The translations under genes and the position numbers were made by a program. The notes beneath the pieces were generated by a model, which worked only from the letters and a program-made list of their open reading frames with translations, was not told the origin of the DNA and made no database searches. Positions 1 to 64,000 of a DNA stretch of 64,000 nt are shown piece after piece. The DNA is from Variovorax sp. J22G73. GTDB taxonomy: Bacteria > Pseudomonadota > Gammaproteobacteria > Burkholderiales > Burkholderiaceae_C. Each line of letters opens with the position of its first letter. Within the stretch, counting starts at the first letter, position 1. Where the stretch lies: positions 310,001 to 374,000 of the forward strand of contig NZ_JASZYK010000005.1 in NCBI RefSeq assembly GCF_030317035.1. Reading direction: 5' to 3'.

Positions 1-233
1 TGAGCATTGCGCTCGACGGGTGCGAGACCCTGGCCGTGGAGCAGCTGGGCGACCGCGCTTTCTGCTACCTGCGCTCATCGCTGGGCGAGCTGGTGCTGCT
101 TACGCCGGGCACCCAGACAGACGTACCGCGCCAGCTGACGCTGTCCATTGCGCCGGAAGCCCTGCATTTCTTCGACGGCAACGAGCAGGCGCTCGTGGCC
201 GAGGACATTCCGGAAACGGCGGCCATGTCCTAG
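1..233 (+). CDS. ABC transporter ATP-binding protein, C-terminal fragment (TOBE domain)
   Basis: An open frame enters from the left edge (codons in phase from base 3) and stops at TAG 231-233, giving about 76 residues. The text around LTLSIAPEALHFFD is typical of the C-terminal TOBE domain of CUT1/MalK-UgpC or Fe/polyamine-type import ATPases, which binds regulators or helps set substrate specificity. The nucleotide-binding domain lies outside the window, so the substrate cannot be named. It is read rightwards and faces the leftward operon that ends at 325. The start is unseen. Confidence 0.7.
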   Translation, partial: SIALDGCETLAVEQLGDRAFCYLRSSLGELVLLTPGTQTDVPRQLTLSIAPEALHFFDGNEQALVAEDIPETAAMS

Positions 234-324
234 AAAACGGCTCCCCGACGATTCCCGCCGCCACGGCGAACTGGCAAGTGCCGGCGTAGCCGACCGACCC
301 GCACTGCCATGCGGAGGGCGCGGG

Positions 325-675
325 TCAAGCCGGGTCGGCCATCTCGTCCAACCTGCGCCGGATGAACGGGTCGTTGAAGAAGGTGCCCATCGGCACGAGC
401 GCGACACCGCACAGGCGCAGCGTCCAGCGCCAGCCCCACCCTTCCGCCAGCGCGACCCGCACCGAAAGCCACAGGTAGCACAGGAACACCAGCCCGTGCA
501 CCGGCCCCGCGGCAGACACCAGCCCCGGGGCACCGGCCAGGTGCTTCATGGGCACGGCAACACCGAGCAGGAAGAGCAGCGTGATCCCTTCGGCCAGGCC
601 CAGGCCACGCAGCACCTTCAGCCAACGGACACGGCCGGCCCGGTCTTCGCGCACCACGCCGTCACCATGCGTCAT
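325..675 (-). CDS. DUF3817 family small integral membrane protein
   Basis: A 116-residue protein. After a short basic cytoplasmic N-terminus there are three hydrophobic stretches (about residues 20-40, 50-70 and 80-98), with the GLAEGITLLFLL and AGPVHGLVFLCYL segments typical of DUF3817. The family has no established biochemical role. I place the start at ATG 675 because its ATGA overlaps the creatininase stop by 4 bases, implying translational coupling; an in-frame GTG at 687 is an alternative. It is the last gene of the Bug/creatininase operon. Confidence 0.75.
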   Translation of the reverse strand: MTHGDGVVREDRAGRVRWLKVLRGLGLAEGITLLFLLGVAVPMKHLAGAPGLVSAAGPVHGLVFLCYLWLSVRVALAEGWGWRWTLRLCGVALVPMGTFFNDPFIRRRLDEMADPA

Positions 676-1469
676 TCGGGCGCCCACAGCCGCTCATCGC
701 CAAGATGCACGGCCAGCGCGTCGGCCGCGGCCTCGAGCAGCAGCGCGCCCTTGCGCGCCGACGCCAGGTGCGGCGTGCCGACGACGCCCGACGCCGACCA
801 GTGCGCCATGTTGCGCCAGCGGTGCATGCCGCCGGCCTGCAGGAAACCGGTGGGCGGTGCGTCGACGCTGCAGGCCGCGGCCGCATCGACGAGCTCGGGG
901 CGCAGGTGCATCACCATCGAGGTCTCGGCCTCGCAGGCGTGCAGCAGGTTGGGCTGCCCCTCGAGAATGCGCGAAAACGCGGGCGCGGCCACCATCCAGT
1001 AGGTGGCCGTTGCGAGCGGCATCGCCAGCTCGACGCCCAGCAGGTCGACGATCACCGTCAGCGCCGCCATGTTGCCGCCGTGGCCGTTCAGCAGCAGCAC
1101 GCGCCGGTAGCCCTGGCGCTGCAACGACCGCACCACGCAACGCACGAAGGCCAGCAGCGTGGAAAAGTCGAGCGTGAGGCTGCCGGGGTTGTGCATGTGG
1201 TGCTCGGCCAGCGACACCCAGAGCGTGGGCAGCACCAGCACCGGGGCATCGGCGCGCTCGGCGGCGCGGCGCGCAACCTCCGTCACCAGCAGGCTGTCGA
1301 CCTCCACCGGCAGGTGCGGGCCATGCTGCTCGGTGGAGCCGATGGGCAGGACCGCCACGGTGTGCGCCAGGGCCGCGCGATCGAACTCGGTGCTCTTCAG
1401 CCGTTCCCAGCGGGTCTGGCGAGCCTGGCCTGGCGCGGCCTCCACTGAGGTGTCCACTGCGGCACTCAT
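672..1469 (-). CDS. Creatininase-family amidohydrolase
   Basis: A 265-residue protein of the creatininase fold, a metal-dependent hydrolase of cyclic or linear amides. Diagnostic pieces are VLPIGSTEQHGPHLPVEVD (metal ligands His and Asp) near residue 40 and LLLNGHGGN near residue 125; the acidic metal-binding residue near the C-terminal third (EAETSMVMH) also appears conserved. Length is normal for the family. Family members act on creatinine, formamidopyrimidines, guanidine-like compounds or the mycofactocin precursor, and sequence alone does not choose. It overlaps the upstream Bug gene by 4 bases (ATGA), so a small-molecule substrate captured by that binding protein is plausible but unproven. 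Confidence 0.85.
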   Translation of the reverse strand: MSAAVDTSVEAAPGQARQTRWERLKSTEFDRAALAHTVAVLPIGSTEQHGPHLPVEVDSLLVTEVARRAAERADAPVLVLPTLWVSLAEHHMHNPGSLTLDFSTLLAFVRCVVRSLQRQGYRRVLLLNGHGGNMAALTVIVDLLGVELAMPLATATYWMVAAPAFSRILEGQPNLLHACEAETSMVMHLRPELVDAAAACSVDAPPTGFLQAGGMHRWRNMAHWSASGVVGTPHLASARKGALLLEAAADALAVHLGDERLWAPE

Positions 1470-2467
1470 TGCGGCTTGTAGTTCACGGCCGTCATCAAGC
1501 TGCGCACCGTGCCTTGCGAGGCCGTGAAGGTGCGTTCCAGGTCGGCTGGCGTGCCCACCTGCGGCTGCAGCGCATAAGACAGCATGCGCCGCGACACGTC
1601 GGGCATGGCCACCACCTTCTGCACCGCGGCGTGGATGCGCGCCACCTCATCTGCGGCCATGCCGTGCGGCGCATACACCGCCAGGAAGTCGGAAGCCGCG
1701 AGCTCAGGCATGCCCGCGTCGGCGAACGAGGGCACGTCGGGCAGCAGCGCGGTCTTGCGCGTCACGGCCAGCAGCTGCAACGACGCGCGGTACTGCAGCA
1801 CGTCGCTCACCGGCACGACCGCGGCGGCCACCTGCCCGCCCAGCAGGTCCTGCACTGCCGGGCCGCTGCCCTTGTAGGCGATGGGCTGCAGGTCGGTGCC
1901 GGTCAGTTGCGCGAGCCGGCCCACCAGGAACTCGGGCGCGCTGCCCGGCGCCGGCACCGCGATGTTGCGCTCCCTGGGGTTGGCGGCGAAGTACGCGGCC
2001 AGCTGTTTCACGTCGTGCGCGCCGGTCTTCGCATGCGCGGCCAACACCAGCTCAAAGGTGGCGAAGGGGCTCACCGGTTGCAGGTCGGCCCGTGTGTCGA
2101 AGCCCGGCGCCTTGAGCACCAGCGGCACGGTGACGACCGTGTGCCCGTTGGTGAAGAACAGCACCGAGCCGTTGGGCGAAGCCGCCTTCACGTAGCGCGC
2201 GGCAATCTGCCCGCCCGCGCCCGCGCGGTTCTCCACGATCACCGGCTGACCCAGCAAGGCGGGCAGCTTCTCCGCGAGGATGCGCGCGCCGATGTCGGCG
2301 GACCCACCAGCCGGGTAGCCCACCACCAGCGTGATGGGCCCCTTGTAGGGTTCGGCGGCCGCCGAGCCCGCGAGCAGCCCCAGCAGGCACACGGCAGCCA
2401 GCCGGCGCCACCAACCCCATGCACGCCATGCACACCACACACGCAACCCACCCGATGCAACCGTCAT
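1466..2467 (-). CDS. Bug-family (TTT) periplasmic solute-binding protein 1
   Basis: A 333-residue exported binding protein of the Bordetella uptake gene family, which delivers carboxylates and related solutes to TctAB permeases. It has a long basic, hydrophobic signal sequence ending near GSAAAEPYK, then ITLVVGYPAGGSADIGAR (the family start) and VIVENRAGAGGQ, the ligand-loop motif. ATG 2467 is chosen over an upstream ATG at 2497 because AGGAG lies 7 bases before it. No TctA/TctB permease is nearby, so it is an orphan. It is the first gene of an operon with the creatininase and DUF3817 genes, and the direct-repeat operator at 2539-2570 lies 72 bases upstream. Confidence 0.85.
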   Translation of the reverse strand: MTVASGGLRVWCAWRAWGWWRRLAAVCLLGLLAGSAAAEPYKGPITLVVGYPAGGSADIGARILAEKLPALLGQPVIVENRAGAGGQIAARYVKAASPNGSVLFFTNGHTVVTVPLVLKAPGFDTRADLQPVSPFATFELVLAAHAKTGAHDVKQLAAYFAANPRERNIAVPAPGSAPEFLVGRLAQLTGTDLQPIAYKGSGPAVQDLLGGQVAAAVVPVSDVLQYRASLQLLAVTRKTALLPDVPSFADAGMPELAASDFLAVYAPHGMAADEVARIHAAVQKVVAMPDVSRRMLSYALQPQVGTPADLERTFTASQGTVRSLMTAVNYKPQ

Positions 2468-2538
2468 GAAGACACTCCTCGGCGCACCGTGCGCCATGTG
2501 CTTCGAAGCGTAGGAGTTGCCTGCACACGGCCCGCCGC

Positions 2539-2570
2539 GTTCCGGCAGGCGCCGACGGTTGCCGGCAGCG
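2539..2570 (-). promoter_or_regulatory. Candidate AraC-type operator (direct repeat) upstream of Bug 1
   Basis: Two imperfect 10-base direct repeats, GTTCCGGCAG (2539-2548) and TTGCCGGCAG (2559-2568), are spaced 20 bases start to start, two helical turns. With the GCGCC-containing spacer and trailing CG, the 32-base block matches the block at 4771-4802 with five mismatches. It lies 72 bases upstream of the Bug ATG. AraC proteins typically bind two direct half-sites about two turns apart, so this is a plausible site for the AraC protein encoded at 3709-4668. Binding itself is inference. Confidence 0.6.
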
Positions 2571-2584
2571 ATTTCAGGTGCGCG

Positions 2585-3283
2585 TCAGCATGCCCAGCCC
2601 TGGCGAAGCGCGATGCGCTGTGCCGCCGCCATGCGGGCCTCGGTCGACTTCGCCACCTTCATGCGCACGCGCTGCACCAGCTCGGCGGGTGCGGTGGCCG
2701 GCGAACCCGTGTCGAAGGGCGGCTGCGGCGCGTACTCCATGCCCAGCTGCATGGCCTGCGCGTGGGCATCGCCGTGCAACGCGGCGGCCACGGTGAGCGC
2801 GAAGTCCAGCCCGGCCGTGACGCCGCCGCCGGTGATGCGGTTGCGGTCGACCACCACGCGCCGGTGCACGGGCTCGGCTCCGAAGTACGGCAGCACCTCC
2901 ATGGCCGTCCAGTGCGTGGCCGCCTTGTAGCCGCGCAGCAGGCCGGCCGCCCCGAGCACCAGCGCGCCGGTGCACACCGAGGTGATCCAGCGCGCATGCG
3001 GCGCGCGCTGAACGAGAAAGTCGATCGTTTCCTCGTCTTCCATCAACGGATTGACGCCGGGCCCGCCACCGATGAAGAGCAGGTCGAGCGCGGGCGCGTC
3101 TTTCATGCGCAGCGTGGGCAGCTCGCGCATGCCGATGTCGGTGACCACCGGTTCCAGCGTCTTCGCGAGCACATGCACCTGCGAACCGGGCAGCCGGGCG
3201 AACACGTCGAGCGGGCCGGCGAAGTCGAGGCTGGTCATGCCGGGAAAGACCAGCATGCCGATCTGGAAAGGCGCGGTGCTCAT
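2585..3283 (-). CDS. DJ-1/PfpI family protein, isonitrile hydratase-like
   Basis: A 232-residue class I glutamine-amidotransferase-like (DJ-1/PfpI) protein. The nucleophile elbow is SVCTGALVLG with Cys104, and Asp20 lies in MTSLDFAGPLDVF. The Asp-Cys spacing of 84 equals that of isonitrile hydratase InhA (Asp17/Cys101), which hydrates isonitriles to N-formamides. An AraC-type HTH is absent, so this is not a GATase1-AraC regulator. The start is ATG 3283, overlapping the RidA stop by 4 bases (ATGA). In an operon with RidA and an AraC regulator, an enzyme acting on a reactive nitrogen compound is plausible. A generic DJ-1-like hydrolase or chaperone role remains possible. Confidence 0.75.
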   Translation of the reverse strand: MSTAPFQIGMLVFPGMTSLDFAGPLDVFARLPGSQVHVLAKTLEPVVTDIGMRELPTLRMKDAPALDLLFIGGGPGVNPLMEDEETIDFLVQRAPHARWITSVCTGALVLGAAGLLRGYKAATHWTAMEVLPYFGAEPVHRRVVVDRNRITGGGVTAGLDFALTVAAALHGDAHAQAMQLGMEYAPQPPFDTGSPATAPAELVQRVRMKVAKSTEARMAAAQRIALRQGWAC

Positions 3284-3690
3284 TGCACGGCCTCCACCGC
3301 TGGCGCCGTGGCCACCGCGGTGCATTCGATCTCCACCAGCATGCGCGGGTCGGGCAGCGACAGCACCACGCTGGTGGTCCGCGCGGGGTATGGCCCCGGG
3401 CCGAAGACTTCGGCGTAGCGCGCGTTCATGGCAGCCACGTCGTCGGCTCGCACGAGCAGCACGTTCACCTTCAGCACCGCGCCCAGCGTGCTGCCGCCCG
3501 CACGCAGCAGTTGCGCCAGCGCCGCCATGGCCTGGTCGAACTGGGCGACGAAGTCGCCCTCGTCGATGCGGCCGTCGTCGTGGTAGCCGGGCGTGCCCGA
3601 GACGAACAACAGGTCGCCGAGGCGCGTGGCGCCCGACAGCGGCGGCGTCTTGAAACGCCCGGGCGAGGGAATGTGCGTGATTGCGTGCAT
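3280..3690 (-). CDS. RidA family (YjgF/YER057c/UK114) deaminase-like protein
   Basis: A 136-residue protein with the family pattern: LLFVSGTPGYHDDG near residue 28, AQFDQAMAALAQLL, then the C-terminal signature PARTTSVVLSLPDPRMLVEIECTA containing the conserved Arg that binds carboxylates in RidA-type imine hydrolases. RidA proteins hydrolyse reactive enamine/imine intermediates; relatives in catabolic operons act on pathway-specific aminoacrylates. It lies 18 bases after the AraC gene and overlaps the DJ-1-family gene by 4 bases, so the three are almost certainly co-transcribed. No clear ribosome-binding site precedes ATG 3690, consistent with coupling to the upstream gene. Confidence 0.85.
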   Translation of the reverse strand: MHAITHIPSPGRFKTPPLSGATRLGDLLFVSGTPGYHDDGRIDEGDFVAQFDQAMAALAQLLRAGGSTLGAVLKVNVLLVRADDVAAMNARYAEVFGPGPYPARTTSVVLSLPDPRMLVEIECTAVATAPAVEAVQ

Positions 3691-3708
3691 GGCAAGGTTT
3701 TCGGAGGG

Positions 3709-4668
3709 TCAGGAATCGCAGGGGTGGGCTCGCACCGTGCGTGCAGGCGCCTCGCCGTACTGGCGGCGGTACAGCACCGCGAAGTGCCCGGCGTGCGGGA
3801 AGCCCCAGCGTGCGGCCACGTCGCCCACGCTCCCGTGGCCACGCTGCAGGTCGGCGCGTGCCGCGGCCAGCCGCGCCGCGCGCACGTAGGCCGCGGGCGT
3901 GGTCTGCAAGAAGCGCCGAAAGCCGTCGAACAGCGCACGCGTGCTCACGCCGGCGTGGGCGGCGATGTCCGCGGTGGCCGGCGCCAGATGCAGGTTCGCG
4001 TGAATGAATTCCTCGGCGCGCCGCACATGGCGCGGCGCGATGGCGGGCTGCGGGCGCAACAGCGCCTCGCTGTGGTTGTGCGGCTGCGCGAGCAGCAGCG
4101 TGGACAGCACCATGCCTTCGAGCGCCGACATCGCCGGCGCCGGAAAATCCGCCAGCGCGCTGGCTTCCACCGCCGCCAGCGCCGCGGCCACCGGCTCCCA
4201 TGCCGCCCACGCCGGCGAACCGCGCGCCATGCCGCGCGCGAACGACAGCGGCGTGGCCGGCCGGTAGCCCAGGTCTTCTTCCAGCCGGGCGTTCACGCGC
4301 TCCATGGCCACGCGCAGCACCAGCATGTCGGCCTCGCGCCCGTAGACCACCTGCGCCACGCTGCGGGCATCGATGAGGGCGTAGTGGGCCGCGTCCATGG
4401 GCGTGCTCGCGTCGTCGAAGCTCGCCAGGCCGAAGCCCGCGCGCGGCATCTGCACCAGCAGCACGTTGGCGCGCTCCTCGGGCCGCACCACGGCCTGCGC
4501 CCCGTAGCACAGGGAACTGACCGACATGGCCGGGGTGATCGATCGGATCGAGAAACGCAGCCGAAGCGACTGCCCGTGCTGAACGCTGACCCGGTGGCGA
4601 GACCACTCGCTGTTCAGTATCCGGTTGCCCTCGGGCAAGGAGTCGCTTCGGTAGCTTCTGCTTTGCAT
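3709..4668 (-). CDS. AraC family transcriptional regulator
   Basis: A 319-residue regulator with an N-terminal sensory region (residues 1-200) and a C-terminal AraC/XylS double HTH. The C-terminal HTH carries GSVGDVAARWGFPHAGHFAVLYRRQYGEAP, the usual family signature. ATG 4668 has GGAGAG four bases upstream; the frame stays open to a TTG at 4692, but with weaker context. It is the first gene of the AraC-RidA-isonitrile-hydratase-like operon. A direct repeat at 4771-4802, 103 bases upstream, recurs in front of the Bug 1 operon. That suggests one regulator serving both operons, with autoregulation. Confidence 0.85.
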   Translation of the reverse strand: MQSRSYRSDSLPEGNRILNSEWSRHRVSVQHGQSLRLRFSIRSITPAMSVSSLCYGAQAVVRPEERANVLLVQMPRAGFGLASFDDASTPMDAAHYALIDARSVAQVVYGREADMLVLRVAMERVNARLEEDLGYRPATPLSFARGMARGSPAWAAWEPVAAALAAVEASALADFPAPAMSALEGMVLSTLLLAQPHNHSEALLRPQPAIAPRHVRRAEEFIHANLHLAPATADIAAHAGVSTRALFDGFRRFLQTTPAAYVRAARLAAARADLQRGHGSVGDVAARWGFPHAGHFAVLYRRQYGEAPARTVRAHPCDS

Positions 4669-4770
4669 GGTCTCTCCGTGTGAAGACAACAATCCGCTGG
4701 ATCACCGCTTGCACCACGCAGAGGTTCACAGCCTGTGGAGGCTAGGGCATGCGGCGCGGGGCGATGCCGG

Positions 4771-4802
4771 ATTCCGGCAGGCGCCTACAGATTCCGGCAG
4801 CG
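4771..4802 (-). promoter_or_regulatory. Candidate AraC operator (perfect 10-base direct repeat)
   Basis: ATTCCGGCAG occurs twice, at 4771-4780 and 4791-4800, exactly 20 bases apart start to start, with a GCGCCTACAG spacer. It lies between the ICL-like gene and the AraC gene, 103 bases upstream of the AraC start. The related block at 2539-2570 has the same orientation relative to its downstream gene. The rest of the 4669-4934 interval shows no gene. Confidence 0.6.
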
Positions 4803-4934
4803 CAACTGCCGAGCGGGCATTGCTGATCTTCTGCGAACAACCACGATCCGTCGAGCCCGAGCCCCTCGTCGACCAAGAGCTAAGCCACCTGAAGGCCCCA
4901 CCCCTTCCACCCTTGCGCTCCCGCGCTGCGTCGC

Positions 4935-5834
4935 CTACACGTACAGCCGCTCCAACGCATCCCACTCCGGCTTGCCGACCAACCGCTGCCGCTCCTCGAA
5001 AGTAGCGACAAGCCCGCCTTCTTCCGTCAGCTGCCGCGAATCCCGCAGCACGCCCAGCGCCTTCTGCATGCCCACCACCGCGCCCTGCAGCGCGGCATTG
5101 GCGTACAGCACGAAGCCATAGCCGAGCTGCCCCAGTTCATCCGCGCCGAAGGTCGGCGTCTTGCCGCCGATGACCATGTTCATGAGCTGCGGCTTGTCCA
5201 GGCGCCGGGGCATCGCGCGCACTTCCTCGGCCAGCGTCACGGCCTCGACGAACAGGATGTCGGCGCCCGCCTCGCTGAAGCGCTGCGCGCGCTCGATGGC
5301 CGCCTCGAAGCCGTGCACGGCCGCGGCGTCGGTGCGCGCCATCACGAGCAGGCCGCTGTCGTGCCGCGCATCGACGGCGGCCTTGATCTTGCCGAGCATC
5401 TCGTCGGTGTCGATCACGGCCTTGCCCGAGAAATGGCCGCAGCGCTTGGGGCTGACCTGGTCCTCGAGCTGGATGCAGTCCGCGCCCGCGCGCTCCAGCA
5501 CGCGCACCGCGTGCCGCACGTTCAGCGCGTTGCCGAAGCCGGTGTCGGCATCGACCAGCAGCGGCAGGTTCGCCGCGTCGCGGATGCGCGCCGTGTGCTC
5601 GGCGATTTCATGCAACCCCATGAAGGCCTGGTCGGGCAGGCCGAGGTACATGTTGGTCACGCCGGCGCCGGTGACGTAGATCGCCTCGAAGCCCAGGTCT
5701 TCGATGATGCGCGCCGACATCGCGTTGAAGGCGCCGGGCACCAGCACGCCGCGGCGCGCGTCGGCCAGGCGGCGCAGGGCCTGCTTCGGGTTGGCGTCGG
5801 GCTTGGGGGGCGTGTTGAGTTTGGTGTCGTTCAT
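4935..5834 (-). CDS. Isocitrate lyase/PEP mutase superfamily lyase (PrpB-like)
   Basis: A 299-residue (beta/alpha)8 enzyme of the ICL/PEPM superfamily. It shows LVPGAFNAMSARIIEDLGF near residue 32, LLVDADTGFGNALN with the metal-binding Asp residues, the catalytic loop SPKRCGHFSGKAV (KRCGH, as in 2-methylisocitrate lyase), VMARTDA and NMVIGGKTP. Superfamily members cleave or form C-C or P-C bonds in alpha-oxycarboxylates. The PrpR-type activator beside it and the KRCGH loop favour a methylisocitrate-lyase-like reaction, but NMVIGGKTP differs from canonical PrpB, so an oxaloacetate- or malate-type substrate is equally possible. It lies 7 bases after the Bug 2 gene and shares its sigma-54 promoter. 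Confidence 0.8.
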   Translation of the reverse strand: MNDTKLNTPPKPDANPKQALRRLADARRGVLVPGAFNAMSARIIEDLGFEAIYVTGAGVTNMYLGLPDQAFMGLHEIAEHTARIRDAANLPLLVDADTGFGNALNVRHAVRVLERAGADCIQLEDQVSPKRCGHFSGKAVIDTDEMLGKIKAAVDARHDSGLLVMARTDAAAVHGFEAAIERAQRFSEAGADILFVEAVTLAEEVRAMPRRLDKPQLMNMVIGGKTPTFGADELGQLGYGFVLYANAALQGAVVGMQKALGVLRDSRQLTEEGGLVATFEERQRLVGKPEWDALERLYV

Positions 5835-5841
5835 TCGGTGC

Positions 5842-6819
5842 TCAGTCTTCCTTCATGCCCGTGGCCTTCACCACGCCGCCCAGGCGCGTGCGCTCCTCGT
5901 CGACGAACTTGGTGAAGCTCGCGCGCGTGCCGCCGATGGGCTCGATGCCCATGTCCTTCAGGCGCTTGGCGGTCTCGGGCGACTTCATGGCCGTGTCGAT
6001 GGCCGCGGCCATCTTGTCGAGGATGGCATCCGGCGTGCCGCGCGGCGCGTGCACGCCGGCCCAGTGCGCGATGCGAATTTCGGGGAAGCCCTCTTCCGCG
6101 GCCGTCGGCAGCTCCGGGTAGGCCGAGATGCGCTGCGACCAGGTGCCGGCCAGCGCCTTCAGCTTGCCGCTCTTCAAATAAGGAAGCACGACGATGCTGG
6201 CTTCCGACGTGGCCTCGACCTGGTTGCCGAGCACCGCGGTGATCGACTCCGAGCCGCTCTTGTAGGGCACCACGTCGAGCTTGCCGCCGTACTTGGTTTC
6301 CAGCAGGCCTTCGACGAAATGCGGCGTGCTGCCGGTGCCGGCCGTGGCCCAGTGGAAGCCGCTGCCCGACTTTTTCGACGCGGCGATGAACTCTTTCAGG
6401 TCCTTGTACGGCGCGTTGGCGGGCACCACCACCACCGAGGGCGCCAGCGCGATCATCGCCACCGGCACCAGCGCGTCGTCCTTGTAGGGCATGTTCTTCT
6501 TGATCATGCTGTTCGACACCACGCCGGCCGCGCTCACCAGGAAGGTGTAGCCGTCGGGCGCGCTCTTGGCGACCACGTCCGCGCCCAGGATCGCGCCCGC
6601 GCCGGGCTTGTTGTCGATCACCACGGGCTGGCCGAGCTGCCGGGACGCACCCTCGGCCGCGGCGCGTGCCATCAGGTCGTTGGCGCCGCCGGCGGAAAAC
6701 GGCACGACGAGCCGGATCGGCTTGGTGGGCCAGCCTTGCGCCAGCGCGCCCGCGGGCAGCGCGAAAGCCAACGCGGCCACGGTGGCGCAGGTCAGGGTGG
6801 AAAGACGGCGGAAGTTCAT
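5842..6819 (-). CDS. Bug-family (TTT) periplasmic solute-binding protein 2
   Basis: A 325-residue exported binding protein. The signal peptide MNFRRLSTLTCATVAALAFA is cleaved near ALAQG; mature motifs are IRLVVPFSAGGANDLMAR and VVIDNKPGAGA. ATG 6819 is supported by AAGGAG seven bases upstream; the frame runs further upstream without a start that fits the promoter at 6880-6894. It is the first gene of the sigma-54-dependent operon with the ICL/PEPM enzyme, so the bound ligand is likely the carboxylate that enzyme acts on, or its precursor. No permease genes accompany it. Confidence 0.85.
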   Translation of the reverse strand: MNFRRLSTLTCATVAALAFALPAGALAQGWPTKPIRLVVPFSAGGANDLMARAAAEGASRQLGQPVVIDNKPGAGAILGADVVAKSAPDGYTFLVSAAGVVSNSMIKKNMPYKDDALVPVAMIALAPSVVVVPANAPYKDLKEFIAASKKSGSGFHWATAGTGSTPHFVEGLLETKYGGKLDVVPYKSGSESITAVLGNQVEATSEASIVVLPYLKSGKLKALAGTWSQRISAYPELPTAAEEGFPEIRIAHWAGVHAPRGTPDAILDKMAAAIDTAMKSPETAKRLKDMGIEPIGGTRASFTKFVDEERTRLGGVVKATGMKED

Positions 6820-6879
6820 CTGTTGGCTCCTTTGTTTGTGGAAAGTCATGGCCTGCGGGCAGGTCACCGTCGTGAATTC

Positions 6880-6894
6880 GCAAACGCTGTGCCA
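6880..6894 (-). promoter_or_regulatory. Sigma-54 (RpoN) promoter for the Bug 2-ICL operon
   Basis: Read on the minus strand, 6894 to 6880 is TGGCAC-AGCGT-TTGC, an exact match to the -24/-12 consensus TGGCAC-N5-TTGC. The -12 GC would put the transcript start near 6868, about 50 bases before ATG 6819 and its AAGGAG site. A sigma-54-dependent activator is encoded divergently at 7034, which fits perfectly. Confidence 0.85.
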
Positions 6895-7002
6895 CGTGGG
6901 AAGTGCGGACGGATTAGTCGCATAAGTCGTTGAATTCAAAGGAGTCACCGGCGTCAGGCAGCGCGTTTTCGAGGGCATTTTCAAGGCATCCATTTCATTT
7001 TT

Positions 7003-7018
7003 GTTTCATTCTTGAAAC
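7003..7018. promoter_or_regulatory. Candidate activator site: GTTTCA-N4-TGAAAC inverted repeat
   Basis: A perfect 6-base inverted repeat with a 4-base spacer lies 16 bases before the regulator start and about 110 bases upstream of the -24 element of the divergent sigma-54 promoter. That is the right distance for an enhancer site. A TTTCAT half-site also occurs just upstream (about 6993), and TTGAATTCAA (6930-6939) is another perfect palindrome in the same interval. Likely an enhancer and autoregulatory site, but this is inferred from position only. Confidence 0.5.
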
Positions 7019-7033
7019 CATAAAATCCGCGAA

Positions 7034-8992
<1,959 letters not shown>

Positions 8993-9061
8993 AAGCAGGC
9001 TCCGGCCCCTCATCCCCCATCAGCAATATGCCAAAGACCGCGACATCGACTGTTTGAGGGA

Positions 9062-9090
9062 TTGAAGCGCGCCGGTGTCCCGGCAATAGT
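9062..9090 (+). promoter_or_regulatory. Candidate sigma-70 promoter for the CHAT cassette
   Basis: TTGAAG (9062-9067) and AATAGT (9085-9090) are separated by exactly 17 bases and lie 90 bases upstream of the first CHAT gene. Both hexamers are imperfect. It is the best match I see between the prpR-type stop at 8992 and ATG 9180; no operator-like palindrome stands out. Confidence 0.35.
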
Positions 9091-9179
9091 GCGGTCTTCG
9101 TGATTCGAGCATCCGGCATCGATGCCGCGGGCGCACCGGCACGCCAGCGCCTGCATTCCTTGCCATCCGGGGGTTGGCA

Positions 9180-10475
9180 ATGCCTACAGAGACCCGCTAC
9201 GAGAACTTCGACCTGCGCATCTGGCGCGAGGGCGACCGCTACCTGGCCGAGGTGACCAACTCGCCGGCCGGGTCGTCGGAGCGCGAAGTGCTCCAGTGGC
9301 CCTTCGGCGGCCCGGCCGACCGCGTGCTGCTGCTGGAGCTGGAGAACGCGGTGCTCAAGAGCCGGCTCACCCTGCGCGGCGGGCCCATCATCTCGCCCGA
9401 GGAAAAAGTGCTGCGCGACTTCGGGGCCGAGGTGTTCAAGGCCGTGTTCAGGGACTCGCGCTCGGTGTCGGCCACCTACACCGGCAGCCGCGCCCTGCTG
9501 CTCGGCAAGGACGACACTGGCCTGCGGCTGAACCTGCGCATCGACCCGCCCGAGCTGGCCTGCCTGCCGTGGGAGTACGTGTTCGACGAGGCGGGCAAGC
9601 CCGACCACTACCTGTGCCTGAGCAGCAAGTCGCCGCTGGTGCGCTACCTGCACAGCACGCAGCAGCGCGCGCCGGTGCGCGGCCAGGGCCCGGTGCGCGT
9701 GCTCGGCATGATCGCCAACCCGGGCGGCACCTGGACCTGGCTGGACACCGAGGCCGAGCGCCGCCACATGGAAGAAATCCTGCGCGCGCCGGGCCTGCAG
9801 GTGGAGTTCAACTGGGTGCTGCGCGCCACGCCCGACGGCCTGTTCGACATGATGCAGCGCGGGCCCTGGCACATCTTTCACTTCATCGGGCACGGCGGCA
9901 CCGACCGCTACACCGACGCCGACGGCCAGACCCGCAGCGAAGGCTTCGTCGTCATGGACGACGGGCTCGGCGGCCCGGTGAAGGTGTCGGCCTCGCGGCT
10001 GGCGGACATCCTGGCCGATGGCGATGTCGACCTGGCGGTACTCAACTGCTGCGAGAGCGCGCAGGGCAACGCCTCTTCCAGCGTGGGCGCGGCGCTGGTC
10101 GAGCAAGGCGTGCCGATGGCCATCGCGATGCAGTTCGCCATCACCAACACGGCCGCGTCGCGCTTCTCGGAGCACTTCTACAAGTCGCTCACCAAGGGGC
10201 AGACGGTGGAGCGCGCGCTGACGGTGGCGCGCAAGTACATCCGCATGAACTCGGACGCGGAGTGGGCCATTCCGGTGCTGTTCACCCGCTCGGGGTCGTT
10301 CGCGCTGTTCGATGCGATGCCGGACGCGCCGATGCAGCAGGAGGCGCTCGGTGTACTCGGGACTGTCGGTACGGTCGGTACGGTCGGCGCAGCTCGCGCG
10401 GTGCCCGCCGCCGCCCCGCCCGCGCGGATGAGCCTGGCGCAGTCCAAGCTGCGCGAACTCTGGGGCGACCGATGA
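9180..10475 (+). CDS. CHAT-domain protein 1 (caspase-like cysteine protease)
   Basis: A 431-residue protein. Residues 1-110 are an alpha/beta region I do not recognise. Residues about 165-375 form a CHAT (caspase HetF-associated) domain with the His in FHFIGHGGT (His238) and the Cys in AVLNCCESAQG (Cys291), the expected clan CD dyad; VPMAIAMQFAITN is the following conserved CHAT strand. There is no signal peptide or TM segment, so it is cytoplasmic. The tail holds a short GTVGTVGTVG repeat coded by a 9-base DNA repeat (10365-10387). ATG 9180 follows GGGGG; a TTG at 9174 is an alternative. It overlaps the membrane-protein gene by 4 bases. Substrate unknown. Confidence 0.85.
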   Translation: MPTETRYENFDLRIWREGDRYLAEVTNSPAGSSEREVLQWPFGGPADRVLLLELENAVLKSRLTLRGGPIISPEEKVLRDFGAEVFKAVFRDSRSVSATYTGSRALLLGKDDTGLRLNLRIDPPELACLPWEYVFDEAGKPDHYLCLSSKSPLVRYLHSTQQRAPVRGQGPVRVLGMIANPGGTWTWLDTEAERRHMEEILRAPGLQVEFNWVLRATPDGLFDMMQRGPWHIFHFIGHGGTDRYTDADGQTRSEGFVVMDDGLGGPVKVSASRLADILADGDVDLAVLNCCESAQGNASSSVGAALVEQGVPMAIAMQFAITNTAASRFSEHFYKSLTKGQTVERALTVARKYIRMNSDAEWAIPVLFTRSGSFALFDAMPDAPMQQEALGVLGTVGTVGTVGAARAVPAAAPPARMSLAQSKLRELWGDR

Positions 10476-12124
10476 CGCTGTGGTCGGTCAGCATGGTCTT
10501 CGCGGCCGGACTGACGGTGTTGATGGCCTCCGCCGGGTTCAACCGCCCGAGCTGGTCGCGCAGCTACACCACCGCGCGGCGCTACTGGACGGCCGTGGCC
10601 GTGCATGCCGGCCTGTACCTTCTGATGTTCATGCTGTGCTACGGCGTGCTGCTGCGCATCATGGGCGCCGATGCGCCACGGGGGTCGGGCGCGCGCACGC
10701 TGGTGCTGTGGCTGGCGCTGGCGCTGGTCGCCTGCCTGCGGGCGATTGCGCCGCTGTCTTTGCGGGTGCGCGCGCGGCTGCATGGCGCGGCCGGCATTCC
10801 GCAGCAGGCGCTGTCGCTCGCCAAGTTCCTGGCCGAGATGCCCTTCCAGGCCGGCAGCGACGTCCAGGCCCAGGCCCGCGACATGCTGCGCATGCGCGGC
10901 ATCGACGCCGAGCGCGACTGGCTGCCGCTGGCGCAGCCGCTGCACCAGCAGATGCGCAGGGCCGCGGAGCTTTTCATCCAGCTGCGCGGCTGGGACCAGG
11001 AGCGCGCGCTGGCGCGCTACACGCGCGAGGTGACGCACGAGCTCTACCGGCTGCGCCAGCGCTTCGACCGGCTCTCGTTCCGGGTGTCGCGCACGCTGGC
11101 CTCCATCGAGCAGCTGGGAGAAATCAAGGTCATCGCCGCCGAGCACGGCATCGACGGCAACAAGGAGCTGGACGACCGCCTGCGCCACCTGGTGAGCGAC
11201 ATGATCTCGGACGTGTGCGAGGACATCGGCCTGTTCTACCGCGACGCCTGCGTGCTCGCCGCGCGCGGCGTGCTGGCCACCAACGCGCGGCAGGCCGGGC
11301 GCAACGCGGCCCTGGAGCGCATGGGGTTCACGGCCTGCGCGAGCGAGCCCGACAACCTCGCGCGCGCCTTCGGCTACGCGGCGCTGTTGATGCTGGCGGG
11401 CCTGTGGATCTTCTTCGTCGTGCTGCCGCCCGACGACGGCGCGGGGCTGTCGGTGGGCCAGCGCATCGCGGTGATCCTGGTGATCGTGCTGGGCACGCTG
11501 GCCATCGCGATCCTGCCCAAGTTCTATTTCGGGTTCGCGAGCGCGGGGCTGCACCGCCGCACGCCGCCGGGCTTCGTGGTTGCGGCGGGGGCGTGCGCGC
11601 TCGGTTTCTCGGTGCTGGTCAATCTCGCGGCGGGCGCGCTGATCTACGGCGGCATGCCGGGCGCGCTGCAGCGGCTGGCGGAGGCCGCGTCCACCCTGCC
11701 CTCGACCTTCCTGACCGGTGCGCTGGTCGCCTGGCTCACGCAGGACCACCGGTGGGCGGCGGTGGACGACGCCCGCACGCGGCGCGGCCTGGACGCCGCG
11801 TTGTTCGGCGCCGCCTGGCTGCTCTCGGCGGTGGTGTCGCGCGGGTTCGCCGCCGACACGTTCGCCGACTTCTGGACCTGGCGAACGCTGGCGGCCGTCG
11901 TCGCGGGCCTGGTGCTGGGGGCGGCGATGGGCGCGGCCATTCCGGAACTGGCGCGGCGCCGGCGCGAGCCCCCGGCGCGCGACACCGCAGCGGCATCGGG
12001 CGAACCGAAGGCGCTGAGCCTGCCGGTGCCCCCCATCGCCGCGTACGAGCTGAACCTGCCCGACAGCGTACTCACGCCGGTGCCCGTGGCGCAGGCCGCA
12101 GAGAAGTCCGAACTGGCCCGCTGA
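10472..12124 (+). CDS. Polytopic membrane protein of the CHAT cassette (unknown family)
   Basis: A 550-residue protein I do not recognise. About three TM helices occupy residues 3-95. A charged, helix-rich cytosolic region of about 200 residues follows (LRMRGIDAERDWLPL, REVTHELYRLRQRF, LVSDMISDVCEDIGL). Five or six more TM helices occupy roughly 305-500, then a Pro/Ala-rich tail. The start ATG 10472 overlaps the CHAT 1 stop (ATGA), so translation is coupled. The architecture, a large soluble domain between two TM bundles, would suit a membrane sensor, scaffold or pore controlled by the CHAT proteases. That role is inference. Confidence 0.75.
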   Translation: MTLWSVSMVFAAGLTVLMASAGFNRPSWSRSYTTARRYWTAVAVHAGLYLLMFMLCYGVLLRIMGADAPRGSGARTLVLWLALALVACLRAIAPLSLRVRARLHGAAGIPQQALSLAKFLAEMPFQAGSDVQAQARDMLRMRGIDAERDWLPLAQPLHQQMRRAAELFIQLRGWDQERALARYTREVTHELYRLRQRFDRLSFRVSRTLASIEQLGEIKVIAAEHGIDGNKELDDRLRHLVSDMISDVCEDIGLFYRDACVLAARGVLATNARQAGRNAALERMGFTACASEPDNLARAFGYAALLMLAGLWIFFVVLPPDDGAGLSVGQRIAVILVIVLGTLAIAILPKFYFGFASAGLHRRTPPGFVVAAGACALGFSVLVNLAAGALIYGGMPGALQRLAEAASTLPSTFLTGALVAWLTQDHRWAAVDDARTRRGLDAALFGAAWLLSAVVSRGFAADTFADFWTWRTLAAVVAGLVLGAAMGAAIPELARRRREPPARDTAAASGEPKALSLPVPPIAAYELNLPDSVLTPVPVAQAAEKSELAR

Positions 12125-12150
12125 AACGAAGACAGCAAAGAAAGAACCCG

Positions 12151-12498
12151 ATGCCGCTCTACCTGCACCAATGGCGCTACAAGGACGAGCAGATCCGCCA
12201 GATGCTCGAGAACGAAGAGTCATCGGACCGCGCGGACGTCGTGCGCACCGCCATCGAGGCCTTCGGCGGCACGCTGCACGGCTTCTACTACGCCTTCGGC
12301 GACTGCGACGGCGTGGCCATCTCGGAGTTTCCCGACGAGGCCACCGCGCTCTCGTGCGTGATGCTCATCTACGGCCAGGGCCGCATCCAGAACGTGCGCA
12401 CCAGCACGCTGTTCACGCAGCAGGCCACGCTGGCGGCCGTTCGCCAGGCGCAGGACGTGCTGCATCCGCCGCAGGCCGGCGACCAGCCTTCACCGTAG
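12151..12498 (+). CDS. GYD-domain protein
   Basis: A 115-residue protein beginning MPLYLHQWRYKDEQIRQM and continuing with a ferredoxin-like beta-alpha-beta pattern: FGGTLHGFYYAFGDCDGVAI, FPDEATALSCVMLIYGQG, VRTSTLFT. This matches the GYD family of small alpha/beta proteins of unknown function; the name motif is degenerate here (GDCD). No catalytic residues can be assigned. It starts 26 bases after the membrane-protein gene and ends 13 bases before CHAT 2, so it is part of the operon. Possibly a small ligand- or partner-binding subunit. Confidence 0.75.
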   Translation: MPLYLHQWRYKDEQIRQMLENEESSDRADVVRTAIEAFGGTLHGFYYAFGDCDGVAISEFPDEATALSCVMLIYGQGRIQNVRTSTLFTQQATLAAVRQAQDVLHPPQAGDQPSP

Positions 12499-12511
12499 GA
12501 GGCACACCCCA

Positions 12512-14737
12512 ATGCTGATGCCCGCCATCGACCTGGACGCCGGCATGAGCGCCGGCGCCGTGCTCCAGCGCCTGGCGCTCAACGGCTACTGGCTGGACGC
12601 CGCGCAGGACGCGGCCCGCGCGCGCATCACGGCAGTGGCCGCGCGCGTGGGCCGCCCCATCGAAGAAGTCGCTGCCAGGCTGGCCCGCAATGCGGACGAC
12701 TGCGGCGCCGCCATCCGCCGCCAGTGGGGAACCCACGTGCTCTGGTACGCACGCGAACTGCGCGAGGTGCTCGTCGCGTGCAGCCATGCGCCGCCGGCGC
12801 TGCCGCTGCTCGACGTGCTCGACCTGCACGAGCCGGACAGCCAGCCGCCGATCGACATCGGCGCCGGCGCGGTCGTCATGCGCAACGGCGTGACGCTGTT
12901 GAACGGCGAGCCCGTGGGCGTGTCGCTGCGCGTGGCCGCGGACGCGTTCGTGCTGCCGGCACGCGCGCCGGCACCCGCCGACATGGCGCTGCGCGGCGCC
13001 GATCCACTGGCCCCGGCCACCGCCGGTGCCGCGCGGCCGACGCCCACGCCCATGCCCACACCGGTGGCACCGCCCGCGGGACCGATCAAGGCCTGGCCTC
13101 GCATCGAAGCCCCCGAAGCCAAGGCCGCGGGCGAGGTGTTCGAGGTGGTCGTCGGGTTCGGCGCGCAGGCGCAGGCCCAGGTGAGCGGCGCGGCGGTCGA
13201 CCTGCCCTTCTCGGCCGAGGTGCAGGCGCTCGACCTCCAGGTCGAACTGTCGGCCGGCCCCGGCGTGCAGGCGCCCGAAGGCTGGAGCCGGCCGCTGCGC
13301 GTGACCGCCGCCGACGTGGCCACGGCGCAGGTCAGCTTCAAGCTGGTCGGCGTGGAACCGGAGAACCCGGCGCAGCCCTTTCTCACCATGCTGGAAGTGC
13401 GCTACGTGCTGGGCGGCACGGTCTGCGGCACCGCCTCGCGGGCGCTGGCGATCATGCCCGCGGCGCACGGCGACCGGCTCGATCCCCGCCCCCTCGGCCA
13501 GCCCTGGCAGGCCATGCCCGCGGCCGCCACGCCGGTCGCGCTGGTGGCCGATGCCAAGGTGCCCGACCTCACCCTGGACATCGGCAAGCCCGACCGCAAC
13601 GCCGCCAGCGGCCAGTACGTGTGCCGCCTCATCAGCCCGCATGCCTTGGCCACCGCCACCGGCCCCTTCGACATGGACCTGGGCCAGGACGCCAAGACCT
13701 TCGCGCGCTCCGTCGTCGAGGAGGTGCGCCAGTACGGCAACAGCGCCCTGCTGGCCACCGCGCTGGAGAGCCTGGGCCGGCTGGTGGCCGAGCGCCTGCC
13801 CGGCGAGTTCTTCCAGGCGCTGGCCGAGCTGAGCGGCCGGCTGGCGCCGGAGCCGGTGTCGCTGCTCATCGTGAGCGCCGAGCCCTACGTGCCCTGGGAG
13901 CTCGCGTGGATGGACGCGCCGCTGGACGCCGCGCGCCCCAGCTACCTGGGCGCGCAGACGCTGGCCGGCCGGTGGCTGCGCGACAGCGCCCCGCCGCCAC
14001 TGGCGGCGAATGCCGCGGCACGGCCGGCCGCGCACCCCATCGCCTCGCTGCAGGTGCGCAACATGGCGACCATGGCCGCGTGGTACAGCGCGGCCTCGGG
14101 CCTGCGCAAGCTGCCCAAGGCCGAAGCCGAGGTCGAGGCGCTCAGCGGCAGCTACCCCGGCGTCACGCTCAAGGCCACGGCCGAGGGCATGCGCGACCTG
14201 CTCAACGCGACGCTGCAGGGCAAGTCGGGCCCTGTCGCGGTCGAGGCGGTGCACCTGGCGGGCCACGGCGACTTCGACCCCACGCGGCCCGACGGCTCCG
14301 CGATGTTCCTGCAGGACGGCGCGCCGCTGCGCTCCACGCTTTTTCGTGCCGCCAAATACGGCGGCGAGCGGCAGCCGCTGCTGTTCCTGAACGCCTGCAT
14401 GCTGGGCATCGGGGGCGAGCTGCTGGGCGACATGGCGGGGTTCCCCGGCAACTCGCTTCGCGGCGGTTTCGGCGGCGTGCTGGGCGCGCTGTGGGAGGTG
14501 GACGACGACGTCGCCCACGACATCGCCATCGAGTTCTGGCGACGGGCACTGCCTGCGGCAACCGAGGCTTCCGACGCATCCGCGGTGCCCGCAGCGCCAG
14601 CGGAAGGCGAACCGGTGGGCGCCATCCTGCGCGACCTGCGCGCCCGATACCCGGGCACGGCGGGCACGCCCATCCCGACCTTTCTTTCGTATGTGTACTA
14701 CGGCCACCCGCGGCTGACGCTGCGGCGCGCGCCCTGA
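12512..14737 (+). CDS. CHAT-domain protein 2, large multidomain
   Basis: A 741-residue protein. The N-terminal 110 residues are helical; a Pro/Ala-rich linker (about 150-195) leads to a beta-rich region (205-315), then a C-terminal CHAT domain (about 445-735). The dyad is His585 in VHLAGHGDFD and Cys629 in LLFLNACMLG, followed by RGGFGGVLGALWEVDD, the conserved strand after the Cys. AGGAGG lies 9 bases before ATG 12512. It shares only the CHAT core with the first CHAT protein and has a different N-terminal half, suggesting two proteases with different inputs or a cascade. No signal peptide. Target unknown. Confidence 0.85.
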   Translation: MLMPAIDLDAGMSAGAVLQRLALNGYWLDAAQDAARARITAVAARVGRPIEEVAARLARNADDCGAAIRRQWGTHVLWYARELREVLVACSHAPPALPLLDVLDLHEPDSQPPIDIGAGAVVMRNGVTLLNGEPVGVSLRVAADAFVLPARAPAPADMALRGADPLAPATAGAARPTPTPMPTPVAPPAGPIKAWPRIEAPEAKAAGEVFEVVVGFGAQAQAQVSGAAVDLPFSAEVQALDLQVELSAGPGVQAPEGWSRPLRVTAADVATAQVSFKLVGVEPENPAQPFLTMLEVRYVLGGTVCGTASRALAIMPAAHGDRLDPRPLGQPWQAMPAAATPVALVADAKVPDLTLDIGKPDRNAASGQYVCRLISPHALATATGPFDMDLGQDAKTFARSVVEEVRQYGNSALLATALESLGRLVAERLPGEFFQALAELSGRLAPEPVSLLIVSAEPYVPWELAWMDAPLDAARPSYLGAQTLAGRWLRDSAPPPLAANAAARPAAHPIASLQVRNMATMAAWYSAASGLRKLPKAEAEVEALSGSYPGVTLKATAEGMRDLLNATLQGKSGPVAVEAVHLAGHGDFDPTRPDGSAMFLQDGAPLRSTLFRAAKYGGERQPLLFLNACMLGIGGELLGDMAGFPGNSLRGGFGGVLGALWEVDDDVAHDIAIEFWRRALPAATEASDASAVPAAPAEGEPVGAILRDLRARYPGTAGTPIPTFLSYVYYGHPRLTLRRAP

Positions 14738-14754
14738 ACGGAGGTTTTTCAACC

Positions 14755-16320
14755 ATGGCAGCCACTCTCCTGAACGGAACCAACCAGGCCGTGTCCATCG
14801 GCCCCGGCTATGCCCTGCGCACGCCGGGCTTCACCGGCGCGGCCGAGCTGCGTGCCGGCGGCACCACCGCCACCACGCGCGCCAGCGTGCGCGGGCTCGA
14901 CCAGGGCATGGACGCGCTGGACGCCGCGCTGGCGGCGGCCGACGTGTCGCAGGTGCGCCTGATCGACCTGACGCTCAAGCCCGCGGCGGCGGGTGGCACC
15001 ACCGGGCGCAGCGCCGGCGCGGCCGCCGGCGACATCGAGCTCGAGGTGCCCGACCTGGGCGACGACACCGGCCAGCTGGTGCTGTCGGTCGACGACGCGG
15101 GCGCGCTGCATTGGCACTTGCCTGAGCCTGCAACACCGACAGCAACAGCGCCATCGTCGGGGTCGCCATCAGCGCCGTCGGCTCCGGTATCGCGCGGCGG
15201 AGGCGGCGGCGTCAAGCGCTTCCGCATCCCGGCGCAGGTGGCGCCGCCACCGGCGCTCGCGTCCGACAGTGGCACGCAGCGCAGCGTGCTCGGCCTGGTC
15301 GGGCGCAAGCTGCTGAAGGTGCTCGTGTATCCGCTGACCGACCCCGTCCTGGGCGCCGTCGGTGAGCACTTCGTGGGCCAGTGGGAAGACAAGAACCGCC
15401 CCTACGCCGTGCGCAGCTTCACCCCGCAGGACTACCAGGGCGCGCCCGACGTGCGCCACACGCCCGACACCCTCGCCGCGCTGGCGGCCCAGGGCCCGGC
15501 GCTGCTGTTCGTGCACGGCACCTTCAGCACGTCGAGCGCGGGCTTCGGCGCGCTGCCGTCGCCAACGCTCGACGCCTTGCACCAGCGCTACGGCGGCCGC
15601 GTGATCGCCTTCGACCACCCCAGCGTGAGCGTGGACCCCGACGCCAACGTGCGGTGGCTGCTCGGGCAGCTGCCGCCCGGTGGCATCGACCTCGACATCG
15701 TGTGCCACAGCCGCGGCGGCCTGGTCTCGCGCGTGCTGGCCGAGACGCCGCCCGCGCCGGGCATGGACACCGCCCGCGCCCGGGTGCGCCGCCTGGTGTT
15801 CGGCGCCGCGCCCAACAACGGCACGGTGCTGGCCGACCCCGACCACATGGTGGCCATGGTCGACCGGCTGACCACGCTGCTCGCGCTGTTCCCCACCGGC
15901 CCGGTGACCGAGACGCTGGAGGCGCTGGTCACCGTCGTGAAGGTCATTGCGCACGGCGCGCTCAAGGGACTCGACGGGCTGGCGAGCATGCGGCCGCAGG
16001 GCGAGTTCCTGGGCCGGGTCAATGCCGGCACGGCCGCGCCCGCCGACTACTTCGCCATCGCCTCGAACTATTCCGCCATCGACACCGGCCTGCGCGGGCT
16101 GGTGGCCGGCGGCACCGACCTGCTGCTGGACACCGTCTTCGGCGAGGCCGGCAACGACCTCGTGGTGCCGACCGAGGGCGTGTTCCAGACGAACGGCAGC
16201 AGCCGCTTTCCGCTGGACGCAGGAAGGGTGCTGCTGTTCGAGCCGAGAGAGGGTGTGTCGCACACCACGCTGTTCCAGCACGAGAAGGTGTCTGAGCGGC
16301 TGTTGGCGTGGCTCGCTTGA
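14755..16320 (+). CDS. Alpha/beta-hydrolase (lipase/esterase-like) of the CHAT cassette
   Basis: A 521-residue protein. Residues 1-240 are non-catalytic: a Gly/Ala-rich start, an acidic stretch (DLGDDTGQLVLSVDD) and a Ser/Pro/Gly linker (125-152). The hydrolase domain spans about 245-520, with oxyanion-hole motif LLFVHGTFSTS (253-), nucleophile elbow VCHSRGGLVS (Ser319), probable Asp468 in GNDLVVPT and His503 in GVSHTTLF, an intact triad. The fold resembles PGAP1/lipase-like hydrolases. It has no signal peptide, so it acts inside the cell. GGAGG lies 10 bases before ATG 14755 and it is the last gene of the cassette. It could be the effector acted on by the CHAT proteases. Confidence 0.8.
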   Translation: MAATLLNGTNQAVSIGPGYALRTPGFTGAAELRAGGTTATTRASVRGLDQGMDALDAALAAADVSQVRLIDLTLKPAAAGGTTGRSAGAAAGDIELEVPDLGDDTGQLVLSVDDAGALHWHLPEPATPTATAPSSGSPSAPSAPVSRGGGGGVKRFRIPAQVAPPPALASDSGTQRSVLGLVGRKLLKVLVYPLTDPVLGAVGEHFVGQWEDKNRPYAVRSFTPQDYQGAPDVRHTPDTLAALAAQGPALLFVHGTFSTSSAGFGALPSPTLDALHQRYGGRVIAFDHPSVSVDPDANVRWLLGQLPPGGIDLDIVCHSRGGLVSRVLAETPPAPGMDTARARVRRLVFGAAPNNGTVLADPDHMVAMVDRLTTLLALFPTGPVTETLEALVTVVKVIAHGALKGLDGLASMRPQGEFLGRVNAGTAAPADYFAIASNYSAIDTGLRGLVAGGTDLLLDTVFGEAGNDLVVPTEGVFQTNGSSRFPLDAGRVLLFEPREGVSHTTLFQHEKVSERLLAWLA

Positions 16321-16356
16321 TCCTTTACGCCGCTGGGCCTCGGCCGGCGTGATCGG

Positions 16357-17037
16357 TCAGCGCAGCACCGCGCCGCGCCAGACCACCAGCCCCAAGACCG
16401 TGAGCTGGTCCGCATCGACCGTCGTTTCTTTGTAGTCGGCGTTGTCCGCCAGCACGCGCACCTGGCCGCCGATGTGCACCTGCAGGCGGCGCAGCAGCAG
16501 GTTGCGCGTGTGGTCGGTGATGAGGTGGATGCGCCCGTCGGTGATCTGGTTGTGCCGCGTGTCGATGAGGATGATGTCGCCCGAACTCAAGGTGGGGCGC
16601 ATCGCGTCGCCCGGCATCTTCATCGCGGCGAGGTGCTCGCTGTCCAGGTCCTGGTCGCGCAGCCATGCGCTGCAGAAGGCCTGGGCGCGAAAAATCGTCG
16701 GCATCGAATCACCGAAAACGCCCGGCTCCTTGCCGGCGAGCCGGTACAGGGGCAGCGTGGTCATCGTCTTGGGAAGGTCGGTCGGCGCCCAGGGCTGCGC
16801 GCGCCCTGTGCCGCGCATCAGCCATTCCAGCGACACGTCCGCCGCATCGGCGAGCGCCACCAGCACCCGGCGCGATGGCTCGCTGCCCGCGAGGTAGCGC
16901 GTCAGCGCGCTGTTCGACACCCCCACGCGGCGCGCCAGCGTGCTCGCATTTCCCACCTTCGCAATGATCTGGCGCAGCCGCGTCGCGAAATCTTCGTCGA
17001 TGGCGGGCAAATCAATATCAGCTGAAGCAGTGCTCAT
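16357..17037 (-). CDS. XRE-family regulator with degenerate S24 (LexA/CI-like) domain
   Basis: A 226-residue regulator. The N-terminal HTH (about 18-75) contains STLARRVGVSNSALTRYLAG. The C-terminal half has the S24 fold, with GDIILIDT and VRVLADN strands. The catalytic Ser of GDSM is Ala here (MPGDAMRPTL, Ala145), and the Lys of the family motif LLVKRLQ is Arg (LLLRRLQ, Arg183). Self-cleavage is therefore not expected, and the domain probably serves dimerisation or ligand sensing. It is convergent with the CHAT cassette (36 bases between stops) and divergent from the flavin monooxygenase gene. A perfect palindrome lies 24 bases upstream of its start. Confidence 0.85.
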   Translation of the reverse strand: MSTASADIDLPAIDEDFATRLRQIIAKVGNASTLARRVGVSNSALTRYLAGSEPSRRVLVALADAADVSLEWLMRGTGRAQPWAPTDLPKTMTTLPLYRLAGKEPGVFGDSMPTIFRAQAFCSAWLRDQDLDSEHLAAMKMPGDAMRPTLSSGDIILIDTRHNQITDGRIHLITDHTRNLLLRRLQVHIGGQVRVLADNADYKETTVDADQLTVLGLVVWRGAVLR

Positions 17038-17060
17038 GAATTTCTATTTACGCAAAATAA

Positions 17061-17074
17061 TTTCGATATCGAAA
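17061..17074. promoter_or_regulatory. Palindromic operator candidate TTTCGATATCGAAA
   Basis: A perfect 14-base palindrome lying 24 bases upstream of the XRE/S24-like regulator start, where an autoregulatory operator would sit. CGAAA half-sites recur at 17174-17184 as CGAAA-A-TTTCG. HTH regulators of this type bind short palindromes as dimers. Binding by this protein is inferred from position and symmetry. Confidence 0.5.
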
Positions 17075-17296
17075 AATATGCTTATGAAAACGTTTTATTA
17101 AAGCAAATTAACGAGGCCATAAGTGCGCGCCTACAATTTAAACCCGACGGCGAAATCAGAGTTTTTTACAAATCGAAAATTTCGCCGAAAAACGGCCCGA
17201 TTGTGACGCAAAAACGCAGTGCCTTGCACGCGCTCAGAGCCCTTGTGCGGGGGCGGTCCGGCAGGTCGCAGGCGATATGGCTTCGTCAGAAATTCT

Positions 17297-17323
17297 CATA
17301 TCTTTATTCGATAAACAGATATG
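17297..17323 (+). promoter_or_regulatory. Inverted repeat CATATCT-N13-AGATATG upstream of the monooxygenase operon
   Basis: Two perfect 7-base arms with a 13-base AT-rich centre (TTATTCGATAA inside) lie 58 bases before ATG 17381. It is a plausible LysR-type or other activator site for the organosulfur-like operon, perhaps for the CysB-like regulator encoded at 23898. No strong -35/-10 pair is visible. Confidence 0.4.
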
Positions 17324-17380
17324 CAAAGCGCGGGCGCCGCATGTCGGCAAGTTCGTGAAAACCGCATCCAGGTCAAGCAA

Positions 17381-18712
17381 ATGAAATCGCAGAATTCGCG
17401 CCAGATCAAGCTCGCCGCCTATGTCATGGCAGGGCCTGTTTCAGGCCATCACGGCGGCTGGCGTTATCCCAGCGCCCGCACGGACATTCTTTCGCTGGAC
17501 TATTACCAGGAAATCGGCCGCCAGCTGGAAGCCGGCCTGTTCGACATGCTGTTCATCCCGGACATCCTGGCAGTGCCCCACAAGTTCAGAAACAGCGCCG
17601 CCAGCCAGCTGATTCATGGCGCGCTGGGTGCCCTGCGGCTCGACCCGGTGGTCGTGCTCACCGCGGTGGCCACGGCAACCAAGCGGCTGGGCCTGGCCAG
17701 CACCATTTCGACCTCCTACATCGAGCCCTTCCAGCTGGCGCGTTCGCTGGCAACGCTGGACCACCTGAGCGCGGGGCGCGCCGCATGGAACATCGTGACC
17801 TCGTTCCAGCCGGCCGAAGCCGCCAACTTCGGCAAGACCGGCCTGCCCGACAAGAACCAGCGCTACGACCGCGCCGACGAGTTCCTCGAGGTGGCGTGCA
17901 AGCTCTGGGAGAGCTGGCAGCAAGACGCCGTGGTGCTCGACAAGGCGACCCCCATGTTCGCGGACCCGGCCAAGGTGCGGCCCATTTCGCACAAGGGCGA
18001 GTGGTTCGATGTCGAAGGCCCGCTCAACGTCAGCAGGCCGCCGCAGGGGCGGCCCGTGTTCATCCAGGCGGGCGCGTCGGACCGCGGCAAGGACTTTGCG
18101 GCGAAGTGGGCGGAGGTGATCTTCGTCACCCACTCGTCGATCACCTCGGCGCAAGCCTTCTATCGCGACATTAAAGAGCGGGTGGCACGGCACGGGCGCA
18201 ACCCCGACGACGTTCATGTGCTGCTGGGCGTGGTGCCGGTCGTCGGCGAAACGCATGACATCGCGCAGCAGAAGCAGGCGCTTCTCGACCGCCTGACCAG
18301 CCCCGAGGCGGGCCTGTCGACGCTGTCGTACCACCTGGACATCGATCTCTCGGAGTTCCCGCTCGACGAGGTCTTGCCCGCCATTGCGCCGCCCGGCGTG
18401 CAAGGCCACTACAAGGAAGTTGCCGAGCTGAGCCAGAAGCAGGGCCTGTCGCTGACGGAGATCGGCATGCGCTATGCCATCGGCCCGCTGCGCGACTTCA
18501 ACGGCACCGGCGCGGAGGTCGCGCACACGCTCAAGCATTGGTTCGACGAGCGCGCGTGCGACGGCTTCATGGTGCAGATGCCCTACCTGCCGGGCGGCAT
18601 CGAGGACTTCACGCGGCTCGTGGTGCCCGAGCTGCAGACGCTCGGCGTGTTCCGCTCCGAGTACGAGGGCCCCACCCTTCGAGACCAACTCGGCCTTGCC
18701 CTGCCGAACTGA
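17381..18712 (+). CDS. LLM-class flavin-dependent monooxygenase, NtaA/SnaA/DszA family
   Basis: A 443-residue FMNH2-dependent monooxygenase. It opens with IKLAAYVMAGPVSGHHGGWR, typical of the NtaA/SnaA/DszA/EmoA group, followed by the LDYYQEIGRQLEAGLFDMLF beta-alpha start of the TIM barrel, SAGRAAWNIVTSF, NFG and RYDRADEFLEV, all family hallmarks. Relatives oxidise nitrilotriacetate, EDTA, dibenzothiophene sulfone or alkyl sulfones, needing a separate flavin reductase, which is not in the window. ATG 17381 is chosen because the family starts there; the frame opens earlier at 17321. With an Ssu/Tau-type transporter and a CysB-like regulator nearby, an organosulfur substrate is favoured, but an aminopolycarboxylate is not excluded. 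Confidence 0.85.
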   Translation: MKSQNSRQIKLAAYVMAGPVSGHHGGWRYPSARTDILSLDYYQEIGRQLEAGLFDMLFIPDILAVPHKFRNSAASQLIHGALGALRLDPVVVLTAVATATKRLGLASTISTSYIEPFQLARSLATLDHLSAGRAAWNIVTSFQPAEAANFGKTGLPDKNQRYDRADEFLEVACKLWESWQQDAVVLDKATPMFADPAKVRPISHKGEWFDVEGPLNVSRPPQGRPVFIQAGASDRGKDFAAKWAEVIFVTHSSITSAQAFYRDIKERVARHGRNPDDVHVLLGVVPVVGETHDIAQQKQALLDRLTSPEAGLSTLSYHLDIDLSEFPLDEVLPAIAPPGVQGHYKEVAELSQKQGLSLTEIGMRYAIGPLRDFNGTGAEVAHTLKHWFDERACDGFMVQMPYLPGGIEDFTRLVVPELQTLGVFRSEYEGPTLRDQLGLALPN

Positions 18713-18753
18713 ATCCGGCCGCGCCGAATGTTCCCCATCCAACGCCATTGACC

Positions 18754-19848
18754 ATGAACGCCTCCTTCCTTTCGACCCTTTCGACAGAACGCACCGCCGA
18801 CGTCACCGCCACCACCACCGCCACATCCCGCCGCCGCTTCCTCCAGGCGTCCGCCATCCTGGGCGGCGCGGTGGCCATGCCGTCCATCGTGAAAGCGGCA
18901 TCCGTGCCGGTCATCCGCTATGCGTCAGCCGGCGTGGTCGGCCCCGGCGAGATCGAGACGGTGATCTTCAGCGAGTACTTCAAGGCCAACGTGCTCAAGC
19001 GCTACGGCAAGGAGTACACGCTCGAGGCGACCACCGCCAAGGGAACGCCGGGCGTGGCCACGCTGCTGGCCGCCGACCAGGCGGACATCGGCACGCTGGC
19101 CTTCACCACGCTGGCCACGCTGGTCCAGACCGGCGGCGTGGCCGGTGGCGTGAGCGCCATCGCGGCCATTCACCAGGACGGCGTGAAGGGCTATGCCTCG
19201 AACCCCTTCGTCGTGCTGGAAGACAGCCCCATCAAGACGGTGGCCGACTTCAAGGGCAAGACGGTGGCCGTCAACGCCTTCAACGGCAGCGTCGACATCA
19301 TCCTGCGGCTGGCGCTGGAAAAGGCGGGCCTCGATCCGAAGCGCGACGTGCGGGTGGTTGAAATGCCCTTCGGCAACATCGGCCCGGCGCTGCGGCAAAA
19401 GCGCATCGACGTCGGCGTGCTCGCCATGCCTTTCCAGGTGCAGGAAAAGAAGAAGGGCGGCATCCGCTTCGTCTTCGACGCGGTGGGCGTGGTGCCGCCC
19501 TACCCCGTGCTCTTCCAGGCGGCGCGCAACCAGTTCCTCAAGACGCAGGGCCCGGCCGTGAAGGCGTGGCTGGCGGACTTTGTCGAGGCGCGCGCGTGGA
19601 TCTACGACCCCGCGAACCGCAAGACCGTCGTCAAGGTCACGGCGGAGCTCATCAAGAGCCCGGAGGCCGAGCTCGACGAGTACTTCCTGAAGCCGGCGGA
19701 CTTCTACCGCGACGTCAACGCATGCATCTCTGTCAGCGACGTGCAGGCCCCGGTCGACGCGATGCACAAGCTCGGGCTGTTGCCCAACGCGGTGTCGCTC
19801 GCCAAGAGCGTGGACCCCTCGTTCCTGCCCGCGGCATGCAAGCTTTGA
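18754..19848 (+). CDS. ABC transporter substrate-binding protein (SsuA/TauA/NrtA type), Tat signal
   Basis: A 364-residue periplasmic binding protein of the NMT1/SsuA family. The N-terminus carries a twin-arginine-type signal (SRRRFLQASAILGGAVAMP) preceded by a Thr-rich stretch. The mature part shows GTPGVATLLAADQADIGTLAF, DSPIKTVADFKGKTVAVNAF and AFNGSVDIILRLALEKAGLD, the usual two-lobed pattern. It follows the monooxygenase gene by 41 bases and overlaps the ATPase gene by 13 bases. The ligand is probably a sulfonate, sulfone or related organic acid, judged from context only. Confidence 0.85.
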   Translation: MNASFLSTLSTERTADVTATTTATSRRRFLQASAILGGAVAMPSIVKAASVPVIRYASAGVVGPGEIETVIFSEYFKANVLKRYGKEYTLEATTAKGTPGVATLLAADQADIGTLAFTTLATLVQTGGVAGGVSAIAAIHQDGVKGYASNPFVVLEDSPIKTVADFKGKTVAVNAFNGSVDIILRLALEKAGLDPKRDVRVVEMPFGNIGPALRQKRIDVGVLAMPFQVQEKKKGGIRFVFDAVGVVPPYPVLFQAARNQFLKTQGPAVKAWLADFVEARAWIYDPANRKTVVKVTAELIKSPEAELDEYFLKPADFYRDVNACISVSDVQAPVDAMHKLGLLPNAVSLAKSVDPSFLPAACKL

Positions 19849-20654
19849 CGGCGTCGCAGGACGCGGGCATCTTCCTGGGCGAGGTCAGCAAGACCTTCGG
19901 CAACGGCAGCCAGAACGTGCTCGCGCTGCACAAGGCCACGCTGGAGGTCAGGCGGGGCAGGTTCGCGAGCCTGGTCGGGCCGTCCGGCTGCGGCAAGAGC
20001 ACGCTGCTCTACATCCTCGGCGGGTTCGAGTCGGCCAGCTCGGGCGTGGTGCAGGCGCTGGGCAAGCCGGTGACCGGCCCCGGCATCGACCGCGGCGTGG
20101 TCTTCCAGGAGTACGCGCTATTCCCCTGGCTCACCGTGGCGCAGAACATCGCGTACGGCATCAAGTCCAAGGGCGCGTCCAGGGACGAGGTGAGCGACAC
20201 CGTTCAGCGCTACCTCAAGCTCATGCACCTCGAGGGCTTCGGCGCGCGGTATCCCCGCGAGCTATCCGGCGGCATGCGCCAGCGCGTTGCACTGGCACGC
20301 ACCTTCGCGTACCAGCCCGACATCCTGCTGCTGGACGAACCCTTCGGCGCGCTCGACTCGCAGACGCGCGAACTCATGCAGGACGAGCTGCTTCGCATGT
20401 GGCAGTCATCGGGCATGACGGTGCTGATGGTCACGCACGACCTGCACGAAGCCGCGTACCTGTCCGACGACATCTACGTGATGTCCAAGCGCCCGGGCCA
20501 GGTCGTGGCGCACTACGCGAGCACCATCGACCACACGCTCGAGCGCGAGCAGATCATGCTGTCGCCCGAGTTCACCGAGCTGCACAACCGCGTCTGGCTG
20601 TCGGTGCGCGAACAGGTGAAGGCTTCGCTTTCCACGTCGGGGGCACAGGCTTGA
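19836..20654 (+). CDS. ABC transporter ATP-binding protein (SsuB/TauB type)
   Basis: A 272-residue ATPase. Walker A is GPSGCGKST (48-56), the Q-loop VVFQEYALFPWLTV, the signature LSGGMRQRVALART, Walker B ILLLDEPFGALD, and the H-loop MVTHDLHEA. The PFGALD wording and overall length match nitrate/sulfonate/taurine importers. ATG 19836 overlaps the binding-protein gene by 13 bases, and the stop overlaps the next permease start, so the transporter genes are translationally coupled. Confidence 0.9.
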   Translation: MQALTASQDAGIFLGEVSKTFGNGSQNVLALHKATLEVRRGRFASLVGPSGCGKSTLLYILGGFESASSGVVQALGKPVTGPGIDRGVVFQEYALFPWLTVAQNIAYGIKSKGASRDEVSDTVQRYLKLMHLEGFGARYPRELSGGMRQRVALARTFAYQPDILLLDEPFGALDSQTRELMQDELLRMWQSSGMTVLMVTHDLHEAAYLSDDIYVMSKRPGQVVAHYASTIDHTLEREQIMLSPEFTELHNRVWLSVREQVKASLSTSGAQA

Positions 20655-21523
20655 GCAGCGCTGATGCCTCGTTGCCGCCCTCCTCGTCGCCACTCTCGCA
20701 GGTGACCGCGTCGACGTTGTCACCGTCCTCCTCATCTTCGACGTCTTCGACGTCTTCAATCTGGAAGCGACGAGCCTGCGGCCTGCTCACGCTCGCCGCG
20801 TTGCTCACGCTGTGGCAATGCGCGACCCGATGGGGCTGGGTCGATCCGGCGTTCCTGCCATCGCTCGCGGCCGTGGCCAAGGCTTTCGCGGACCTGCTGA
20901 AGGGCGGCGAACTGGCCGCCAACCTCGGCGCCACGCTGCGTTCGGGTGCGGTGGGCCTGGGCGTGGGCCTTGTCGTCGGCGTGCCGCTCGGCCTCTGGAT
21001 GGCCACGAGCCGCGGGGCCGAAGGCTTTTTCAACCCGCTGCTCAAGGCGACCTACGCGCTGCCCAAGACCACGCTCATTCCGTTGCTGGTGCTGTGGTTC
21101 GGCGTCGGCACCGCGACCAACGTGGTGATCGTCGCGGTGACCTCGCTGCTGCCCATCGTGCTCTACACCTACCGCGGGGCGTGCGATGTGCCCAGGGTGT
21201 TGCGGTGGAGCGCGCAATCGATGGGCGCTTCGAAGCTGGCCGTTCTGGTGCGCGTGCTGCTGCCCGCGACGGTGCCTGCGATCTTGATCGGCCTGCGCAT
21301 CGCGCTGGGGTTCGCCTTCCTGGTGGTGATCGCGTGCGAAATGATCGTGTCCAACCAGGGCATCGGCAAGCTCATCTTCCAGTACGGCGATTCGGGCAAC
21401 TACGACTACATGTTCGCGTCGCTGGTCGTCGTGGTGGCCGTGGCCTACCTCAGCGACCTTGCGCTGGTGAGCTTTTCGCGTCGCGCGCTGCGCTGGCAGG
21501 AGGTGTCGGATGGGCAGGACTGA
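20651..21523 (+). CDS. ABC transporter permease 1 (SsuC/TauC type)
   Basis: A 290-residue BPD-type inner-membrane permease with about six TM helices. An unusual Ser/Thr-rich N-terminal tail of about 40 residues (PLSQVTASTLSPSSSSSTSS) is coded by TCC/TCG/TCT-rich DNA. The coupling loop is MGASKLAVLVRVLLPATVPAILIGL, the EAA motif. I place the start at TTG 20651 because its TTGA overlaps the ATPase stop; no ATG lies near the expected N-terminus. It overlaps permease 2 by 14 bases. Two different permeases imply a heterodimeric channel. Confidence 0.8.
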   Translation: MSSADASLPPSSSPLSQVTASTLSPSSSSSTSSTSSIWKRRACGLLTLAALLTLWQCATRWGWVDPAFLPSLAAVAKAFADLLKGGELAANLGATLRSGAVGLGVGLVVGVPLGLWMATSRGAEGFFNPLLKATYALPKTTLIPLLVLWFGVGTATNVVIVAVTSLLPIVLYTYRGACDVPRVLRWSAQSMGASKLAVLVRVLLPATVPAILIGLRIALGFAFLVVIACEMIVSNQGIGKLIFQYGDSGNYDYMFASLVVVVAVAYLSDLALVSFSRRALRWQEVSDGQD

Positions 21524-22307
21524 GCACACCGCTCGCCACACAGTCCGGCAGACGGCGCAACATGCCGTGGGCCTGGGGCGCGCCGCATGGCTCGCCGTCT
21601 ATCCCTTGGTCCTGCTGGCGCTGGCCTGGGAATTCGTGGCCCGGGCGGGCTGGGTCCGTCCGCTGTTCCTGCCCACGTTCAGCGATGTGCTCCAGGCGCT
21701 GGGCGCGGGCCTGGCGGGCGGCGACCTGCTGCCCGCGCTGTGGGCCAGCCTGTACCGCGCCGTGCTCGGCATCGGCATCGCGTTGGCGGTCGGCGTGCCC
21801 CTGGGCTACCTGCTGGCGCGCTTCAAGTGGCTGCGCTGGGCCTTCGAACCCATCACCGCGCTCGGTTTTCCGATGCCGAAGATCGCGCTGATTCCCGTGG
21901 TCACGCTGTGGTTCGGCATCGAGGACGCGTCCAAGATCGTGCTGGTCGTGGTGACCTGCGTGTTTCCCTTTCTTCTTTCGGCCAAGGCCGCCGCCGAACA
22001 GATTCCGACCAAGATGCTGTGGGCGGCCCGCTCGATGGGCACGTCGCCGCTCGCGCTGATCGTGCGCGTGGTGTTGCCTGCGACGCTGCCTTCCATCCTC
22101 ACCGGGCTGCGCATCGCGTTCCCCATCGGCCTCATCACCGTGTTCACGGCGGAAATGGTCACGGGCGGCGGGCTGGGCGAGGTCATCGTGCTCGCGCAGC
22201 GGTACTTCGAAACGTCGAAGGTCTATGCCTGCGTGCTGCTGACCATGGCCGTCGGCTACGCGGCGGATTCGCTCATCGCCAACGCGCAGCACCGCTGGAG
22301 CCGCTAG
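21510..22307 (+). CDS. ABC transporter permease 2 (SsuC/TauC type)
   Basis: A 265-residue permease with about six TM helices and the EAA loop MGTSPLALIVRVVLPATLPS. AGGAGG lies 7 bases upstream of ATG 21510, inside the end of the permease 1 gene. It is homologous to permease 1 (shared LWFGI and GLRIA segments), so the pair probably forms a heterodimer with the ATPase. Its stop TAG is followed at once by ATG of the Ldh2-OsmC gene. Confidence 0.88.
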   Translation: MGRTEHTARHTVRQTAQHAVGLGRAAWLAVYPLVLLALAWEFVARAGWVRPLFLPTFSDVLQALGAGLAGGDLLPALWASLYRAVLGIGIALAVGVPLGYLLARFKWLRWAFEPITALGFPMPKIALIPVVTLWFGIEDASKIVLVVVTCVFPFLLSAKAAAEQIPTKMLWAARSMGTSPLALIVRVVLPATLPSILTGLRIAFPIGLITVFTAEMVTGGGLGEVIVLAQRYFETSKVYACVLLTMAVGYAADSLIANAQHRWSR

Positions 22308-23858
22308 ATGCCGAGCCCCCACACCACCGCTGCGCGCTGGGCCCTTGCGGACCTGGAGCGCTGGCTCACGGCGCTGCTCGTGCAGGCCGCGCTTCCCACG
22401 GAAGCGGCCCGCCGGGGCGCACGGCAGTTGCTGCTGGCGGACGCCTTCGGCATCTACACGCACGGGCTCGCGCGCTGGCCCACCTACTGGGACCAGTTGC
22501 GTCGCAAGGTGCTCCATGCCGACGCGACGGTCCATGGCCGCTGGCAGGCCGGCGTGTTCCACATCGAGACGAACCGGGGCTTCGGCCCCTGGGCTGGGGA
22601 ACAGGCGCTGATGCTCGCGCAAGGCCAGCTGAATGCGCAACACCGGTTCGTGCCCTTCCTGATCCACGATGCGGGTCACCTGGGTGCGCTCGCCACCCAC
22701 GTCTATCGCGCGGCGCAAGCGGGAAGCGTGGCCCTGCTCATGCAGTCGACGCAACCCGTGATGGCCGGCATCGGCGCGAGCGGGCCGGCCATCGGCAACA
22801 ACCCGATCGCATTCGCCGCGCCCCGGCCGGGCGCCGCGCCGCTGCTGATCGACTTCGCAGCCAGCCAGGTCGCGTTCAGCCATGTGCTCGACGCGCACCG
22901 CGAAGGCCGGCCGATTCCCGACCACTGGGCCATCGATTCATCAGGCCGACCGACGACCGACGCGGCGGCCGCGCTGCAGGGTGCCATGCAGCCGATGGCG
23001 GGCCACAAAGGGCTGGCGCTGGCCATGATCGTGCAGGTGCTGGCGGACGTATTGACCAACGCGAGCCCCGACCTGGCGGAGCCGTCTGCCGCACCCGGAT
23101 GCGGCGCCTTCGGCTTCGTCGCCAGCCCCGACATCGCGGGGCCGGAGGCCTACGCCCGCAAGATGCAGGAATGGGTCGACATCTACCAGCAGGCCGGTGG
23201 CGCCGCGGCCCGCGTGCCCGGCGACCGCGCGATCCGCAGCCTTGCGCAGGCGCTCGATGAAGGGGTTTCCATCGCCCCCGCCTTGGTCGCCGCGTTGACG
23301 CGCATTGGCGACCTTGCCGGCCTACCTCTTCCAGGCCCTGTGCAGCAACCGCTGCACGCCGAACAACACCCGATCACACCCACCCACTCGAAGACAACGA
23401 TGTCCGCCACCCCAGTCACCCTTCACGATGTCCCTCACGACGTCGTCCACGACGCCCATGTCGTCGTGGCATCCAGCGATACCCACGGACGGTTCACCGC
23501 CAGCAATGCCCGCTTCAGCTTCGTCACCGATGCGAAGGCGTCCAACGGCGGGCCGGGTGTCGCCGTCAACGCCGCTGAATTGCTGCTGAGCTCGCTGGGG
23601 TCCTGCGGCCTGGCCCTTGTCTACAAGCGGGCCGAGGAAACGGGCGCCGCGGTTCGGCTTGCCAAGGTGAAGACGTCGTTGAAGCGCTCCGACGACGATG
23701 GCACGCGGTACGACTTCATCAAGCTGGTTTTTCAGATCGAGGGCGTCGCGCGCGATGTTGCGCAAGACCTCGTCGACCACTTCACGTCGAGCTGCCCGAT
23801 CTTCAACACGCTGCTTCGAGGCGGTTCGAACATCACGGTACGCCTCGAAGATTCGTGA
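22308..23858 (+). CDS. Fused Ldh2-family dehydrogenase and OsmC-family protein
   Basis: One uninterrupted 516-codon frame with two domains. Residues 1-345 are an Ldh2/malate-sulfolactate dehydrogenase-type NAD(P) oxidoreductase: catalytic His in IHDAGHLGALATH, NNPIAFAAP and MAGHKGLALAMIVQVLADVL. After a Pro/His-rich linker, residues 365-516 are an OsmC/Ohr domain (GPGVAVNAAELLLSSLGSCGLALV, with Cys in the usual first position, and FTSSCPIFNTL with the second). Each domain has its normal full length. An internal ATG at 23401 could start a free OsmC protein, though only a weak GAAGA precedes it. Ldh2 enzymes include sulfolactate dehydrogenase, consistent with the sulfur context. Confidence 0.75.
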   Translation: MPSPHTTAARWALADLERWLTALLVQAALPTEAARRGARQLLLADAFGIYTHGLARWPTYWDQLRRKVLHADATVHGRWQAGVFHIETNRGFGPWAGEQALMLAQGQLNAQHRFVPFLIHDAGHLGALATHVYRAAQAGSVALLMQSTQPVMAGIGASGPAIGNNPIAFAAPRPGAAPLLIDFAASQVAFSHVLDAHREGRPIPDHWAIDSSGRPTTDAAAALQGAMQPMAGHKGLALAMIVQVLADVLTNASPDLAEPSAAPGCGAFGFVASPDIAGPEAYARKMQEWVDIYQQAGGAAARVPGDRAIRSLAQALDEGVSIAPALVAALTRIGDLAGLPLPGPVQQPLHAEQHPITPTHSKTTMSATPVTLHDVPHDVVHDAHVVVASSDTHGRFTASNARFSFVTDAKASNGGPGVAVNAAELLLSSLGSCGLALVYKRAEETGAAVRLAKVKTSLKRSDDDGTRYDFIKLVFQIEGVARDVAQDLVDHFTSSCPIFNTLLRGGSNITVRLEDS

Positions 23859-23897
23859 TGCTGGCGCTGCTGGCGTCAGGTTGCCGGTCACGCAAAC

Positions 23898-24812
23898 TCA
23901 AGGGCTCTTCGGCAGCCTGATCGTCTTCGCCGCCAGCACCATGTCGATGAAGGCCTGCATGTACGCCCGCAGGTACTTCCCGCTGCGGATGCTGATCTGC
24001 GCCGACGAGTCCGGGAACAGGCCCTTGGTGTTCCGCGTGACGAGCGCGGAATCGGTTTCGCGCTCGATGGCCATCTCCTGGAGCACGGCAATGCCCAGGC
24101 CGGCCGCGACGTACGCCTTGATCACATTGGCATCCGTCGCGCGGACGACGATGCGCGGCGCGAGCCCATGACGCCGGAACTCTTCCTGCACCACCCAGCC
24201 CGAGTTGTACGACTCGTCGTAGGCGATCAGCGGGTACTCGGCGATTCGCTCCAGCGTCAGCCGCCTTGCGGACGCCAGCGGATGGCCCTTGGGGACCACC
24301 AGGCAACGCGAGATCGCGTAGGCCTCGAAGGCCTCGATGCCGTCGGGAATCGAACGCGGCAAGGTCGATATGCCGAAGTCGACCGCCCCTTCGCTCACCC
24401 ACCGGATGATCTCTGCGGGGGCGCCTTGCACGAGTTCGAAATCGACCTCCGGGTACTCCGCATTGAAGCGCTGCACGATGGGCAGCAAGGCATAGCGCGC
24501 ATGAATCAGCGTGGTGCCCACGCGCAGGCTGCCTGAACGCTCCGATCGGTACGACCGAGACAGCGTCGAGATGGCGTGCACGTCGTTGAGCGCCCGGCGC
24601 GCGAGCGACACCGCCTCCTGGCCCGCATCGGTCAGTGCCACCAGGCGGTTGCCCCTACGAACGAACATTTCAACGCCGACATCCACTTCGAGCGTTCGCA
24701 CCAGCTTGCTCACCGCGGGCTGCGTGGTGTGGATGGCCGCCGCGGCCCTGGACACGCTCAGCGAGTTGTCCACGACCGCCAACACGGCCCGCAATTGCGC
24801 CAGCGAAATCAT
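23898..24812 (-). CDS. LysR-family regulator, CysB/Cbl-like
   Basis: A 304-residue LysR protein. The N-terminal winged HTH has SVSRAAAAIHTTQPAVSKLVRTLE. The effector domain follows the CysB pattern closely: GTTLIHARYALLPIVQRF, VSEGAVDFGIST, YPLIAYDESY, ATDANVIKAYVAAGLGIAVL and LRAYMQAFIDM. CysB and Cbl activate sulfur-acquisition genes when sulfate is scarce, using O-acetylserine or APS as signals. It converges with the Ldh2-OsmC gene (39 bases between stops) and is divergent from Bug 3. It may control both flanking operons. Confidence 0.88.
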   Translation of the reverse strand: MISLAQLRAVLAVVDNSLSVSRAAAAIHTTQPAVSKLVRTLEVDVGVEMFVRRGNRLVALTDAGQEAVSLARRALNDVHAISTLSRSYRSERSGSLRVGTTLIHARYALLPIVQRFNAEYPEVDFELVQGAPAEIIRWVSEGAVDFGISTLPRSIPDGIEAFEAYAISRCLVVPKGHPLASARRLTLERIAEYPLIAYDESYNSGWVVQEEFRRHGLAPRIVVRATDANVIKAYVAAGLGIAVLQEMAIERETDSALVTRNTKGLFPDSSAQISIRSGKYLRAYMQAFIDMVLAAKTIRLPKSP

Positions 24813-24919
24813 ATTCTTTGGGTTATGAAACGGACGAAATATGTCATTTTACAGAATGATCTCCGGCGTCAAGAATCCAGCCAGCAGCACCCAGAGACAA
24901 CAGGCACAAGGAGACAGAC

Positions 24920-25903
24920 ATGAATCAGACACGCAGGACCGCACTTGCAAGCGCAGCGGCCATGTTGTTGGCAGCCAGCACCGGCACGGCATGGGCGGCG
25001 GGGTCGTGGCCGGATCACCCGGTCCGGCTGATCGTTCCCTACCCCGTCGGCGGCGGCGGAGACACGGCGGCGCGCCCGCTGGGCATCTACCTGTCGAAGA
25101 AGCTCGGCCAGCAGATCGTGGTGGACAACCGCGGCGGCGCCAACGGCAACATCGGCATGGAGTTGGTGGCGAAATCGCCGGCCGACGGCTACACGCTGGT
25201 ACTTGCCTTGACGTCGCAGTTGGCCGTCAACCAGACGCTCTACAAGCAGCTGAGCTACGACCCCGCCAAGGACTTCGAGCCGATCGCGCTGGTCGCCTCC
25301 GCGCCCTACTTCCTCGCCCTGAACCCGAAGGTGCCCGCGAAGGACTTGAAGGAGTTCATCGCGCTGGCCAAGGCCAATCCAGGCAAATACTCGTTCGGTT
25401 CTTCGGGCAACGGGAGCGGCCCGCACCTGTCGATGGAACTGCTGAAGTCCATGGCCGGGATCGACCTGCTGCACGTGCCGTTCAAGGGCACCGGCCCGGC
25501 CATGCCCGCCCTGCTCGGGGGCGATGTGGATGCGATGTTCGTGAGCTACGGCGTGGGCTCCGGGCAGATCAAGGCCGGCAAGTTGCGCGCCATTGCGGTG
25601 TCGTCGTCGAAGCGCGCGCCGACGCTGCCCGACATTCCGACCATCGCGGAGGCCGGCGTGCCCGGCTACGACTCGGGCGTCTGGTACGCGCTGCTGGCAC
25701 CCAAGGGAACGCCCGCGAGCATCGTCCAGCGCATCAACACCGACATCAACGCGCTGCTGAAAGAGGGCGACCTGAAAAAGGCGTTTCTCAACGACGGCAT
25801 CGTCCCGATCGGCTCGACGCCCGAGGGGCTGGCCACCTACATCAAGTCCGAGTCGACCAAGTGGGCCGACATCGTGCGCCGCTCCGGCGCAACCATCGAT
25901 TGA
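24920..25903 (+). CDS. Bug-family (TTT) periplasmic solute-binding protein 3
   Basis: A 327-residue exported binding protein. The signal peptide is cleaved near AWAAG; mature motifs are VRLIVPYPVGGGGDTAAR and IVVDNRGGANGN, followed by VAKSPADGYTLVL. AAGGAG lies 6 bases before ATG 24920. It is the first gene after the 107-base divergent region shared with the CysB-like regulator and is followed by an enolase-superfamily enzyme and a lyase. No permease genes are present. An acidic ligand processed by the downstream enzymes is the simplest reading. Confidence 0.87.
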   Translation: MNQTRRTALASAAAMLLAASTGTAWAAGSWPDHPVRLIVPYPVGGGGDTAARPLGIYLSKKLGQQIVVDNRGGANGNIGMELVAKSPADGYTLVLALTSQLAVNQTLYKQLSYDPAKDFEPIALVASAPYFLALNPKVPAKDLKEFIALAKANPGKYSFGSSGNGSGPHLSMELLKSMAGIDLLHVPFKGTGPAMPALLGGDVDAMFVSYGVGSGQIKAGKLRAIAVSSSKRAPTLPDIPTIAEAGVPGYDSGVWYALLAPKGTPASIVQRINTDINALLKEGDLKKAFLNDGIVPIGSTPEGLATYIKSESTKWADIVRRSGATID

Positions 25904-25950
25904 TGCGCGCGCATTCCCCCGCCACCCCAAGAACCAACTGAACACTGACC

Positions 25951-27060
25951 ATGAAAATCGAACGCGTCGAGGCCATTGCCGTGCGAATCCCGCTTGCCAA
26001 GGTGTTTTCCGGTAGCTCTTACCAGGTCGATACCCGCGCCACCATCATCACGCGCATCTACACCGACACCGGGCTCGTGAGCGAGGTCTACAACGGTGAC
26101 GAGCGCGAGCACGGCCTCGAAATCGCCGCCCTCATCGAAGGTGCGATGGCACCGCTGCTGCTGGGCGAATCCATCTTCGCGCACGAGCTGCTATGGGAGC
26201 AGCTTTTTCAACTGACCATCGGCGCCGCGAATCGGCCGCTGGTCATGAATGCCATCGCCTGTGTCGATACGGCGCTCTGGGACCTGAAGGGCAAGGCCCT
26301 CGGCACCAACGTGTGCAACCTGCTCGGCGGCTACCGGCAAGAGCTGCCCATCATCGCGATCGCGGGCTACTACCTGCCGGGCAAGGTCCCGGCCGACCTG
26401 GCGCCCGAGATGGAATGGCTCAAGTCCGTGGGCATGGCCGGCTGCAAGGTGAAGGTCGGCAAGGCCTCGCCGGAAATCGATGCGGAGCGCGTCAAGCACG
26501 CCCGCAGGGGCGGCGGCGACGACTTCCTGATCGCGGTGGATGCGAACCGCGGCTGGAGCGTGGCCGACGCGACACGTTTTGCGCGGCTGGTCGAACCCTA
26601 TGAGATCGCGTGGTTCGAAGAGCCGTGCCACTGGCACGACGACGCGCGCGGAATGGCGCAGGTGCGGCGCGCGACATCGATCCCGATCAACGCAGGCCAG
26701 AGCGAAGTGAGCGCGGCGGGCGTGCGCCGCCTGCTCGATGCCGACGCGGTCGACATCGTCAACTTCGACGCCTCCGAGGGCGGGGGCATCACCGAATGGC
26801 GTCGGGCCGCCGCGGCCTGCGCGCTGGTGGGCGTGAAGATGGCGCACCACGAAGAACCGCAGATCGCCTCCCACATGCTCGGCGCATTGCCGCACGGCAT
26901 CTGCGTGGAGTGCTTTCCGGATCCCGACCGCGATCCGATCTTTCCGGGCATGTGGGTCAACCCGCCCAGGATCGATCGCGGCACGTTGAGCATTCCGCAG
27001 GGCCCGGGGTTCGACATTCGGCTCGACTGGGACATGGTGAAGCGGTACCGGATCAACTGA
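25951..27060 (+). CDS. Enolase-superfamily enzyme, mandelate racemase/muconate lactonizing type
   Basis: A 369-residue enzyme. The capping domain is residues 1-120. The barrel shows GCKVKVGKA (Lys166/Lys168, the KxK base motif), metal ligands Asp197 in AVDANRGW, Glu224 in WFEEP and a third Glu in INAGQSE, and a His-containing loop KMAHHEEP. These fit members that abstract an alpha-proton of a carboxylate, then racemise, dehydrate or cycloisomerise. The substrate cannot be assigned. It lies 47 bases downstream of Bug 3 and upstream of an argininosuccinate-lyase-like gene, implying a short carboxylate pathway. Confidence 0.85.
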   Translation: MKIERVEAIAVRIPLAKVFSGSSYQVDTRATIITRIYTDTGLVSEVYNGDEREHGLEIAALIEGAMAPLLLGESIFAHELLWEQLFQLTIGAANRPLVMNAIACVDTALWDLKGKALGTNVCNLLGGYRQELPIIAIAGYYLPGKVPADLAPEMEWLKSVGMAGCKVKVGKASPEIDAERVKHARRGGGDDFLIAVDANRGWSVADATRFARLVEPYEIAWFEEPCHWHDDARGMAQVRRATSIPINAGQSEVSAAGVRRLLDADAVDIVNFDASEGGGITEWRRAAAACALVGVKMAHHEEPQIASHMLGALPHGICVECFPDPDRDPIFPGMWVNPPRIDRGTLSIPQGPGFDIRLDWDMVKRYRIN

Positions 27061-27097
27061 CTTCACGAGTTCCACGGACTTGACGGACTTCACCAAC

Positions 27098-28537
27098 ATG
27101 ACCCAACCCCGGCGCGATGCCAATTCCGAGTTCCGCGGCGGCACGCGCAGCGCCGGCATGCTCGGCGAGATCAACCGCGCATCGCTGTCGATGCTGGCGT
27201 CGACGGGCATCCTGGACAGCGAGGTGTGCGCCAGGCTGGCGGCCGCCATGCAAGAGATCGACACCCGCATGGCCAGCGCGCAGGCATCACCGGACGCAGC
27301 TGCTGCTGCAGCGTCGTCGGATTACCTCGACTACGAGCAGCGCCTGGAGGCGCTCGCCGGCCCGGAGGCCTCGCTTCTGCACCTCGGGCGCAGCAGGCAG
27401 GACATCGCAGCCACCATCTCGCGAATGAACCTCAGGCTCGATGCGCTGTCTGCCCATCGCTTGTTGCTGGAGGCCCGAGGCGAATTCGTCGCGCTCGCGG
27501 CGCGGCATGTGCACACGCCCGTGCCCACGTTCACGCACGGCATGCAGGCGCAGCCGACCACCTTCGCGCACTACCTGCTGGCGTTCGCCGACGCGTTCGG
27601 CCGCCAGCTCCTGCGCATCGAGCGGGCCTACGACACCATCAACCGATGCCCGCTGGGCGCAGCCGCGGTCACGACCAGCAGCTTTCCGGTCGACAGGGCG
27701 TTGCTGGCCGACCTGCTCGGCTTCGACGGCCTGATCGAGAACGCCTACGACGCGAACCACATCGGTTCGGTGGACAGCTGCCTCGAACTGGCTGCCGCGA
27801 TGGCGGGATGCGCGGTGCAGATCAGTCAGTTCGCGCAAGACCTGCATGCGATCTGCTCGGCCGCACGCCCCTGGATTTCGCTCGAGGGCGCCAGCCTCGT
27901 GGGGCGCAGCAGCCTGATGCCGCAGAAGCGCAATCCCGCGGCGCTGGAGCAATTGCGGGCGCAAAGCGCGTTGCTGCTTTCCGAAAGCCAGGCGCCGTAC
28001 TACCTCGCGCACAACGTGCGAACGGGCATGTTCGACTACCGGGCCTACGACCCTCTGGCGCGGCGCCGCCAGGAGGACCTGTTCCGTCTGCTGACGCAGG
28101 TCGTGCAGGGCTTGCGCGTCGATGCGCACGCGGCACGCCTGGAGATCGACGGCGAGTTCTCGACACTGACGGAACTTGCAGACCGGCTGTACCAGATCGG
28201 GAAGGTTCCGTTTCGCGCAGGCCACGAGTTCAGCTCGAACCTCGCGGAACTGGCGCGACGCGAAGGCGCGACGCTCAAGGACTTCGGGCAGCCAAGAATC
28301 GCGTCGCTCTACATGGAAACGTACGCGAAGCCGTTTCCACTGAGCGAACGGGAGTGCGCGGAATGCTTCGACGCGGACTTGATGATCGCTCGACGCCGGG
28401 GTCGTGGCGGGCCACAGGCTGAAGAAGTGAATCGAATGTTGAATGCCTCGCGGGCAGACCTCGGCGCGAGGGCAGACTGGCAGCGTGCGCAAGCGCAACG
28501 AATCGAGAGCGCTAGCGCCAGGCTCCAGCATCGGTGA
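27098..28537 (+). CDS. Argininosuccinate lyase/fumarase superfamily lyase
   Basis: A 479-residue enzyme of the aspartase/fumarase superfamily. It has the ArgH-like segment PTFTHGMQAQPTTFAHYLL near residue 150 and the signature loop LVGRSSLMPQKRNPAALEQL, whose Ser is the usual catalytic base. The superfamily cleaves C-N or C-O bonds of substituted succinates, releasing fumarate. A true ArgH role is unlikely beside a Bug protein and an enolase-family enzyme; an ArgH-like lyase for an N-substituted aspartate (as in EDDS lyase) is a reasonable guess. The start ATG 27098 has no good Shine-Dalgarno; TTG 27080 is an alternative. Confidence 0.8.
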   Translation: MTQPRRDANSEFRGGTRSAGMLGEINRASLSMLASTGILDSEVCARLAAAMQEIDTRMASAQASPDAAAAAASSDYLDYEQRLEALAGPEASLLHLGRSRQDIAATISRMNLRLDALSAHRLLLEARGEFVALAARHVHTPVPTFTHGMQAQPTTFAHYLLAFADAFGRQLLRIERAYDTINRCPLGAAAVTTSSFPVDRALLADLLGFDGLIENAYDANHIGSVDSCLELAAAMAGCAVQISQFAQDLHAICSAARPWISLEGASLVGRSSLMPQKRNPAALEQLRAQSALLLSESQAPYYLAHNVRTGMFDYRAYDPLARRRQEDLFRLLTQVVQGLRVDAHAARLEIDGEFSTLTELADRLYQIGKVPFRAGHEFSSNLAELARREGATLKDFGQPRIASLYMETYAKPFPLSERECAECFDADLMIARRRGRGGPQAEEVNRMLNASRADLGARADWQRAQAQRIESASARLQHR

Positions 28538-28702
28538 CGAGCAAGCGTCGCGCGCCAGACGCCGCCTCGCGGTGTTGACGCAGACGTCTGGGCATCGGCC
28601 TTGCCGGCCGCCTGGACCTTCGCATTCCTACCGGTTTCAGGGATAAGCAGCCGCCATCGCCGGTGCTAGCATTTTTCGCTCCGACACCCGCTGGCGACCA
28701 CG

Positions 28703-30370
28703 ATGCTCCTGCCCCTCCAACTTCGACCCGTCCTCGAACTGTGTGGAATCGCCGCGATGGCCCTGCTGCTTTCGAGTTGCGGGGGCGGCAGCGGCAACTC
28801 GTCGGGCTTCGTGCCGTTCCTGCCGCCCGCGCAGACACCTGCGCCAGAGGTCGTGCCCGGTCCCTTGAAGATCGGCGGCACCATCAGCGGCCTGGCGGGT
28901 ACCGTGGTGCTGCAGAACAACGCGGGCGAAACGCTTACGTCCAGCACCGACGGCAGCTTCGCGTTTGCCACGGCCGTGCCGTATGGCGGCGCGTACGCGG
29001 TGACGGTGGCGACGCAACCCGTGGGCCAGACATGCAGCGTCGGCCATGGCGCGGGCACGGTCGGCACCCATCCGGTCAACGACGTGGCTGTAGTCTGTTC
29101 CACCAACGCCTACACCGTGGGCGGAACGCTCACCGGGCTGGCCGGCACACTCGTGCTGCGGAACAACGCCGGCGATGCGCTCACGCTGGGTACCGACGGT
29201 AGCTTCACCTTCGCCGCGCCCGTGGCCCATGGCGCCACCTACGACGTGACGGTGCTCAAGCAGCCGGCCGCGCAGACCTGCACCGTGTCCAACGGCAGCG
29301 CCACGATGGGTGCGAGCAACGTCACCGGCGTCGGCGTGGTGTGCGCCACCAACGCCTACACGGTGGGCGGCACGCTCTCGGGCCTGAGCGGCACCGTGGT
29401 GCTGCAGAACAACGGCGCCGACAACACCTCGTTGAACGCCGACGGTGCCTTCGCCTTCGCCACGCCGGTGGCCAGCGGCGGCAGCTACGACATCACGGTG
29501 CTGAGCCAGCCCGCGGCGCAGACCTGCACCGTCCTCAACGGCTCGGGCACGCTGGCCGGCGCCAATGTGACGAACGCGAGCGTCACCTGCGCCACGAACA
29601 GCACGACGCTGTCGCTCAACGCACCGGCCGTGGTCGTTCCCGTGAACGGCGCGGCGCGCACACTGAACGTGACCAACACCGGCTCGAACACCGCCACCCA
29701 CATCACGGTGACGCGGCCCGGCGGCTGGAGCGCGCTCACCGTGGACAACAGCGCCTGCGCAGTGCTTGCGCCGGGCGCCACCTGCACCTTGTCGTTCACG
29801 GCGACGGCGCCCTACGTGGCCAGTAACGCGGTGAGCGTGCAAGGCGACAACACGCCTTCGGTGAGCGCGGTGATCGGCTTCTCGCTGCACAACTTCCTGG
29901 TGTTCGACATACCGTCGGCCGGCAATGCCACGGTGGTGGACAGCGCAGACCTCAGCGTGATTCCGGGGCCGTACTACAACTGGGGGCTCCCCGTTGCGGT
30001 TCCGGGCGCGATGTCATTGACCGACGGCGAAGCCAATACGCAGGCCATGCTGGGCGCAATGAGCAACTCGCCGTTCGTCTCGGTCGCGGGAGCCTGTCGC
30101 GCCAGCGGGCAGGCCGGCCTCACCTGGTATGTGCCGGCGGTGTGCCAGCTCGGCTCGAGCGGCGTTTGCAGCGCGAGCACGGCAAGCGTCCAGAAGAACG
30201 CCGTCGACCTCGGGCTGGGCCAGTTCGCCGGAACCGACATCGAACGCTGGAGCTCCACGCAGGCCAGCCCGGGCCTGGCATGGACACACACGAGGACCGA
30301 TGGCTCCGTCGCGACGCGCACCACGTCTTACGGCTTGCCGGTTCGGTGCGTGGCGTCGGCGACCTGGTAG
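28703..30370 (+). CDS. Outer-membrane or periplasmic lipoprotein with three tandem repeats
   Basis: A 555-residue lipoprotein. The signal peptide ends in the lipobox LLLSSC (Cys about residue 28), followed by a GGGSGNSSG spacer. Three tandem repeats of about 80 residues follow (about 58-300), each running GGT(I/L)(S/T)GL(A/S)GT(V/L)VL(Q/R)NN, a GSFAFA-like strand, PVAxGxxYxVTV, QPxxQTC and a closing Cys, so each may hold one disulfide. A beta-sandwich region about 300-390 (LNVTNTGSNTATHITV) and a C-terminal DUF1566/Lcl-like region ending YGLPVRCVASATW come next. Function unknown; probably surface-associated or adhesive. Confidence 0.75.
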   Translation: MLLPLQLRPVLELCGIAAMALLLSSCGGGSGNSSGFVPFLPPAQTPAPEVVPGPLKIGGTISGLAGTVVLQNNAGETLTSSTDGSFAFATAVPYGGAYAVTVATQPVGQTCSVGHGAGTVGTHPVNDVAVVCSTNAYTVGGTLTGLAGTLVLRNNAGDALTLGTDGSFTFAAPVAHGATYDVTVLKQPAAQTCTVSNGSATMGASNVTGVGVVCATNAYTVGGTLSGLSGTVVLQNNGADNTSLNADGAFAFATPVASGGSYDITVLSQPAAQTCTVLNGSGTLAGANVTNASVTCATNSTTLSLNAPAVVVPVNGAARTLNVTNTGSNTATHITVTRPGGWSALTVDNSACAVLAPGATCTLSFTATAPYVASNAVSVQGDNTPSVSAVIGFSLHNFLVFDIPSAGNATVVDSADLSVIPGPYYNWGLPVAVPGAMSLTDGEANTQAMLGAMSNSPFVSVAGACRASGQAGLTWYVPAVCQLGSSGVCSASTASVQKNAVDLGLGQFAGTDIERWSSTQASPGLAWTHTRTDGSVATRTTSYGLPVRCVASATW

Positions 30371-30425
30371 CTGCAAGCATGGCGCGCCTGGCCTGCCAGA
30401 AGACGAAGCGCCGCGGTGCAGACCC

Positions 30426-30764
30426 TCAGAGTCCGTAGTACTTGTTGATGCTGCCGGTGTACATGTCGTCGTACTCCGGCACGCTGGCATCGGCATAGCG
30501 CGGCGCGCCGTCGAGCACCGCCTTGTCGAGCGGCACGACGTAGCCGTCCTGCGACGTGTCGTACTTCAACATGCTCCACGGAATGGGATAACGGTCGGTC
30601 CCCATGCCCAGGAAGCCACCGAACTCCAAAACCGCGTAGCGCACCTGCCCCGACAACTTGTCGATCATGAGGTCGTCGATGGTGCCGAGCTTGTCACCCG
30701 ACGTGCCGTAGACGCTCGTGCCCTCTACCCGGTCCGACGAAATGACGTTCGACGTGCTGGTCAT
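30426..30764 (-). CDS. PRC-barrel domain protein
   Basis: A 112-residue protein with a single PRC-barrel: VEGTSVYGTSGDKLGTIDDL near residue 13, then VRYAVLEFGGFLGMGTDRYP and IPWSMLKYD. Stand-alone PRC-barrel proteins are common small stress-associated proteins of unclear function in proteobacteria. ATG 30764 has AAGGAG six bases upstream, so the longer frame to 30854 is rejected. It stands alone between the repeat lipoprotein (convergent) and the autotransporter gene. Confidence 0.85.
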   Translation of the reverse strand: MTSTSNVISSDRVEGTSVYGTSGDKLGTIDDLMIDKLSGQVRYAVLEFGGFLGMGTDRYPIPWSMLKYDTSQDGYVVPLDKAVLDGAPRYADASVPEYDDMYTGSINKYYGL

Positions 30765-30923
30765 CACTGTCTCCTTGCCGGCGCATCTAGGCGACGCCGG
30801 CGATGCTGCAAAGCCCAGGCCGCTGGTGTCGCTCCCGCGCGCACGGCCCCTCATCGGCCATGCGCGTTTTCAGGTGTAGGAATTTTCTCTAGCGATGGCT
30901 GCAGCTGCGGCGCTTCAAGCGCT

Positions 30924-33900
30924 TCACCACTTCACCCGCACGCCCAGCGAGCCGTTCACCGAGCTCTTCACCTTCGCATTGCCCCCCGATGCCCACAGCT
31001 TGCCCAGCTCGCCGTACAGGCTCGTCGACGGGCTCAACGCCAGCGTGAAGCCCCCCGCCAGCTCGGAACTCGTGCCGCCCGTGGGCGCCGCGATGTCCGT
31101 GGTGGTGGCGCCGTTGACGAAGCGCGCGATGTCCGCGCCGCTCGACGTCTTGTAGACGTTGAAGCGGCCATACGGCTGCAGCGTGCCCACGCCGGTATCG
31201 AGCTGGCCCTTCAGCCGCACGCCCGCCCGCGCGATCCAGCCGTTGTCGGCCTGCGGCTGCACCACCGCGCCCGTGATGACCGAGTTGCCCAGGTCCATGT
31301 GCTGGTGAATCAGCTGCAGCTGCGGCTCGACGCTCCAGCCGCTGCCGCCCAGTGCAAAGGCCTGGCCCACTTCGATGGAGCCCAGCAGGCTGTTGCCCTT
31401 GCCGCCGGTGCCGAAGCTCAGCAGCGGCTCCACCGTGTAGCGGTGGCGGCCCGACTGCACCACGGCGTCGGCGTAGAAGCCGCTGTCGCCGGTGTAGGTG
31501 CCGTAGACGCCCACGTACTGGCTGCGCAGGTCGTTGCGGCCCACGGCCAGGTTCTGGATGCCGCTGGCGAAGCCCCTCACGCGCGCATCGCCGTCGAGCT
31601 GGCCGACGTACAGGCCGGCGCGCCAGTTCGATGTGGCCAGCAGGTCGGTGCCGGCCTGGAAGCCGGTGAGGCGGCCCTTGCTGTTCGGCGACACGGCGCC
31701 GCCTTGCTGGATGTCGATGTCGATGGAGAGCATGCGGGCCCAGGCGCGGCGGTCCGAACCCGTCGGGGCTGTCGCCGTGCCCTTCACATCGTCGTCGCCC
31801 ACGCGCTTGCGCAGGTCGCCCAGCATCGCGAGGTTGCCCTGGCGCAGCTGGCTGGGCAGCGAGGCGAACAGCGAGGCTTCGGGCCGGTAGGTGACGATCG
31901 GCACGCCGGGTGCGCCCGGGCTGGTCGGCGATGTCGCCGCGGGAATGCTGGAGCGCAGGAACCAGTTCTCGCCCGCGCCGCTCGCGTCCGCCGCGTACAG
32001 CCGGTACTCGTAGGCACCCGCATCGACATGGCCGCCGGCCAGCGAGAAGGCGTCCTTCGTGGTCTGCGCGGTGGTGGTCGCGCCGCCTTGCGCGGTGACC
32101 ACCTCGATGCCGTTGCCCGCGGTGAGCGCGCCCAGGCCGCCGAGGTTGGTCACCTGCACGCTGGTCTTGCCGCTGGCGGTGCCGCCGTTGATCACCAGGC
32201 GGTCCGAAGGGCCGGTGCCGCTGAGCGCGGTGCCGAGCTTCAAGACGCCGTTGTTGCCGACGTAGTTGCCGTTGACGGTGAGCGTGGTGCCCGTCACTGC
32301 GCCCACCAGCGACACGGTGCCGCTGTTGGCGAGCGAGGCCACGCTCTGGTTGAAGCCCGCGAGGTCGAGCGTGGCGCCGGCGGCCACGCTGTGCGCCGAT
32401 GCCGCGCTGAACGTGTTGGCCGCACCCGCCTTCAGCGTGCCCTGCGCAACGTTGGTCGCACCCGTGTAGGTGTTGGCGCCCGACAGCGTCAGCGTGCCCG
32501 TGCCCTGCTTGGTGATGAAGCCGCCGCCGCTGATCGCGCCCGCGATCGTGGCGCTGAAGGCACCGGTGTCGATGACCGGATCGTTCTGGCCCGTGAGCTT
32601 CACGGCGTTGGCGAGCACCACGCCGTCGGCGCTGAAGCCCAGCGTGGTGTCGTCGTCCATCGACAGCGCGCCGGTGCCCAGCGCCTGGCTGTGGCCGACG
32701 TTCAGCCGGCCCTGGCGCAGCGACGTGCCGCCGGTGTAGGTGTTGGCGCCCGAGAGCGTGAGCGCACCGGTGCCGACCTTGACGAGCGAGCCGCCGTTGC
32801 CGGAGATGACGCCGGAAACTTCGGTGTCGGTGTTCAGGCCACCGGTGGTCAGTGCTTTGGTGCCGAGGAGCACGTTGCCAGCGCCCGACAGCGAGCCGAT
32901 GGATACGCCGTTCGCCCCGAGCAGGCTGATGCGCACGCGGCCGCCCGCGTTGTTGATCACCGTGGCCTGGTCGGCCGTGGCGGTGTCGAAGAAGTCGACC
33001 AGGCCGCCAGTTTCGTTGACCAGCGTGGCTTGCCCGGCGGAGCCAGTGTTCAGGAAATCGGTATGCCCGCCTGCGAAATTGGTGATGTGCGCCTTGCCCG
33101 CGGTGGCGTTGTCCCACACCGTGGTGCCACCGCCGCGATTCTCGATGGAAGCGTTGCCGGCCGTGGAGTTGTCGGCAAACGTCACGTTACCGCCCGCGGC
33201 GGTAACCAAGGTCGCGCTCCCAGCCGAACTCTTGTCCTTGAACTCCACATAGCCGCCATTGATCAGCCCGTCGCGCGCAGCCATGGCAATGCTCAGGTTG
33301 CCGGCATCCGCGGTGCCGCGGAAAACCAGGCCGCCACCGCCGTTCACCGCCACGTCGCCCGTGCCCAGCGCACCGCTGACCATTGCGTTCACCGTGCCGC
33401 CGTTGATCGATGTACCGCCCGCATACGTGTTGGCAGACGCCAGCGTCAACGTGCCGACCCCGGTCTTGACCAGGCGGCCAGGGCCACCCACGGTGGAAGT
33501 CACTGCCAGGGTATTGAACGGATCCGCGACATCGAGGGTGCCGCCACCGCTGCCCAACGTGATGCCGCGCGACAGGGTGCTGAACGCCGAGCCGGTCACC
33601 TTGAGCGCGCCGCCGTCGAAGGTGAGCGCGCCCGCTGGATCGCCCAGCGCCGCATCGTTCGCGACCGACAGCGTGCCGGCCTTGAGGGTGGTGCCGCCGG
33701 TGTAGGTGTTGGCCCCCGTCAGCACCAGCGTGTCGACGTCGTCTTTCTGCAGGCCGCCAGCGCCCACGATCACCGAGTCGATGGTGGCCGTCATGCCGAT
33801 CTTGATGCCCGTGCCGTCGCCCACGCGGAAGTTGGTGTTGGGGGCGGTGATGGTGAGCGCGTCGCCGTTGATCACGTAGCCGTCGGTCATGAACTGCACG

Positions 33901-36029
33901 CCGCCCACGCGCACCGCGCCTCCCACGCCCGTGTTGTCGACGGTGACGGTGCCCGCGGTCGCGCCGAAGATGGCCACGCTGTCCTGCATCCACGTGGTGT
34001 TGACGCTGCCGGTCGTGTCGGTCCAGCCTTCGGCCGGCGAGCCGGCGCGCCAGGTGCCGCTGCCGCCGCTGACCTTGCCGTCGTTGTAGTCGCCGTTGTT
34101 GCCGCCGTCCCACAGGCCGAGCGACAGGCCCTGGGTGTTGACCAGGTTGACCTGCTTCGAGATGCTGGTCTGCAGCGAGAGGTCGCTGAGGGCCCCCGGC
34201 GCGGTGTTGATCGTCATGCCGGCGTCGGTCAGCGTGCCGGTGTAGTTGATGAGGCGGTACAGCCCCGCGCCGAACTGTCCGCCCGGCGCCTTGACGATGT
34301 TGAGCTTGCCCGCCAGCGTGAGGTCGCCGTTGACGTTGAGCAGGTCGTTGTTCGCGCCACCCCAGACGCCGGCGTCGCCCAGGTCGAAGTCGAGCGAGGA
34401 AGCACCGTCGAGCACGAGGGTGCCGACGCTCATCGGGCCGATGCCGTTGCCCACGGACAGGCGGCCGCCGACGATTTCGACCTGGCCGGAGATGGTGCCG
34501 CCGCCCGTGAGCGTGGCGCCGGCGTTGACCTGCACGTTGCCCGTGCCGGTCGCGCTGCCGCTCGCGTTGTGGATGGACAGCGTGCCGGCGTTGACGACGA
34601 CCGGGCCGGTGTTGGTGCTGGCGGTGTTCAGCACCAGCGTGCCGATGCCGTCCTTCGTCAGCGAGCCGCCGCCCGAGAACGCGCCTTGTATCACCAGCGT
34701 GTCTTTGCCTTGCAGCGCGAGCTTGCCGCCGGTGGCGATGTTCACGTTGTTGTTCAGTGTTCCGACGACCGACGTCCAGTCGAGGCCGCTGGAGCCTGTC
34801 ACCGTCAACGCCCCGCTGCCCAGCCCGGATTCATGGCCGAGCAGCAGGGCGCTGGAGGCCAGCGTGACGCCGCCCGTGAAGCCAGTGTTGTTGCCCGAGA
34901 GGCCGCTGGCAGTGGCGCCGTTGACCACGAGCGAGCCCGCGCCGCTGATGGTGTTCGCAAGCTTGGCGCCGTTCAGCTCCAGCGTGCTGCCCTTGTCGAC
35001 CTGAACGGTGGCAGCGGCGTCGAGGCGAGCCCCCGCGCCGACGCTGAGCGTGCCCTGCGCGACCTGCACGCTGCCCGGCTTGAACGGCGAATTGAGCTGC
35101 GAAGACGTGCGATCGAGCTCCCAGCGGCCGTCGCCGACTTTCACGACACTGCCTTCGAACGTGGTCTCTCCGGTCACCGCGTTGGAATACACGCCGGTGG
35201 TGCCGGCCGCGCCGTCGAGCGTGAGCACCGAGTCCTTGCCCGCGATGTTGAGGTTGCCCTTGATCTGGCCTTCGGTGAACAGGCTCACCTTGTGGCCGCC
35301 GGCGCCGCCGAGGACCACGTGGCCGTTGATCTGGGCTGCGTTGATCAGCGTCGTGGCGGGGCCGGTGTTGATGGCGTTGTTGTCGGCGCCGATGACCGAT
35401 CCCAGCTCGTTGGTGATCTTGGTGGCGCCGACCTTCGAAATGATCGCGTTGAGGCCTTGGCCCAGGATCTGGCTTTTGCCGGTGTTCAGGATCTCGCCGC
35501 CGTTCTGCAGCTCGATGCCGTAGCTGTTCGTGCTGCTGATCGTGCCGCCGTTCGAATTGATGACAGTGCTTGTCGATTTCGCGAGAACGACGCCAAGGTT
35601 GTCGCCGATCGCCTGGCCGCCAAGATTCCGGAAGACGCTGTTGGCGCCGGTCAAAAGCGCGATGCCGCCGCCCTGGATGGTGGCACCGGAAGCGTTGGTC
35701 ACTGTCACGTCGTCCTCAGTCGAAACGACCCCCAACCCCGAAAGTCCTGCGGTCCCAATCACGCCTTCGTTGCGCAATTCGGTGCCGGCCGCGACGAAGT
35801 TGCTGTTGCCGGTCGTGCCCGTACACAGGTTGACGTTGCCGGTCAACACGCAGTTTGCAAACGCGGGCCCCGCCGACCCGAACAGCGCGGCCGCCAGCAG
35901 CACGCCGGACGCGCCGACCCGCGTGGTCACGCTGGAGCCGCTGCGCTTGCCTCGCGCCTTGGCGGTTTCGGAAACGGCCACCCAAGCGCCCGTGGATGTG
36001 TTCCACACGCTGCGGAAATTCGTGTTCAT
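30924..36029 (-). CDS. Large type Va autotransporter with ESPR signal and beta-helix repeats
   Basis: A 1701-residue secreted surface protein. The N-terminus MNTNFRSVWNTSTGAWVAVSE is an extended signal peptide region (ESPR), followed by a hydrophobic core cleaved near AGPAFA. The passenger is a predicted beta-helix with at least four autotransporter-associated strand motifs of the type TLVLTGANTYTGGTTL, plus five tandem 20-21 residue units coded within 32935-33265. The C-terminal about 270 residues form the translocating barrel, ending LGVRVKW with the aromatic final residue needed for outer-membrane assembly. No protease or passenger enzyme motif is visible, so an adhesin or biofilm role is likely. 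GGGGAGA precedes ATG 36029. Confidence 0.88.
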   Translation of the reverse strand: MNTNFRSVWNTSTGAWVAVSETAKARGKRSGSSVTTRVGASGVLLAAALFGSAGPAFANCVLTGNVNLCTGTTGNSNFVAAGTELRNEGVIGTAGLSGLGVVSTEDDVTVTNASGATIQGGGIALLTGANSVFRNLGGQAIGDNLGVVLAKSTSTVINSNGGTISSTNSYGIELQNGGEILNTGKSQILGQGLNAIISKVGATKITNELGSVIGADNNAINTGPATTLINAAQINGHVVLGGAGGHKVSLFTEGQIKGNLNIAGKDSVLTLDGAAGTTGVYSNAVTGETTFEGSVVKVGDGRWELDRTSSQLNSPFKPGSVQVAQGTLSVGAGARLDAAATVQVDKGSTLELNGAKLANTISGAGSLVVNGATASGLSGNNTGFTGGVTLASSALLLGHESGLGSGALTVTGSSGLDWTSVVGTLNNNVNIATGGKLALQGKDTLVIQGAFSGGGSLTKDGIGTLVLNTASTNTGPVVVNAGTLSIHNASGSATGTGNVQVNAGATLTGGGTISGQVEIVGGRLSVGNGIGPMSVGTLVLDGASSLDFDLGDAGVWGGANNDLLNVNGDLTLAGKLNIVKAPGGQFGAGLYRLINYTGTLTDAGMTINTAPGALSDLSLQTSISKQVNLVNTQGLSLGLWDGGNNGDYNDGKVSGGSGTWRAGSPAEGWTDTTGSVNTTWMQDSVAIFGATAGTVTVDNTGVGGAVRVGGVQFMTDGYVINGDALTITAPNTNFRVGDGTGIKIGMTATIDSVIVGAGGLQKDDVDTLVLTGANTYTGGTTLKAGTLSVANDAALGDPAGALTFDGGALKVTGSAFSTLSRGITLGSGGGTLDVADPFNTLAVTSTVGGPGRLVKTGVGTLTLASANTYAGGTSINGGTVNAMVSGALGTGDVAVNGGGGLVFRGTADAGNLSIAMAARDGLINGGYVEFKDKSSAGSATLVTAAGGNVTFADNSTAGNASIENRGGGTTVWDNATAGKAHITNFAGGHTDFLNTGSAGQATLVNETGGLVDFFDTATADQATVINNAGGRVRISLLGANGVSIGSLSGAGNVLLGTKALTTGGLNTDTEVSGVISGNGGSLVKVGTGALTLSGANTYTGGTSLRQGRLNVGHSQALGTGALSMDDDTTLGFSADGVVLANAVKLTGQNDPVIDTGAFSATIAGAISGGGFITKQGTGTLTLSGANTYTGATNVAQGTLKAGAANTFSAASAHSVAAGATLDLAGFNQSVASLANSGTVSLVGAVTGTTLTVNGNYVGNNGVLKLGTALSGTGPSDRLVINGGTASGKTSVQVTNLGGLGALTAGNGIEVVTAQGGATTTAQTTKDAFSLAGGHVDAGAYEYRLYAADASGAGENWFLRSSIPAATSPTSPGAPGVPIVTYRPEASLFASLPSQLRQGNLAMLGDLRKRVGDDDVKGTATAPTGSDRRAWARMLSIDIDIQQGGAVSPNSKGRLTGFQAGTDLLATSNWRAGLYVGQLDGDARVRGFASGIQNLAVGRNDLRSQYVGVYGTYTGDSGFYADAVVQSGRHRYTVEPLLSFGTGGKGNSLLGSIEVGQAFALGGSGWSVEPQLQLIHQHMDLGNSVITGAVVQPQADNGWIARAGVRLKGQLDTGVGTLQPYGRFNVYKTSSGADIARFVNGATTTDIAAPTGGTSSELAGGFTLALSPSTSLYGELGKLWASGGNAKVKSSVNGSLGVRVKW
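32935..33265 (-). repeat. Five tandem 20-21-residue coding repeats inside the autotransporter passenger
   Basis: The protein segment repeats the pattern (S/T)AG-x-A-(T/S/H)-(L/I)-x-N-x-x-GG-x-(V/T)-x-F-x-(D/N) five times, for example STAGNASIENRGGGTTVWDN and ATAGKAHITNFAGGHTDFLN. The spacing of 20-21 residues suits one turn of a right-handed beta-helix. The copies differ in sequence at DNA level, so slippage is not obvious. Confidence 0.75.
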
Positions 36030-36141
36030 CTTGTCTCCCCCTGGTCTTCTCGGCCCCAGAAACGGGGCAAAAGGCGCGAAGCTGAACGGCGCCTGACGGA
36101 ATTGCGGGCGAAGTGTAAGGTTCTGTTGCTTTTTGTCGCTA

Positions 36142-36157
36142 TACCTAAAACTAGGTA
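36142..36157 (-). promoter_or_regulatory. Operator-like inverted repeat TACCTA-AAAC-TAGGTA
   Basis: A perfect 6-base inverted repeat with a 4-base spacer lies 113 bases upstream of the autotransporter start, in an AT-richer stretch (36110-36180). It looks like a dimeric response-regulator or LuxR-type HTH site. The rest of the 185-base interval to the MFS gene (convergent side at 36215) shows no gene. Confidence 0.45.
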
Positions 36158-36214
36158 AGTTCCCTGCCTTCTTACAATTTCCCGGAGCAAGCAAACCGGG
36201 CAATAACTGGGGTA

Positions 36215-37444
36215 TTAACCGGGGCGCGCCACGGTGCCGGCGGTCAGGGGAACAAGGCACATCAACCCGGCCACCACCCAGAAAGCGGCCGGCAAACCGA
36301 CCGCATGCGCCACCAAACCGATGCCCGCGGGCCCCACCAGGATGCCGGCGTAGCCCGCGGTGGTGATGACCCCCACGGCCAGGGCCGGTGGCATGGCGGC
36401 TTGCGTCCCCGCCCTGCGGAACAGCACCGGCACGACGTTGGACGCGCCCAGCCCGATGAGAAGAAAGCCCGCCATCCTGGCCACCGCGCCCGGCGCCGCC
36501 AGCAGCACGACGAAGCCGATCACGGCCAGCACGCCGCTCCCGCGAAGCATGCGCAGGTCGCCGAAGGCCGCGGCGGCCTTGTCGCCCGCGAGCCGGCCGG
36601 CCGTCATGGCGACGGCGAACAGCATGTAGCCGACGCCGCCATGGCTGGAGGCGACGAGGCCGGCGTCGGTGATCAGAAGCGCGCTCCAGTCCAACATCGC
36701 GCCTTCGGCCAGGAAGGCAGCCGCGGCCAGCCCTGCGAGCAACAGCACGATGCCACGCGGCCGCACGAAGAGCGGCCCTTCGACCCGGCCCTGCGCGCCC
36801 GCGAGCAGGCGCGGCCACGCACAGGCCATGGCCGTCGCCATGGCCGCGGCGCAGGCCAGCGTGCCCGCCAGCGGCGCGACGCCCCAGGACAGCAGCGCGG
36901 TCATCGTGGCCGCGCCAGCGAAGCCGCCGATGCTGAAGAGCGCATGAAAGCCCGACATCAACGGCCTGCCCGCGGCCCGCTCCACCTCCACCGCGTGCAC
37001 GTTCATCGCCACGTCGATCGACCCGAGCGCGGCGCCGAAGGCGAACAGCGCGGCGGCCAGCGCCAGGGGCGTCGCGGCGACCGACAGCGTGGGCAGCACC
37101 AGCACAAGGCCGAAGCCGCCGGCCAGGATGACCGGCTTGCTGCCGAAGCGCGCGCTCAACGGGCCGGACGCCAGCATCGCGACGAGCGAGCCGACACCGA
37201 GGCACAAAAGCAGCAAGCCGAGCATGGCCTCGTCGATGGCCAGCCGCTGCCTGGCGAACGGCACGAGCGGCGCCCAGCAGGCGATGCCGAAGCCCGCTAC
37301 CAGAAACGAGAGGCGGGTGCCCACCCGCGCCGCAGCGTCATCGGAAGGCGAGGACGTCTTTTCACGCCGCTTCAGCGGAAGCCCAGGCTGGCCGTTCAAG
37401 CTCCGGCAATGAATGAGATTTTCTAGAAGATCGAAGGGACGCAT
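36215..37444 (-). CDS. Major facilitator superfamily transporter
   Basis: A 409-residue inner-membrane protein with about 12 TM helices (the first near residue 45). It contains the loop 2-3 MFS motif in degenerate form (GPLSARFGSKPVILAGG) and a GSIDVAMNVHAVEVERAAGRPLMSG stretch (read in two parts: GSIDVAMNVHAVEVE and GRPLMSGFHALFSIGG) typical of the YbjJ/fucose-permease-like group. The substrate is unknown. It is divergent from a GcvA-like LysR gene 57 bases away, which likely regulates it. ATG 37444 lacks a clear ribosome-binding site; a start further in, before the first TM helix, is possible. Confidence 0.8.
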   Translation of the reverse strand: MRPFDLLENLIHCRSLNGQPGLPLKRREKTSSPSDDAAARVGTRLSFLVAGFGIACWAPLVPFARQRLAIDEAMLGLLLLCLGVGSLVAMLASGPLSARFGSKPVILAGGFGLVLVLPTLSVAATPLALAAALFAFGAALGSIDVAMNVHAVEVERAAGRPLMSGFHALFSIGGFAGAATMTALLSWGVAPLAGTLACAAAMATAMACAWPRLLAGAQGRVEGPLFVRPRGIVLLLAGLAAAAFLAEGAMLDWSALLITDAGLVASSHGGVGYMLFAVAMTAGRLAGDKAAAAFGDLRMLRGSGVLAVIGFVVLLAAPGAVARMAGFLLIGLGASNVVPVLFRRAGTQAAMPPALAVGVITTAGYAGILVGPAGIGLVAHAVGLPAAFWVVAGLMCLVPLTAGTVARPG

Positions 37445-37500
37445 GCCGGAATGCTAGGGAGCGGTAAGCTGTGCGACTATCGACTTTTATGGCTGGACCC

Positions 37501-38439
37501 ATGAGCTCACCTCATGCCAACGTGCGGCGGCTGCCGTCGCTCAACATGCTGCGCGCCTTCGAGGCGGCGGCGCGGCTGCGCAGCGTGACGCGCGCGGCCC
37601 ACGAACTGAGCGTGACCCAAAGCGCGGTCAGCCACCAGATCAAGGGGCTGGAGGAATGGCTGGGCGTGGCGCTCGTCGCGCGCGAAGGCCGGCAGCTCGC
37701 GCTCACGCCCGAAGGCGCCGCCTACCTGCCGAGCCTGAGCAGCGCCTTCGACCTGCTGGCGGACGCGACCGAGCGCATCGGCCGCACCACGCGGCGCCGC
37801 ACGCTCACGGTCAATGCGCTGCCGACGCTGGCCGCGCAATGGCTCATTCCGCGCCTGGCCGGCTTCTGCGCCCAGGTGCAGGACGCCGACGTGCAACTGG
37901 CCACCACCGTGAGCGTGCTGGACTTCGTGCCCGCGGCGTTCGACGTGTCGATTCGCTGCCTCTCCGCGGACGAGCTGGCCATGCTGCAGGCGCGCCCCGG
38001 ATGGCGCGGCGTGCGCTTCGGAGCCTTCCTGCCCGATGCGCTGACGCCGGTGTGCAGCCCCGCGCTGCTCGCCCGCTCACCCGCGCTGCGCAAGCCCGCC
38101 GACCTGGCCCGCCACACCTTGCTGCACAGCCGCTCGACACCGCTGGTGTGGCGCGACTGGCTGGCGGCCGCGGGCGTGGGCAAGTTGCGCCCGGCGGCCG
38201 AACTGGGGTTCGACCACGCGCACCTCGCGGTGCAGGCGGCCGTGCAGGGCATGGGCTTTGCGCTGGGCAACCCCGACCTGGTGGCGGACAGCGTGGCCGG
38301 CGGCCTGCTGGCCATGCCGTTCAGCGCCTGGACCACGCACGAGAAGGAGTTCTACTGGATTCTTCCGGAGCGCTCGGCGCAGGACGCCGACGCGCTGGCG
38401 TTCTGCGACTGGCTGCAGGCCAGCGGACGCACCGGCTGA
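37501..38439 (+). CDS. LysR-family regulator, GcvA-like
   Basis: A 312-residue LysR protein. The HTH is SVTRAAHELSVTQSAVSHQIKGLEEWLG, typical of GcvA-type regulators (LPSLNMLRAFEAAARLRS precedes it), and the effector domain has TLTVNALPTLAAQWLIPRL and the C-terminal VQGMGFALGNPDLV. The start ATG 37501 (MSSPHAN) matches the usual GcvA N-terminus; ATG 37489 and GTG 37471 are in-frame alternatives. It is divergent from the MFS gene, its probable target. Confidence 0.88.
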   Translation: MSSPHANVRRLPSLNMLRAFEAAARLRSVTRAAHELSVTQSAVSHQIKGLEEWLGVALVAREGRQLALTPEGAAYLPSLSSAFDLLADATERIGRTTRRRTLTVNALPTLAAQWLIPRLAGFCAQVQDADVQLATTVSVLDFVPAAFDVSIRCLSADELAMLQARPGWRGVRFGAFLPDALTPVCSPALLARSPALRKPADLARHTLLHSRSTPLVWRDWLAAAGVGKLRPAAELGFDHAHLAVQAAVQGMGFALGNPDLVADSVAGGLLAMPFSAWTTHEKEFYWILPERSAQDADALAFCDWLQASGRTG

Positions 38440-38470
38440 CGGCGCCGGGCCGGCACGGTCGGCGTCCGAC

Positions 38471-41098
38471 CTAGAAGGTGTACTTGGCCGTCAGCTTGAG
38501 CTTGCGCGGCTCGCCATACACGTCGGTGCCCCACTGGGTCGAATAGCCGATCGCCTGGTAGTACCTCTTGTCGAAGAGGTTGCTCACGTTCAGCTGGATG
38601 TCCAGCTTCGGCGTGGCGCGGTAGCCGACCACCACCTCCGTCACCGCGTAGCTGCCCTGCTGGTTGCGCCACGCGTAGCCGGCGGTGGTGCCGTCGTTGT
38701 AGGCACGGCTTTGCCAGTTGACGCTGCCGCCCACGCGCCAGCGGCTCCACTCGCCGCTGAAGCGGTACATGGTGGAGAACTTCAGCATGTTCTGCGGCGT
38801 TGCCGTGGAAAAGCGCTGGCCGATGCGCGAGGCGGTGGCGTCCCTCACATAGCGCGTGTCGCTGTAGGTGTAGCCGGCGCCAATCTGCCATTGCGGCGTG
38901 AGCGCTCCCTGCACTTCCAGGTCGATGCCCTTGGTGCGCACCAGCCCGGTGGCTTCGGAGCACGAGGTCTCGGGGTAGCTCGGGCAGGCGCTCTGGTCGT
39001 CCAGCACGCGCGAGCGGTTCTTCTGGTCGATCTGGAAATACGCGAGGCTCGCGTTCAGCGTGCCGCCGAGGTATTCGCCCTTCACGCCCACCTCGTAGTT
39101 CTCGCCCACGACGGGCTTGAGGATGTTGCCGTCGATGCCCTTGGACGTCTGCGGACTGAAGATGTCCGTGTAGCTCGCGTACACCGTGTGGTTGCGGTCC
39201 AGGTCGTAGGTGACGCCCGCGTAGCGCGTGACGTTGCGGTCGACCTTGTAGCTGCCCGAGCCGCTGAGGTTCTCGTACTCGTACCAGTCCAGCCGCCCGC
39301 CCAGCAGCAGCTTCCAGCGGTCGGTCAGCTCGAAGTGCGCGGCCGCATAGGCGCTGTCCTGCTTGACGACGGAGGCCGACGGCGTGCCCGTGAACTGCTC
39401 CAGCGGCGCGGTCGTGAGCCACGGGTTCCAGGTGAACACGTTGACGCCTTCGATGGTGGAAGGCGTCAGCTTCTTGCCGTACGAGGTCGACTCCATCGAC
39501 TGGTGCGTCACGCCCGCGACCACCTGGTGCTTGCGCCCCAGCAGGCTGAACGGCCCGGCGACGGACGCGTCGTAGTTCTCGTCGCGATAGTTGTACTTGC
39601 CGCCCCACAGCGACTGGTAGAAGTTGTTGCCGACGTCGCTGGACGAGCGTCGGTACGTGGCCGAGCCCAGCAGGTCGAGGTCGCGCCAGCGCTGCAGGGT
39701 GGCCAGGCGCAGCTTCCAGTCCTCGCCGAAGCCATGCTCGAGAGTGGCGAAGGCGGTGGTGACGCGGTTCTTCGAATACTCCCAGTCGTTGCCGATCAGG
39801 GTAGAGCGCGGCAGGTTAAGGTGCGAGCCCAGGCCCGACAGCGGCATGTCGTACCACCAGTGGTTGGCGTAGTCGGTCTGCCGGTGCGCGCCCACGGTCA
39901 GCGTGGTGCGCTCGCCCAGGTCGGCTTCCAGCACGCCGTAGAAAAGGCCGTGCTTCTGCTTTTCACCGTCGCGGAAAGTGCCCGTGTCCTGGCCGGCGGC
40001 CACCACGCGCCCGCGCAGCGTGCCCGCGGCGTTCAGCGGGCCGCCGATGTCGGCGCTGGCGCCATAGTCGTCCCAGCTGCCGGTGTCGATGCTCACCGAG
40101 CCCTGGAACTCCCGCGTGGGCCGCTTGTGCACCATGTTGATGGCGGCCGAGGGGCTGCCCGCGCCCTGCGCCAGGCCGGTGGCGCCGCGCACCACCTCGA
40201 CGCGGTCGAACAGCGCCAGGCTGGCCTGCGAGGTCGGGATGTAGCTGCTCCAGGTGCTGGTGAAGCCTTCGTACATCACGTTGGCGTTGAAGCCGCGCGC
40301 GGTGAAGTTGGGGCGGCCGGTGCCGTCGGAGTTGCTGACGAACAGGCCCGGCGTGTTGCGCACCACGTCCACGATGCTGGTCATCGCCTGGTCGTCCATG
40401 CGCTGGCGGGTGATGACGGTGGCCGACTGCGGCGTTTCGCGCAGCGACAGGTCGAGCTTGGTCGCGGTCGATGTCGCCGCGGTGGTGTAGCTCTGCGTGC
40501 CTTCGGTCGTGCCGATGCGTTCGGCGTCGGCGGTGACCATCACCGCGGGCAGCGACGACTCGGATGCGGGCGCTGCCGCGGATGCCGCAGATGCCCCGGC
40601 CGACGCATTCGACGAAAAGGGCCTCACCGAATAGGTGCCGTCCGGCTGCCGGATGGCCTGCAGCCCCGTGCCTGCCAGCAAGGCGCCGAACGCGGCTGGC
40701 AAGGCGTAGCTGCCCTTCAGGCCGGGGCTGGCCTTGCCGCTCGTGAGGTCGCCCGAGGCGGTGAGGAAGATGCCGGCCTCCTCGGCGAAGCGGTTCAGCG
40801 TGCCGGCCAGCGGGCCGGCGGGAATGTCGTAGGGGCGGGCTTGCGAGGCACCGGAGGCACCGGAGGCAACGGGGACAACGGGGACGGTGGAAGCAGTGGT
40901 GTTGGCCTGCGCCCGCGCATCGCCGGACCATCCGCCCGCCGCCGCGACCAGCCCGGCAACAGCCAGGTGCACCGCGCGCACGATGGGCCGCACCGGGGAA
41001 TGCACGGCCGGCGATGAATTGCGGCGCGGGAACGGCATGGGCAGCTCGGCGCGCGCGAACGCGGCATCGGCGCCGCGGCTTGGGGGGTTGCAAGGCAT
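38471..41098 (-). CDS. TonB-dependent siderophore receptor with STN signalling domain
   Basis: An 875-residue outer-membrane receptor. After a long N-terminus with a signal-like segment (residues about 42-65), an STN domain spans about 90-170 (ARPYDIPAGPLAGTLNRFAEE, LTSGKASPGLKGSY), then the plug (TATKLDLSLRETPQSATVITRQ, FTARGFNANVMYEGF, VEVVRGATGLAQGAG) and a 22-strand barrel ending in LKLTAKYTF. STN domains signal to FecR-type anti-sigma factors, and FecR and FecI genes lie just upstream, so this receptor likely controls its own expression by cell-surface signalling. The ligand is probably a ferric siderophore. ATG 41098 is chosen from GAGGGA upstream. Confidence 0.88.
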   Translation of the reverse strand: MPCNPPSRGADAAFARAELPMPFPRRNSSPAVHSPVRPIVRAVHLAVAGLVAAAGGWSGDARAQANTTASTVPVVPVASGASGASQARPYDIPAGPLAGTLNRFAEEAGIFLTASGDLTSGKASPGLKGSYALPAAFGALLAGTGLQAIRQPDGTYSVRPFSSNASAGASAASAAAPASESSLPAVMVTADAERIGTTEGTQSYTTAATSTATKLDLSLRETPQSATVITRQRMDDQAMTSIVDVVRNTPGLFVSNSDGTGRPNFTARGFNANVMYEGFTSTWSSYIPTSQASLALFDRVEVVRGATGLAQGAGSPSAAINMVHKRPTREFQGSVSIDTGSWDDYGASADIGGPLNAAGTLRGRVVAAGQDTGTFRDGEKQKHGLFYGVLEADLGERTTLTVGAHRQTDYANHWWYDMPLSGLGSHLNLPRSTLIGNDWEYSKNRVTTAFATLEHGFGEDWKLRLATLQRWRDLDLLGSATYRRSSSDVGNNFYQSLWGGKYNYRDENYDASVAGPFSLLGRKHQVVAGVTHQSMESTSYGKKLTPSTIEGVNVFTWNPWLTTAPLEQFTGTPSASVVKQDSAYAAAHFELTDRWKLLLGGRLDWYEYENLSGSGSYKVDRNVTRYAGVTYDLDRNHTVYASYTDIFSPQTSKGIDGNILKPVVGENYEVGVKGEYLGGTLNASLAYFQIDQKNRSRVLDDQSACPSYPETSCSEATGLVRTKGIDLEVQGALTPQWQIGAGYTYSDTRYVRDATASRIGQRFSTATPQNMLKFSTMYRFSGEWSRWRVGGSVNWQSRAYNDGTTAGYAWRNQQGSYAVTEVVVGYRATPKLDIQLNVSNLFDKRYYQAIGYSTQWGTDVYGEPRKLKLTAKYTF

Positions 41099-41177
41099 GG
41101 AAGGGGTTCCCTCTGACTGGAAAGATTGCAAGGCGAGAGGGTTCGTCGACGGAGCGACCGGCCGCATGAACAGCCAC

Positions 41178-41217
41178 GGTGCGGTGCGGTGCGGCGCGGT
41201 GCGCTGCGGTGCAGTGC
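41178..41217. repeat. Imperfect pentanucleotide repeat (GGTGC)8
   Basis: Eight consecutive 5-base units: GGTGC three times, then GGCGC, GGTGC, GCTGC, GGTGC and AGTGC. It lies 80 bases upstream of the STN-receptor start, in the 280-base gap after fecR. Five-base unit changes in a spacer can alter promoter spacing, but the interruptions suggest it is not rapidly slipping. The rest of the gap contains an AT-rich hairpin-like stretch near 41326-41350 and no gene. Confidence 0.7.
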
Positions 41218-41378
41218 CCTGCCGCGCACCGCGCGGAGGCCACCCGCTGGCCGGCTGCCGTTCGTTCGAACTTCTCTCTCTCACCTGCCAGATCGGACGA
41301 GATGGAAAAACCCGAACCGCTTCAACGAAAAAACTTCAGGTTTTTTTTCGTCATGCCGGACACCGTGCCGCCCGGCCT

Positions 41379-42398
41379 CTACCGGGCCACGATCGTCGTC
41401 CACCAAGGCAGGGTGCGCTGGACGCGAACGGGCAGGTTGCGCTCCAGCATCGCCAGGGCGCGCTCCGGGTCGTGCGCCGGGAAAACGCCCATCACCAACA
41501 GCCCCTCAACCTCCGGTGCCACGCCGATGTGTCCGTGCCGGTAGCGCCCCAGTTCTTCCACCAGCACCGCCAGCGGCACGTTGTCGGCCAGCACCACGCC
41601 GCGGCTCCAGGCCTCGCGCGCCCGGTCCGCGGGCTCGACGGAAGAAATCGATCCGGCATCGAAGCTCGCGCGCTGCCCCGCCTCCACCCGCAGGGCAGCG
41701 CCCGTGGCCGTGCGCACCGCGACCGCGCCTTCGAAGACATCGAGGCGGGTGGCCGCGTCGCTCAGGCGCACGGTGAAGCGCGTTCCGAGCGCCTGCATGC
41801 GCCCGTTGGGCGTGTCGACGAAGAACGGCCGCCGCGCGCCGTCCTTGGCGGTGTCGACCAGGATCTCGCCGGCGCGCAGCGACAGCCGCCGCGCGTCGGG
41901 CTGGTAGTCGACATCGAGCGCGGTGTCGGTGTTCAGCCAGACCTTCGAGCCGTCGGCCAGCCGCAGGTCGCTTCGCTCGCCCGTGCCGGTGTGGTGGTCG
42001 GACCGCAGCGCCAGCAACAGGCCGGGCAAGGGCGTGCAGCGCCAGCCGATCCACCCCGCCAGGCCCGCGGCCAGCACGCCGGCCAGGCCGTTGACTGCCT
42101 GCCTGCGAGTCGATGCGCCATCGAGCACGCCTTTCCGAACGCCCTTCCGCGTGACCTTGCGCGCCACCGTGGCGCCCGCGATCGCCGCGTGGCGGCCACC
42201 GGGACGCAAGGGCTCGAACTTGCTGCTGACCGCCTCGATGTGCAGCCACGCCCTGGCGTTCTCGGGCCGCCCGGCCAGCCACGCCTGCCAGAGCTGGCTG
42301 TCTCGCGCCGTCGCGCTGTCGCCGCGAAGCACGGCGTACCACTCGGCCGCCTGCTCGAGGCTGTCGAAGTCGGCCTGCACCGCGGTGCCGTCAGTCAA
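41379..42398 (-). CDS. FecR-family anti-sigma/sigma regulator
   Basis: A 339-residue single-pass inner-membrane protein. The cytoplasmic N-terminal region (DSLEQAAEWYAVLRGD, then WQAWLAGRPENARAWLHIE) is the FecR sigma-binding domain; a TM helix spans about residues 103-125, and the periplasmic FecR domain follows (DLRLADGSKVWLNTDTALDVDY, PFFVDTPNGRMQALGTRFTV) with a C-terminal STN-binding region. It transduces the receptor's signal to the FecI-type factor. The only in-frame start is TTG 42398, 12 bases after the FecI stop, since an upstream TAG closes the frame. Confidence 0.87.
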   Translation of the reverse strand: MTDGTAVQADFDSLEQAAEWYAVLRGDSATARDSQLWQAWLAGRPENARAWLHIEAVSSKFEPLRPGGRHAAIAGATVARKVTRKGVRKGVLDGASTRRQAVNGLAGVLAAGLAGWIGWRCTPLPGLLLALRSDHHTGTGERSDLRLADGSKVWLNTDTALDVDYQPDARRLSLRAGEILVDTAKDGARRPFFVDTPNGRMQALGTRFTVRLSDAATRLDVFEGAVAVRTATGAALRVEAGQRASFDAGSISSVEPADRAREAWSRGVVLADNVPLAVLVEELGRYRHGHIGVAPEVEGLLVMGVFPAHDPERALAMLERNLPVRVQRTLPWWTTIVAR

Positions 42399-42410
42399 TG
42401 CGTGCCACCG

Positions 42411-42977
42411 CTACGCCGCATGAAAGCCGGCATCGATCAGCGCGCACTGCAACATGCCTTGCGCGATGTACTTCTGCACCATGCGCTCGGACACGCCGAG
42501 CTCGCGGGCGATGTCGCGGTACGGCACGCCGTCGATCTGCGCCATGACGAAGGCGGTGGCCGCTTTGTGCGACAGCCGGCTGAGCATGGTGCCGATCTCC
42601 AGCAAGGTCTCGATGACGATGGCACGGTGCTCGGGCGAAGGCTCGTGGCAGTCGGGCCGCGCGGCCAGCGTCTGCAGCCAGGCCTGCTCGATCTCGCGGC
42701 GCCGCCACAGGTCGATGCACAGCCCGTTGGCGGTGGCGCGAAGGTAGCCCCGTGCCTCGGCGAAGCTGTTGAACCCGCGCGAGGCGGGCTTGACCATCAG
42801 CCGCACGAAGGTGTCGTGCGCCAGGTCGGCCGCGTCGGCCGCGTTGCCCAGCTTGTGGCGCAGCCGGCCCTGCAGCCAGCCGTGGTGGCTGGTGTAGAGG
42901 TCGGTGATGTCCGCGAAGTCCGCGATGCCCCTGATGTCCTGGGGCTCGGGGCAAAGGTGTGCGGCCATGGTCGCCAT
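42411..42977 (-). CDS. FecI-type ECF sigma factor
   Basis: A 188-residue ECF sigma factor. Region 2 is ITDLYTSHHGWLQGRLRHKLGN (given here as YTSHHGWLQGRLRHKLG) with DLAHDTFVRLM, and region 4 has AFVMAQIDGVPYRDIARELG then SERMVQKYIAQGML. It would direct RNA polymerase to the downstream STN-receptor promoter. It lies 36 bases after the first-transcribed TonB receptor gene and 12 bases before fecR, so the trio is probably one transcript. Start ATG 42977; ATG 42968 is possible. Confidence 0.9.
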   Translation of the reverse strand: MATMAAHLCPEPQDIRGIADFADITDLYTSHHGWLQGRLRHKLGNAADAADLAHDTFVRLMVKPASRGFNSFAEARGYLRATANGLCIDLWRRREIEQAWLQTLAARPDCHEPSPEHRAIVIETLLEIGTMLSRLSHKAATAFVMAQIDGVPYRDIARELGVSERMVQKYIAQGMLQCALIDAGFHAA

Positions 42978-43013
42978 GTGCGCTCGATCGGTCGTGCCGG
43001 ATGCCGGCCAGCC

Positions 43014-45206
43014 TCAGAACTTGTATTTCACCGAGAGCGTGGCGTTGCGCGGGGCCAGGTAGGTGAGCTGGCTGTACGCGTCGAACATGCCGTAGTACTT
43101 CCTGTTCGTCGCGTTGTTGATGTTGAGCTGGGCCGACAGCCGGGGCGTGAACTCGTAGCGCGCCATCAGGTTGACCAGCGCATAGGCGCCCTGGTCGATG
43201 CGCTGCGTTTCGCCCAGCGGGTTGACGGCGTTGGTGTAGGTCTTGCCCTGCCAGCTCACGCCGCCACCGAGCGTGAGCGCGCTCCATGCGCCGGGCAGGC
43301 GGTAGGTGGTGAACAGCCGCACCAGCTTGCGCGGGTAGATGCTGTTCACGTCCTGCCCGTCCTCGTCCTTCAGGCGGTACTGCGTGTAGCCGGCGCTGAC
43401 GTTCCAGCCGCGCGCGAGCTCGCCCGTGAGCTCCAGCTCGAAGCCGTTGCTGGTGGCGCCGTCGGAGGCGCGGTACACCGTTTCGGGCAGGCCGCCCAGG
43501 CCGGTGAGCCGGTCGGTGGTGGCGACGGCCAGGTTCTTCTGCTTGATGTGGAACACGGCGGCCGAGGCGTTCACGCGCCCGTCGAGAAATTCGCCCTTCA
43601 CGCCGGTCTCGAAGCTCTTGCCCTTGATGGGGTCGAGGTAGGTGCCGTTGATGTCGCGCGCGTTCTGCGGCTGGAAGATGTCGGTGTAGCTCGCGTACAG
43701 CGAGAGTTCCTTGCTCATGTCGAAGACGATGCCCGCGTAGGGCGTGACTTCGCTGTTGAACTTCAGGCGGTAGGGGTTGCTGTAGATGTCGTCGCCGGTC
43801 TTCTCGTAGTTGGTGACGCGCGCGCCGACGATCAGCTTGAGCGGGTCGGCGAGGTTCAGTCGCGCGGCGCCGTACAGGGCGTCCTGCCTGGTCTCGCTCT
43901 TGCCGTAGTAGCTCAGCGCGCCCCACGCCGGCTCGGGGTAGGCGCCGCTCCAGTTGTTGAAGTCGCTCGCCATGCCGAACGACGGCGTGGCCGAGCGGCT
44001 GTTGGCGATGAACTTCTGCGTGGAGCTGGTGTAGCCGAAGGCCAGTTCGTGGTCGCGCCCGAGCAGCTTCACGGTGCCGCTGGCGGCCGCGCTGAAGTCG
44101 TCCTGCTTGGTCTTCACGTTGTACGAAGCCGCGAACGCGGACATGCCCAGGCCGGTGAAGACGCTGGGCGCGCCCGACAGGTACAGCAGGTAGGAGTCGG
44201 CCTTGCGCTCGCCGTGGTTGTAGCTGAGCTTGAGCTTCCAGTCGTTGGAGAAGCGGTGCTCCAGCGAGGCGAAGTAGGTGTCGTAGTCGGTGTTCCAGCG
44301 CGTCCAGTCGGCGGCGCTGGTCTTGGAGGTGTCCCAGTTGGTGCGGATGCCCTCGCTGTACCAGACCGGCAGGCCGCCCCACATCGGGCCCTTGGTGTCG
44401 AACTTCTGGCGGCTCAGCCCGGCGGTGAGCAGCGTGCGCGGCCCCAGGTCGGCCTCCACTGTGGCGAACAGGGTGCTGTTGCGGGTGCTCAGGCCGCGGA
44501 TGTAGCTGTCCTTGTCGTCGGTTTCGCCGACGATGCGCGCGCGCACGGTCTTGGCTTCGTTCAGCGGCGTCGACAGGTCGACCAGCGCGCGGCGCTGGTT
44601 CCAGCTGCCGGCCTCCAGCTCGACGCTGCCGGTGAACACGTTGCTGCTGGCGCGCTTGCGCACCAGGTTGATGGCCGCGGAGGGGTCGCCGGCACCGGTG
44701 GTGAGGCCGGTGGCGCCGCGCACCACTTCCACACGGTCATAGGTGGCGAGGCTGGTGAAGACCTCGCCCGAGCTCCACGGCTGCTCCCAGGTGGTGGGCA
44801 CGCCGTCGATCAGCAGCGTGTTGATGTCGAAGCCGCGCGCGGTGAACTGGCCGCGGCTGGTCTCGTACTGGTTGACGGACACGCCGGTGGTGTTGTTGAT
44901 GACGTCGGTGATGGTCTTCAGGCCCTGGTCCTCGATGCGCTGCTTGGTCACCACCGTGACCGACTGCGGCGTTTCGCGCACGCTCATGCTCAGCGGCGTG
45001 GCCGTCCTGGAGGCGCCGGTGGTGTAGGAGCCGGTGCCCTCGGTGGTTTCGCTCTGGCCCGTGGCCTCGACGGTGACCGCGGGCAGCGAGTCCTTGGACT
45101 CCTGCGCCGCCGCCAGCGCGGGAATGGCCATCGCGATGCACAGCGCGAGCCGGTTGAGTTGGCCGCCGCGTGCCTTGGAATGCCTTGATTTCATGACCCT
45201 CGTCAT
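43014..45206 (-). CDS. TonB-dependent siderophore receptor (FhuE/FpvA-like, no STN domain)
   Basis: A 730-residue outer-membrane receptor. A signal peptide ends near ALAAAQE; the plug begins directly (LPAVTVEATGQSE, VRETPQSVTVVTKQRIEDQG, FTARGFDINTLLIDGVPTTW, VEVVRGATGLTTGAGDPS), and the barrel ends NATLSVKYKF. There is no N-terminal STN domain, unlike the receptor downstream of fecR. MWGGLPVWYSEG and TSWARWNT-like segments recall FhuE (coprogen/rhodotorulate). AGGA six bases before ATG 45206 fixes the start. A Fur-box-like sequence lies upstream near 45313-45331. It is the first gene of the locus. Confidence 0.87.
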   Translation of the reverse strand: MTRVMKSRHSKARGGQLNRLALCIAMAIPALAAAQESKDSLPAVTVEATGQSETTEGTGSYTTGASRTATPLSMSVRETPQSVTVVTKQRIEDQGLKTITDVINNTTGVSVNQYETSRGQFTARGFDINTLLIDGVPTTWEQPWSSGEVFTSLATYDRVEVVRGATGLTTGAGDPSAAINLVRKRASSNVFTGSVELEAGSWNQRRALVDLSTPLNEAKTVRARIVGETDDKDSYIRGLSTRNSTLFATVEADLGPRTLLTAGLSRQKFDTKGPMWGGLPVWYSEGIRTNWDTSKTSAADWTRWNTDYDTYFASLEHRFSNDWKLKLSYNHGERKADSYLLYLSGAPSVFTGLGMSAFAASYNVKTKQDDFSAAASGTVKLLGRDHELAFGYTSSTQKFIANSRSATPSFGMASDFNNWSGAYPEPAWGALSYYGKSETRQDALYGAARLNLADPLKLIVGARVTNYEKTGDDIYSNPYRLKFNSEVTPYAGIVFDMSKELSLYASYTDIFQPQNARDINGTYLDPIKGKSFETGVKGEFLDGRVNASAAVFHIKQKNLAVATTDRLTGLGGLPETVYRASDGATSNGFELELTGELARGWNVSAGYTQYRLKDEDGQDVNSIYPRKLVRLFTTYRLPGAWSALTLGGGVSWQGKTYTNAVNPLGETQRIDQGAYALVNLMARYEFTPRLSAQLNINNATNRKYYGMFDAYSQLTYLAPRNATLSVKYKF

Positions 45207-45312
45207 CTGGTGTCCTGCTGGAAAAAACGCTGTGGAAACTCTGGAGTCCAGCCCGTCCGGCCTGCGCTTCTTTGCGATATCGGCGCCGCGGATTACTTGA
45301 ACCCAGTCATCA

Positions 45313-45331
45313 AATAAGAATGATACGCATT
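45313..45331 (-). promoter_or_regulatory. Fur-box-like sequence upstream of the iron-uptake locus
   Basis: AATAAGAATGATACGCATT (45313-45331) matches about 11 of 19 positions of the GATAATGATAATCATTATC consensus, with AT-rich flanks (TTGATAATTGTTCT follows). It lies about 107 bases upstream of the receptor start at 45206. Iron control is expected for such loci. The 243-base gap otherwise shows no gene. Confidence 0.5.
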
Positions 45332-45449
45332 TGATAATTGTTCTTAGGCATTGATCAGTTGTCAGTCGGCAACAAACAACAGCTCCCAATTTCCTCCACG
45401 TTCCTGTGCTGGGCGCGCCCAGGCTTGCCGCACCGCCCGCCTTGCTGCG

Positions 45450-46340
45450 CTACGCGCGCTCCTTCGCCACCAGGAAATCGATGAGCGTGCGCACCGCCTG
45501 CGTCTGGTACCTGCTCGGCACGTACAGCAAGAACTTCTGCGTCGCCAGGAAGTCCAGGTCCCCGTCCTTCAGCGGCACGGCCTGCATCTCCCCGCGCGCC
45601 ATCGGCGCCTGCACCATGTAGTCGGGCACCAGCCCGACGCCCAGCCCCTGCGCGATCGCATCGCACAGAAAGTGAAAGTTCGCCGAAATCAGCCGGGGCC
45701 GCGTGCGCAACGAGCCGGGCCCGCCCGCCTGCACGCCGGCCATGCTCAAGCGCTCGCCGGTCTGCTGCGAGGTGATGAGCGGCAGCTGCTTCAGCGCTTC
45801 GAGGCTCGTCGGCATGCCGTGCCGCGCGATGAACGAGGCGGTCGCGCAGGCCACGTAGTGCACCGGCCCCAGCTCGCGCGCCACCAGGTGCGCCGGCGGC
45901 TCGGCCATGACGCGCACCGCGAAATCGACCGAGCCCTTCACCAGCTCCTCGATGTCGTTGTCGAAGATCACGTGCAGCGTGATCTCCGGGTGCCGCTCCA
46001 TGAACTCCGCCAGCCAGCCCGACATGCGCAGCTGCCCGTAGCCGCTGGGCACGCTCAGGCGGATCATTCCCTGCAGGCCCTTGCCCAGGCTGCTCACGGC
46101 CTCGGCCGCGGCCTTCACCTCGTGCCGCACGGCACGCCCGTGCGCGTAGAGCTTCATGCCCAGCTCGGTGGGCTCCAGCTGGCGCGTGGTACGCCGCAGC
46201 AGCTGCGCACCCAGCTCGCGCTCGAAGCGGTTGATGCGCTGGCTCACGTTGGCGCGGCTCATGCCCAGCATGGCGGCGGCCTTGCTGAGGTTGCCCGCTT
46301 CGATGATGTCGACCAGCAGGCCCAAGGCTTGAACATCCAT
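45450..46340 (-). CDS. LysR-family regulator (divergent from CoA-transferase)
   Basis: A 296-residue LysR protein. The HTH is NLSKAAAMLGMSRANVSQRINRFERE; the effector domain includes IRLSVPSGYGQLRMSGWLAEFM, VDFAVRVMAEPPAHLVARE and AIAQGLGVGLVPDYMV. ATG 46340 is used; a TTG two codons earlier is possible. It is divergent from the CaiB/BaiF-Bug operon across 196 bases that contain an 11-base direct repeat, one copy overlapping this start codon. That arrangement is classic for LysR autorepression and activation. Confidence 0.87.
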   Translation of the reverse strand: MDVQALGLLVDIIEAGNLSKAAAMLGMSRANVSQRINRFERELGAQLLRRTTRQLEPTELGMKLYAHGRAVRHEVKAAAEAVSSLGKGLQGMIRLSVPSGYGQLRMSGWLAEFMERHPEITLHVIFDNDIEELVKGSVDFAVRVMAEPPAHLVARELGPVHYVACATASFIARHGMPTSLEALKQLPLITSQQTGERLSMAGVQAGGPGSLRTRPRLISANFHFLCDAIAQGLGVGLVPDYMVQAPMARGEMQAVPLKDGDLDFLATQKFLLYVPSRYQTQAVRTLIDFLVAKERA

Positions 46341-46392
46341 TGTCAATTCCAGATTTACACAAACGTCATAAATGTCGCACGATTGTCAATTC
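46339..46392. promoter_or_regulatory. Direct repeat ATTGTCAATTC in the LysR/CoA-transferase control region
   Basis: ATTGTCAATTC occurs at 46339-46349 and 46382-46392, 43 bases apart (about four helical turns). Read on the minus strand each contains TTGACA. The two sites on the same DNA face could be bound by a LysR tetramer, and the promoter-proximal copy overlaps the lysR start codon. No other structure is evident up to the CoA-transferase start at 46537. Confidence 0.55.
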
Positions 46393-46536
46393 TTGCGTGC
46401 CGACGAATAATTCGGGCATCCCCCGGCCCCCTGCCAGCCTTCAGTACGCACCGCAAGGTCCTCTCCTGCGGTCGCTGCTTGCCTTGGCTTGCCTCGCTCG
46501 TTTTTGCTCGTTCCAGTTCGTTCGCCCGATCCCCCC

Positions 46537-47745
46537 ATGCCTCTGACCGCTCCTGTCCAGCCCCTGGCCGGCCTCCGTGTTCTCGACCTGTCCCGCGTGC
46601 TCGCGGGCCCGATGTGCGCCATGGCGCTGGCCGACCTGGGCGCCGACGTCATCAAGGTCGAGCACCCCAGCCGCGGCGACGACACGCGCGACTGGGGCGT
46701 GCGCGTGGGCACGCGCAACACCTCGTACTTCAACAGCGCCAATCGCAACAAGCGCTCCGTCACCATCGACCTGCAATCGGACGCGGGCGTGCAGATTGCG
46801 CGCGAGCTCGCCGACAAGTCGGACGTGGTCATCGAGAACTTCAAGGTCGGCGGCGCCGACAAGCTGGGCCTGGGCTACGAGGCGCTGAGCGCGTCGAACC
46901 CGCGGCTGGTGTATTGCTCCATCTCCGGCTATGCGCGCAGCACGCCGGAGGCGCAGCGCCCGGGCTACGACCTGCTGGTGCAGGGCGAGGCCGGCATCAT
47001 GGCCATGAACGGCGAGGCCGGCCAGGGCCCGCTGAAGTTCGGCGTGGCGGCGGTCGACATGTTCACCGGCATGTACGCGGGCCAGGCCATTCTTGCCGCG
47101 CTGTACGAGCGCCATACCACCGGGCGCGGGCGCCACGTGCAGATGGCGCTGTACGACTGCGGGCTGATGATCACCTCCTACTACGGCATGGAAGCGCTGC
47201 TGAAGGCGGGCGACCCGCCCAAGTTCGGCAACGCGCACCCGTCGATCGTTCCCTACGGCGTGTTCGACGCCGCGGACGGCCCGGTGGTCATCACCGTGGG
47301 CAACAACGGCCAGTTCGTGCGCTTCTGCGAGCAGGTGGTCGGCCGGCCCGAATGGGCCACCGACCCACGCTTTGCCACCAACACCGCGCGCTCGGCCAAC
47401 CGCGAGGTGCTGCTGCCGCTGGTGCGCGAAGCCTTGCGCGGCATGAGCCGCCGCGCGCTGCTCGACAGCCTCGCGCAAGCCAGCATTCCTTGCGGCGAGG
47501 TGCTCGGCATGCACGAGGCGCTGACCTCGCAACGCACCGCGCAGGCCAGGCTGCTGCACCACTTCGACGACACCGAGGCCGGGCAGCAGACCGTGCTCGC
47601 GCCGCCCTACGTGATGGACGGCGAACGCACGCCCGTGCGCCGCCCGCCGCCGCACCTGGGGCAGCACACCGACGAGGTGCTGCGCGAAGTGCTGGCCATG
47701 GACGACCAGGCCATCGCCGTGGCGCGCGCGCAGCAGGCGATCTGA
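46537..47745 (+). CDS. CaiB/BaiF family (class III) CoA-transferase
   Basis: A 402-residue enzyme. It shows LAGLRVLDLSRVLAGPMCAM, LADLGADVIKVEHPSRGDDTR, the catalytic-Asp region QRPGYDLLVQGEAGIM, and AILAALYERHTTGRGRHVQMAL. Class III transferases move CoA between carboxylates, for example formyl-, succinyl- or mesaconyl-CoA. The C-terminal half is complete. ATG 46537 follows the family N-terminus; an upstream start at 46489 adds only a low-complexity tail. It is followed 74 bases later by Bug 4, so activation of an imported dicarboxylate is a likely role. Confidence 0.87.
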   Translation: MPLTAPVQPLAGLRVLDLSRVLAGPMCAMALADLGADVIKVEHPSRGDDTRDWGVRVGTRNTSYFNSANRNKRSVTIDLQSDAGVQIARELADKSDVVIENFKVGGADKLGLGYEALSASNPRLVYCSISGYARSTPEAQRPGYDLLVQGEAGIMAMNGEAGQGPLKFGVAAVDMFTGMYAGQAILAALYERHTTGRGRHVQMALYDCGLMITSYYGMEALLKAGDPPKFGNAHPSIVPYGVFDAADGPVVITVGNNGQFVRFCEQVVGRPEWATDPRFATNTARSANREVLLPLVREALRGMSRRALLDSLAQASIPCGEVLGMHEALTSQRTAQARLLHHFDDTEAGQQTVLAPPYVMDGERTPVRRPPPHLGQHTDEVLREVLAMDDQAIAVARAQQAI

Positions 47746-47819
47746 ACCCCAGCAGCGGGAACAGCGGGACCAGCGGGAACCGCTGCGCCACTCCACATTC
47801 TTCTTTCAGAAAAACAGAC

Positions 47820-48821
47820 ATGAACCAAGCTCACATCAGCCGCCGGCACCTGCTGGCCACGGGCGCCGCAGGCGCACTCTCCACCCTCGGCCTGCCGGCC
47901 TTCGCAGCCGACGCCGCCTGGCCGGCCAAGATCGTCAAGATGGTCGTGGCCTTCCCGGCCGGCGGCCCGACCGACACGGCCGCGCGCATCGCGTCGCAGA
48001 AGCTGGGCGAGCGCCTGGGCACGTCGATCATGGTCGACAACCGGCCCGGCGCGTCGGGCTCCATCGGCACGGCGCAGTTCATCAAGTCGCCGGCCGACGG
48101 CAACACGCTGTCGATGTTCGGCATGCCCGCGCTGCTGGCGCCGCTGCTGTACAAGAACGGCGCCTACGACGTGGAGAAAGACTTCATGTGCGTGGCCACC
48201 GTGTACGACCTGCCCATGGCCATCGTCGTCAACCCGACGCTGATGCCGGGCGTCGATTCGCTGCAGAGCCTCATCGCCCAGGCCAAGGCCGCGAAGACGC
48301 CGCTGAACTACACCAGCTCGGGCGCGGGCAGCTTCGGCCACCTGGCCATGGAGCAGCTGAAGGACCTGGGCGGCTTCGACATGCAGCACGTACCCTACCG
48401 CGGCAGCGCGCCGGCCGTCACCGACCTGCTGGGCGGCCAGCTGGGCGTGATGTTCGCGGACGTGGTCGCGGCGCTGCCGCACATCAAGTCGGGCAAGCTG
48501 CGCGCCATTGCCGTCAGCTCGCCGCGCGGCAACGTGCTGCTGCCGGGCGTGAAGACGGTGTCGGCCCAGGGCTTTCCCAACTTCGACTTCGATTCGTGGG
48601 GGGGTCTGATCGCGCCGCTGGGCACGCCCGCGTCGGTGGTCACGCGCATCAACAAGGAGCTCTCCGACATCCTCGCCAAGGACAAGGACGTGCAGGACAA
48701 GCTGGTGCACGCCGGCGCCATCGCCGCCTACCAGCCGGCGGAGGCCATGCGCAAGCGACTGTCGGCGGATGCCGCGCGGTGGACCAAGGTGGCCAAGGAC
48801 AAGAACATCAGCGCGGTCTGA
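47820..48821 (+). CDS. Bug-family (TTT) periplasmic solute-binding protein 4
   Basis: A 333-residue exported binding protein with a Tat-like signal (ISRRHLLATGAAGALS) cleaved near FAADA. Mature motifs are IVKMVVAFPAGGPTDTAAR and IMVDNRPGASGS, then KSPADGNTL. It is co-directional with the CoA-transferase gene. No TctAB permease is nearby. The spacer between them contains an imperfect AGCGGGA repeat (CAGCGGGAACAGCGGGACCAGCGGGAAC region) but no clear terminator, so co-transcription is likely. Confidence 0.87.
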   Translation: MNQAHISRRHLLATGAAGALSTLGLPAFAADAAWPAKIVKMVVAFPAGGPTDTAARIASQKLGERLGTSIMVDNRPGASGSIGTAQFIKSPADGNTLSMFGMPALLAPLLYKNGAYDVEKDFMCVATVYDLPMAIVVNPTLMPGVDSLQSLIAQAKAAKTPLNYTSSGAGSFGHLAMEQLKDLGGFDMQHVPYRGSAPAVTDLLGGQLGVMFADVVAALPHIKSGKLRAIAVSSPRGNVLLPGVKTVSAQGFPNFDFDSWGGLIAPLGTPASVVTRINKELSDILAKDKDVQDKLVHAGAIAAYQPAEAMRKRLSADAARWTKVAKDKNISAV

Positions 48822-48989
48822 GCGGCTGCGGGCCGCCGAACAGTCGCCTTCGCAGGTGGCTGTTCAAGCGCCTTTTCAAGTGGTTTGTAGGCGGCATCCC
48901 ACGACCCCCTCCGGTACGATCAAAAGAGGCAGCGAACAACAAACACGGGCGCCTCCGGGACGCCCCACGATCGAACCGAGGTGACAGCC

Positions 48990-50912
48990 ATGCGAGATTC
49001 AGTCAACACGACGCGGCTGTCCGCGGCAACGCTTTCCGAAGCCGACTATCTCCAGATGGTCGAGGCCGTCACCGACTACGCCATCTTCTTCCTCGACCCC
49101 GAAGGCCTCGTCATCAGCTGGAACGCTGGCGCGCGCCGGACCACCGGCTACGCCAACGAGGACATCATCGGGCGCCACTTCTCGGTGTTCTATCCGACCG
49201 AGGCGCTCGACAGGGGCTGGCCCGCCCACGAGCTCGAACAGGCGCGCGCGCTGGGCCGCTTCGAGGACGAAGGCTGGCGCCTTCGCAAGGACGGCACCCG
49301 CTTCTGGGCCAACATCGTCCTCACCCGCCTGAGAGCGCCCGACGGCACGGTGCGCGGCTTCTCGAAGATCACGCGCGACCTGAGCGAACGGCGCCAGCAG
49401 GAAGACATGCTGCGCGCCAGCGAGGAGCGCTTCAGGCTGCTGGTGGAAGGTGTGAAGGACTACGCCATCTTCATGCTCGACCCGCAGGGCCGCGTGGCCA
49501 GCTGGAACCTGGGCGCGCAGAAGAACAAGGGCTACACCGCCTCCGAAATCATCGGCCAGCATTTTTCGAAGTTCTATCCCGAAGAGGCCATTGCGCGCGG
49601 CTGGCCGGCGCAGGAGCTGCGCAACGCCGTGAAGGACGGGCGCTTCGAGGACGAAGGCTGGCGCGTGCGCAAGGACGGCACGCGCTTCTGGGCCAGCGTG
49701 GTCATCACCACCCTGTACGACGCGGCCGGCCAGCACAAGGGCTTTGCCAAGGTGACCCGCGACCTGACCGACCGCATGCGCATCAGCGCGCTCGAAGACG
49801 AGGGGCGCCGCCTGACCACCTTCCTGGCCATGCTGGGCCATGAGCTGCGCAACCCGCTGGCCCCCATTTCGAATGCGCTCGAATTGCTCAAGCGCGAGCA
49901 GAACGGCTCCAAGGTGCTTGAGCGCACGCGCGACATCCTGGAGCGGCAGCTCAAGCAGATGACACGGCTCATCGACGACCTGCTCGACGTGGGCCGCATC
50001 ACCAGCGGCAAGATCCACATGGAAGCCAAGCCGGTGCGGCTGCGCGACGTGGTCATCGACGCCGTGGAAACCATCGCGCCGCTGGCGGCGCCGCGCTCGC
50101 AGACGCTCGACGTGCAGGTGAACGCCGTCGACCCGTGGGTAACGGGCGACAGCGCCCGGCTGGTGCAGGTGGTGAGCAACCTGCTGCACAACGCCTCGAA
50201 GTTCACCGGGAGCATGGGCCGCATCTCGGTGGTGCTGGCCGTTGCAGGCGCGCAAGCCGAGATCACCGTGAAAGACAACGGCCCCGGCATTGCGCCGCAC
50301 AACCTGCAGAAGGTCTTCGACATCTTCGTGCAGGAAGAGCAGGACGCGGCGCGTTCCAAGGGCGGCCTGGGCCTGGGCTTGAGCCTGGTGCAGCAGGTGG
50401 TGAGCCTGCACCAGGGCTCCGTGAGCGCTTTCAGCACCGGCCGCGCGGGCGAAGGCAGCGAGTTCGTCGTGCACCTGCCGCTGGCGTCGGCCCCGCAGGC
50501 CGAGCCCGACGGCACCGGCCGAGCCCCCGGCGAGCGGCTCGTGCTGATCGTCGACGACAACCAGGACGCCGCCGACACCATGGCGCTGCTGCTGGACGTG
50601 CTGGGCTATGCCACCGCCGTCGCGCACGACGGCTTCTCGGCCATCGCGGCCGTCAAGGCGAAGCGCCCCGACCTGGTGCTGCTCGACATCGGGCTGCCCG
50701 GCATGGACGGTTACCAGGTCGCGAAGCAGCTGCGCGCCGAGCTGGTCGACCCGCCCACGCTCATCGCCGTGACCGGCTACGGCCAGGCCAGCGACCGGGG
50801 CAACAGCCTGGACGCCGGCTTTCACAGCCACCTGGTGAAGCCGGTCGATGTGGCGCGGCTGGAGCAGCTGCTGCAGGAGCTGCTGCCGCTGCGAGGCGAC
50901 GGCACGCCGTAG
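48990..50912 (+). CDS. Soluble PAS-PAS hybrid histidine kinase/response regulator
   Basis: A 640-residue protein with no TM segment. Two PAS domains occupy about 20-140 and 150-268; they are closely alike (TDYAIFFLDPEG/KDYAIFMLDPQG, and HFSVFYPTEA/HFSKFYPEEA), so one arose by duplication. HisKA follows with phospho-acceptor His284 in LGHELRNPLAP; the HATPase has the N box NLLHNASKF, G1 KDNGPGIAP and G2 GLGLGLSLVQQV. The C-terminal receiver has Asp566 in LLDIGLPGMDG. GAGGTGA precedes ATG 48990. The YPTEA-type PAS motif resembles bathy-type light or redox-sensing PAS proteins, but the signal is unknown. Confidence 0.9.
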   Translation: MRDSVNTTRLSAATLSEADYLQMVEAVTDYAIFFLDPEGLVISWNAGARRTTGYANEDIIGRHFSVFYPTEALDRGWPAHELEQARALGRFEDEGWRLRKDGTRFWANIVLTRLRAPDGTVRGFSKITRDLSERRQQEDMLRASEERFRLLVEGVKDYAIFMLDPQGRVASWNLGAQKNKGYTASEIIGQHFSKFYPEEAIARGWPAQELRNAVKDGRFEDEGWRVRKDGTRFWASVVITTLYDAAGQHKGFAKVTRDLTDRMRISALEDEGRRLTTFLAMLGHELRNPLAPISNALELLKREQNGSKVLERTRDILERQLKQMTRLIDDLLDVGRITSGKIHMEAKPVRLRDVVIDAVETIAPLAAPRSQTLDVQVNAVDPWVTGDSARLVQVVSNLLHNASKFTGSMGRISVVLAVAGAQAEITVKDNGPGIAPHNLQKVFDIFVQEEQDAARSKGGLGLGLSLVQQVVSLHQGSVSAFSTGRAGEGSEFVVHLPLASAPQAEPDGTGRAPGERLVLIVDDNQDAADTMALLLDVLGYATAVAHDGFSAIAAVKAKRPDLVLLDIGLPGMDGYQVAKQLRAELVDPPTLIAVTGYGQASDRGNSLDAGFHSHLVKPVDVARLEQLLQELLPLRGDGTP

Positions 50913-51052
50913 CGCAAGGCACGGGCGGCTGCCGAGCGCTGCCGAGCGCAGGGGGAGCGACACGGCAGGGCATGAAACGGGACGCAGCGACAACTGCGCG
51001 GGGCACGGCATTCCTACGATGGCCGCACCCTTCATTCTTCGACTGCCCCGCC

Positions 51053-51523
51053 ATGAAATCGCTGTTCTCCGCGCCCTCGCGCCTCTTCAACATTGCTGCC
51101 TCGCTCGCGCTGGTGCTGAGCCTCGGCGCCTGCGCGACCTACACCGGCGCGCCGCCCGGCGCCGTCGAGGTGCGCCAGGGCGTGGTCGAGCAGATCAACC
51201 CCACCCAGCTGCAGAGCGTGCAGCACCAGGGCATCGGCGCCGTCGTCGGCGGCATCGCCGGCGCGGGGCTGGGCAACCTGTTGGGCCGCGGCACGGGGCG
51301 TGACGTTGCCACGCTGCTGGGCGCCATCGGCGGCGGCATGCTGGGCAACCAGATCCAGCAGAACGACTACGAGCAGCCCCTGCCCGGCCAGCAGGTCGTG
51401 GTGCGCACCGACAGCGGCGTGATCGTCGCGGTGACGCAGCCGATCGACCCGGCGCTGTACCCTGGCATGCGCGTGTACCTAGAGGGCAGCGGCATGGGCG
51501 CGCGCGTCGTGCCGCGGCAATGA
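51053..51523 (+). CDS. Glycine-zipper 2TM lipoprotein, SlyB-like
   Basis: A 156-residue outer-membrane lipoprotein. The signal ends in the lipobox LSLGAC (Cys about 24). Residues 55-100 form the glycine zipper: IGAVVGGIAGAGLGNLLG and LLGAIGGGMLGNQIQ. The C-terminal part is a small beta region (QQVVVRTDSGVIVAV, MRVYLEG). SlyB-type proteins stabilise the outer membrane. ATG 51053; a Gly-rich Shine-Dalgarno is not obvious. A tandem 10-base repeat GCTGCCGAGC (50928-50947) lies in the preceding gap. Confidence 0.87.
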   Translation: MKSLFSAPSRLFNIAASLALVLSLGACATYTGAPPGAVEVRQGVVEQINPTQLQSVQHQGIGAVVGGIAGAGLGNLLGRGTGRDVATLLGAIGGGMLGNQIQQNDYEQPLPGQQVVVRTDSGVIVAVTQPIDPALYPGMRVYLEGSGMGARVVPRQ

Positions 51524-51578
51524 GCCCCGAAGAAAGGGCTTGCGGACGGGCCGCGACGGCCACCAACTGACAGCTCCC

Positions 51579-52721
51579 ATGACATCGCAGTTTCTTCGCG
51601 CGCTGCTCGCGCTCCTGGCCGCGGCGTTCTGCGGCTTCGTCCATGCCGCGCCCGGCGTGCTGTTGCGCGCGGTTCCCATGTCGGGCGCGCCGATGGGCGC
51701 CAGCGCCAGCCGCATCCTCTACACATCGCTCGGCGAGCGCGGCGAGCCCATCGTGGTCTCGGGCATCGTCGTGGTGCCCGATGGGCCGGTGCCGCCGGGC
51801 GGCCGCCCCATGGTGGCCTGGGCCCATCCGACCACGGGCATCGTGCCGGCCTGCGCGCCCTCGCTCGCGCTGCAGGTGATCCGCCGCATTCCGGGCCTGC
51901 CGGAGATGCTGGCGCACGGCTGGGTGGTGGTGGCCACCGACTACCCCGGGCTGGGCACCGCCGGACCGCACCCCTACCTGGTGGGCGGCAGCGAGGCGCG
52001 CTCGGTGCTCGATTCGCTGCGCGCGGCGCGTGCGCTGCCGAATGCGCACGCGGGTTCGCGCTTCGCGGTCTGGGGCCATTCGCAGGGCGGCCAGGCGGCG
52101 CTCTTCACCGGGTTGATGGCCCGGCAGTACGCGCCCGAACTCACGCTCGAAGGCGTGGCCGCCGCGGCCCCCGCCACCGACCTGCTCGCGCTGCTGGACG
52201 ACGACTTCGACAGCATCGGCGGGCGCAACCTGTCGGCCATGACCTTGTGGTCGTGGTCGCGCGTGTACGGCCTGCCCATCGACAAGCTGGTGCTGCCGCA
52301 GGCCATGCCGGCGGTGGACGCGCTGGCCAATGAATGCATCGAGTCGGCCTTCGACATCGTGCGCCGCATGGTCTCGGGCCGCAGCCTGGCGCACACCTTC
52401 CTGAGCGTGGGCAATTTCAGCAAGCTGGAGCCCTGGCGCTCGATGCTGGCGCTGAACTCGCCGGGCCCGCTGCCGCGCGGCGTGCCGCTGTTCATTGCGC
52501 AGGGCGAGGCCGACGGGCTGGTGCGCCCCGACGTGACGCGCGCCTATGCCGCGCGCCAGTGCGCCGCCGGCGGCAGCGTGCGGCTGCTGATGCTGCCGGG
52601 CGTGAACCACGGCTTTGCGGGCCGCGACGGCGCCGCGCCCGCCGTGGCGTGGATGGCCGACCGCTTTGCCGGGCGGCCCGCGCCCAGCGACTGCGGCGGG
52701 GCACTGCAACAAGGTGCCTGA
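51579..52721 (+). CDS. Secreted lipase/esterase (alpha/beta-hydrolase, LIP family)
   Basis: A 380-residue exported hydrolase. The signal peptide ends near FVHAAPG. Catalytic features: VVVATDYPGLG, nucleophile elbow VWGHSQGGQAAL (Ser168), the Asp in IAQGEADGLV, and the His in PGVNHGFAGR. The overall arrangement matches the secretory lipase (LIP) group acting on triacylglycerols or short esters. It follows the SlyB-like gene by 55 bases but probably has its own transcription. An unpaired Cys near the end (SDCGGA) could pair with C in PACAPS or NECIES. Confidence 0.8.
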   Translation: MTSQFLRALLALLAAAFCGFVHAAPGVLLRAVPMSGAPMGASASRILYTSLGERGEPIVVSGIVVVPDGPVPPGGRPMVAWAHPTTGIVPACAPSLALQVIRRIPGLPEMLAHGWVVVATDYPGLGTAGPHPYLVGGSEARSVLDSLRAARALPNAHAGSRFAVWGHSQGGQAALFTGLMARQYAPELTLEGVAAAAPATDLLALLDDDFDSIGGRNLSAMTLWSWSRVYGLPIDKLVLPQAMPAVDALANECIESAFDIVRRMVSGRSLAHTFLSVGNFSKLEPWRSMLALNSPGPLPRGVPLFIAQGEADGLVRPDVTRAYAARQCAAGGSVRLLMLPGVNHGFAGRDGAAPAVAWMADRFAGRPAPSDCGGALQQGA

Positions 52722-52770
52722 GACGGAATGCAAACATCTGGGACGCTGCGTTCACTGGCGGGGCCGTCAT

Positions 52771-52790
52771 TTACTTAACATCGAAAGTAA
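52771..52790 (+). promoter_or_regulatory. Inverted repeat TTACTT-N8-AAGTAA upstream of an AraC gene
   Basis: Perfect 6-base arms with an 8-base spacer lie 30 bases before ATG 52821, in a short AT-rich patch of an otherwise GC-rich gap. It may be an operator or part of the promoter; no consensus -35/-10 pair is clear. Confidence 0.35.
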
Positions 52791-52820
52791 TCAGCCCCCC
52801 ACATCGTCCTGGAAGCCGCC

Positions 52821-53843
52821 ATGTTCGCCGTCGCATCCTCGCCCGTTCCGCAGATCCGCTTCGACTCCAGCAGCCTGCCGGCGGGCACTGCGCTGGACCG
52901 CTGGCGCTCCAACCTGTCGCAGAGCTGGGACATGTCGCTGGTCGACGAGGCGGCCGCGCCGCACTTTCACGCCGACGTGTCGATGTGGCGCATGGACGGG
53001 CTGCTCGTGGGCAACGCCAACTTCGGCCCCACGCAGACCCGCATGCGCCGCGAGAAGAACATTCGCGCCGACCAGCTCGACCACTACCGCGTGCTGCTGA
53101 TGCGCTCGGGCGAGTTCCACTGCGATGCCGACGGCTCGCAGGTGTCGCTGGCGCCGGGCCAGTTCGTGGTGACCGACATGGCGCTGCCCGAGCGCAGCGA
53201 ATCGGCGTGCGCGAGCGCGGTGGCCTACGTGCCGCGCGACATGCTCGACAACGCGCTGCCACGGCCCATGCCGCTGCACGGCGTGTCGCCGCGCAATGCA
53301 TGCGCCGGACTGCTGGGCGAACACCTTTCCGCGCTGCTGCTGGGCCTGCCTTCGGCCACGCCCGAGGAGCTGCCCTTCTTGACGCAGGCCACGGTCAACC
53401 TGATTGCCGCCAGCCTGGCCTCCAGCGCCGAGAACCAGGCGCTCGCCCGGCCCGCCATCGACAACGTGCTGCTGCGCCGGGCGCGCAAGCATGTGGAGCA
53501 GCACCTGACGCAAGACGAGCTGAGCGCCGCGCAGCTGTGCGTGCAGCTGAAGGTGTCGCGCTCCACGCTCTACCGGCTGTTCGAGCCGCTGGGCGGCGTG
53601 GCGCAGTACATCAAGGAGCGGCGGCTCGCGCGGGTGCACGAGATCTTGAGCCGGTCGTCGGAGCGGCCGCACATCGCGCGGCTGGCCGAGTCGCACGGGT
53701 TCAAGAGCGCGGCGCATTTCAGCAAGGCCTTTCGCGAACAGTTCGGCTACAGCGCGCGCGAGGTGCCTTTCAACATCGCGCAGCGCGGCGCCCGCCCGCG
53801 CGCCTCGGTGCGCTTCGACGATTGGCTGAGCAGCCTGCAGTGA
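52821..53843 (+). CDS. AraC-family regulator with AraC_binding_2 domain (paralogue A)
   Basis: A 340-residue regulator. The N-terminal half is an AraC-ligand-binding-2 type domain (DQLDHYRVLLMRSGEF, LAPGQFVVTDMALPE, MPLHGVSPRNACAGLL), and the C-terminal half is the AraC HTH pair (SRSTLYRLFEPLGGVAQYIK, SHGFKSAAHFSKAFREQFGY). It is clearly homologous to the regulators at 57162, 58379 and 59439. The ligand is unknown. It is read rightwards, against the following membrane-protein operon. Confidence 0.88.
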   Translation: MFAVASSPVPQIRFDSSSLPAGTALDRWRSNLSQSWDMSLVDEAAAPHFHADVSMWRMDGLLVGNANFGPTQTRMRREKNIRADQLDHYRVLLMRSGEFHCDADGSQVSLAPGQFVVTDMALPERSESACASAVAYVPRDMLDNALPRPMPLHGVSPRNACAGLLGEHLSALLLGLPSATPEELPFLTQATVNLIAASLASSAENQALARPAIDNVLLRRARKHVEQHLTQDELSAAQLCVQLKVSRSTLYRLFEPLGGVAQYIKERRLARVHEILSRSSERPHIARLAESHGFKSAAHFSKAFREQFGYSAREVPFNIAQRGARPRASVRFDDWLSSLQ

Positions 53844-53881
53844 GGTCTGCGGCTTGCGGCCTTTGACATGAGGCCTGGGGC

Positions 53882-54250
53882 TCAGCCCCCGCCCTTGTGC
53901 CCCGACCGGTGCCGGTGCTCGGCCGCCTGCAGGTGGTTGCGAAGCACGGTGGAAATCAGGTCGATGCCGACCCCGCCGAACAGCGCCGGCACCAGGTAGA
54001 GGCCGATCGCCATCTCGGAGGCGAAGACGTCGTCGAGCTTGGTGACGGTCTGCGCCGCCCCCGAGGCCAGGCTGTGCAGCAGCCCGGTGTCGACCGCGGC
54101 CACCGTCACCAACGTCACGCCCAGCAGCAGCGTGGTGCGCGTGGAGATGGCGCGGCGCTTTCGCAGCAGCGCATACAGGCCCACCGGCACCGCCAGCGAC
54201 AGCGCGATGAGCGCCCAGAAGCGCAGTTCGACCAGTCCGGTTTCAGTCAT
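53882..54250 (-). CDS. Small integral membrane protein, unknown
   Basis: A 122-residue protein with about three TM helices (residues 8-28, 40-62, 80-105) and a His/Gly-rich cytoplasmic tail (EHRHRSGHKGGG) that might bind metal. I do not recognise the family. ATG 54250 overlaps the cupin stop by 4 bases (ATGA), making it the third gene of the operon with an exported peptide and a cupin. Confidence 0.7.
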   Translation of the reverse strand: MTETGLVELRFWALIALSLAVPVGLYALLRKRRAISTRTTLLLGVTLVTVAAVDTGLLHSLASGAAQTVTKLDDVFASEMAIGLYLVPALFGGVGIDLISTVLRNHLQAAEHRHRSGHKGGG

Positions 54251-54759
54251 GGCCCGCCATCTTGCGACGCTCCCTCGCCGGCGTCCAGCGGCGCGCCCAG
54301 GTAGTCCACGCCCCAGCGCCGGCCGAACAGGCGCAGCATGGCGCACCGCCGTGGCGGCTCGGCCGCCATGGCCGCCGCCAGCTCGCGAAAGAACGCCGCC
54401 GCGTCGGTGCCCGGCTGGATGATCACCTTCTGCCGCGCGCCCGTGCCCGTCACGTTGACGAAGGCCCGCGCCGCGCCGCCCGGCACGCTGACAAGGTCGC
54501 CGCGCCGCGCGATGAAGCGCCGCCCGTCCACCTCGAACAGGAAGCGGCCGGTCACGACCTCGAAGATCTCGCTGCGCTCCCACCGGTGCAGCGGCGGGCC
54601 GAAGCCGGCGGCGTTGGTGGTCTCCACCACCACCGGCAGGTCGGCGCCCCATGCCGCGGCGATGCGCACGCGCACGCCCATGCCGATCGAGGGAATGCGG
54701 ATGATCGGCTCGGCGCGTGCGGGGCGCGCGGTGCTCAGGCCCGGCGGCGCGCCGGTCAC
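54247..54759 (-). CDS. Cupin-domain protein
   Basis: A 170-residue protein with a single cupin barrel: GFGPPLHRWERSEIFEVV, then FLFEVDGRRFIARRGDLVSVPGG. The first cupin motif retains His and Glu, suggesting a metal site, though the full His-x-His is reduced to a single His before the Arg. The start is GTG 54759, whose GTGA overlaps the stop of the exported peptide gene by 4 bases; no ATG is available without running far upstream. Function unknown; perhaps a metal-binding or small-molecule-binding partner of the exported peptide. Confidence 0.75.
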   Translation of the reverse strand: MTGAPPGLSTARPARAEPIIRIPSIGMGVRVRIAAAWGADLPVVVETTNAAGFGPPLHRWERSEIFEVVTGRFLFEVDGRRFIARRGDLVSVPGGAARAFVNVTGTGARQKVIIQPGTDAAAFFRELAAAMAAEPPRRCAMLRLFGRRWGVDYLGAPLDAGEGASQDGGP

Positions 54760-55106
54760 TTCCAGCTGCCGTCGGGCAGGCGGCCGTGGTACGGCGTGTT
54801 GCGGCAGTGGCCCCACGGGCCGCGCCAGTAGCCCGGCGGGCAGCTGTAGCGCACGCGTGGGTACTCCTGGTAGTAGCCGCCGGGCAGCGGGCCGTAGTAA
54901 GGCGTGTAGCGGCAGCCGCCCCACGGGCCACGCCAGCCGCTGGGGCCGCAGCCACCGGAAACGGGCACGACCATCGCGCTGTCGATATGGACGACGGCGG
55001 TGTCGCCGCGGGTGTTGATGTCGGTGCCCGCGAACGCGTTCACCGCGGGGCCGGCCGCGCCGCCCAGCATCGCCGCGCAGAGCAGCAGTTTTTTCCACGT
55101 TGCCAT
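54756..55106 (-). CDS. Small exported Gly/Pro/Cys repeat protein (CRPN-like)
   Basis: A 116-residue secreted protein. The signal peptide ends near NAFAG. The C-terminal half holds two copies of a GWRGPWGGCRYTPYYG-like unit: CGPSGWRGPWGGCRYTPYYG and CPPGYWRGPWGHCRNTPYHG. Each copy has two Cys flanking RGPWG, suggesting a disulfide or metal-binding loop. The unit resembles GCG_CRPN-type repeat proteins, a family without known function. GAGGA lies 6 bases before ATG 55106. It heads a coupled operon with a cupin and a membrane protein, and is divergent from the lipoprotein at 55327. Confidence 0.75.
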   Translation of the reverse strand: MATWKKLLLCAAMLGGAAGPAVNAFAGTDINTRGDTAVVHIDSAMVVPVSGGCGPSGWRGPWGGCRYTPYYGPLPGGYYQEYPRVRYSCPPGYWRGPWGHCRNTPYHGRLPDGSWK

Positions 55107-55326
55107 GGTGATTCCTCGTGTGTTGAAAGAGTGAGGCGATCGTAGAAAACGAGGCCCGCGGCATGTGTCCTGCCGATCCCAGTTCATGCGGTTTCGTCCC
55201 ACCGGCGCGCATGCGTCTTGAAGCAGCGGGACGGCGCGGCAACAAACGGGACCGCCAAGAAATTGCGCGCGGCCGCGGCGCGCGAGCATCGGTGCCTTCA
55301 CGCAACCACACTGTCAGGACTCACCC

Positions 55327-55845
55327 ATGCCTTCCCTTCGTTTCGCATCGCTCTTCGCGGCGACCACCGCCGCCGCCGTGCTCGGCGGCTGCGCCTCCAG
55401 CGGCATCATCGGCGCCGACCTGGTCAAGAACGGCCGCGCCGTCGACCCCGTGCTCATCGCCTGGAAAAGCAACGACGGCGCCATCGACGGCACCATGACC
55501 GCGACGCTGCCCGACGCCACGTACCAGGGCCGCTTCATGCAGATCACGCGCCAGGTCGACAGCGACACGCTCGCGCCCATGTGGGCCGGCTGGCCCATGG
55601 GCTGGTCGGACTGGCCGGGCTACGGCCCCGGCTGGGCGGTGGCTCCGATGGCTCCGATGCTCCCCATGGACGCCGTGCAGTTCAGCACCGTCTACAGCGG
55701 CAAGGTCGTCGCCAACCTGAAGAGCCCCGGCGGCAAGCTGATGCGCTGCCGCTTCCAGATGACGCGGCCCGACGCGGGCATGTCCGGCGGCGGCACCGGC
55801 GAGTGCCAGCTGGCGGGGGGCGAATCGGTGCAGGCCAGCTTCTGA
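55327..55845 (+). CDS. Lipoprotein of unknown function
   Basis: A 172-residue lipoprotein. The signal ends in the lipobox VLGGC (Cys about residue 23). The mature part is beta-rich, with a Gly/Pro/Trp/Met-rich insertion (AGWPMGWSDWPGYGPGWAVA, about 86-105) and a final MRCRFQMTRPDAGMSGGGTG then GECQLAGGESVQASF typical of small periplasmic beta proteins that bind outer membrane or peptidoglycan. Function unknown. It stands alone between two leftward operons. Confidence 0.7.
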   Translation: MPSLRFASLFAATTAAAVLGGCASSGIIGADLVKNGRAVDPVLIAWKSNDGAIDGTMTATLPDATYQGRFMQITRQVDSDTLAPMWAGWPMGWSDWPGYGPGWAVAPMAPMLPMDAVQFSTVYSGKVVANLKSPGGKLMRCRFQMTRPDAGMSGGGTGECQLAGGESVQASF

Positions 55846-55889
55846 CGCGGGCGCGCCACGCCGGCCCACTCGTGCACTCCTGGCGTCGG

Positions 55890-57101
55890 TCAACCCGTTG
55901 CACGGCCTCGCCCGAGCCAGGCGGCGCGCCCCACGGCGGCCAGGCCCATCGACAGCGCCAGCACGGCGATGCCCACCCCGATGCCCGCCATGCGCTGCAA
56001 GGCCGGCGCCTCGCCCAATAGCGTGCCGGGGTCTTGCACGAAGACCATGATGAAGGCCACGCCGAACTGCAAGGCCATGTAGCGCACCGACGCCGCGCCC
56101 TCCTGCAGCCACGCCGCGCACCACACGCCCGCGGCCAGCGCGACGTGGGCGGCCAGCGGCCGGCCTTCGACCCAGGGCAGCACGGCGGCGGCGAGCGCGA
56201 TGGCCAGCAGGCAACCGGCCGCCCGCTGCGCCATGCGCTGCGCCACGCGCCGGCGCGTGGCGGCCACCAGGCCCTCGACAGGCACCACGAGCACCGCGAT
56301 GGTGGTGACCATGGCCTGCGTGAGATGGCGCAGCTCGGTCAGCGTGCACGCCAGCGCCAGCGCGGCGACGGCGAATGCGCAGTGCAAGGCCAGGTGCGCG
56401 GCATTGCGGCGGAGCACGGCAACGTCCGCGCCCGATGCCGAACCCGATACCGCGCTGATCGGCAACGCCACGCCGGCCTGCCCGCCGCGGCGACCCAGCC
56501 GCGCGCCGAGGGCGTCGGCGGCAACCGCCACGCAGACGCAGGCCAGGCTGCCGATGGCGACATCGAAGACACGCACGCGCGCGAATTCGGCCAGCGCGGC
56601 TGCGCCCGCCATGCCGACCGTGGCCGCGCTGACCGTGCGCGCCTCGCACACGACCATCACGAAGGTCACGAGCCCGAGCACCCAGGCGTAGCCCTGCGCG
56701 AAGGCCAGCGCGCCATACAGGCAGAGCCACGCGATCAAGCCCACGGCGAGCACGAAGGCCGCCGCGTGCGGCGCCAGCCAAGGCCCGAGCAACCAGCCGA
56801 GCAAGGCGCCCGCCAGCGTGCCGAGCCCGCGCAGGCCCGCGCGCGCCAGCGTCGTGCGCCAGCCGGCCTGCATCACGGTGAACGCGCTGATGGCCGCCCA
56901 CCAGCTGTCGGCCAGGCCGAGCGCGTGGCAGGCCAGCACGGCGAGTGCCACCGACGCGACCTGCCGCAACGCGTGCACGTTGCGCGGGTGTCGCCACGCG
57001 CGGCTTTGCCACTCGTCGCGCAGGCCGAGCGCCATGTCGCGCAGCGGCGCGAGGACCTCGCGCGTCAAACGTGCCGGACGAATTGAACACATCGCACGCA
57101 T
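55890..57101 (-). CDS. FUSC-family inner-membrane transporter
   Basis: A 403-residue polytopic membrane protein of the fusaric-acid-resistance/aromatic acid exporter (FUSC) type. The first block of TM helices starts about residue 50 (LRQVASVALAVLACHALG, AAISAFTVMQAGWRTTLARAG) and a second, similar block near 240-370 (RRRVAQRMAQRAAGCLLAIA). It is shorter than two-component AaeB-like exporters and lacks the large cytoplasmic domain between blocks. Probably exports aromatic acids or similar compounds. The AraC gene at 57162, read the same way upstream, is a candidate regulator. Confidence 0.8.
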   Translation of the reverse strand: MRAMCSIRPARLTREVLAPLRDMALGLRDEWQSRAWRHPRNVHALRQVASVALAVLACHALGLADSWWAAISAFTVMQAGWRTTLARAGLRGLGTLAGALLGWLLGPWLAPHAAAFVLAVGLIAWLCLYGALAFAQGYAWVLGLVTFVMVVCEARTVSAATVGMAGAAALAEFARVRVFDVAIGSLACVCVAVAADALGARLGRRGGQAGVALPISAVSGSASGADVAVLRRNAAHLALHCAFAVAALALACTLTELRHLTQAMVTTIAVLVVPVEGLVAATRRRVAQRMAQRAAGCLLAIALAAAVLPWVEGRPLAAHVALAAGVWCAAWLQEGAASVRYMALQFGVAFIMVFVQDPGTLLGEAPALQRMAGIGVGIAVLALSMGLAAVGRAAWLGRGRATG

Positions 57102-57161
57102 TCAGCACGCGCAAAAAGGAAACGCCTCGTCGGCCCTTGGCCGCACCGATGCACCATGCCG

Positions 57162-58262
57162 CTAGTGCTTCTGCAGCTGGTTGAGCCAGCCGGCAAAGCC
57201 CTGCCCCGCCGCCTGCGCCTTCGTCGCGGGTGCCATCGCCGGCATGGCCTGGCTGCCCACCTCGCTCGGGCTGTAGCCGAACTGCTGGCGAAACGCGCGG
57301 CTGAAATGCGCGGCGCTCTTGAAGCCGAAGTCGTCCGCCACGCGCGCCAGGTAAATGCGCTTCTGCGGCGCCGCCAGCAGCGCGTGCACCGCGCCGAGCC
57401 GGCGCTCGCGCACGAAGGTGTTCACCCCGCCCACGGGCTCCAGCAGCCGGTACAGCGCGCTGCGCGACATGCCGAACTGCGCGCACAGCCGCTCTACGCC
57501 GAGCGTGCTGTCGCCCAGGTTCGCGTCCACGTAGCGCTTGATCTGGCGGATGAACAGCTGCTCGAACTGCGGCCGCGCGAGCGCCATCGATTCCACCGTG
57601 GGGGCCACGCTGGCGGCCATCATGCAGAACGTGGCCCTGGCCGCGGCCTGCACCTCCGGCTGCGTCATGACGGGCGCGGCGGACGCCAGCGCGCACAGGT
57701 GCTCGCCCAGCAGCCGGCCCGAGATACCCTGTGGCGAAAAGCCGTGCAGGTCCACCTTCTTGGGCAGCAAGGCATCGAGCGCGTCGCGCGGAATGAACAC
57801 CGAAATGTCTTCACCCGCGACAAAGTCCATGCGGTAGGGGCGCGACATGTCCAGGAAGAGCGGTGTGCGCAGCTTCACGCCGCGCGCTTCGCCCGACAGG
57901 TCGCGCAGCGCGAACGGGCTGGCCTGGCGCAGCGGCAGGTTCAGGCAGTAGTGATCGACCTGGCTGCTGCGAATGGAGGCGCTGGTGCGCAGCACGCTGT
58001 GCGAGAAGAAGAACGAGCGCTGCATCATCGCGAGCTCGCCGAGCATGAAGCCGCGGTGTTCCACGCTGCCGCCACCCTGCGAATTAGGCGAAGCGTGCGG
58101 ATCATGTGGGTCCAGCGGACCGCGAGGAAAGTCGAGCTCGAAGTTGGCCGAGAAGCGCTCGCGCAGGTGGTCCTTCAGTTGCGCGGCGGGCAGTTCGTCG
58201 CTTCTGAAGACGATCTGCTGGATCGCCGGGGGTTCGGTCGGGGCTTCGGTCGGGGGCGTCAC
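57162..58262 (-). CDS. AraC-family regulator (paralogue B)
   Basis: A 366-residue regulator. The ligand-binding half has SSQVDHYCLNLPLRQAS, FVAGEDISVFIPRDALD and LHGFSPQGISGRLLGEHL; the HTH half has MSRSALYRLLEPVGGVNTFV and DFGFKSAAHFSRAFRQQFGY. The start is GTG 58262, with GGAGG five bases upstream; the frame continues further but without signals. It is homologous to the three neighbours. Its stop lies 60 bases upstream of the FUSC transporter start, so it may regulate export. Confidence 0.85.
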   Translation of the reverse strand: MTPPTEAPTEPPAIQQIVFRSDELPAAQLKDHLRERFSANFELDFPRGPLDPHDPHASPNSQGGGSVEHRGFMLGELAMMQRSFFFSHSVLRTSASIRSSQVDHYCLNLPLRQASPFALRDLSGEARGVKLRTPLFLDMSRPYRMDFVAGEDISVFIPRDALDALLPKKVDLHGFSPQGISGRLLGEHLCALASAAPVMTQPEVQAAARATFCMMAASVAPTVESMALARPQFEQLFIRQIKRYVDANLGDSTLGVERLCAQFGMSRSALYRLLEPVGGVNTFVRERRLGAVHALLAAPQKRIYLARVADDFGFKSAAHFSRAFRQQFGYSPSEVGSQAMPAMAPATKAQAAGQGFAGWLNQLQKH

Positions 58263-58378
58263 GGGGTCCTCCGGCGGTCTTCTTGTGCTTGCGCTCCCTG
58301 CGACGGAAATTCTAGGAACCGGGCGCGTGGCCGGGTGCGCTGGCCATCCCAAATCTGTGTCGGGTGTCTCATCGCAGG

Positions 58379-59446
58379 CTAGGCCAGCACGGTGCGCCAC
58401 CATTTGGCCGGCGTGGTGGCCGCGGGGTCGATGGCGATGGCGGCATGCCCATCCGCCGCCTGCACCTCAGTCGGCGCGTAGCCGAAGTGCGCCCGGAAGG
58501 CGCGGCTGAAGTGCGCCGCGTTCTTGAACCCGTGCTGCTCCGCCAGCCGCGACAGGTACACCCTGCCCGAAGGCGCGCGCAGCACCGAATGGATGCGCTC
58601 CAGCCGTTGCGAGCGGATGTGGTGCGCCACGCCGCCCAGCGGCTCGAACATCCGGTACAGCGTGGCGCGTGAGAGGCCGAAGGCGCTGCACACCCCTTCG
58701 CTGGACAGGTCCGCGCGCAGCAGGTGGTCGTCGATGTGGCGCAGCACCTGGCGCATGAGCGTCTGCGTGAGCGCGGGGCGTGCCAGGTCGAGCGTGGCTG
58801 CCGACGGCGCCAGGCTCGCGGCAAGCAGGTGCAGGGTGGCCTCGAAGGCGCCGGCCACTTCGCCCTGCGTCATGTCGGGCAGCCGCAGCACCAGCGATTG
58901 CAGGTGCGCGACCAGCATCGCCCCGCACGCGCCCTGCGGCACCACGCCATGCAGGTCGAACTGCCGCGGCAGCAGCCGGTCGAGCGCGTTGCGCGGAATG
59001 AACAGCGAGGTGATGCGCCCCGCCCCGTGCGACAGCGCCTTCGGCTGCGCCAGGTCGCTGAGCAGCGGCTGGCCGGGAGGCGACGCCAGCTCGCGCTCGC
59101 CGTGCCGCATGCGCAGGCCGGTGCCGTCGTGGGCCAGCTGCAGCGTGTAGTGGTCGACGGGCTCCTTGCGCACCAGTGCCGGCGTGCGCACCATGCGCTG
59201 CGCGCCGTACTCGCCCGCCGACACCAGCATGCCCGCCAGGTTCCACGCCTGGGTGCGCACGTTCCAGGGGCGCGCGGCCACCGGGTCGATCTCGACGATG
59301 CCGATAGGCGCCATCTGCACACGCCAGTGCTCGATGCGGTCGGCCAGCGACAGGGCCGAGGTGTCGAGCACGAAGGGCGACACCGGCTGCGCAGCAGCAG
59401 GAGCAGCAGCGCCACCCGCCGGGCCGGAAGTGGCGACCTCAGTCAT
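58379..59446 (-). CDS. AraC-family regulator (paralogue C)
   Basis: A 355-residue regulator. The ligand-binding half has PVDHYTLQLAHDGTGLRM, RITSLFIPRNALDRLLP and LHGVVPQGACGAMLVAHL; the HTH half has LSRATLYRMFEPLGGVAHHIR and EQHGFKNAAHFSRAFRAHFGY. Start ATG 59446 overlaps the stop of the upstream AraC gene by 8 bases (ATGACTGA), so the two are co-translated. The N-terminal 20 residues are Ala/Pro-rich. Ligand unknown. Confidence 0.87.
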   Translation of the reverse strand: MTEVATSGPAGGAAAPAAAQPVSPFVLDTSALSLADRIEHWRVQMAPIGIVEIDPVAARPWNVRTQAWNLAGMLVSAGEYGAQRMVRTPALVRKEPVDHYTLQLAHDGTGLRMRHGERELASPPGQPLLSDLAQPKALSHGAGRITSLFIPRNALDRLLPRQFDLHGVVPQGACGAMLVAHLQSLVLRLPDMTQGEVAGAFEATLHLLAASLAPSAATLDLARPALTQTLMRQVLRHIDDHLLRADLSSEGVCSAFGLSRATLYRMFEPLGGVAHHIRSQRLERIHSVLRAPSGRVYLSRLAEQHGFKNAAHFSRAFRAHFGYAPTEVQAADGHAAIAIDPAATTPAKWWRTVLA

Positions 59447-60521
59447 GCAGCGCATGCAGCCACTGGCCGAAGACCGGCATGGCGGTTGTAACGCCGACCC
59501 CACCCGCCCTGCCCCCACCCATGCCCTCACACGTACTGCGTTCGCGGCCTGCCGGCCACGCAGCCTGCACATCGCGCGGGCTGCACCCGAAGCGTTCACG
59601 AAACGCGCGGCTGAAATGCGTGGCGCTCTTGAAGCCGTGGCTCTCCGCGATGCGCGACACCGACTGCCAGCGCGAAGCCGACGCCAGCACCGTGCGCACG
59701 CGCGCCAGCCGGCGCTCCTTGATGTGGTTGGCCACCCCGCCCAGCGGTTCGAACAGGCGGTACAGCATCGAGCGCGACACGCGAAAACGCTCGCACAGCG
59801 CCTGCGCATGCAGCGCCTCGTCGGTGAGGTTGTGCTCTATGTAGCGGCACACCTGGCGCCGCAGCGCGTCTTCGACCGCCGGGCGCGCGGCCGGCAGCAG
59901 GGCCGCCGTGGGCGCCAGGCTGGCCGCCAGCAGGTGCAGGGTGGCCAAGCGCGCACCCACCACTTCTTCCGGGCGCATGCGCGGCATCTGCCGGGACAGC
60001 TCGGCCACGTGGTCCACGAACATGCCCGCGCAGGCGCCCGCGGGCACCACGCCGTGCAGGTCCAGCGGCTGAGGCAACAGGCTGTCGAGCGCCTCGCGCG
60101 GCACGAACACGGCCACGCTCGCCCCGGCGTCGACGTCCATGCATTCGGGGCGCGCCATGTCGGTGATGGCGAATTCGCCGCGGCGCAGCAGCCGCCGAGT
60201 CTCGCCCGCCTGCACGCGGGTAACGCCGTCGCCCAGGCGCACATGCAGCTTGTAGTGGTCGAGGTGCGTGGTGCGCACGGTGTGCGCGTCGCGCGTGAGG
60301 ATGTGGCCGCCGCAGGTTCGCGGGCTCAGCATGAGGCCCCCGAGCGTCCATACCGAAGTCCGCGCTTCCAGTTGGTCGGCCGCCGTGCCGTCGGGCATCG
60401 ACAGGCGAAACGCATCCGTGAGCCGGTGCTGCCAGCAGTCGAAGCGTTCGGCGGGCGCCAGCGCGCTCGCGTCGAATTGGGTGAAGACAAGCCCATGCTC
60501 GGAAATCGTCGGCATTCGCAT
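59439..60521 (-). CDS. AraC-family regulator (paralogue D)
   Basis: A 360-residue regulator, closest to paralogue C. Ligand-binding half: HLDHYKLHVRLGDGVTRV, FAITDMARPECMDV, LHGVVPAGACAGMFVDHV. HTH half: VSRSMLYRLFEPLGGVANHIK and SHGFKSATHFSRAFRERFGC, where the usual Gly-Tyr is Gly-Cys. It has an extra C-terminal Gly/Arg-rich segment (GGGRAGGVGV) not seen in the others. ATG 60521 follows GAGGAAAGGT. It is divergent from the multicopper oxidase gene across 211 bases that contain a TTGTC-N7-GACAA repeat (60549-60565). Confidence 0.87.
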   Translation of the reverse strand: MRMPTISEHGLVFTQFDASALAPAERFDCWQHRLTDAFRLSMPDGTAADQLEARTSVWTLGGLMLSPRTCGGHILTRDAHTVRTTHLDHYKLHVRLGDGVTRVQAGETRRLLRRGEFAITDMARPECMDVDAGASVAVFVPREALDSLLPQPLDLHGVVPAGACAGMFVDHVAELSRQMPRMRPEEVVGARLATLHLLAASLAPTAALLPAARPAVEDALRRQVCRYIEHNLTDEALHAQALCERFRVSRSMLYRLFEPLGGVANHIKERRLARVRTVLASASRWQSVSRIAESHGFKSATHFSRAFRERFGCSPRDVQAAWPAGRERSTCEGMGGGRAGGVGVTTAMPVFGQWLHALHD

Positions 60522-60732
60522 ACCTTTCCTCATCGGCGGATCGAAAGATTGTCTGCCCTCGACAAGGTTTTGTATGCATTTGCGGGCCGGTGCCAAGGGC
60601 CGCGCACATTTGTTGCAGTGCGTTGCGAGACCTGCGGGTTGATCCGAACAGCAAAGATTTGGGATCGACAGGCAAGCCACGCCCCGCGCCCGCGTCTAGA
60701 TTTGCAGCGATCACCGCCAGCCGGAGAAGCAC

Positions 60733-62481
60733 ATGCACGCCTGCAAGCCACAGCCTCGTGACGGCCATGCCGCGCGCCGCAGGCTTTTCTTCGTGCTGGC
60801 GCCCTGCCTTGCGGCCACGCTGCTGGCCACCGGCTGCGGGGACGGGGGCGGCGGTGGGGGTGGCGCCCCGTTCATTCCTGGCAACAACGGCACAGGGCTC
60901 GTCACCGAGACCTTCCGCAACCCGCCCGAGGTGACGAGCAAGGACGGCGTGCTCAGCACCACGCTGGAGGTGTCCACGCGCACGGTCGAGGTCGACGGCC
61001 TGCCCGTGACGACCACGGTCTACAACGGCGCGTACATGCCGCCGGTGCTGCGCCTGAAGCCGGGCGACACGCTGGCGCTGCGGCTGGTCAACAACTCGGC
61101 CGCGCCGACCAACGAGCACTACCACGGGCTGAACGTGTCGCCGCGCATCAACCCCGACGCCACCGTGTCCGACAACGTGTTCCTGCACGTGCCGCCGGGC
61201 ACGACCACCGACTACCGCGTGGCCATTCCGGCGTCGCACCACCCGGGCCTGTACTGGTACCACAGCCACCAGCACGGCAGCTCGGAGCAACAGGTGATGG
61301 GCGGGCTCTCGGGCGGCCTGGTGATCGAGGGGCTTCTGGCGCCCGTGCCGGAGCTGGCGGGCATCAGGGAGCGCATGGTGCTGCTGAAGGACATACAGAT
61401 CGGCCCCGACGGCAAGGTGCCGGCCGACATCGACAGCAGCGCGCCCACGCACCGCACCGTGAACGGCCAGGCCAACCCGGTGATGACCATCGCGCCCGGC
61501 GAAACCCAGCTGCTGCGCATCGGCAACATCAGCGCGAACATGTACTACCGCCTCACGCTGGCGGGCCACACGCTGTACGAGCTGGCGCGCGACGGCATCC
61601 GCCACAACCGGCTGGTGCCCTTCAGCGAGCTGCTGCTGCCGCCGGCCTCGCGCAGCGAGGTGCTCATCCAGGGTGCGGCGGCGGGCACCTACGCGCTGAA
61701 GTCGCTGCCCATCGACACCGGCCCGCAGGGCGACACCGCGCCCGAGGCCACGCTGCTCACGCTGGTCTCGCAAGGCGAGCCGCAGCAACCACGCGTGCTG
61801 CCCGCCGCCTTGCCGCCCGTGGAAGACCTGCGCACCCTGCCCGTGGCGCGGCGGCGCACCATCACCTTCCAGGAGTCGGCCGACGGCAACACTTTCTACA
61901 TCGACTCGGGCAACGGCCCGCGGCAGTTCGACCCCGCGCGGGTCGACGCGACCATCCAGTCGGGCACGGTCGAGGAATGGACCGTGCTCAACCCCACGGG
62001 CGAGTGGCACGTGTTCCACATCCACCAGACCGACTTCCAGGTGGTGGAGGTCGACGGCGCCGCGCGCGACTTCGTGGGCCACCAGGACAACGTGAACGTC
62101 TCGTTCCAGCCCGACAGCGGGTCGCCGCCGGGGCAGGTGAAGCTGCTGATCGACTTTCGCGACCCGATCGCGATCGGCAAGTTCGTCTTTCACTGCCACA
62201 TCCTCGAGCACGAGGACGGCGGAATGATGGCCGTCGCCGAGGTGGTGCCGGGCTGGCCGGACCTGGCGCGCGCCAAGGCGCGCACTGAAACGCCCACGGC
62301 GCTCATGACGCCCGTGGCGCGCGAGTCGGTGCTGGCCGCGGCGCGCGGCATTGTCCAGCGCTGGCTCACCGGCGAAGACGCCCTGGCCGCCGCGCGCGCG
62401 CGGCGCGAGGAACTCTTCGCGCAGGCGCAAGCGGCGAGCCTGTGCCGCACCGACGCGCCGCCACCCGAGGCGAGGCAGTGA
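60733..62481 (+). CDS. Multicopper oxidase, lipoprotein type
   Basis: A 582-residue three-cupredoxin oxidase. The signal peptide ends in the lipobox LLATGC (about residue 36), then a Gly-rich linker, so it is membrane-anchored in the periplasm. Copper ligands: HYHGLN (about 129), LYWYHSHQHG (about 175), HVFHIHQTDFQ (about 424) and the T1/T3 cluster FHCHILEHEDGGMM (about 486). No Met-rich CueO-like segment is visible. It couples substrate oxidation, possibly of Cu(I), metal ions or phenols, to oxygen reduction. GGAGA lies 5 bases before ATG 60733. Paralogue D, divergent upstream, may control it. Confidence 0.9.
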   Translation: MHACKPQPRDGHAARRRLFFVLAPCLAATLLATGCGDGGGGGGGAPFIPGNNGTGLVTETFRNPPEVTSKDGVLSTTLEVSTRTVEVDGLPVTTTVYNGAYMPPVLRLKPGDTLALRLVNNSAAPTNEHYHGLNVSPRINPDATVSDNVFLHVPPGTTTDYRVAIPASHHPGLYWYHSHQHGSSEQQVMGGLSGGLVIEGLLAPVPELAGIRERMVLLKDIQIGPDGKVPADIDSSAPTHRTVNGQANPVMTIAPGETQLLRIGNISANMYYRLTLAGHTLYELARDGIRHNRLVPFSELLLPPASRSEVLIQGAAAGTYALKSLPIDTGPQGDTAPEATLLTLVSQGEPQQPRVLPAALPPVEDLRTLPVARRRTITFQESADGNTFYIDSGNGPRQFDPARVDATIQSGTVEEWTVLNPTGEWHVFHIHQTDFQVVEVDGAARDFVGHQDNVNVSFQPDSGSPPGQVKLLIDFRDPIAIGKFVFHCHILEHEDGGMMAVAEVVPGWPDLARAKARTETPTALMTPVARESVLAAARGIVQRWLTGEDALAAARARREELFAQAQAASLCRTDAPPPEARQ

Positions 62482-62660
62482 AGCAACGAGGCCGCGGGAC
62501 GCCCGTGCAATAGATCGGACGCGCAGCACACCACGCCGCCCGCGCAACGGCGACAGTCATGGCTGCCGGGACCACACGTTGTTTGTCGAGTGCCACCGGC
62601 GCCAGGGCGCGCACCGTGCGCGCCCGCTCGTCATCCACATCCTTCCGATCTCGAACCATC

Positions 62661-62921
62661 ATGAAAACCTTGACTGCATTCATCGGCGGCGTTGCCGCCA
62701 CGGCGACACTCACCGCCTGTGCTTCCGCCTTCCCGCTGTCGCACCCCAACTTCCAGAACGCCGAGCAGGCGCTGCAGGTGGCCATCAACCATATCCAGGG
62801 GGCGCAGCAGGTGAACGGGCCCACCTTCGGCGGCCATGCGGGCCGCGCGATCGAGCTGATTCGCCAGGCGCAGGACGAAGTCGCCATCGCCGACGAATAC
62901 CACCGCGGCGTGCGCTACTGA
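62661..62921 (+). CDS. Small lipoprotein, unknown
   Basis: An 86-residue lipoprotein with lipobox TLTAC (Cys about 20). The mature part is helical: HPNFQNAEQALQVAINHIQG, then GGHAGRAIELIRQAQDEVAI. I recognise no defined function; similar small helical lipoproteins occur in Burkholderiales. It starts 179 bases after the multicopper oxidase and is 10 bases upstream of the next membrane protein, so those two are probably co-transcribed. Confidence 0.7.
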   Translation: MKTLTAFIGGVAATATLTACASAFPLSHPNFQNAEQALQVAINHIQGAQQVNGPTFGGHAGRAIELIRQAQDEVAIADEYHRGVRY

Positions 62922-62931
62922 AGGCCGCGCC

Positions 62932-63417
62932 ATGCCGCTGCATGAAGCGTTGGCGATCCTCGCGCTGACCGCCTACGCGCTCTACAAGCAATCCGTGGCG
63001 CACCGCGTGGTGGGCCGCACGCGCTTCAAGCTGGCGCTCATCTACTGCGGCGTCGGGTTGGTGGCGGGCGGCTTCCAGTGGCCGCCGAGCGAGCTTGCGT
63101 GGATGGTGCTGCTGGGCGGCCTGCTGCTCAGCGCCGTCACCGGTGTCGCAAGGGGCCGGTGGAGCCGGCTGTGGCTGGACGCGAACGGCCAGCCCATGGC
63201 GCGCGGCACGCCGCTGACGATCGCGTTGTTCCTGCTGCTGATCGCGCTCAAGGTGGGCATCGGCGCCTGGGAGGCCGAAACGCACCAGGCCGCCGCGCAC
63301 GGCGGCTTCGGCGAGGTGCTGCTGCTCATCGGCGTGATGGTGGCGCTGCAGGCCGAGATCGTCTGGCGCCGGGCATCGAAGCTGGCCGCGAGCCCGTCGG
63401 CATTTGTACGCGCGTGA
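62932..63417 (+). CDS. Integral membrane protein, DUF1453/CcdC-like
   Basis: A 161-residue protein with about four TM helices (residues 5-20, 35-52, 56-74, 92-110, 122-142). The GVARGRWSRLWLDANGQ loop with paired basic residues and RFKLALIYCGVGLVA resemble DUF1453 (CcdC) proteins. Function unknown. Start ATG 62932, 10 bases after the small lipoprotein gene. Confidence 0.65.
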   Translation: MPLHEALAILALTAYALYKQSVAHRVVGRTRFKLALIYCGVGLVAGGFQWPPSELAWMVLLGGLLLSAVTGVARGRWSRLWLDANGQPMARGTPLTIALFLLLIALKVGIGAWEAETHQAAAHGGFGEVLLLIGVMVALQAEIVWRRASKLAASPSAFVRA

Positions 63418-63427
63418 ACTCGCCCGC

Positions 63428-64000
63428 TCAGCCCTGCGAAATCATTTCCTGCACGCGGGCCGCCAGGGCCTCCAGCTGGAACGGCTTCGTCATCACCGCC
63501 ATGCCGCGCTCCAGGTGACCGTTGCCCACCGCCGCGTTTTCCGCGTAGCCGGTGATGAACAGCACCTTCAGCTCCGGCCGTGATTGACGCGCCGCGTCGG
63601 CCATCTGCCGCCCGTTCATGCCGCCAGGCAGCCCCACGTCGCTGATCAACAGGTCGATGCGCACGTCGGACTGAAGGATCTTCAAACCCGCCACGCTGTC
63701 TGCCGCCTCGATGGCGCTGTAGCCGAGCTCCTGCAGCACGTCCGTTACCAGCATGCGCACGGTGGGTTCGTCGTCGACCACCAGCACCGTCTCGCCCTGC
63801 TCGGAGCGCGGCGGCGGGCGCACCTCGACGCCGTCTTCGTCGATGTCGCCGCCGGCGTGGTGGCGCGGCAGGTAGATGCACACGGTGGTGCCCTTGCCGA
63901 GCTCGGAGTAGATGCGCACCTGCCCGCCCGACTGCTTGGCGAAGCCGTAGATCATCGACAGGCCGAGCCCGGTGCCCTGCCCCAGCGGCTTGGTGGTGAA
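63428..64000 (-). CDS. Hybrid histidine kinase, C-terminal part (HATPase end plus receiver)
   Basis: An open frame enters from the right edge at 64000 and stops at 63428, giving 190 residues. The first part is the end of a HATPase domain with the G2 box QGTGLGLSMIYGFAKQSGG and GKGTTVCIYLP. A CheY-like receiver follows (about residues 72-185): VLVVDDEPTVRMLV, phospho-acceptor Asp in DLLISDVGLPGGMNG, TGYAENAA and MTKPF. The N-terminal sensor lies outside the window. The gene is convergent with the DUF1453-like gene. Confidence 0.88.
   Translation of the reverse strand, partial: FTTKPLGQGTGLGLSMIYGFAKQSGGQVRIYSELGKGTTVCIYLPRHHAGGDIDEDGVEVRPPPRSEQGETVLVVDDEPTVRMLVTDVLQELGYSAIEAADSVAGLKILQSDVRIDLLISDVGLPGGMNGRQMADAARQSRPELKVLFITGYAENAAVGNGHLERGMAVMTKPFQLEALAARVQEMISQG

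Follow-up and report, generated by a model that had tools for sequence, protein, structure and literature searches.

Lipases serve as nucleotide-activated phage-defence effectors in CBASS, and to our knowledge the substrates of most bacterial CHAT and caspase-like proteases are unknown. Among predicted conflict systems, caspase-type peptidases have already been described in partnership with alpha/beta-hydrolases, and a passage of Kaur et al. (2020, eLife 9:e52696, PMC7159879) describes the caspase-superfamily domain on VMAPs as always occurring with a neighbouring alpha/beta-hydrolase gene. A figure legend naming TCAD9 associates TCADs with vWA-MoxR-VMAP (PMC10910872).

The locus described here lies in a window, the whole stretch of 64,000 nucleotides of Variovorax sp. 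J22G73 DNA that was analysed. The + strand carries five reading frames at the positions given by an earlier note made from the sequence alone; the CHAT1 and membrane protein frames overlap by 4 bases and the later gaps are exactly 26, 13 and 17 bases, again as that note had it. In gene order the Pfam families are CHAT, none, GYD, TCAD7 with CHAT, and DUF7379. The features of the cassette are the following.

9180..10475, + strand: CHAT1, 431 aa (Pfam CHAT, E 5.8e-23)
Codon 9891-9893, + strand: CHAT1 His238, conserved in 9/9 aligned CHAT1 proteins
Codon 10050-10052, + strand: CHAT1 Cys291, conserved in 9/9 aligned CHAT1 proteins
10472..12124, + strand: membrane protein, 550 aa (no Pfam family)
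12151..12498, + strand: GYD-domain protein, 115 aa (Pfam GYD, E 8.1e-17)
12512..14737, + strand: CHAT2, 741 aa (Pfam TCAD7, E 4.1e-19; CHAT, E 3.4e-13)
12512-12922, + strand: TCAD7 domain of CHAT2, aa 1-137 (Pfam, 69.2 bits, cut-off 24)
Codon 14264-14266, + strand: CHAT2 His585, conserved in 9/9 aligned CHAT2 proteins
Codon 14396-14398, + strand: CHAT2 Cys629, conserved in 9/9 aligned CHAT2 proteins
14755..16320, + strand: DUF7379 alpha/beta-hydrolase, 521 aa (Pfam DUF7379, E 1.2e-55)
Codon 15709-15711, + strand: hydrolase Ser319, triad conserved in 11/11
Codon 16156-16158, + strand: hydrolase Asp468, triad conserved in 11/11
Codon 16261-16263, + strand: hydrolase His503, triad conserved in 11/11

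Both CHAT dyads and the hydrolase triad claimed in the earlier note are present in the window proteins; the conservation counts include the window and two near-identical Pelomonas loci. With intact His/Cys pairs and scores of 82.2 bits (CHAT1) and 50.1 bits (CHAT2) against a curated PF12770 cut-off of 24, both proteins belong among the CHAT peptidases. CHAT1 additionally has a sub-cut-off Peptidase_C25 match, no Pfam match over residues 1-115, and a Pro/Ala-rich linker and C-terminal AQxxLRxL segment common to the four proteins of one alignment (A2). Its profile matches PDB 8tl0 (E 1.8e-16), which we take to be a SAVED-CHAT. CHAT2 is built from TCAD7, a linker and middle region, and the CHAT domain with its His/Cys pair; RNase_II_C_S1 and wHTH match below the Pfam cut-off. 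This TCAD7 domain, and the hydrolase-CHAT fusions of other genomes, had both been overlooked by the earlier note. No known toxin or immunity family was recognized in the five window proteins by Pfam, PADLOC or NCBIfam; PADLOC gave only weak CHAT-type matches and BovA (E 0.016, CHAT2). Gasdermin was not matched among the five proteins by libraries in which the presence of a bacterial gasdermin model is unconfirmed, and the single protein lacking a family name is polytopic.

At E 0.1 the membrane protein matches nothing in Pfam, PADLOC or NCBIfam. Hydropathy and an AlphaFold2 model (mabd3722d4127; mean pLDDT 71.8, pTM 0.44) place approximately three transmembrane helices at the N terminus and five to six more after a hydrophilic, helical central block of ~190 residues (about 100-290); the tail, residues 497-550, is modeled with low confidence. 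The polytopic 550-residue protein with a central domain envisaged in the earlier note is therefore borne out by hydropathy and the model. That note calls the domain cytosolic; the block is rich in Arg and, because the positive-inside rule relates Arg-rich segments to the cytosolic side, it is probably cytosolic. This family, which has no Pfam entry, recurs next to CHAT1 in two classes. CHAT1-membrane-protein pairs occur in G647, G1083 and G1092, all of one genus; at L056, L101 and L102 no hydrolase or CHAT2 was found next to CHAT1 and the membrane protein; TPR repeats are present in the CHAT-protein relatives of L056 and L101. At L057 no CHAT1 or CHAT2 match was found beside a TerB-linked membrane protein.

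The hydrolase scores 188.9 bits against PF24096 (cut-off 33) and, with its Ser-Asp-His triad intact, is a DUF7379 alpha/beta-hydrolase. A single-sequence search for solved chains found no match; its profile found as nearest PDB relatives a putative lipase (7x2p, E 6.7e-5), BlEst2 (E 1.2e-3) and a PlaB phospholipase (E 0.014), weak matches to lipases and esterases that suggest a lipase-like enzyme. LCAT was matched by two other CHAT-linked hydrolases. A CHAT domain lies within the same open frame in 17 of 23 strong DUF7379 frames from 19 genomes of the window's family (E <= 2e-13, each open frame counted once and that of the window excluded; one row stands at 1.2e-13). The other six are L036, L037, G090 (a 7.3-kb contig), G030 C1, G005 C39 and G058 C1:124265, the last three showing no CHAT link. 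At L036 and L037 the hydrolase adjoins a gene with a CHAT-like and a transglutaminase-like part (weak profiles, by eye), whose His/Cys pair is apparently lost (by eye) and which stands outside the active-site alignments. Because 17 of the 23 frames also hold CHAT, the sequence evidence supports the hydrolase as a direct partner of CHAT proteins, and such fusions in many relatives make it a concrete candidate substrate or partner. The suggestion that the hydrolase and the membrane protein are natural CHAT partners gains support from these fusions and from the conserved CHAT1-membrane-protein pairs.

All five families are present on one strand in 6/6 loci found through the membrane protein, a count conditional on that anchor; the scan returned 44 pattern stretches, of which 38 were not relatives by tblastn. 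The six loci come from Variovorax, Paraburkholderia, Pelomonas and an unclassified Burkholderiaceae bacterium. L045, L046 and L050 keep the gene order of the window, in L047 the hydrolase gene stands first, and in the Pelomonas loci L048 and L049 hydrolase and CHAT2 are fused into one polypeptide (the ORF is listed for L034, on the same contig as L049). L085, from a genome of another class, encodes CHAT1, the membrane protein and a fused DUF7379/DUF7363/CHAT protein. The GYD gene, found in all six loci, has no match within the 19 kb of L085, and the GYD protein is for that reason probably accessory. The five families agree in how similar the loci are to one another, their pairwise identities correlating at 0.77-0.98 (15 non-independent pairs from six loci including the window). 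Co-conservation of all five genes, which the earlier note had set as a refutation test, thus held in each locus of the membrane-protein-anchored scan, and on sequence grounds the five genes are a real unit.

The distribution of this unit is patchy. The membrane protein was found in 3/100 Variovorax genomes, a count that leaves out a 58-residue match in G116 (E 9.6e-4), and a sample of 349 genomes of the order yielded it only from the window's own, with weak matches in G802 and G756 left uncounted. A plasmid collection contained no match to the membrane protein; the CHAT2 query retrieved six records at 26-28% identity, and in the three of these that were inspected the CHAT2-like relatives on conjugative plasmids adjoin TIR, caspase or toxin-antitoxin genes. 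Carriage by viruses was rejected, as the CHAT1 and CHAT2 alignments, scanned against viral contigs, gave 54 and 55 pattern stretches respectively and no relatives. A search for six window neighbours in seven loci gave matches in L046 alone, both of them TctC-like genes. Within the window, four flanks were scanned, namely a PEP mutase, a TctC protein, PrpR and an S24 regulator; the ten flank proteins from six other loci comprise eight metabolic, transport or regulatory proteins, one without family and one PIN-domain (toxin-type) protein, encoded ~4 kb away from the L050 cassette. PADLOC found nothing on the flank proteins beyond weak matches to a LuxR-type regulator. The predicted enrichment near defence genes was accordingly not seen in this small sample. 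Synteny with a congener that lacks the membrane protein starts at window position 16357, 37 bases past the hydrolase stop. The S24/HTH regulator at 16357-17037 was rejected as a cassette member, having no match in the seven loci searched and lying among downstream genes that are the same in that congener. Because neighbours change, gain and loss of the cassette is suggested.

In its make-up the cassette resembles a protease-triggered lipase system, which would probably serve self-sacrifice or stress defence. Our leading reading, to which we assign a probability of about 0.42, is that the five genes are one horizontally moving operon encoding a two-step protease switch over a lipase-like effector. 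Its observed basis is the gene set, the intact catalytic residues, the co-inheritance, the hydrolase-CHAT fusion and the CHAT1-membrane-protein pairing. The membrane protein may sense envelope disturbance, or anchor the complex, and activate CHAT1; CHAT1 would act on CHAT2, directly or through GYD and TCAD7 adaptors; and CHAT2 would partner the hydrolase directly, the two being one polypeptide in relatives and two genes in the window. Proteolysis would then free or activate the hydrolase, which would attack membrane lipids and bring about growth arrest or cell death. The order of the cascade, the lipid substrate, membrane-protein sensing and the outcome are what we infer, as is a conflict role of the cassette. 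In the fuller version, a CHAT protease that senses the membrane would set off a second, lipase-bound CHAT protease, and the cascade would end in membrane lipolysis, with a lipid hydrolase and not a pore as executioner. This would be a bacterial form of self-sacrifice not described before, and we regard it as somewhat unlikely.

An alternative reading is a module for envelope or lipid stress response or remodelling, in which the proteases would tune the hydrolase for lipid repair or turnover rather than killing. The mostly ordinary chromosomal neighbours, the absence of the membrane protein from the plasmid collection, the lack of CHAT1 and CHAT2 relatives in viral contigs and a gene set holding no recognized toxin or immunity family all favor it, but the patchy distribution, the gain and loss suggested by changing neighbours and the company kept by the plasmid relatives of CHAT2 argue against it, and we regard it as unlikely. 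The cassette might instead be a modular piece of the predicted conflict network, with TCAD7 coupling CHAT2 to a vWA-MoxR-VMAP complex encoded elsewhere and hydrolase-CHAT corresponding to the VMAP peptidase/hydrolase couple. The TCAD7 of CHAT2 and the associations described for VMAP caspase domains (a passage of PMC7159879) and TCADs (the legend in PMC10910872) point that way. However, VMAP-C (PF20028) has no match in the window's genome (G000), the 14 control genomes being silent too; MoxR, vWA and VMAP are absent from the four window flanks and the ten flank proteins of six other loci; and CHAT2 holds the genome's single TCAD7 match, and the L048 and L085 fusion proteins gave none. Such coupling is distinctly improbable. 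Two unrelated units lying side by side with no pathway in common, one made up of CHAT1 and the membrane protein and the other of CHAT2 and the hydrolase, would account for CHAT1-membrane-protein pairs without the hydrolase and for hydrolase-CHAT fusions without the membrane protein (L035, L092). This reading is very unlikely given that the genes stay together in 6/6 Burkholderiales loci despite changing surroundings, and in L085 of another class.

The claim that no characterized system has this gene set is consistent with literature searches, and the likenesses to known systems are partial. Like the cassette, the VMAP ternary systems encode a caspase-clan peptidase with an alpha/beta-hydrolase, and effector deployment under peptidase control has been proposed for them (a passage of PMC7159879). 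They also share a TCAD-type domain, a term that the main text of PMC7159879 does not name, and CHAT2 supplies such an adaptor in TCAD7. In contrast, their fixed-order MoxR, vWA and VMAP domains are absent from all five genes and the flanks scanned, and the cassette has two CHAT proteins, a Pfam-less polytopic membrane protein and a GYD protein. The SAVED-CHAT of type III CRISPR is a CHAT protease within a proteolytic cascade (a passage of PMC11229360), as is proposed for the cassette, but the likeness of CHAT1 to it is confined to the CHAT part, the PADLOC match of CHAT1 (PDLC02016) spanning only model positions 146-270 of 498. The cassette has no SAVED match, the neighbours scanned show no cyclic-oligoadenylate machinery, and the operon has a membrane protein and a hydrolase. 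It differs from TPR-CHAT/Craspase in that neither window CHAT protein has TPR repeats in Pfam. The EACC1-caspase systems, in the account given in a passage of PMC7159879, also set a membrane-protein gene beside a caspase-clan gene, with membrane sensing proposed to activate the peptidase; EACC1 is a single-helix protein and a large choice of effectors is offered, whereas the cassette has about 8-9 predicted helices in its membrane protein and a hydrolase instead. The same hydrolase and CHAT domains occur in the single proteins of L035 (DUF7379-TCAD7-DUF7363-CHAT) and L085, but the cassette divides this chain between two genes, in company with those for CHAT1, the membrane protein and GYD. If the cascade is true, a lipase would be switched by proteases, unlike the nucleotide-activated lipases of CBASS. 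Since caspase-type peptidases paired with alpha/beta-hydrolases are already on record (a passage of the eLife 2020 paper), the cassette varies a known theme rather than founding one.

The five-gene cassette that the earlier note had proposed as a CHAT-protease conflict or stress module is real, co-inherited and patchily distributed. It lies in an 8.4-Mb Variovorax genome, and the layout proposed for it, five plus-strand reading frames within 9180-16320, agrees with ours to the base. The genes, their Pfam families and the adjoining regulator are:

9180-10475, plus strand, CHAT1: CHAT
10472-12124, plus strand, membrane protein: no Pfam family
12151-12498, plus strand, GYD protein: GYD
12512-14737, plus strand, CHAT2: TCAD7 and CHAT
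14755-16320, plus strand, hydrolase: DUF7379
16357-17037, minus strand, S24/HTH repressor-like regulator, convergent with the cassette

Against NCBIfam, the sole match of the five proteins was HetF for CHAT1, far below the cut-off. By sequence, the enzymes are intact: the catalytic residues picked out earlier are present in the alignments, with the His238/Cys291 pair in 9/9 CHAT1 sequences, the His585/Cys629 pair in 9/9 CHAT2 sequences and the Ser319/Asp468/His503 triad in 11/11 hydrolases. Among solved chains, the hydrolase profile comes closest to a putative lipase and an esterase and, weakly, to a phospholipase; the single-sequence search of the hydrolase against solved chains gave no match. 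For CHAT1 the closest solved chain is 8tl0, titled "CHAT domain-containing protein", which we take to be SAVED-CHAT, and CHAT2 alone had no useful match among solved chains. The window's genome holds a third strong CHAT gene (G000:C4:97677-98471, locus L001; 745-codon frame, E 7.6e-64). Elsewhere, conjugative plasmids carry CHAT2-like genes at loci L058, L059 (a pTi plasmid stretch) and L060, whose neighbors differ from locus to locus and include TIR, caspase, S8 peptidase, metallophosphoesterase, HipA-domain and AbiE-type genes.

Of the five components only the membrane protein lacks a known family, and its alignment served as the anchor for a single scan of a genome collection. The pattern fitted 44 stretches, and six of them code for a relative: two from Variovorax (V. 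paradoxus MEDvA23, L045, and Variovorax sp. CF079, L046), one from Paraburkholderia piptadeniae, two from Pelomonas and one from an unclassified Burkholderiaceae bacterium. All five families occur on a single strand in 6/6 of these loci, a figure that is conditional on the membrane-protein anchor and includes the two Pelomonas loci, which are close kin. The gene order CHAT1, membrane protein, GYD, CHAT2, hydrolase is found in L045, L046 and L050; in L047 the hydrolase is placed ahead of the other cassette genes, and the hydrolase of L048 and L049 is fused to a CHAT2-type domain, giving one polypeptide of about 1,064-1,084 aa according to the start chosen. Across 15 non-independent pairs from six loci, the window included, the pairwise identities of one family track those of another (correlations of 0.77-0.98), as would be expected for joint inheritance.

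The cassette moves between genomic surroundings. Convincing membrane-protein matches number three in 100 Variovorax genomes, the window's included (a fourth, of 58 residues, was listed and not counted as convincing), and among 349 genomes sampled from the order the window's own is alone. When the six window genes flanking the cassette were sought in seven loci, only L046 gave matches, a pair of TctC-like genes from a large family. A Variovorax genome with no membrane-protein match (G184) carries the block found 3' of the cassette in the window, its homology starting at 16357, 37 bases past the hydrolase stop. One Variovorax that lacks the membrane protein has a copy of the S24/HTH regulator at 93% identity, and at E <= 1e-30 the regulator is matched in just 2/100 genomes, the window's included; we rejected it as a cassette member, and it marks the right edge.

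The link between DUF7379 hydrolases and CHAT is strong, and by its domain company the hydrolase belongs with CHAT. With the window's own left out, the 100-genome family sample contains 23 open frames with DUF7379 (E <= 2e-13) from 19 genomes, and 17 of the 23 have a CHAT match within the same frame; 15 of these 100 genomes have frames of 1,920-2,118 codons that contain both domains. One chain at L035 comprises DUF7379, TCAD7, DUF7363 and CHAT, and is a fused form of the window's hydrolase and CHAT2. Another, of 2,006 aa, combines DUF7379 and CHAT with an LCAT/PGAP1-type hydrolase region and is adjoined by a caspase-domain gene (L092:6437-12457 and 2079-5066). In G915 (L100:7196-10442), CHAT is followed by a protein of 277 aa that matches no family and has a 4-base overlap, and then by an LCAT-family hydrolase (lipase); the surrounding genes are peptidoglycan-binding, methylase, transposase and weakly lysozyme-like, and the stretch may be a prophage with the CHAT-lipase row as cargo. 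Two proteins that adjoin DUF7379 hydrolases (L036:6287-8602 and L037:9928-12348; 40% identical to each other) count, however, against a simple hydrolase-CHAT rule. They gave no Pfam CHAT match and no His/Cys pair by eye, and resemble CHAT without these residues plus a possible transglutaminase-like part (a sub-cut-off match in L036), so that one type of protease may have replaced another.

The membrane protein is matched in five genomes of a 299-genome phylum sample (the window's, two further strong, G647 and G708, and two weak), and the CHAT1 profile in 19/398 phylum genomes at E <= 1e-15. Outside the window's class, G694 (L085) has CHAT1, a 12-base gap, the membrane protein (E 4e-11), an 85-base gap and a DUF7379-DUF7363-CHAT protein of 1,121 aa, and GYD gave no match at the locus; in the family of this genome, 5/198 genomes match CHAT1 at E <= 1e-30. 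In three genomes of one genus (G647, G1083 and G1092), CHAT1 in a 609-codon frame is followed by the membrane protein; GYD, CHAT2 and hydrolase had no match in the available stretches, and Pfam finds TPRs in CHAT1 of L056 and L101, the two scanned from this genus. The membrane-protein relative of G708 (L057:8580-10706) ends in a TerB-like domain whose match (E 8e-5) falls just short of the cut-off; CHAT1 and CHAT2 had no match in the 19.9 kb of this locus. From this pattern of presence and absence, the two older couples therefore look to be CHAT1 plus membrane protein and hydrolase plus CHAT, and GYD and TCAD7 look optional.

The hydrolase-CHAT fusions lead us to place the hydrolase under CHAT2, and the recurring CHAT1-membrane-protein pair to place CHAT1 at the membrane protein. 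In the simplest chain, whose order and lipid substrate we infer, the membrane protein would sense, CHAT1 would then be activated, CHAT2 would be cleaved or released next and the hydrolase would finally act on lipid. A role in repair or remodeling is a serious rival to a conflict role, because 8/10 flank proteins scanned at six loci are metabolic, transport or regulatory, and PADLOC gave nothing convincing at the flanks of those loci. The other two are one protein of no family and the product of the following gene:

L050:4263-4939, PIN-domain gene, some 4 kb upstream from the cassette, with a small frame ahead of it that looks AbrB/VapB-like by eye

The frame and the PIN gene are probably a toxin-antitoxin pair. 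On conjugative plasmids of Bradyrhizobium and Agrobacterium, nevertheless, the neighbors of CHAT2-like relatives favor a conflict role: in the three records examined, out of six, they include TIR, caspase or toxin-antitoxin genes.

Predicted systems of related design exist. According to Kaur et al. 2020 (PMC7159879), a VMAP with a caspase-superfamily domain always has a neighboring alpha/beta-hydrolase gene, and a membrane protein is also paired with a caspase (EACC1); according to Altae-Tran et al. 2023 (PMC10910872), TCAD9 is associated with vWA-MoxR-VMAP. The window has a TCAD. Since no MoxR, vWA or VMAP gene was among the scanned neighbors of the cassette, and the VMAP-C profile had zero matches throughout the window's genome, the control genomes being likewise silent, we do not claim membership. 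SAVED-CHAT, as described in PMC11229360, is likewise a CHAT cascade, but its SAVED domain has no match in the window proteins. In its predicted function, the cassette is a variant, not described before, of the peptidase-controlled systems already predicted in bacteria, to which it adds an unnamed membrane-protein family.
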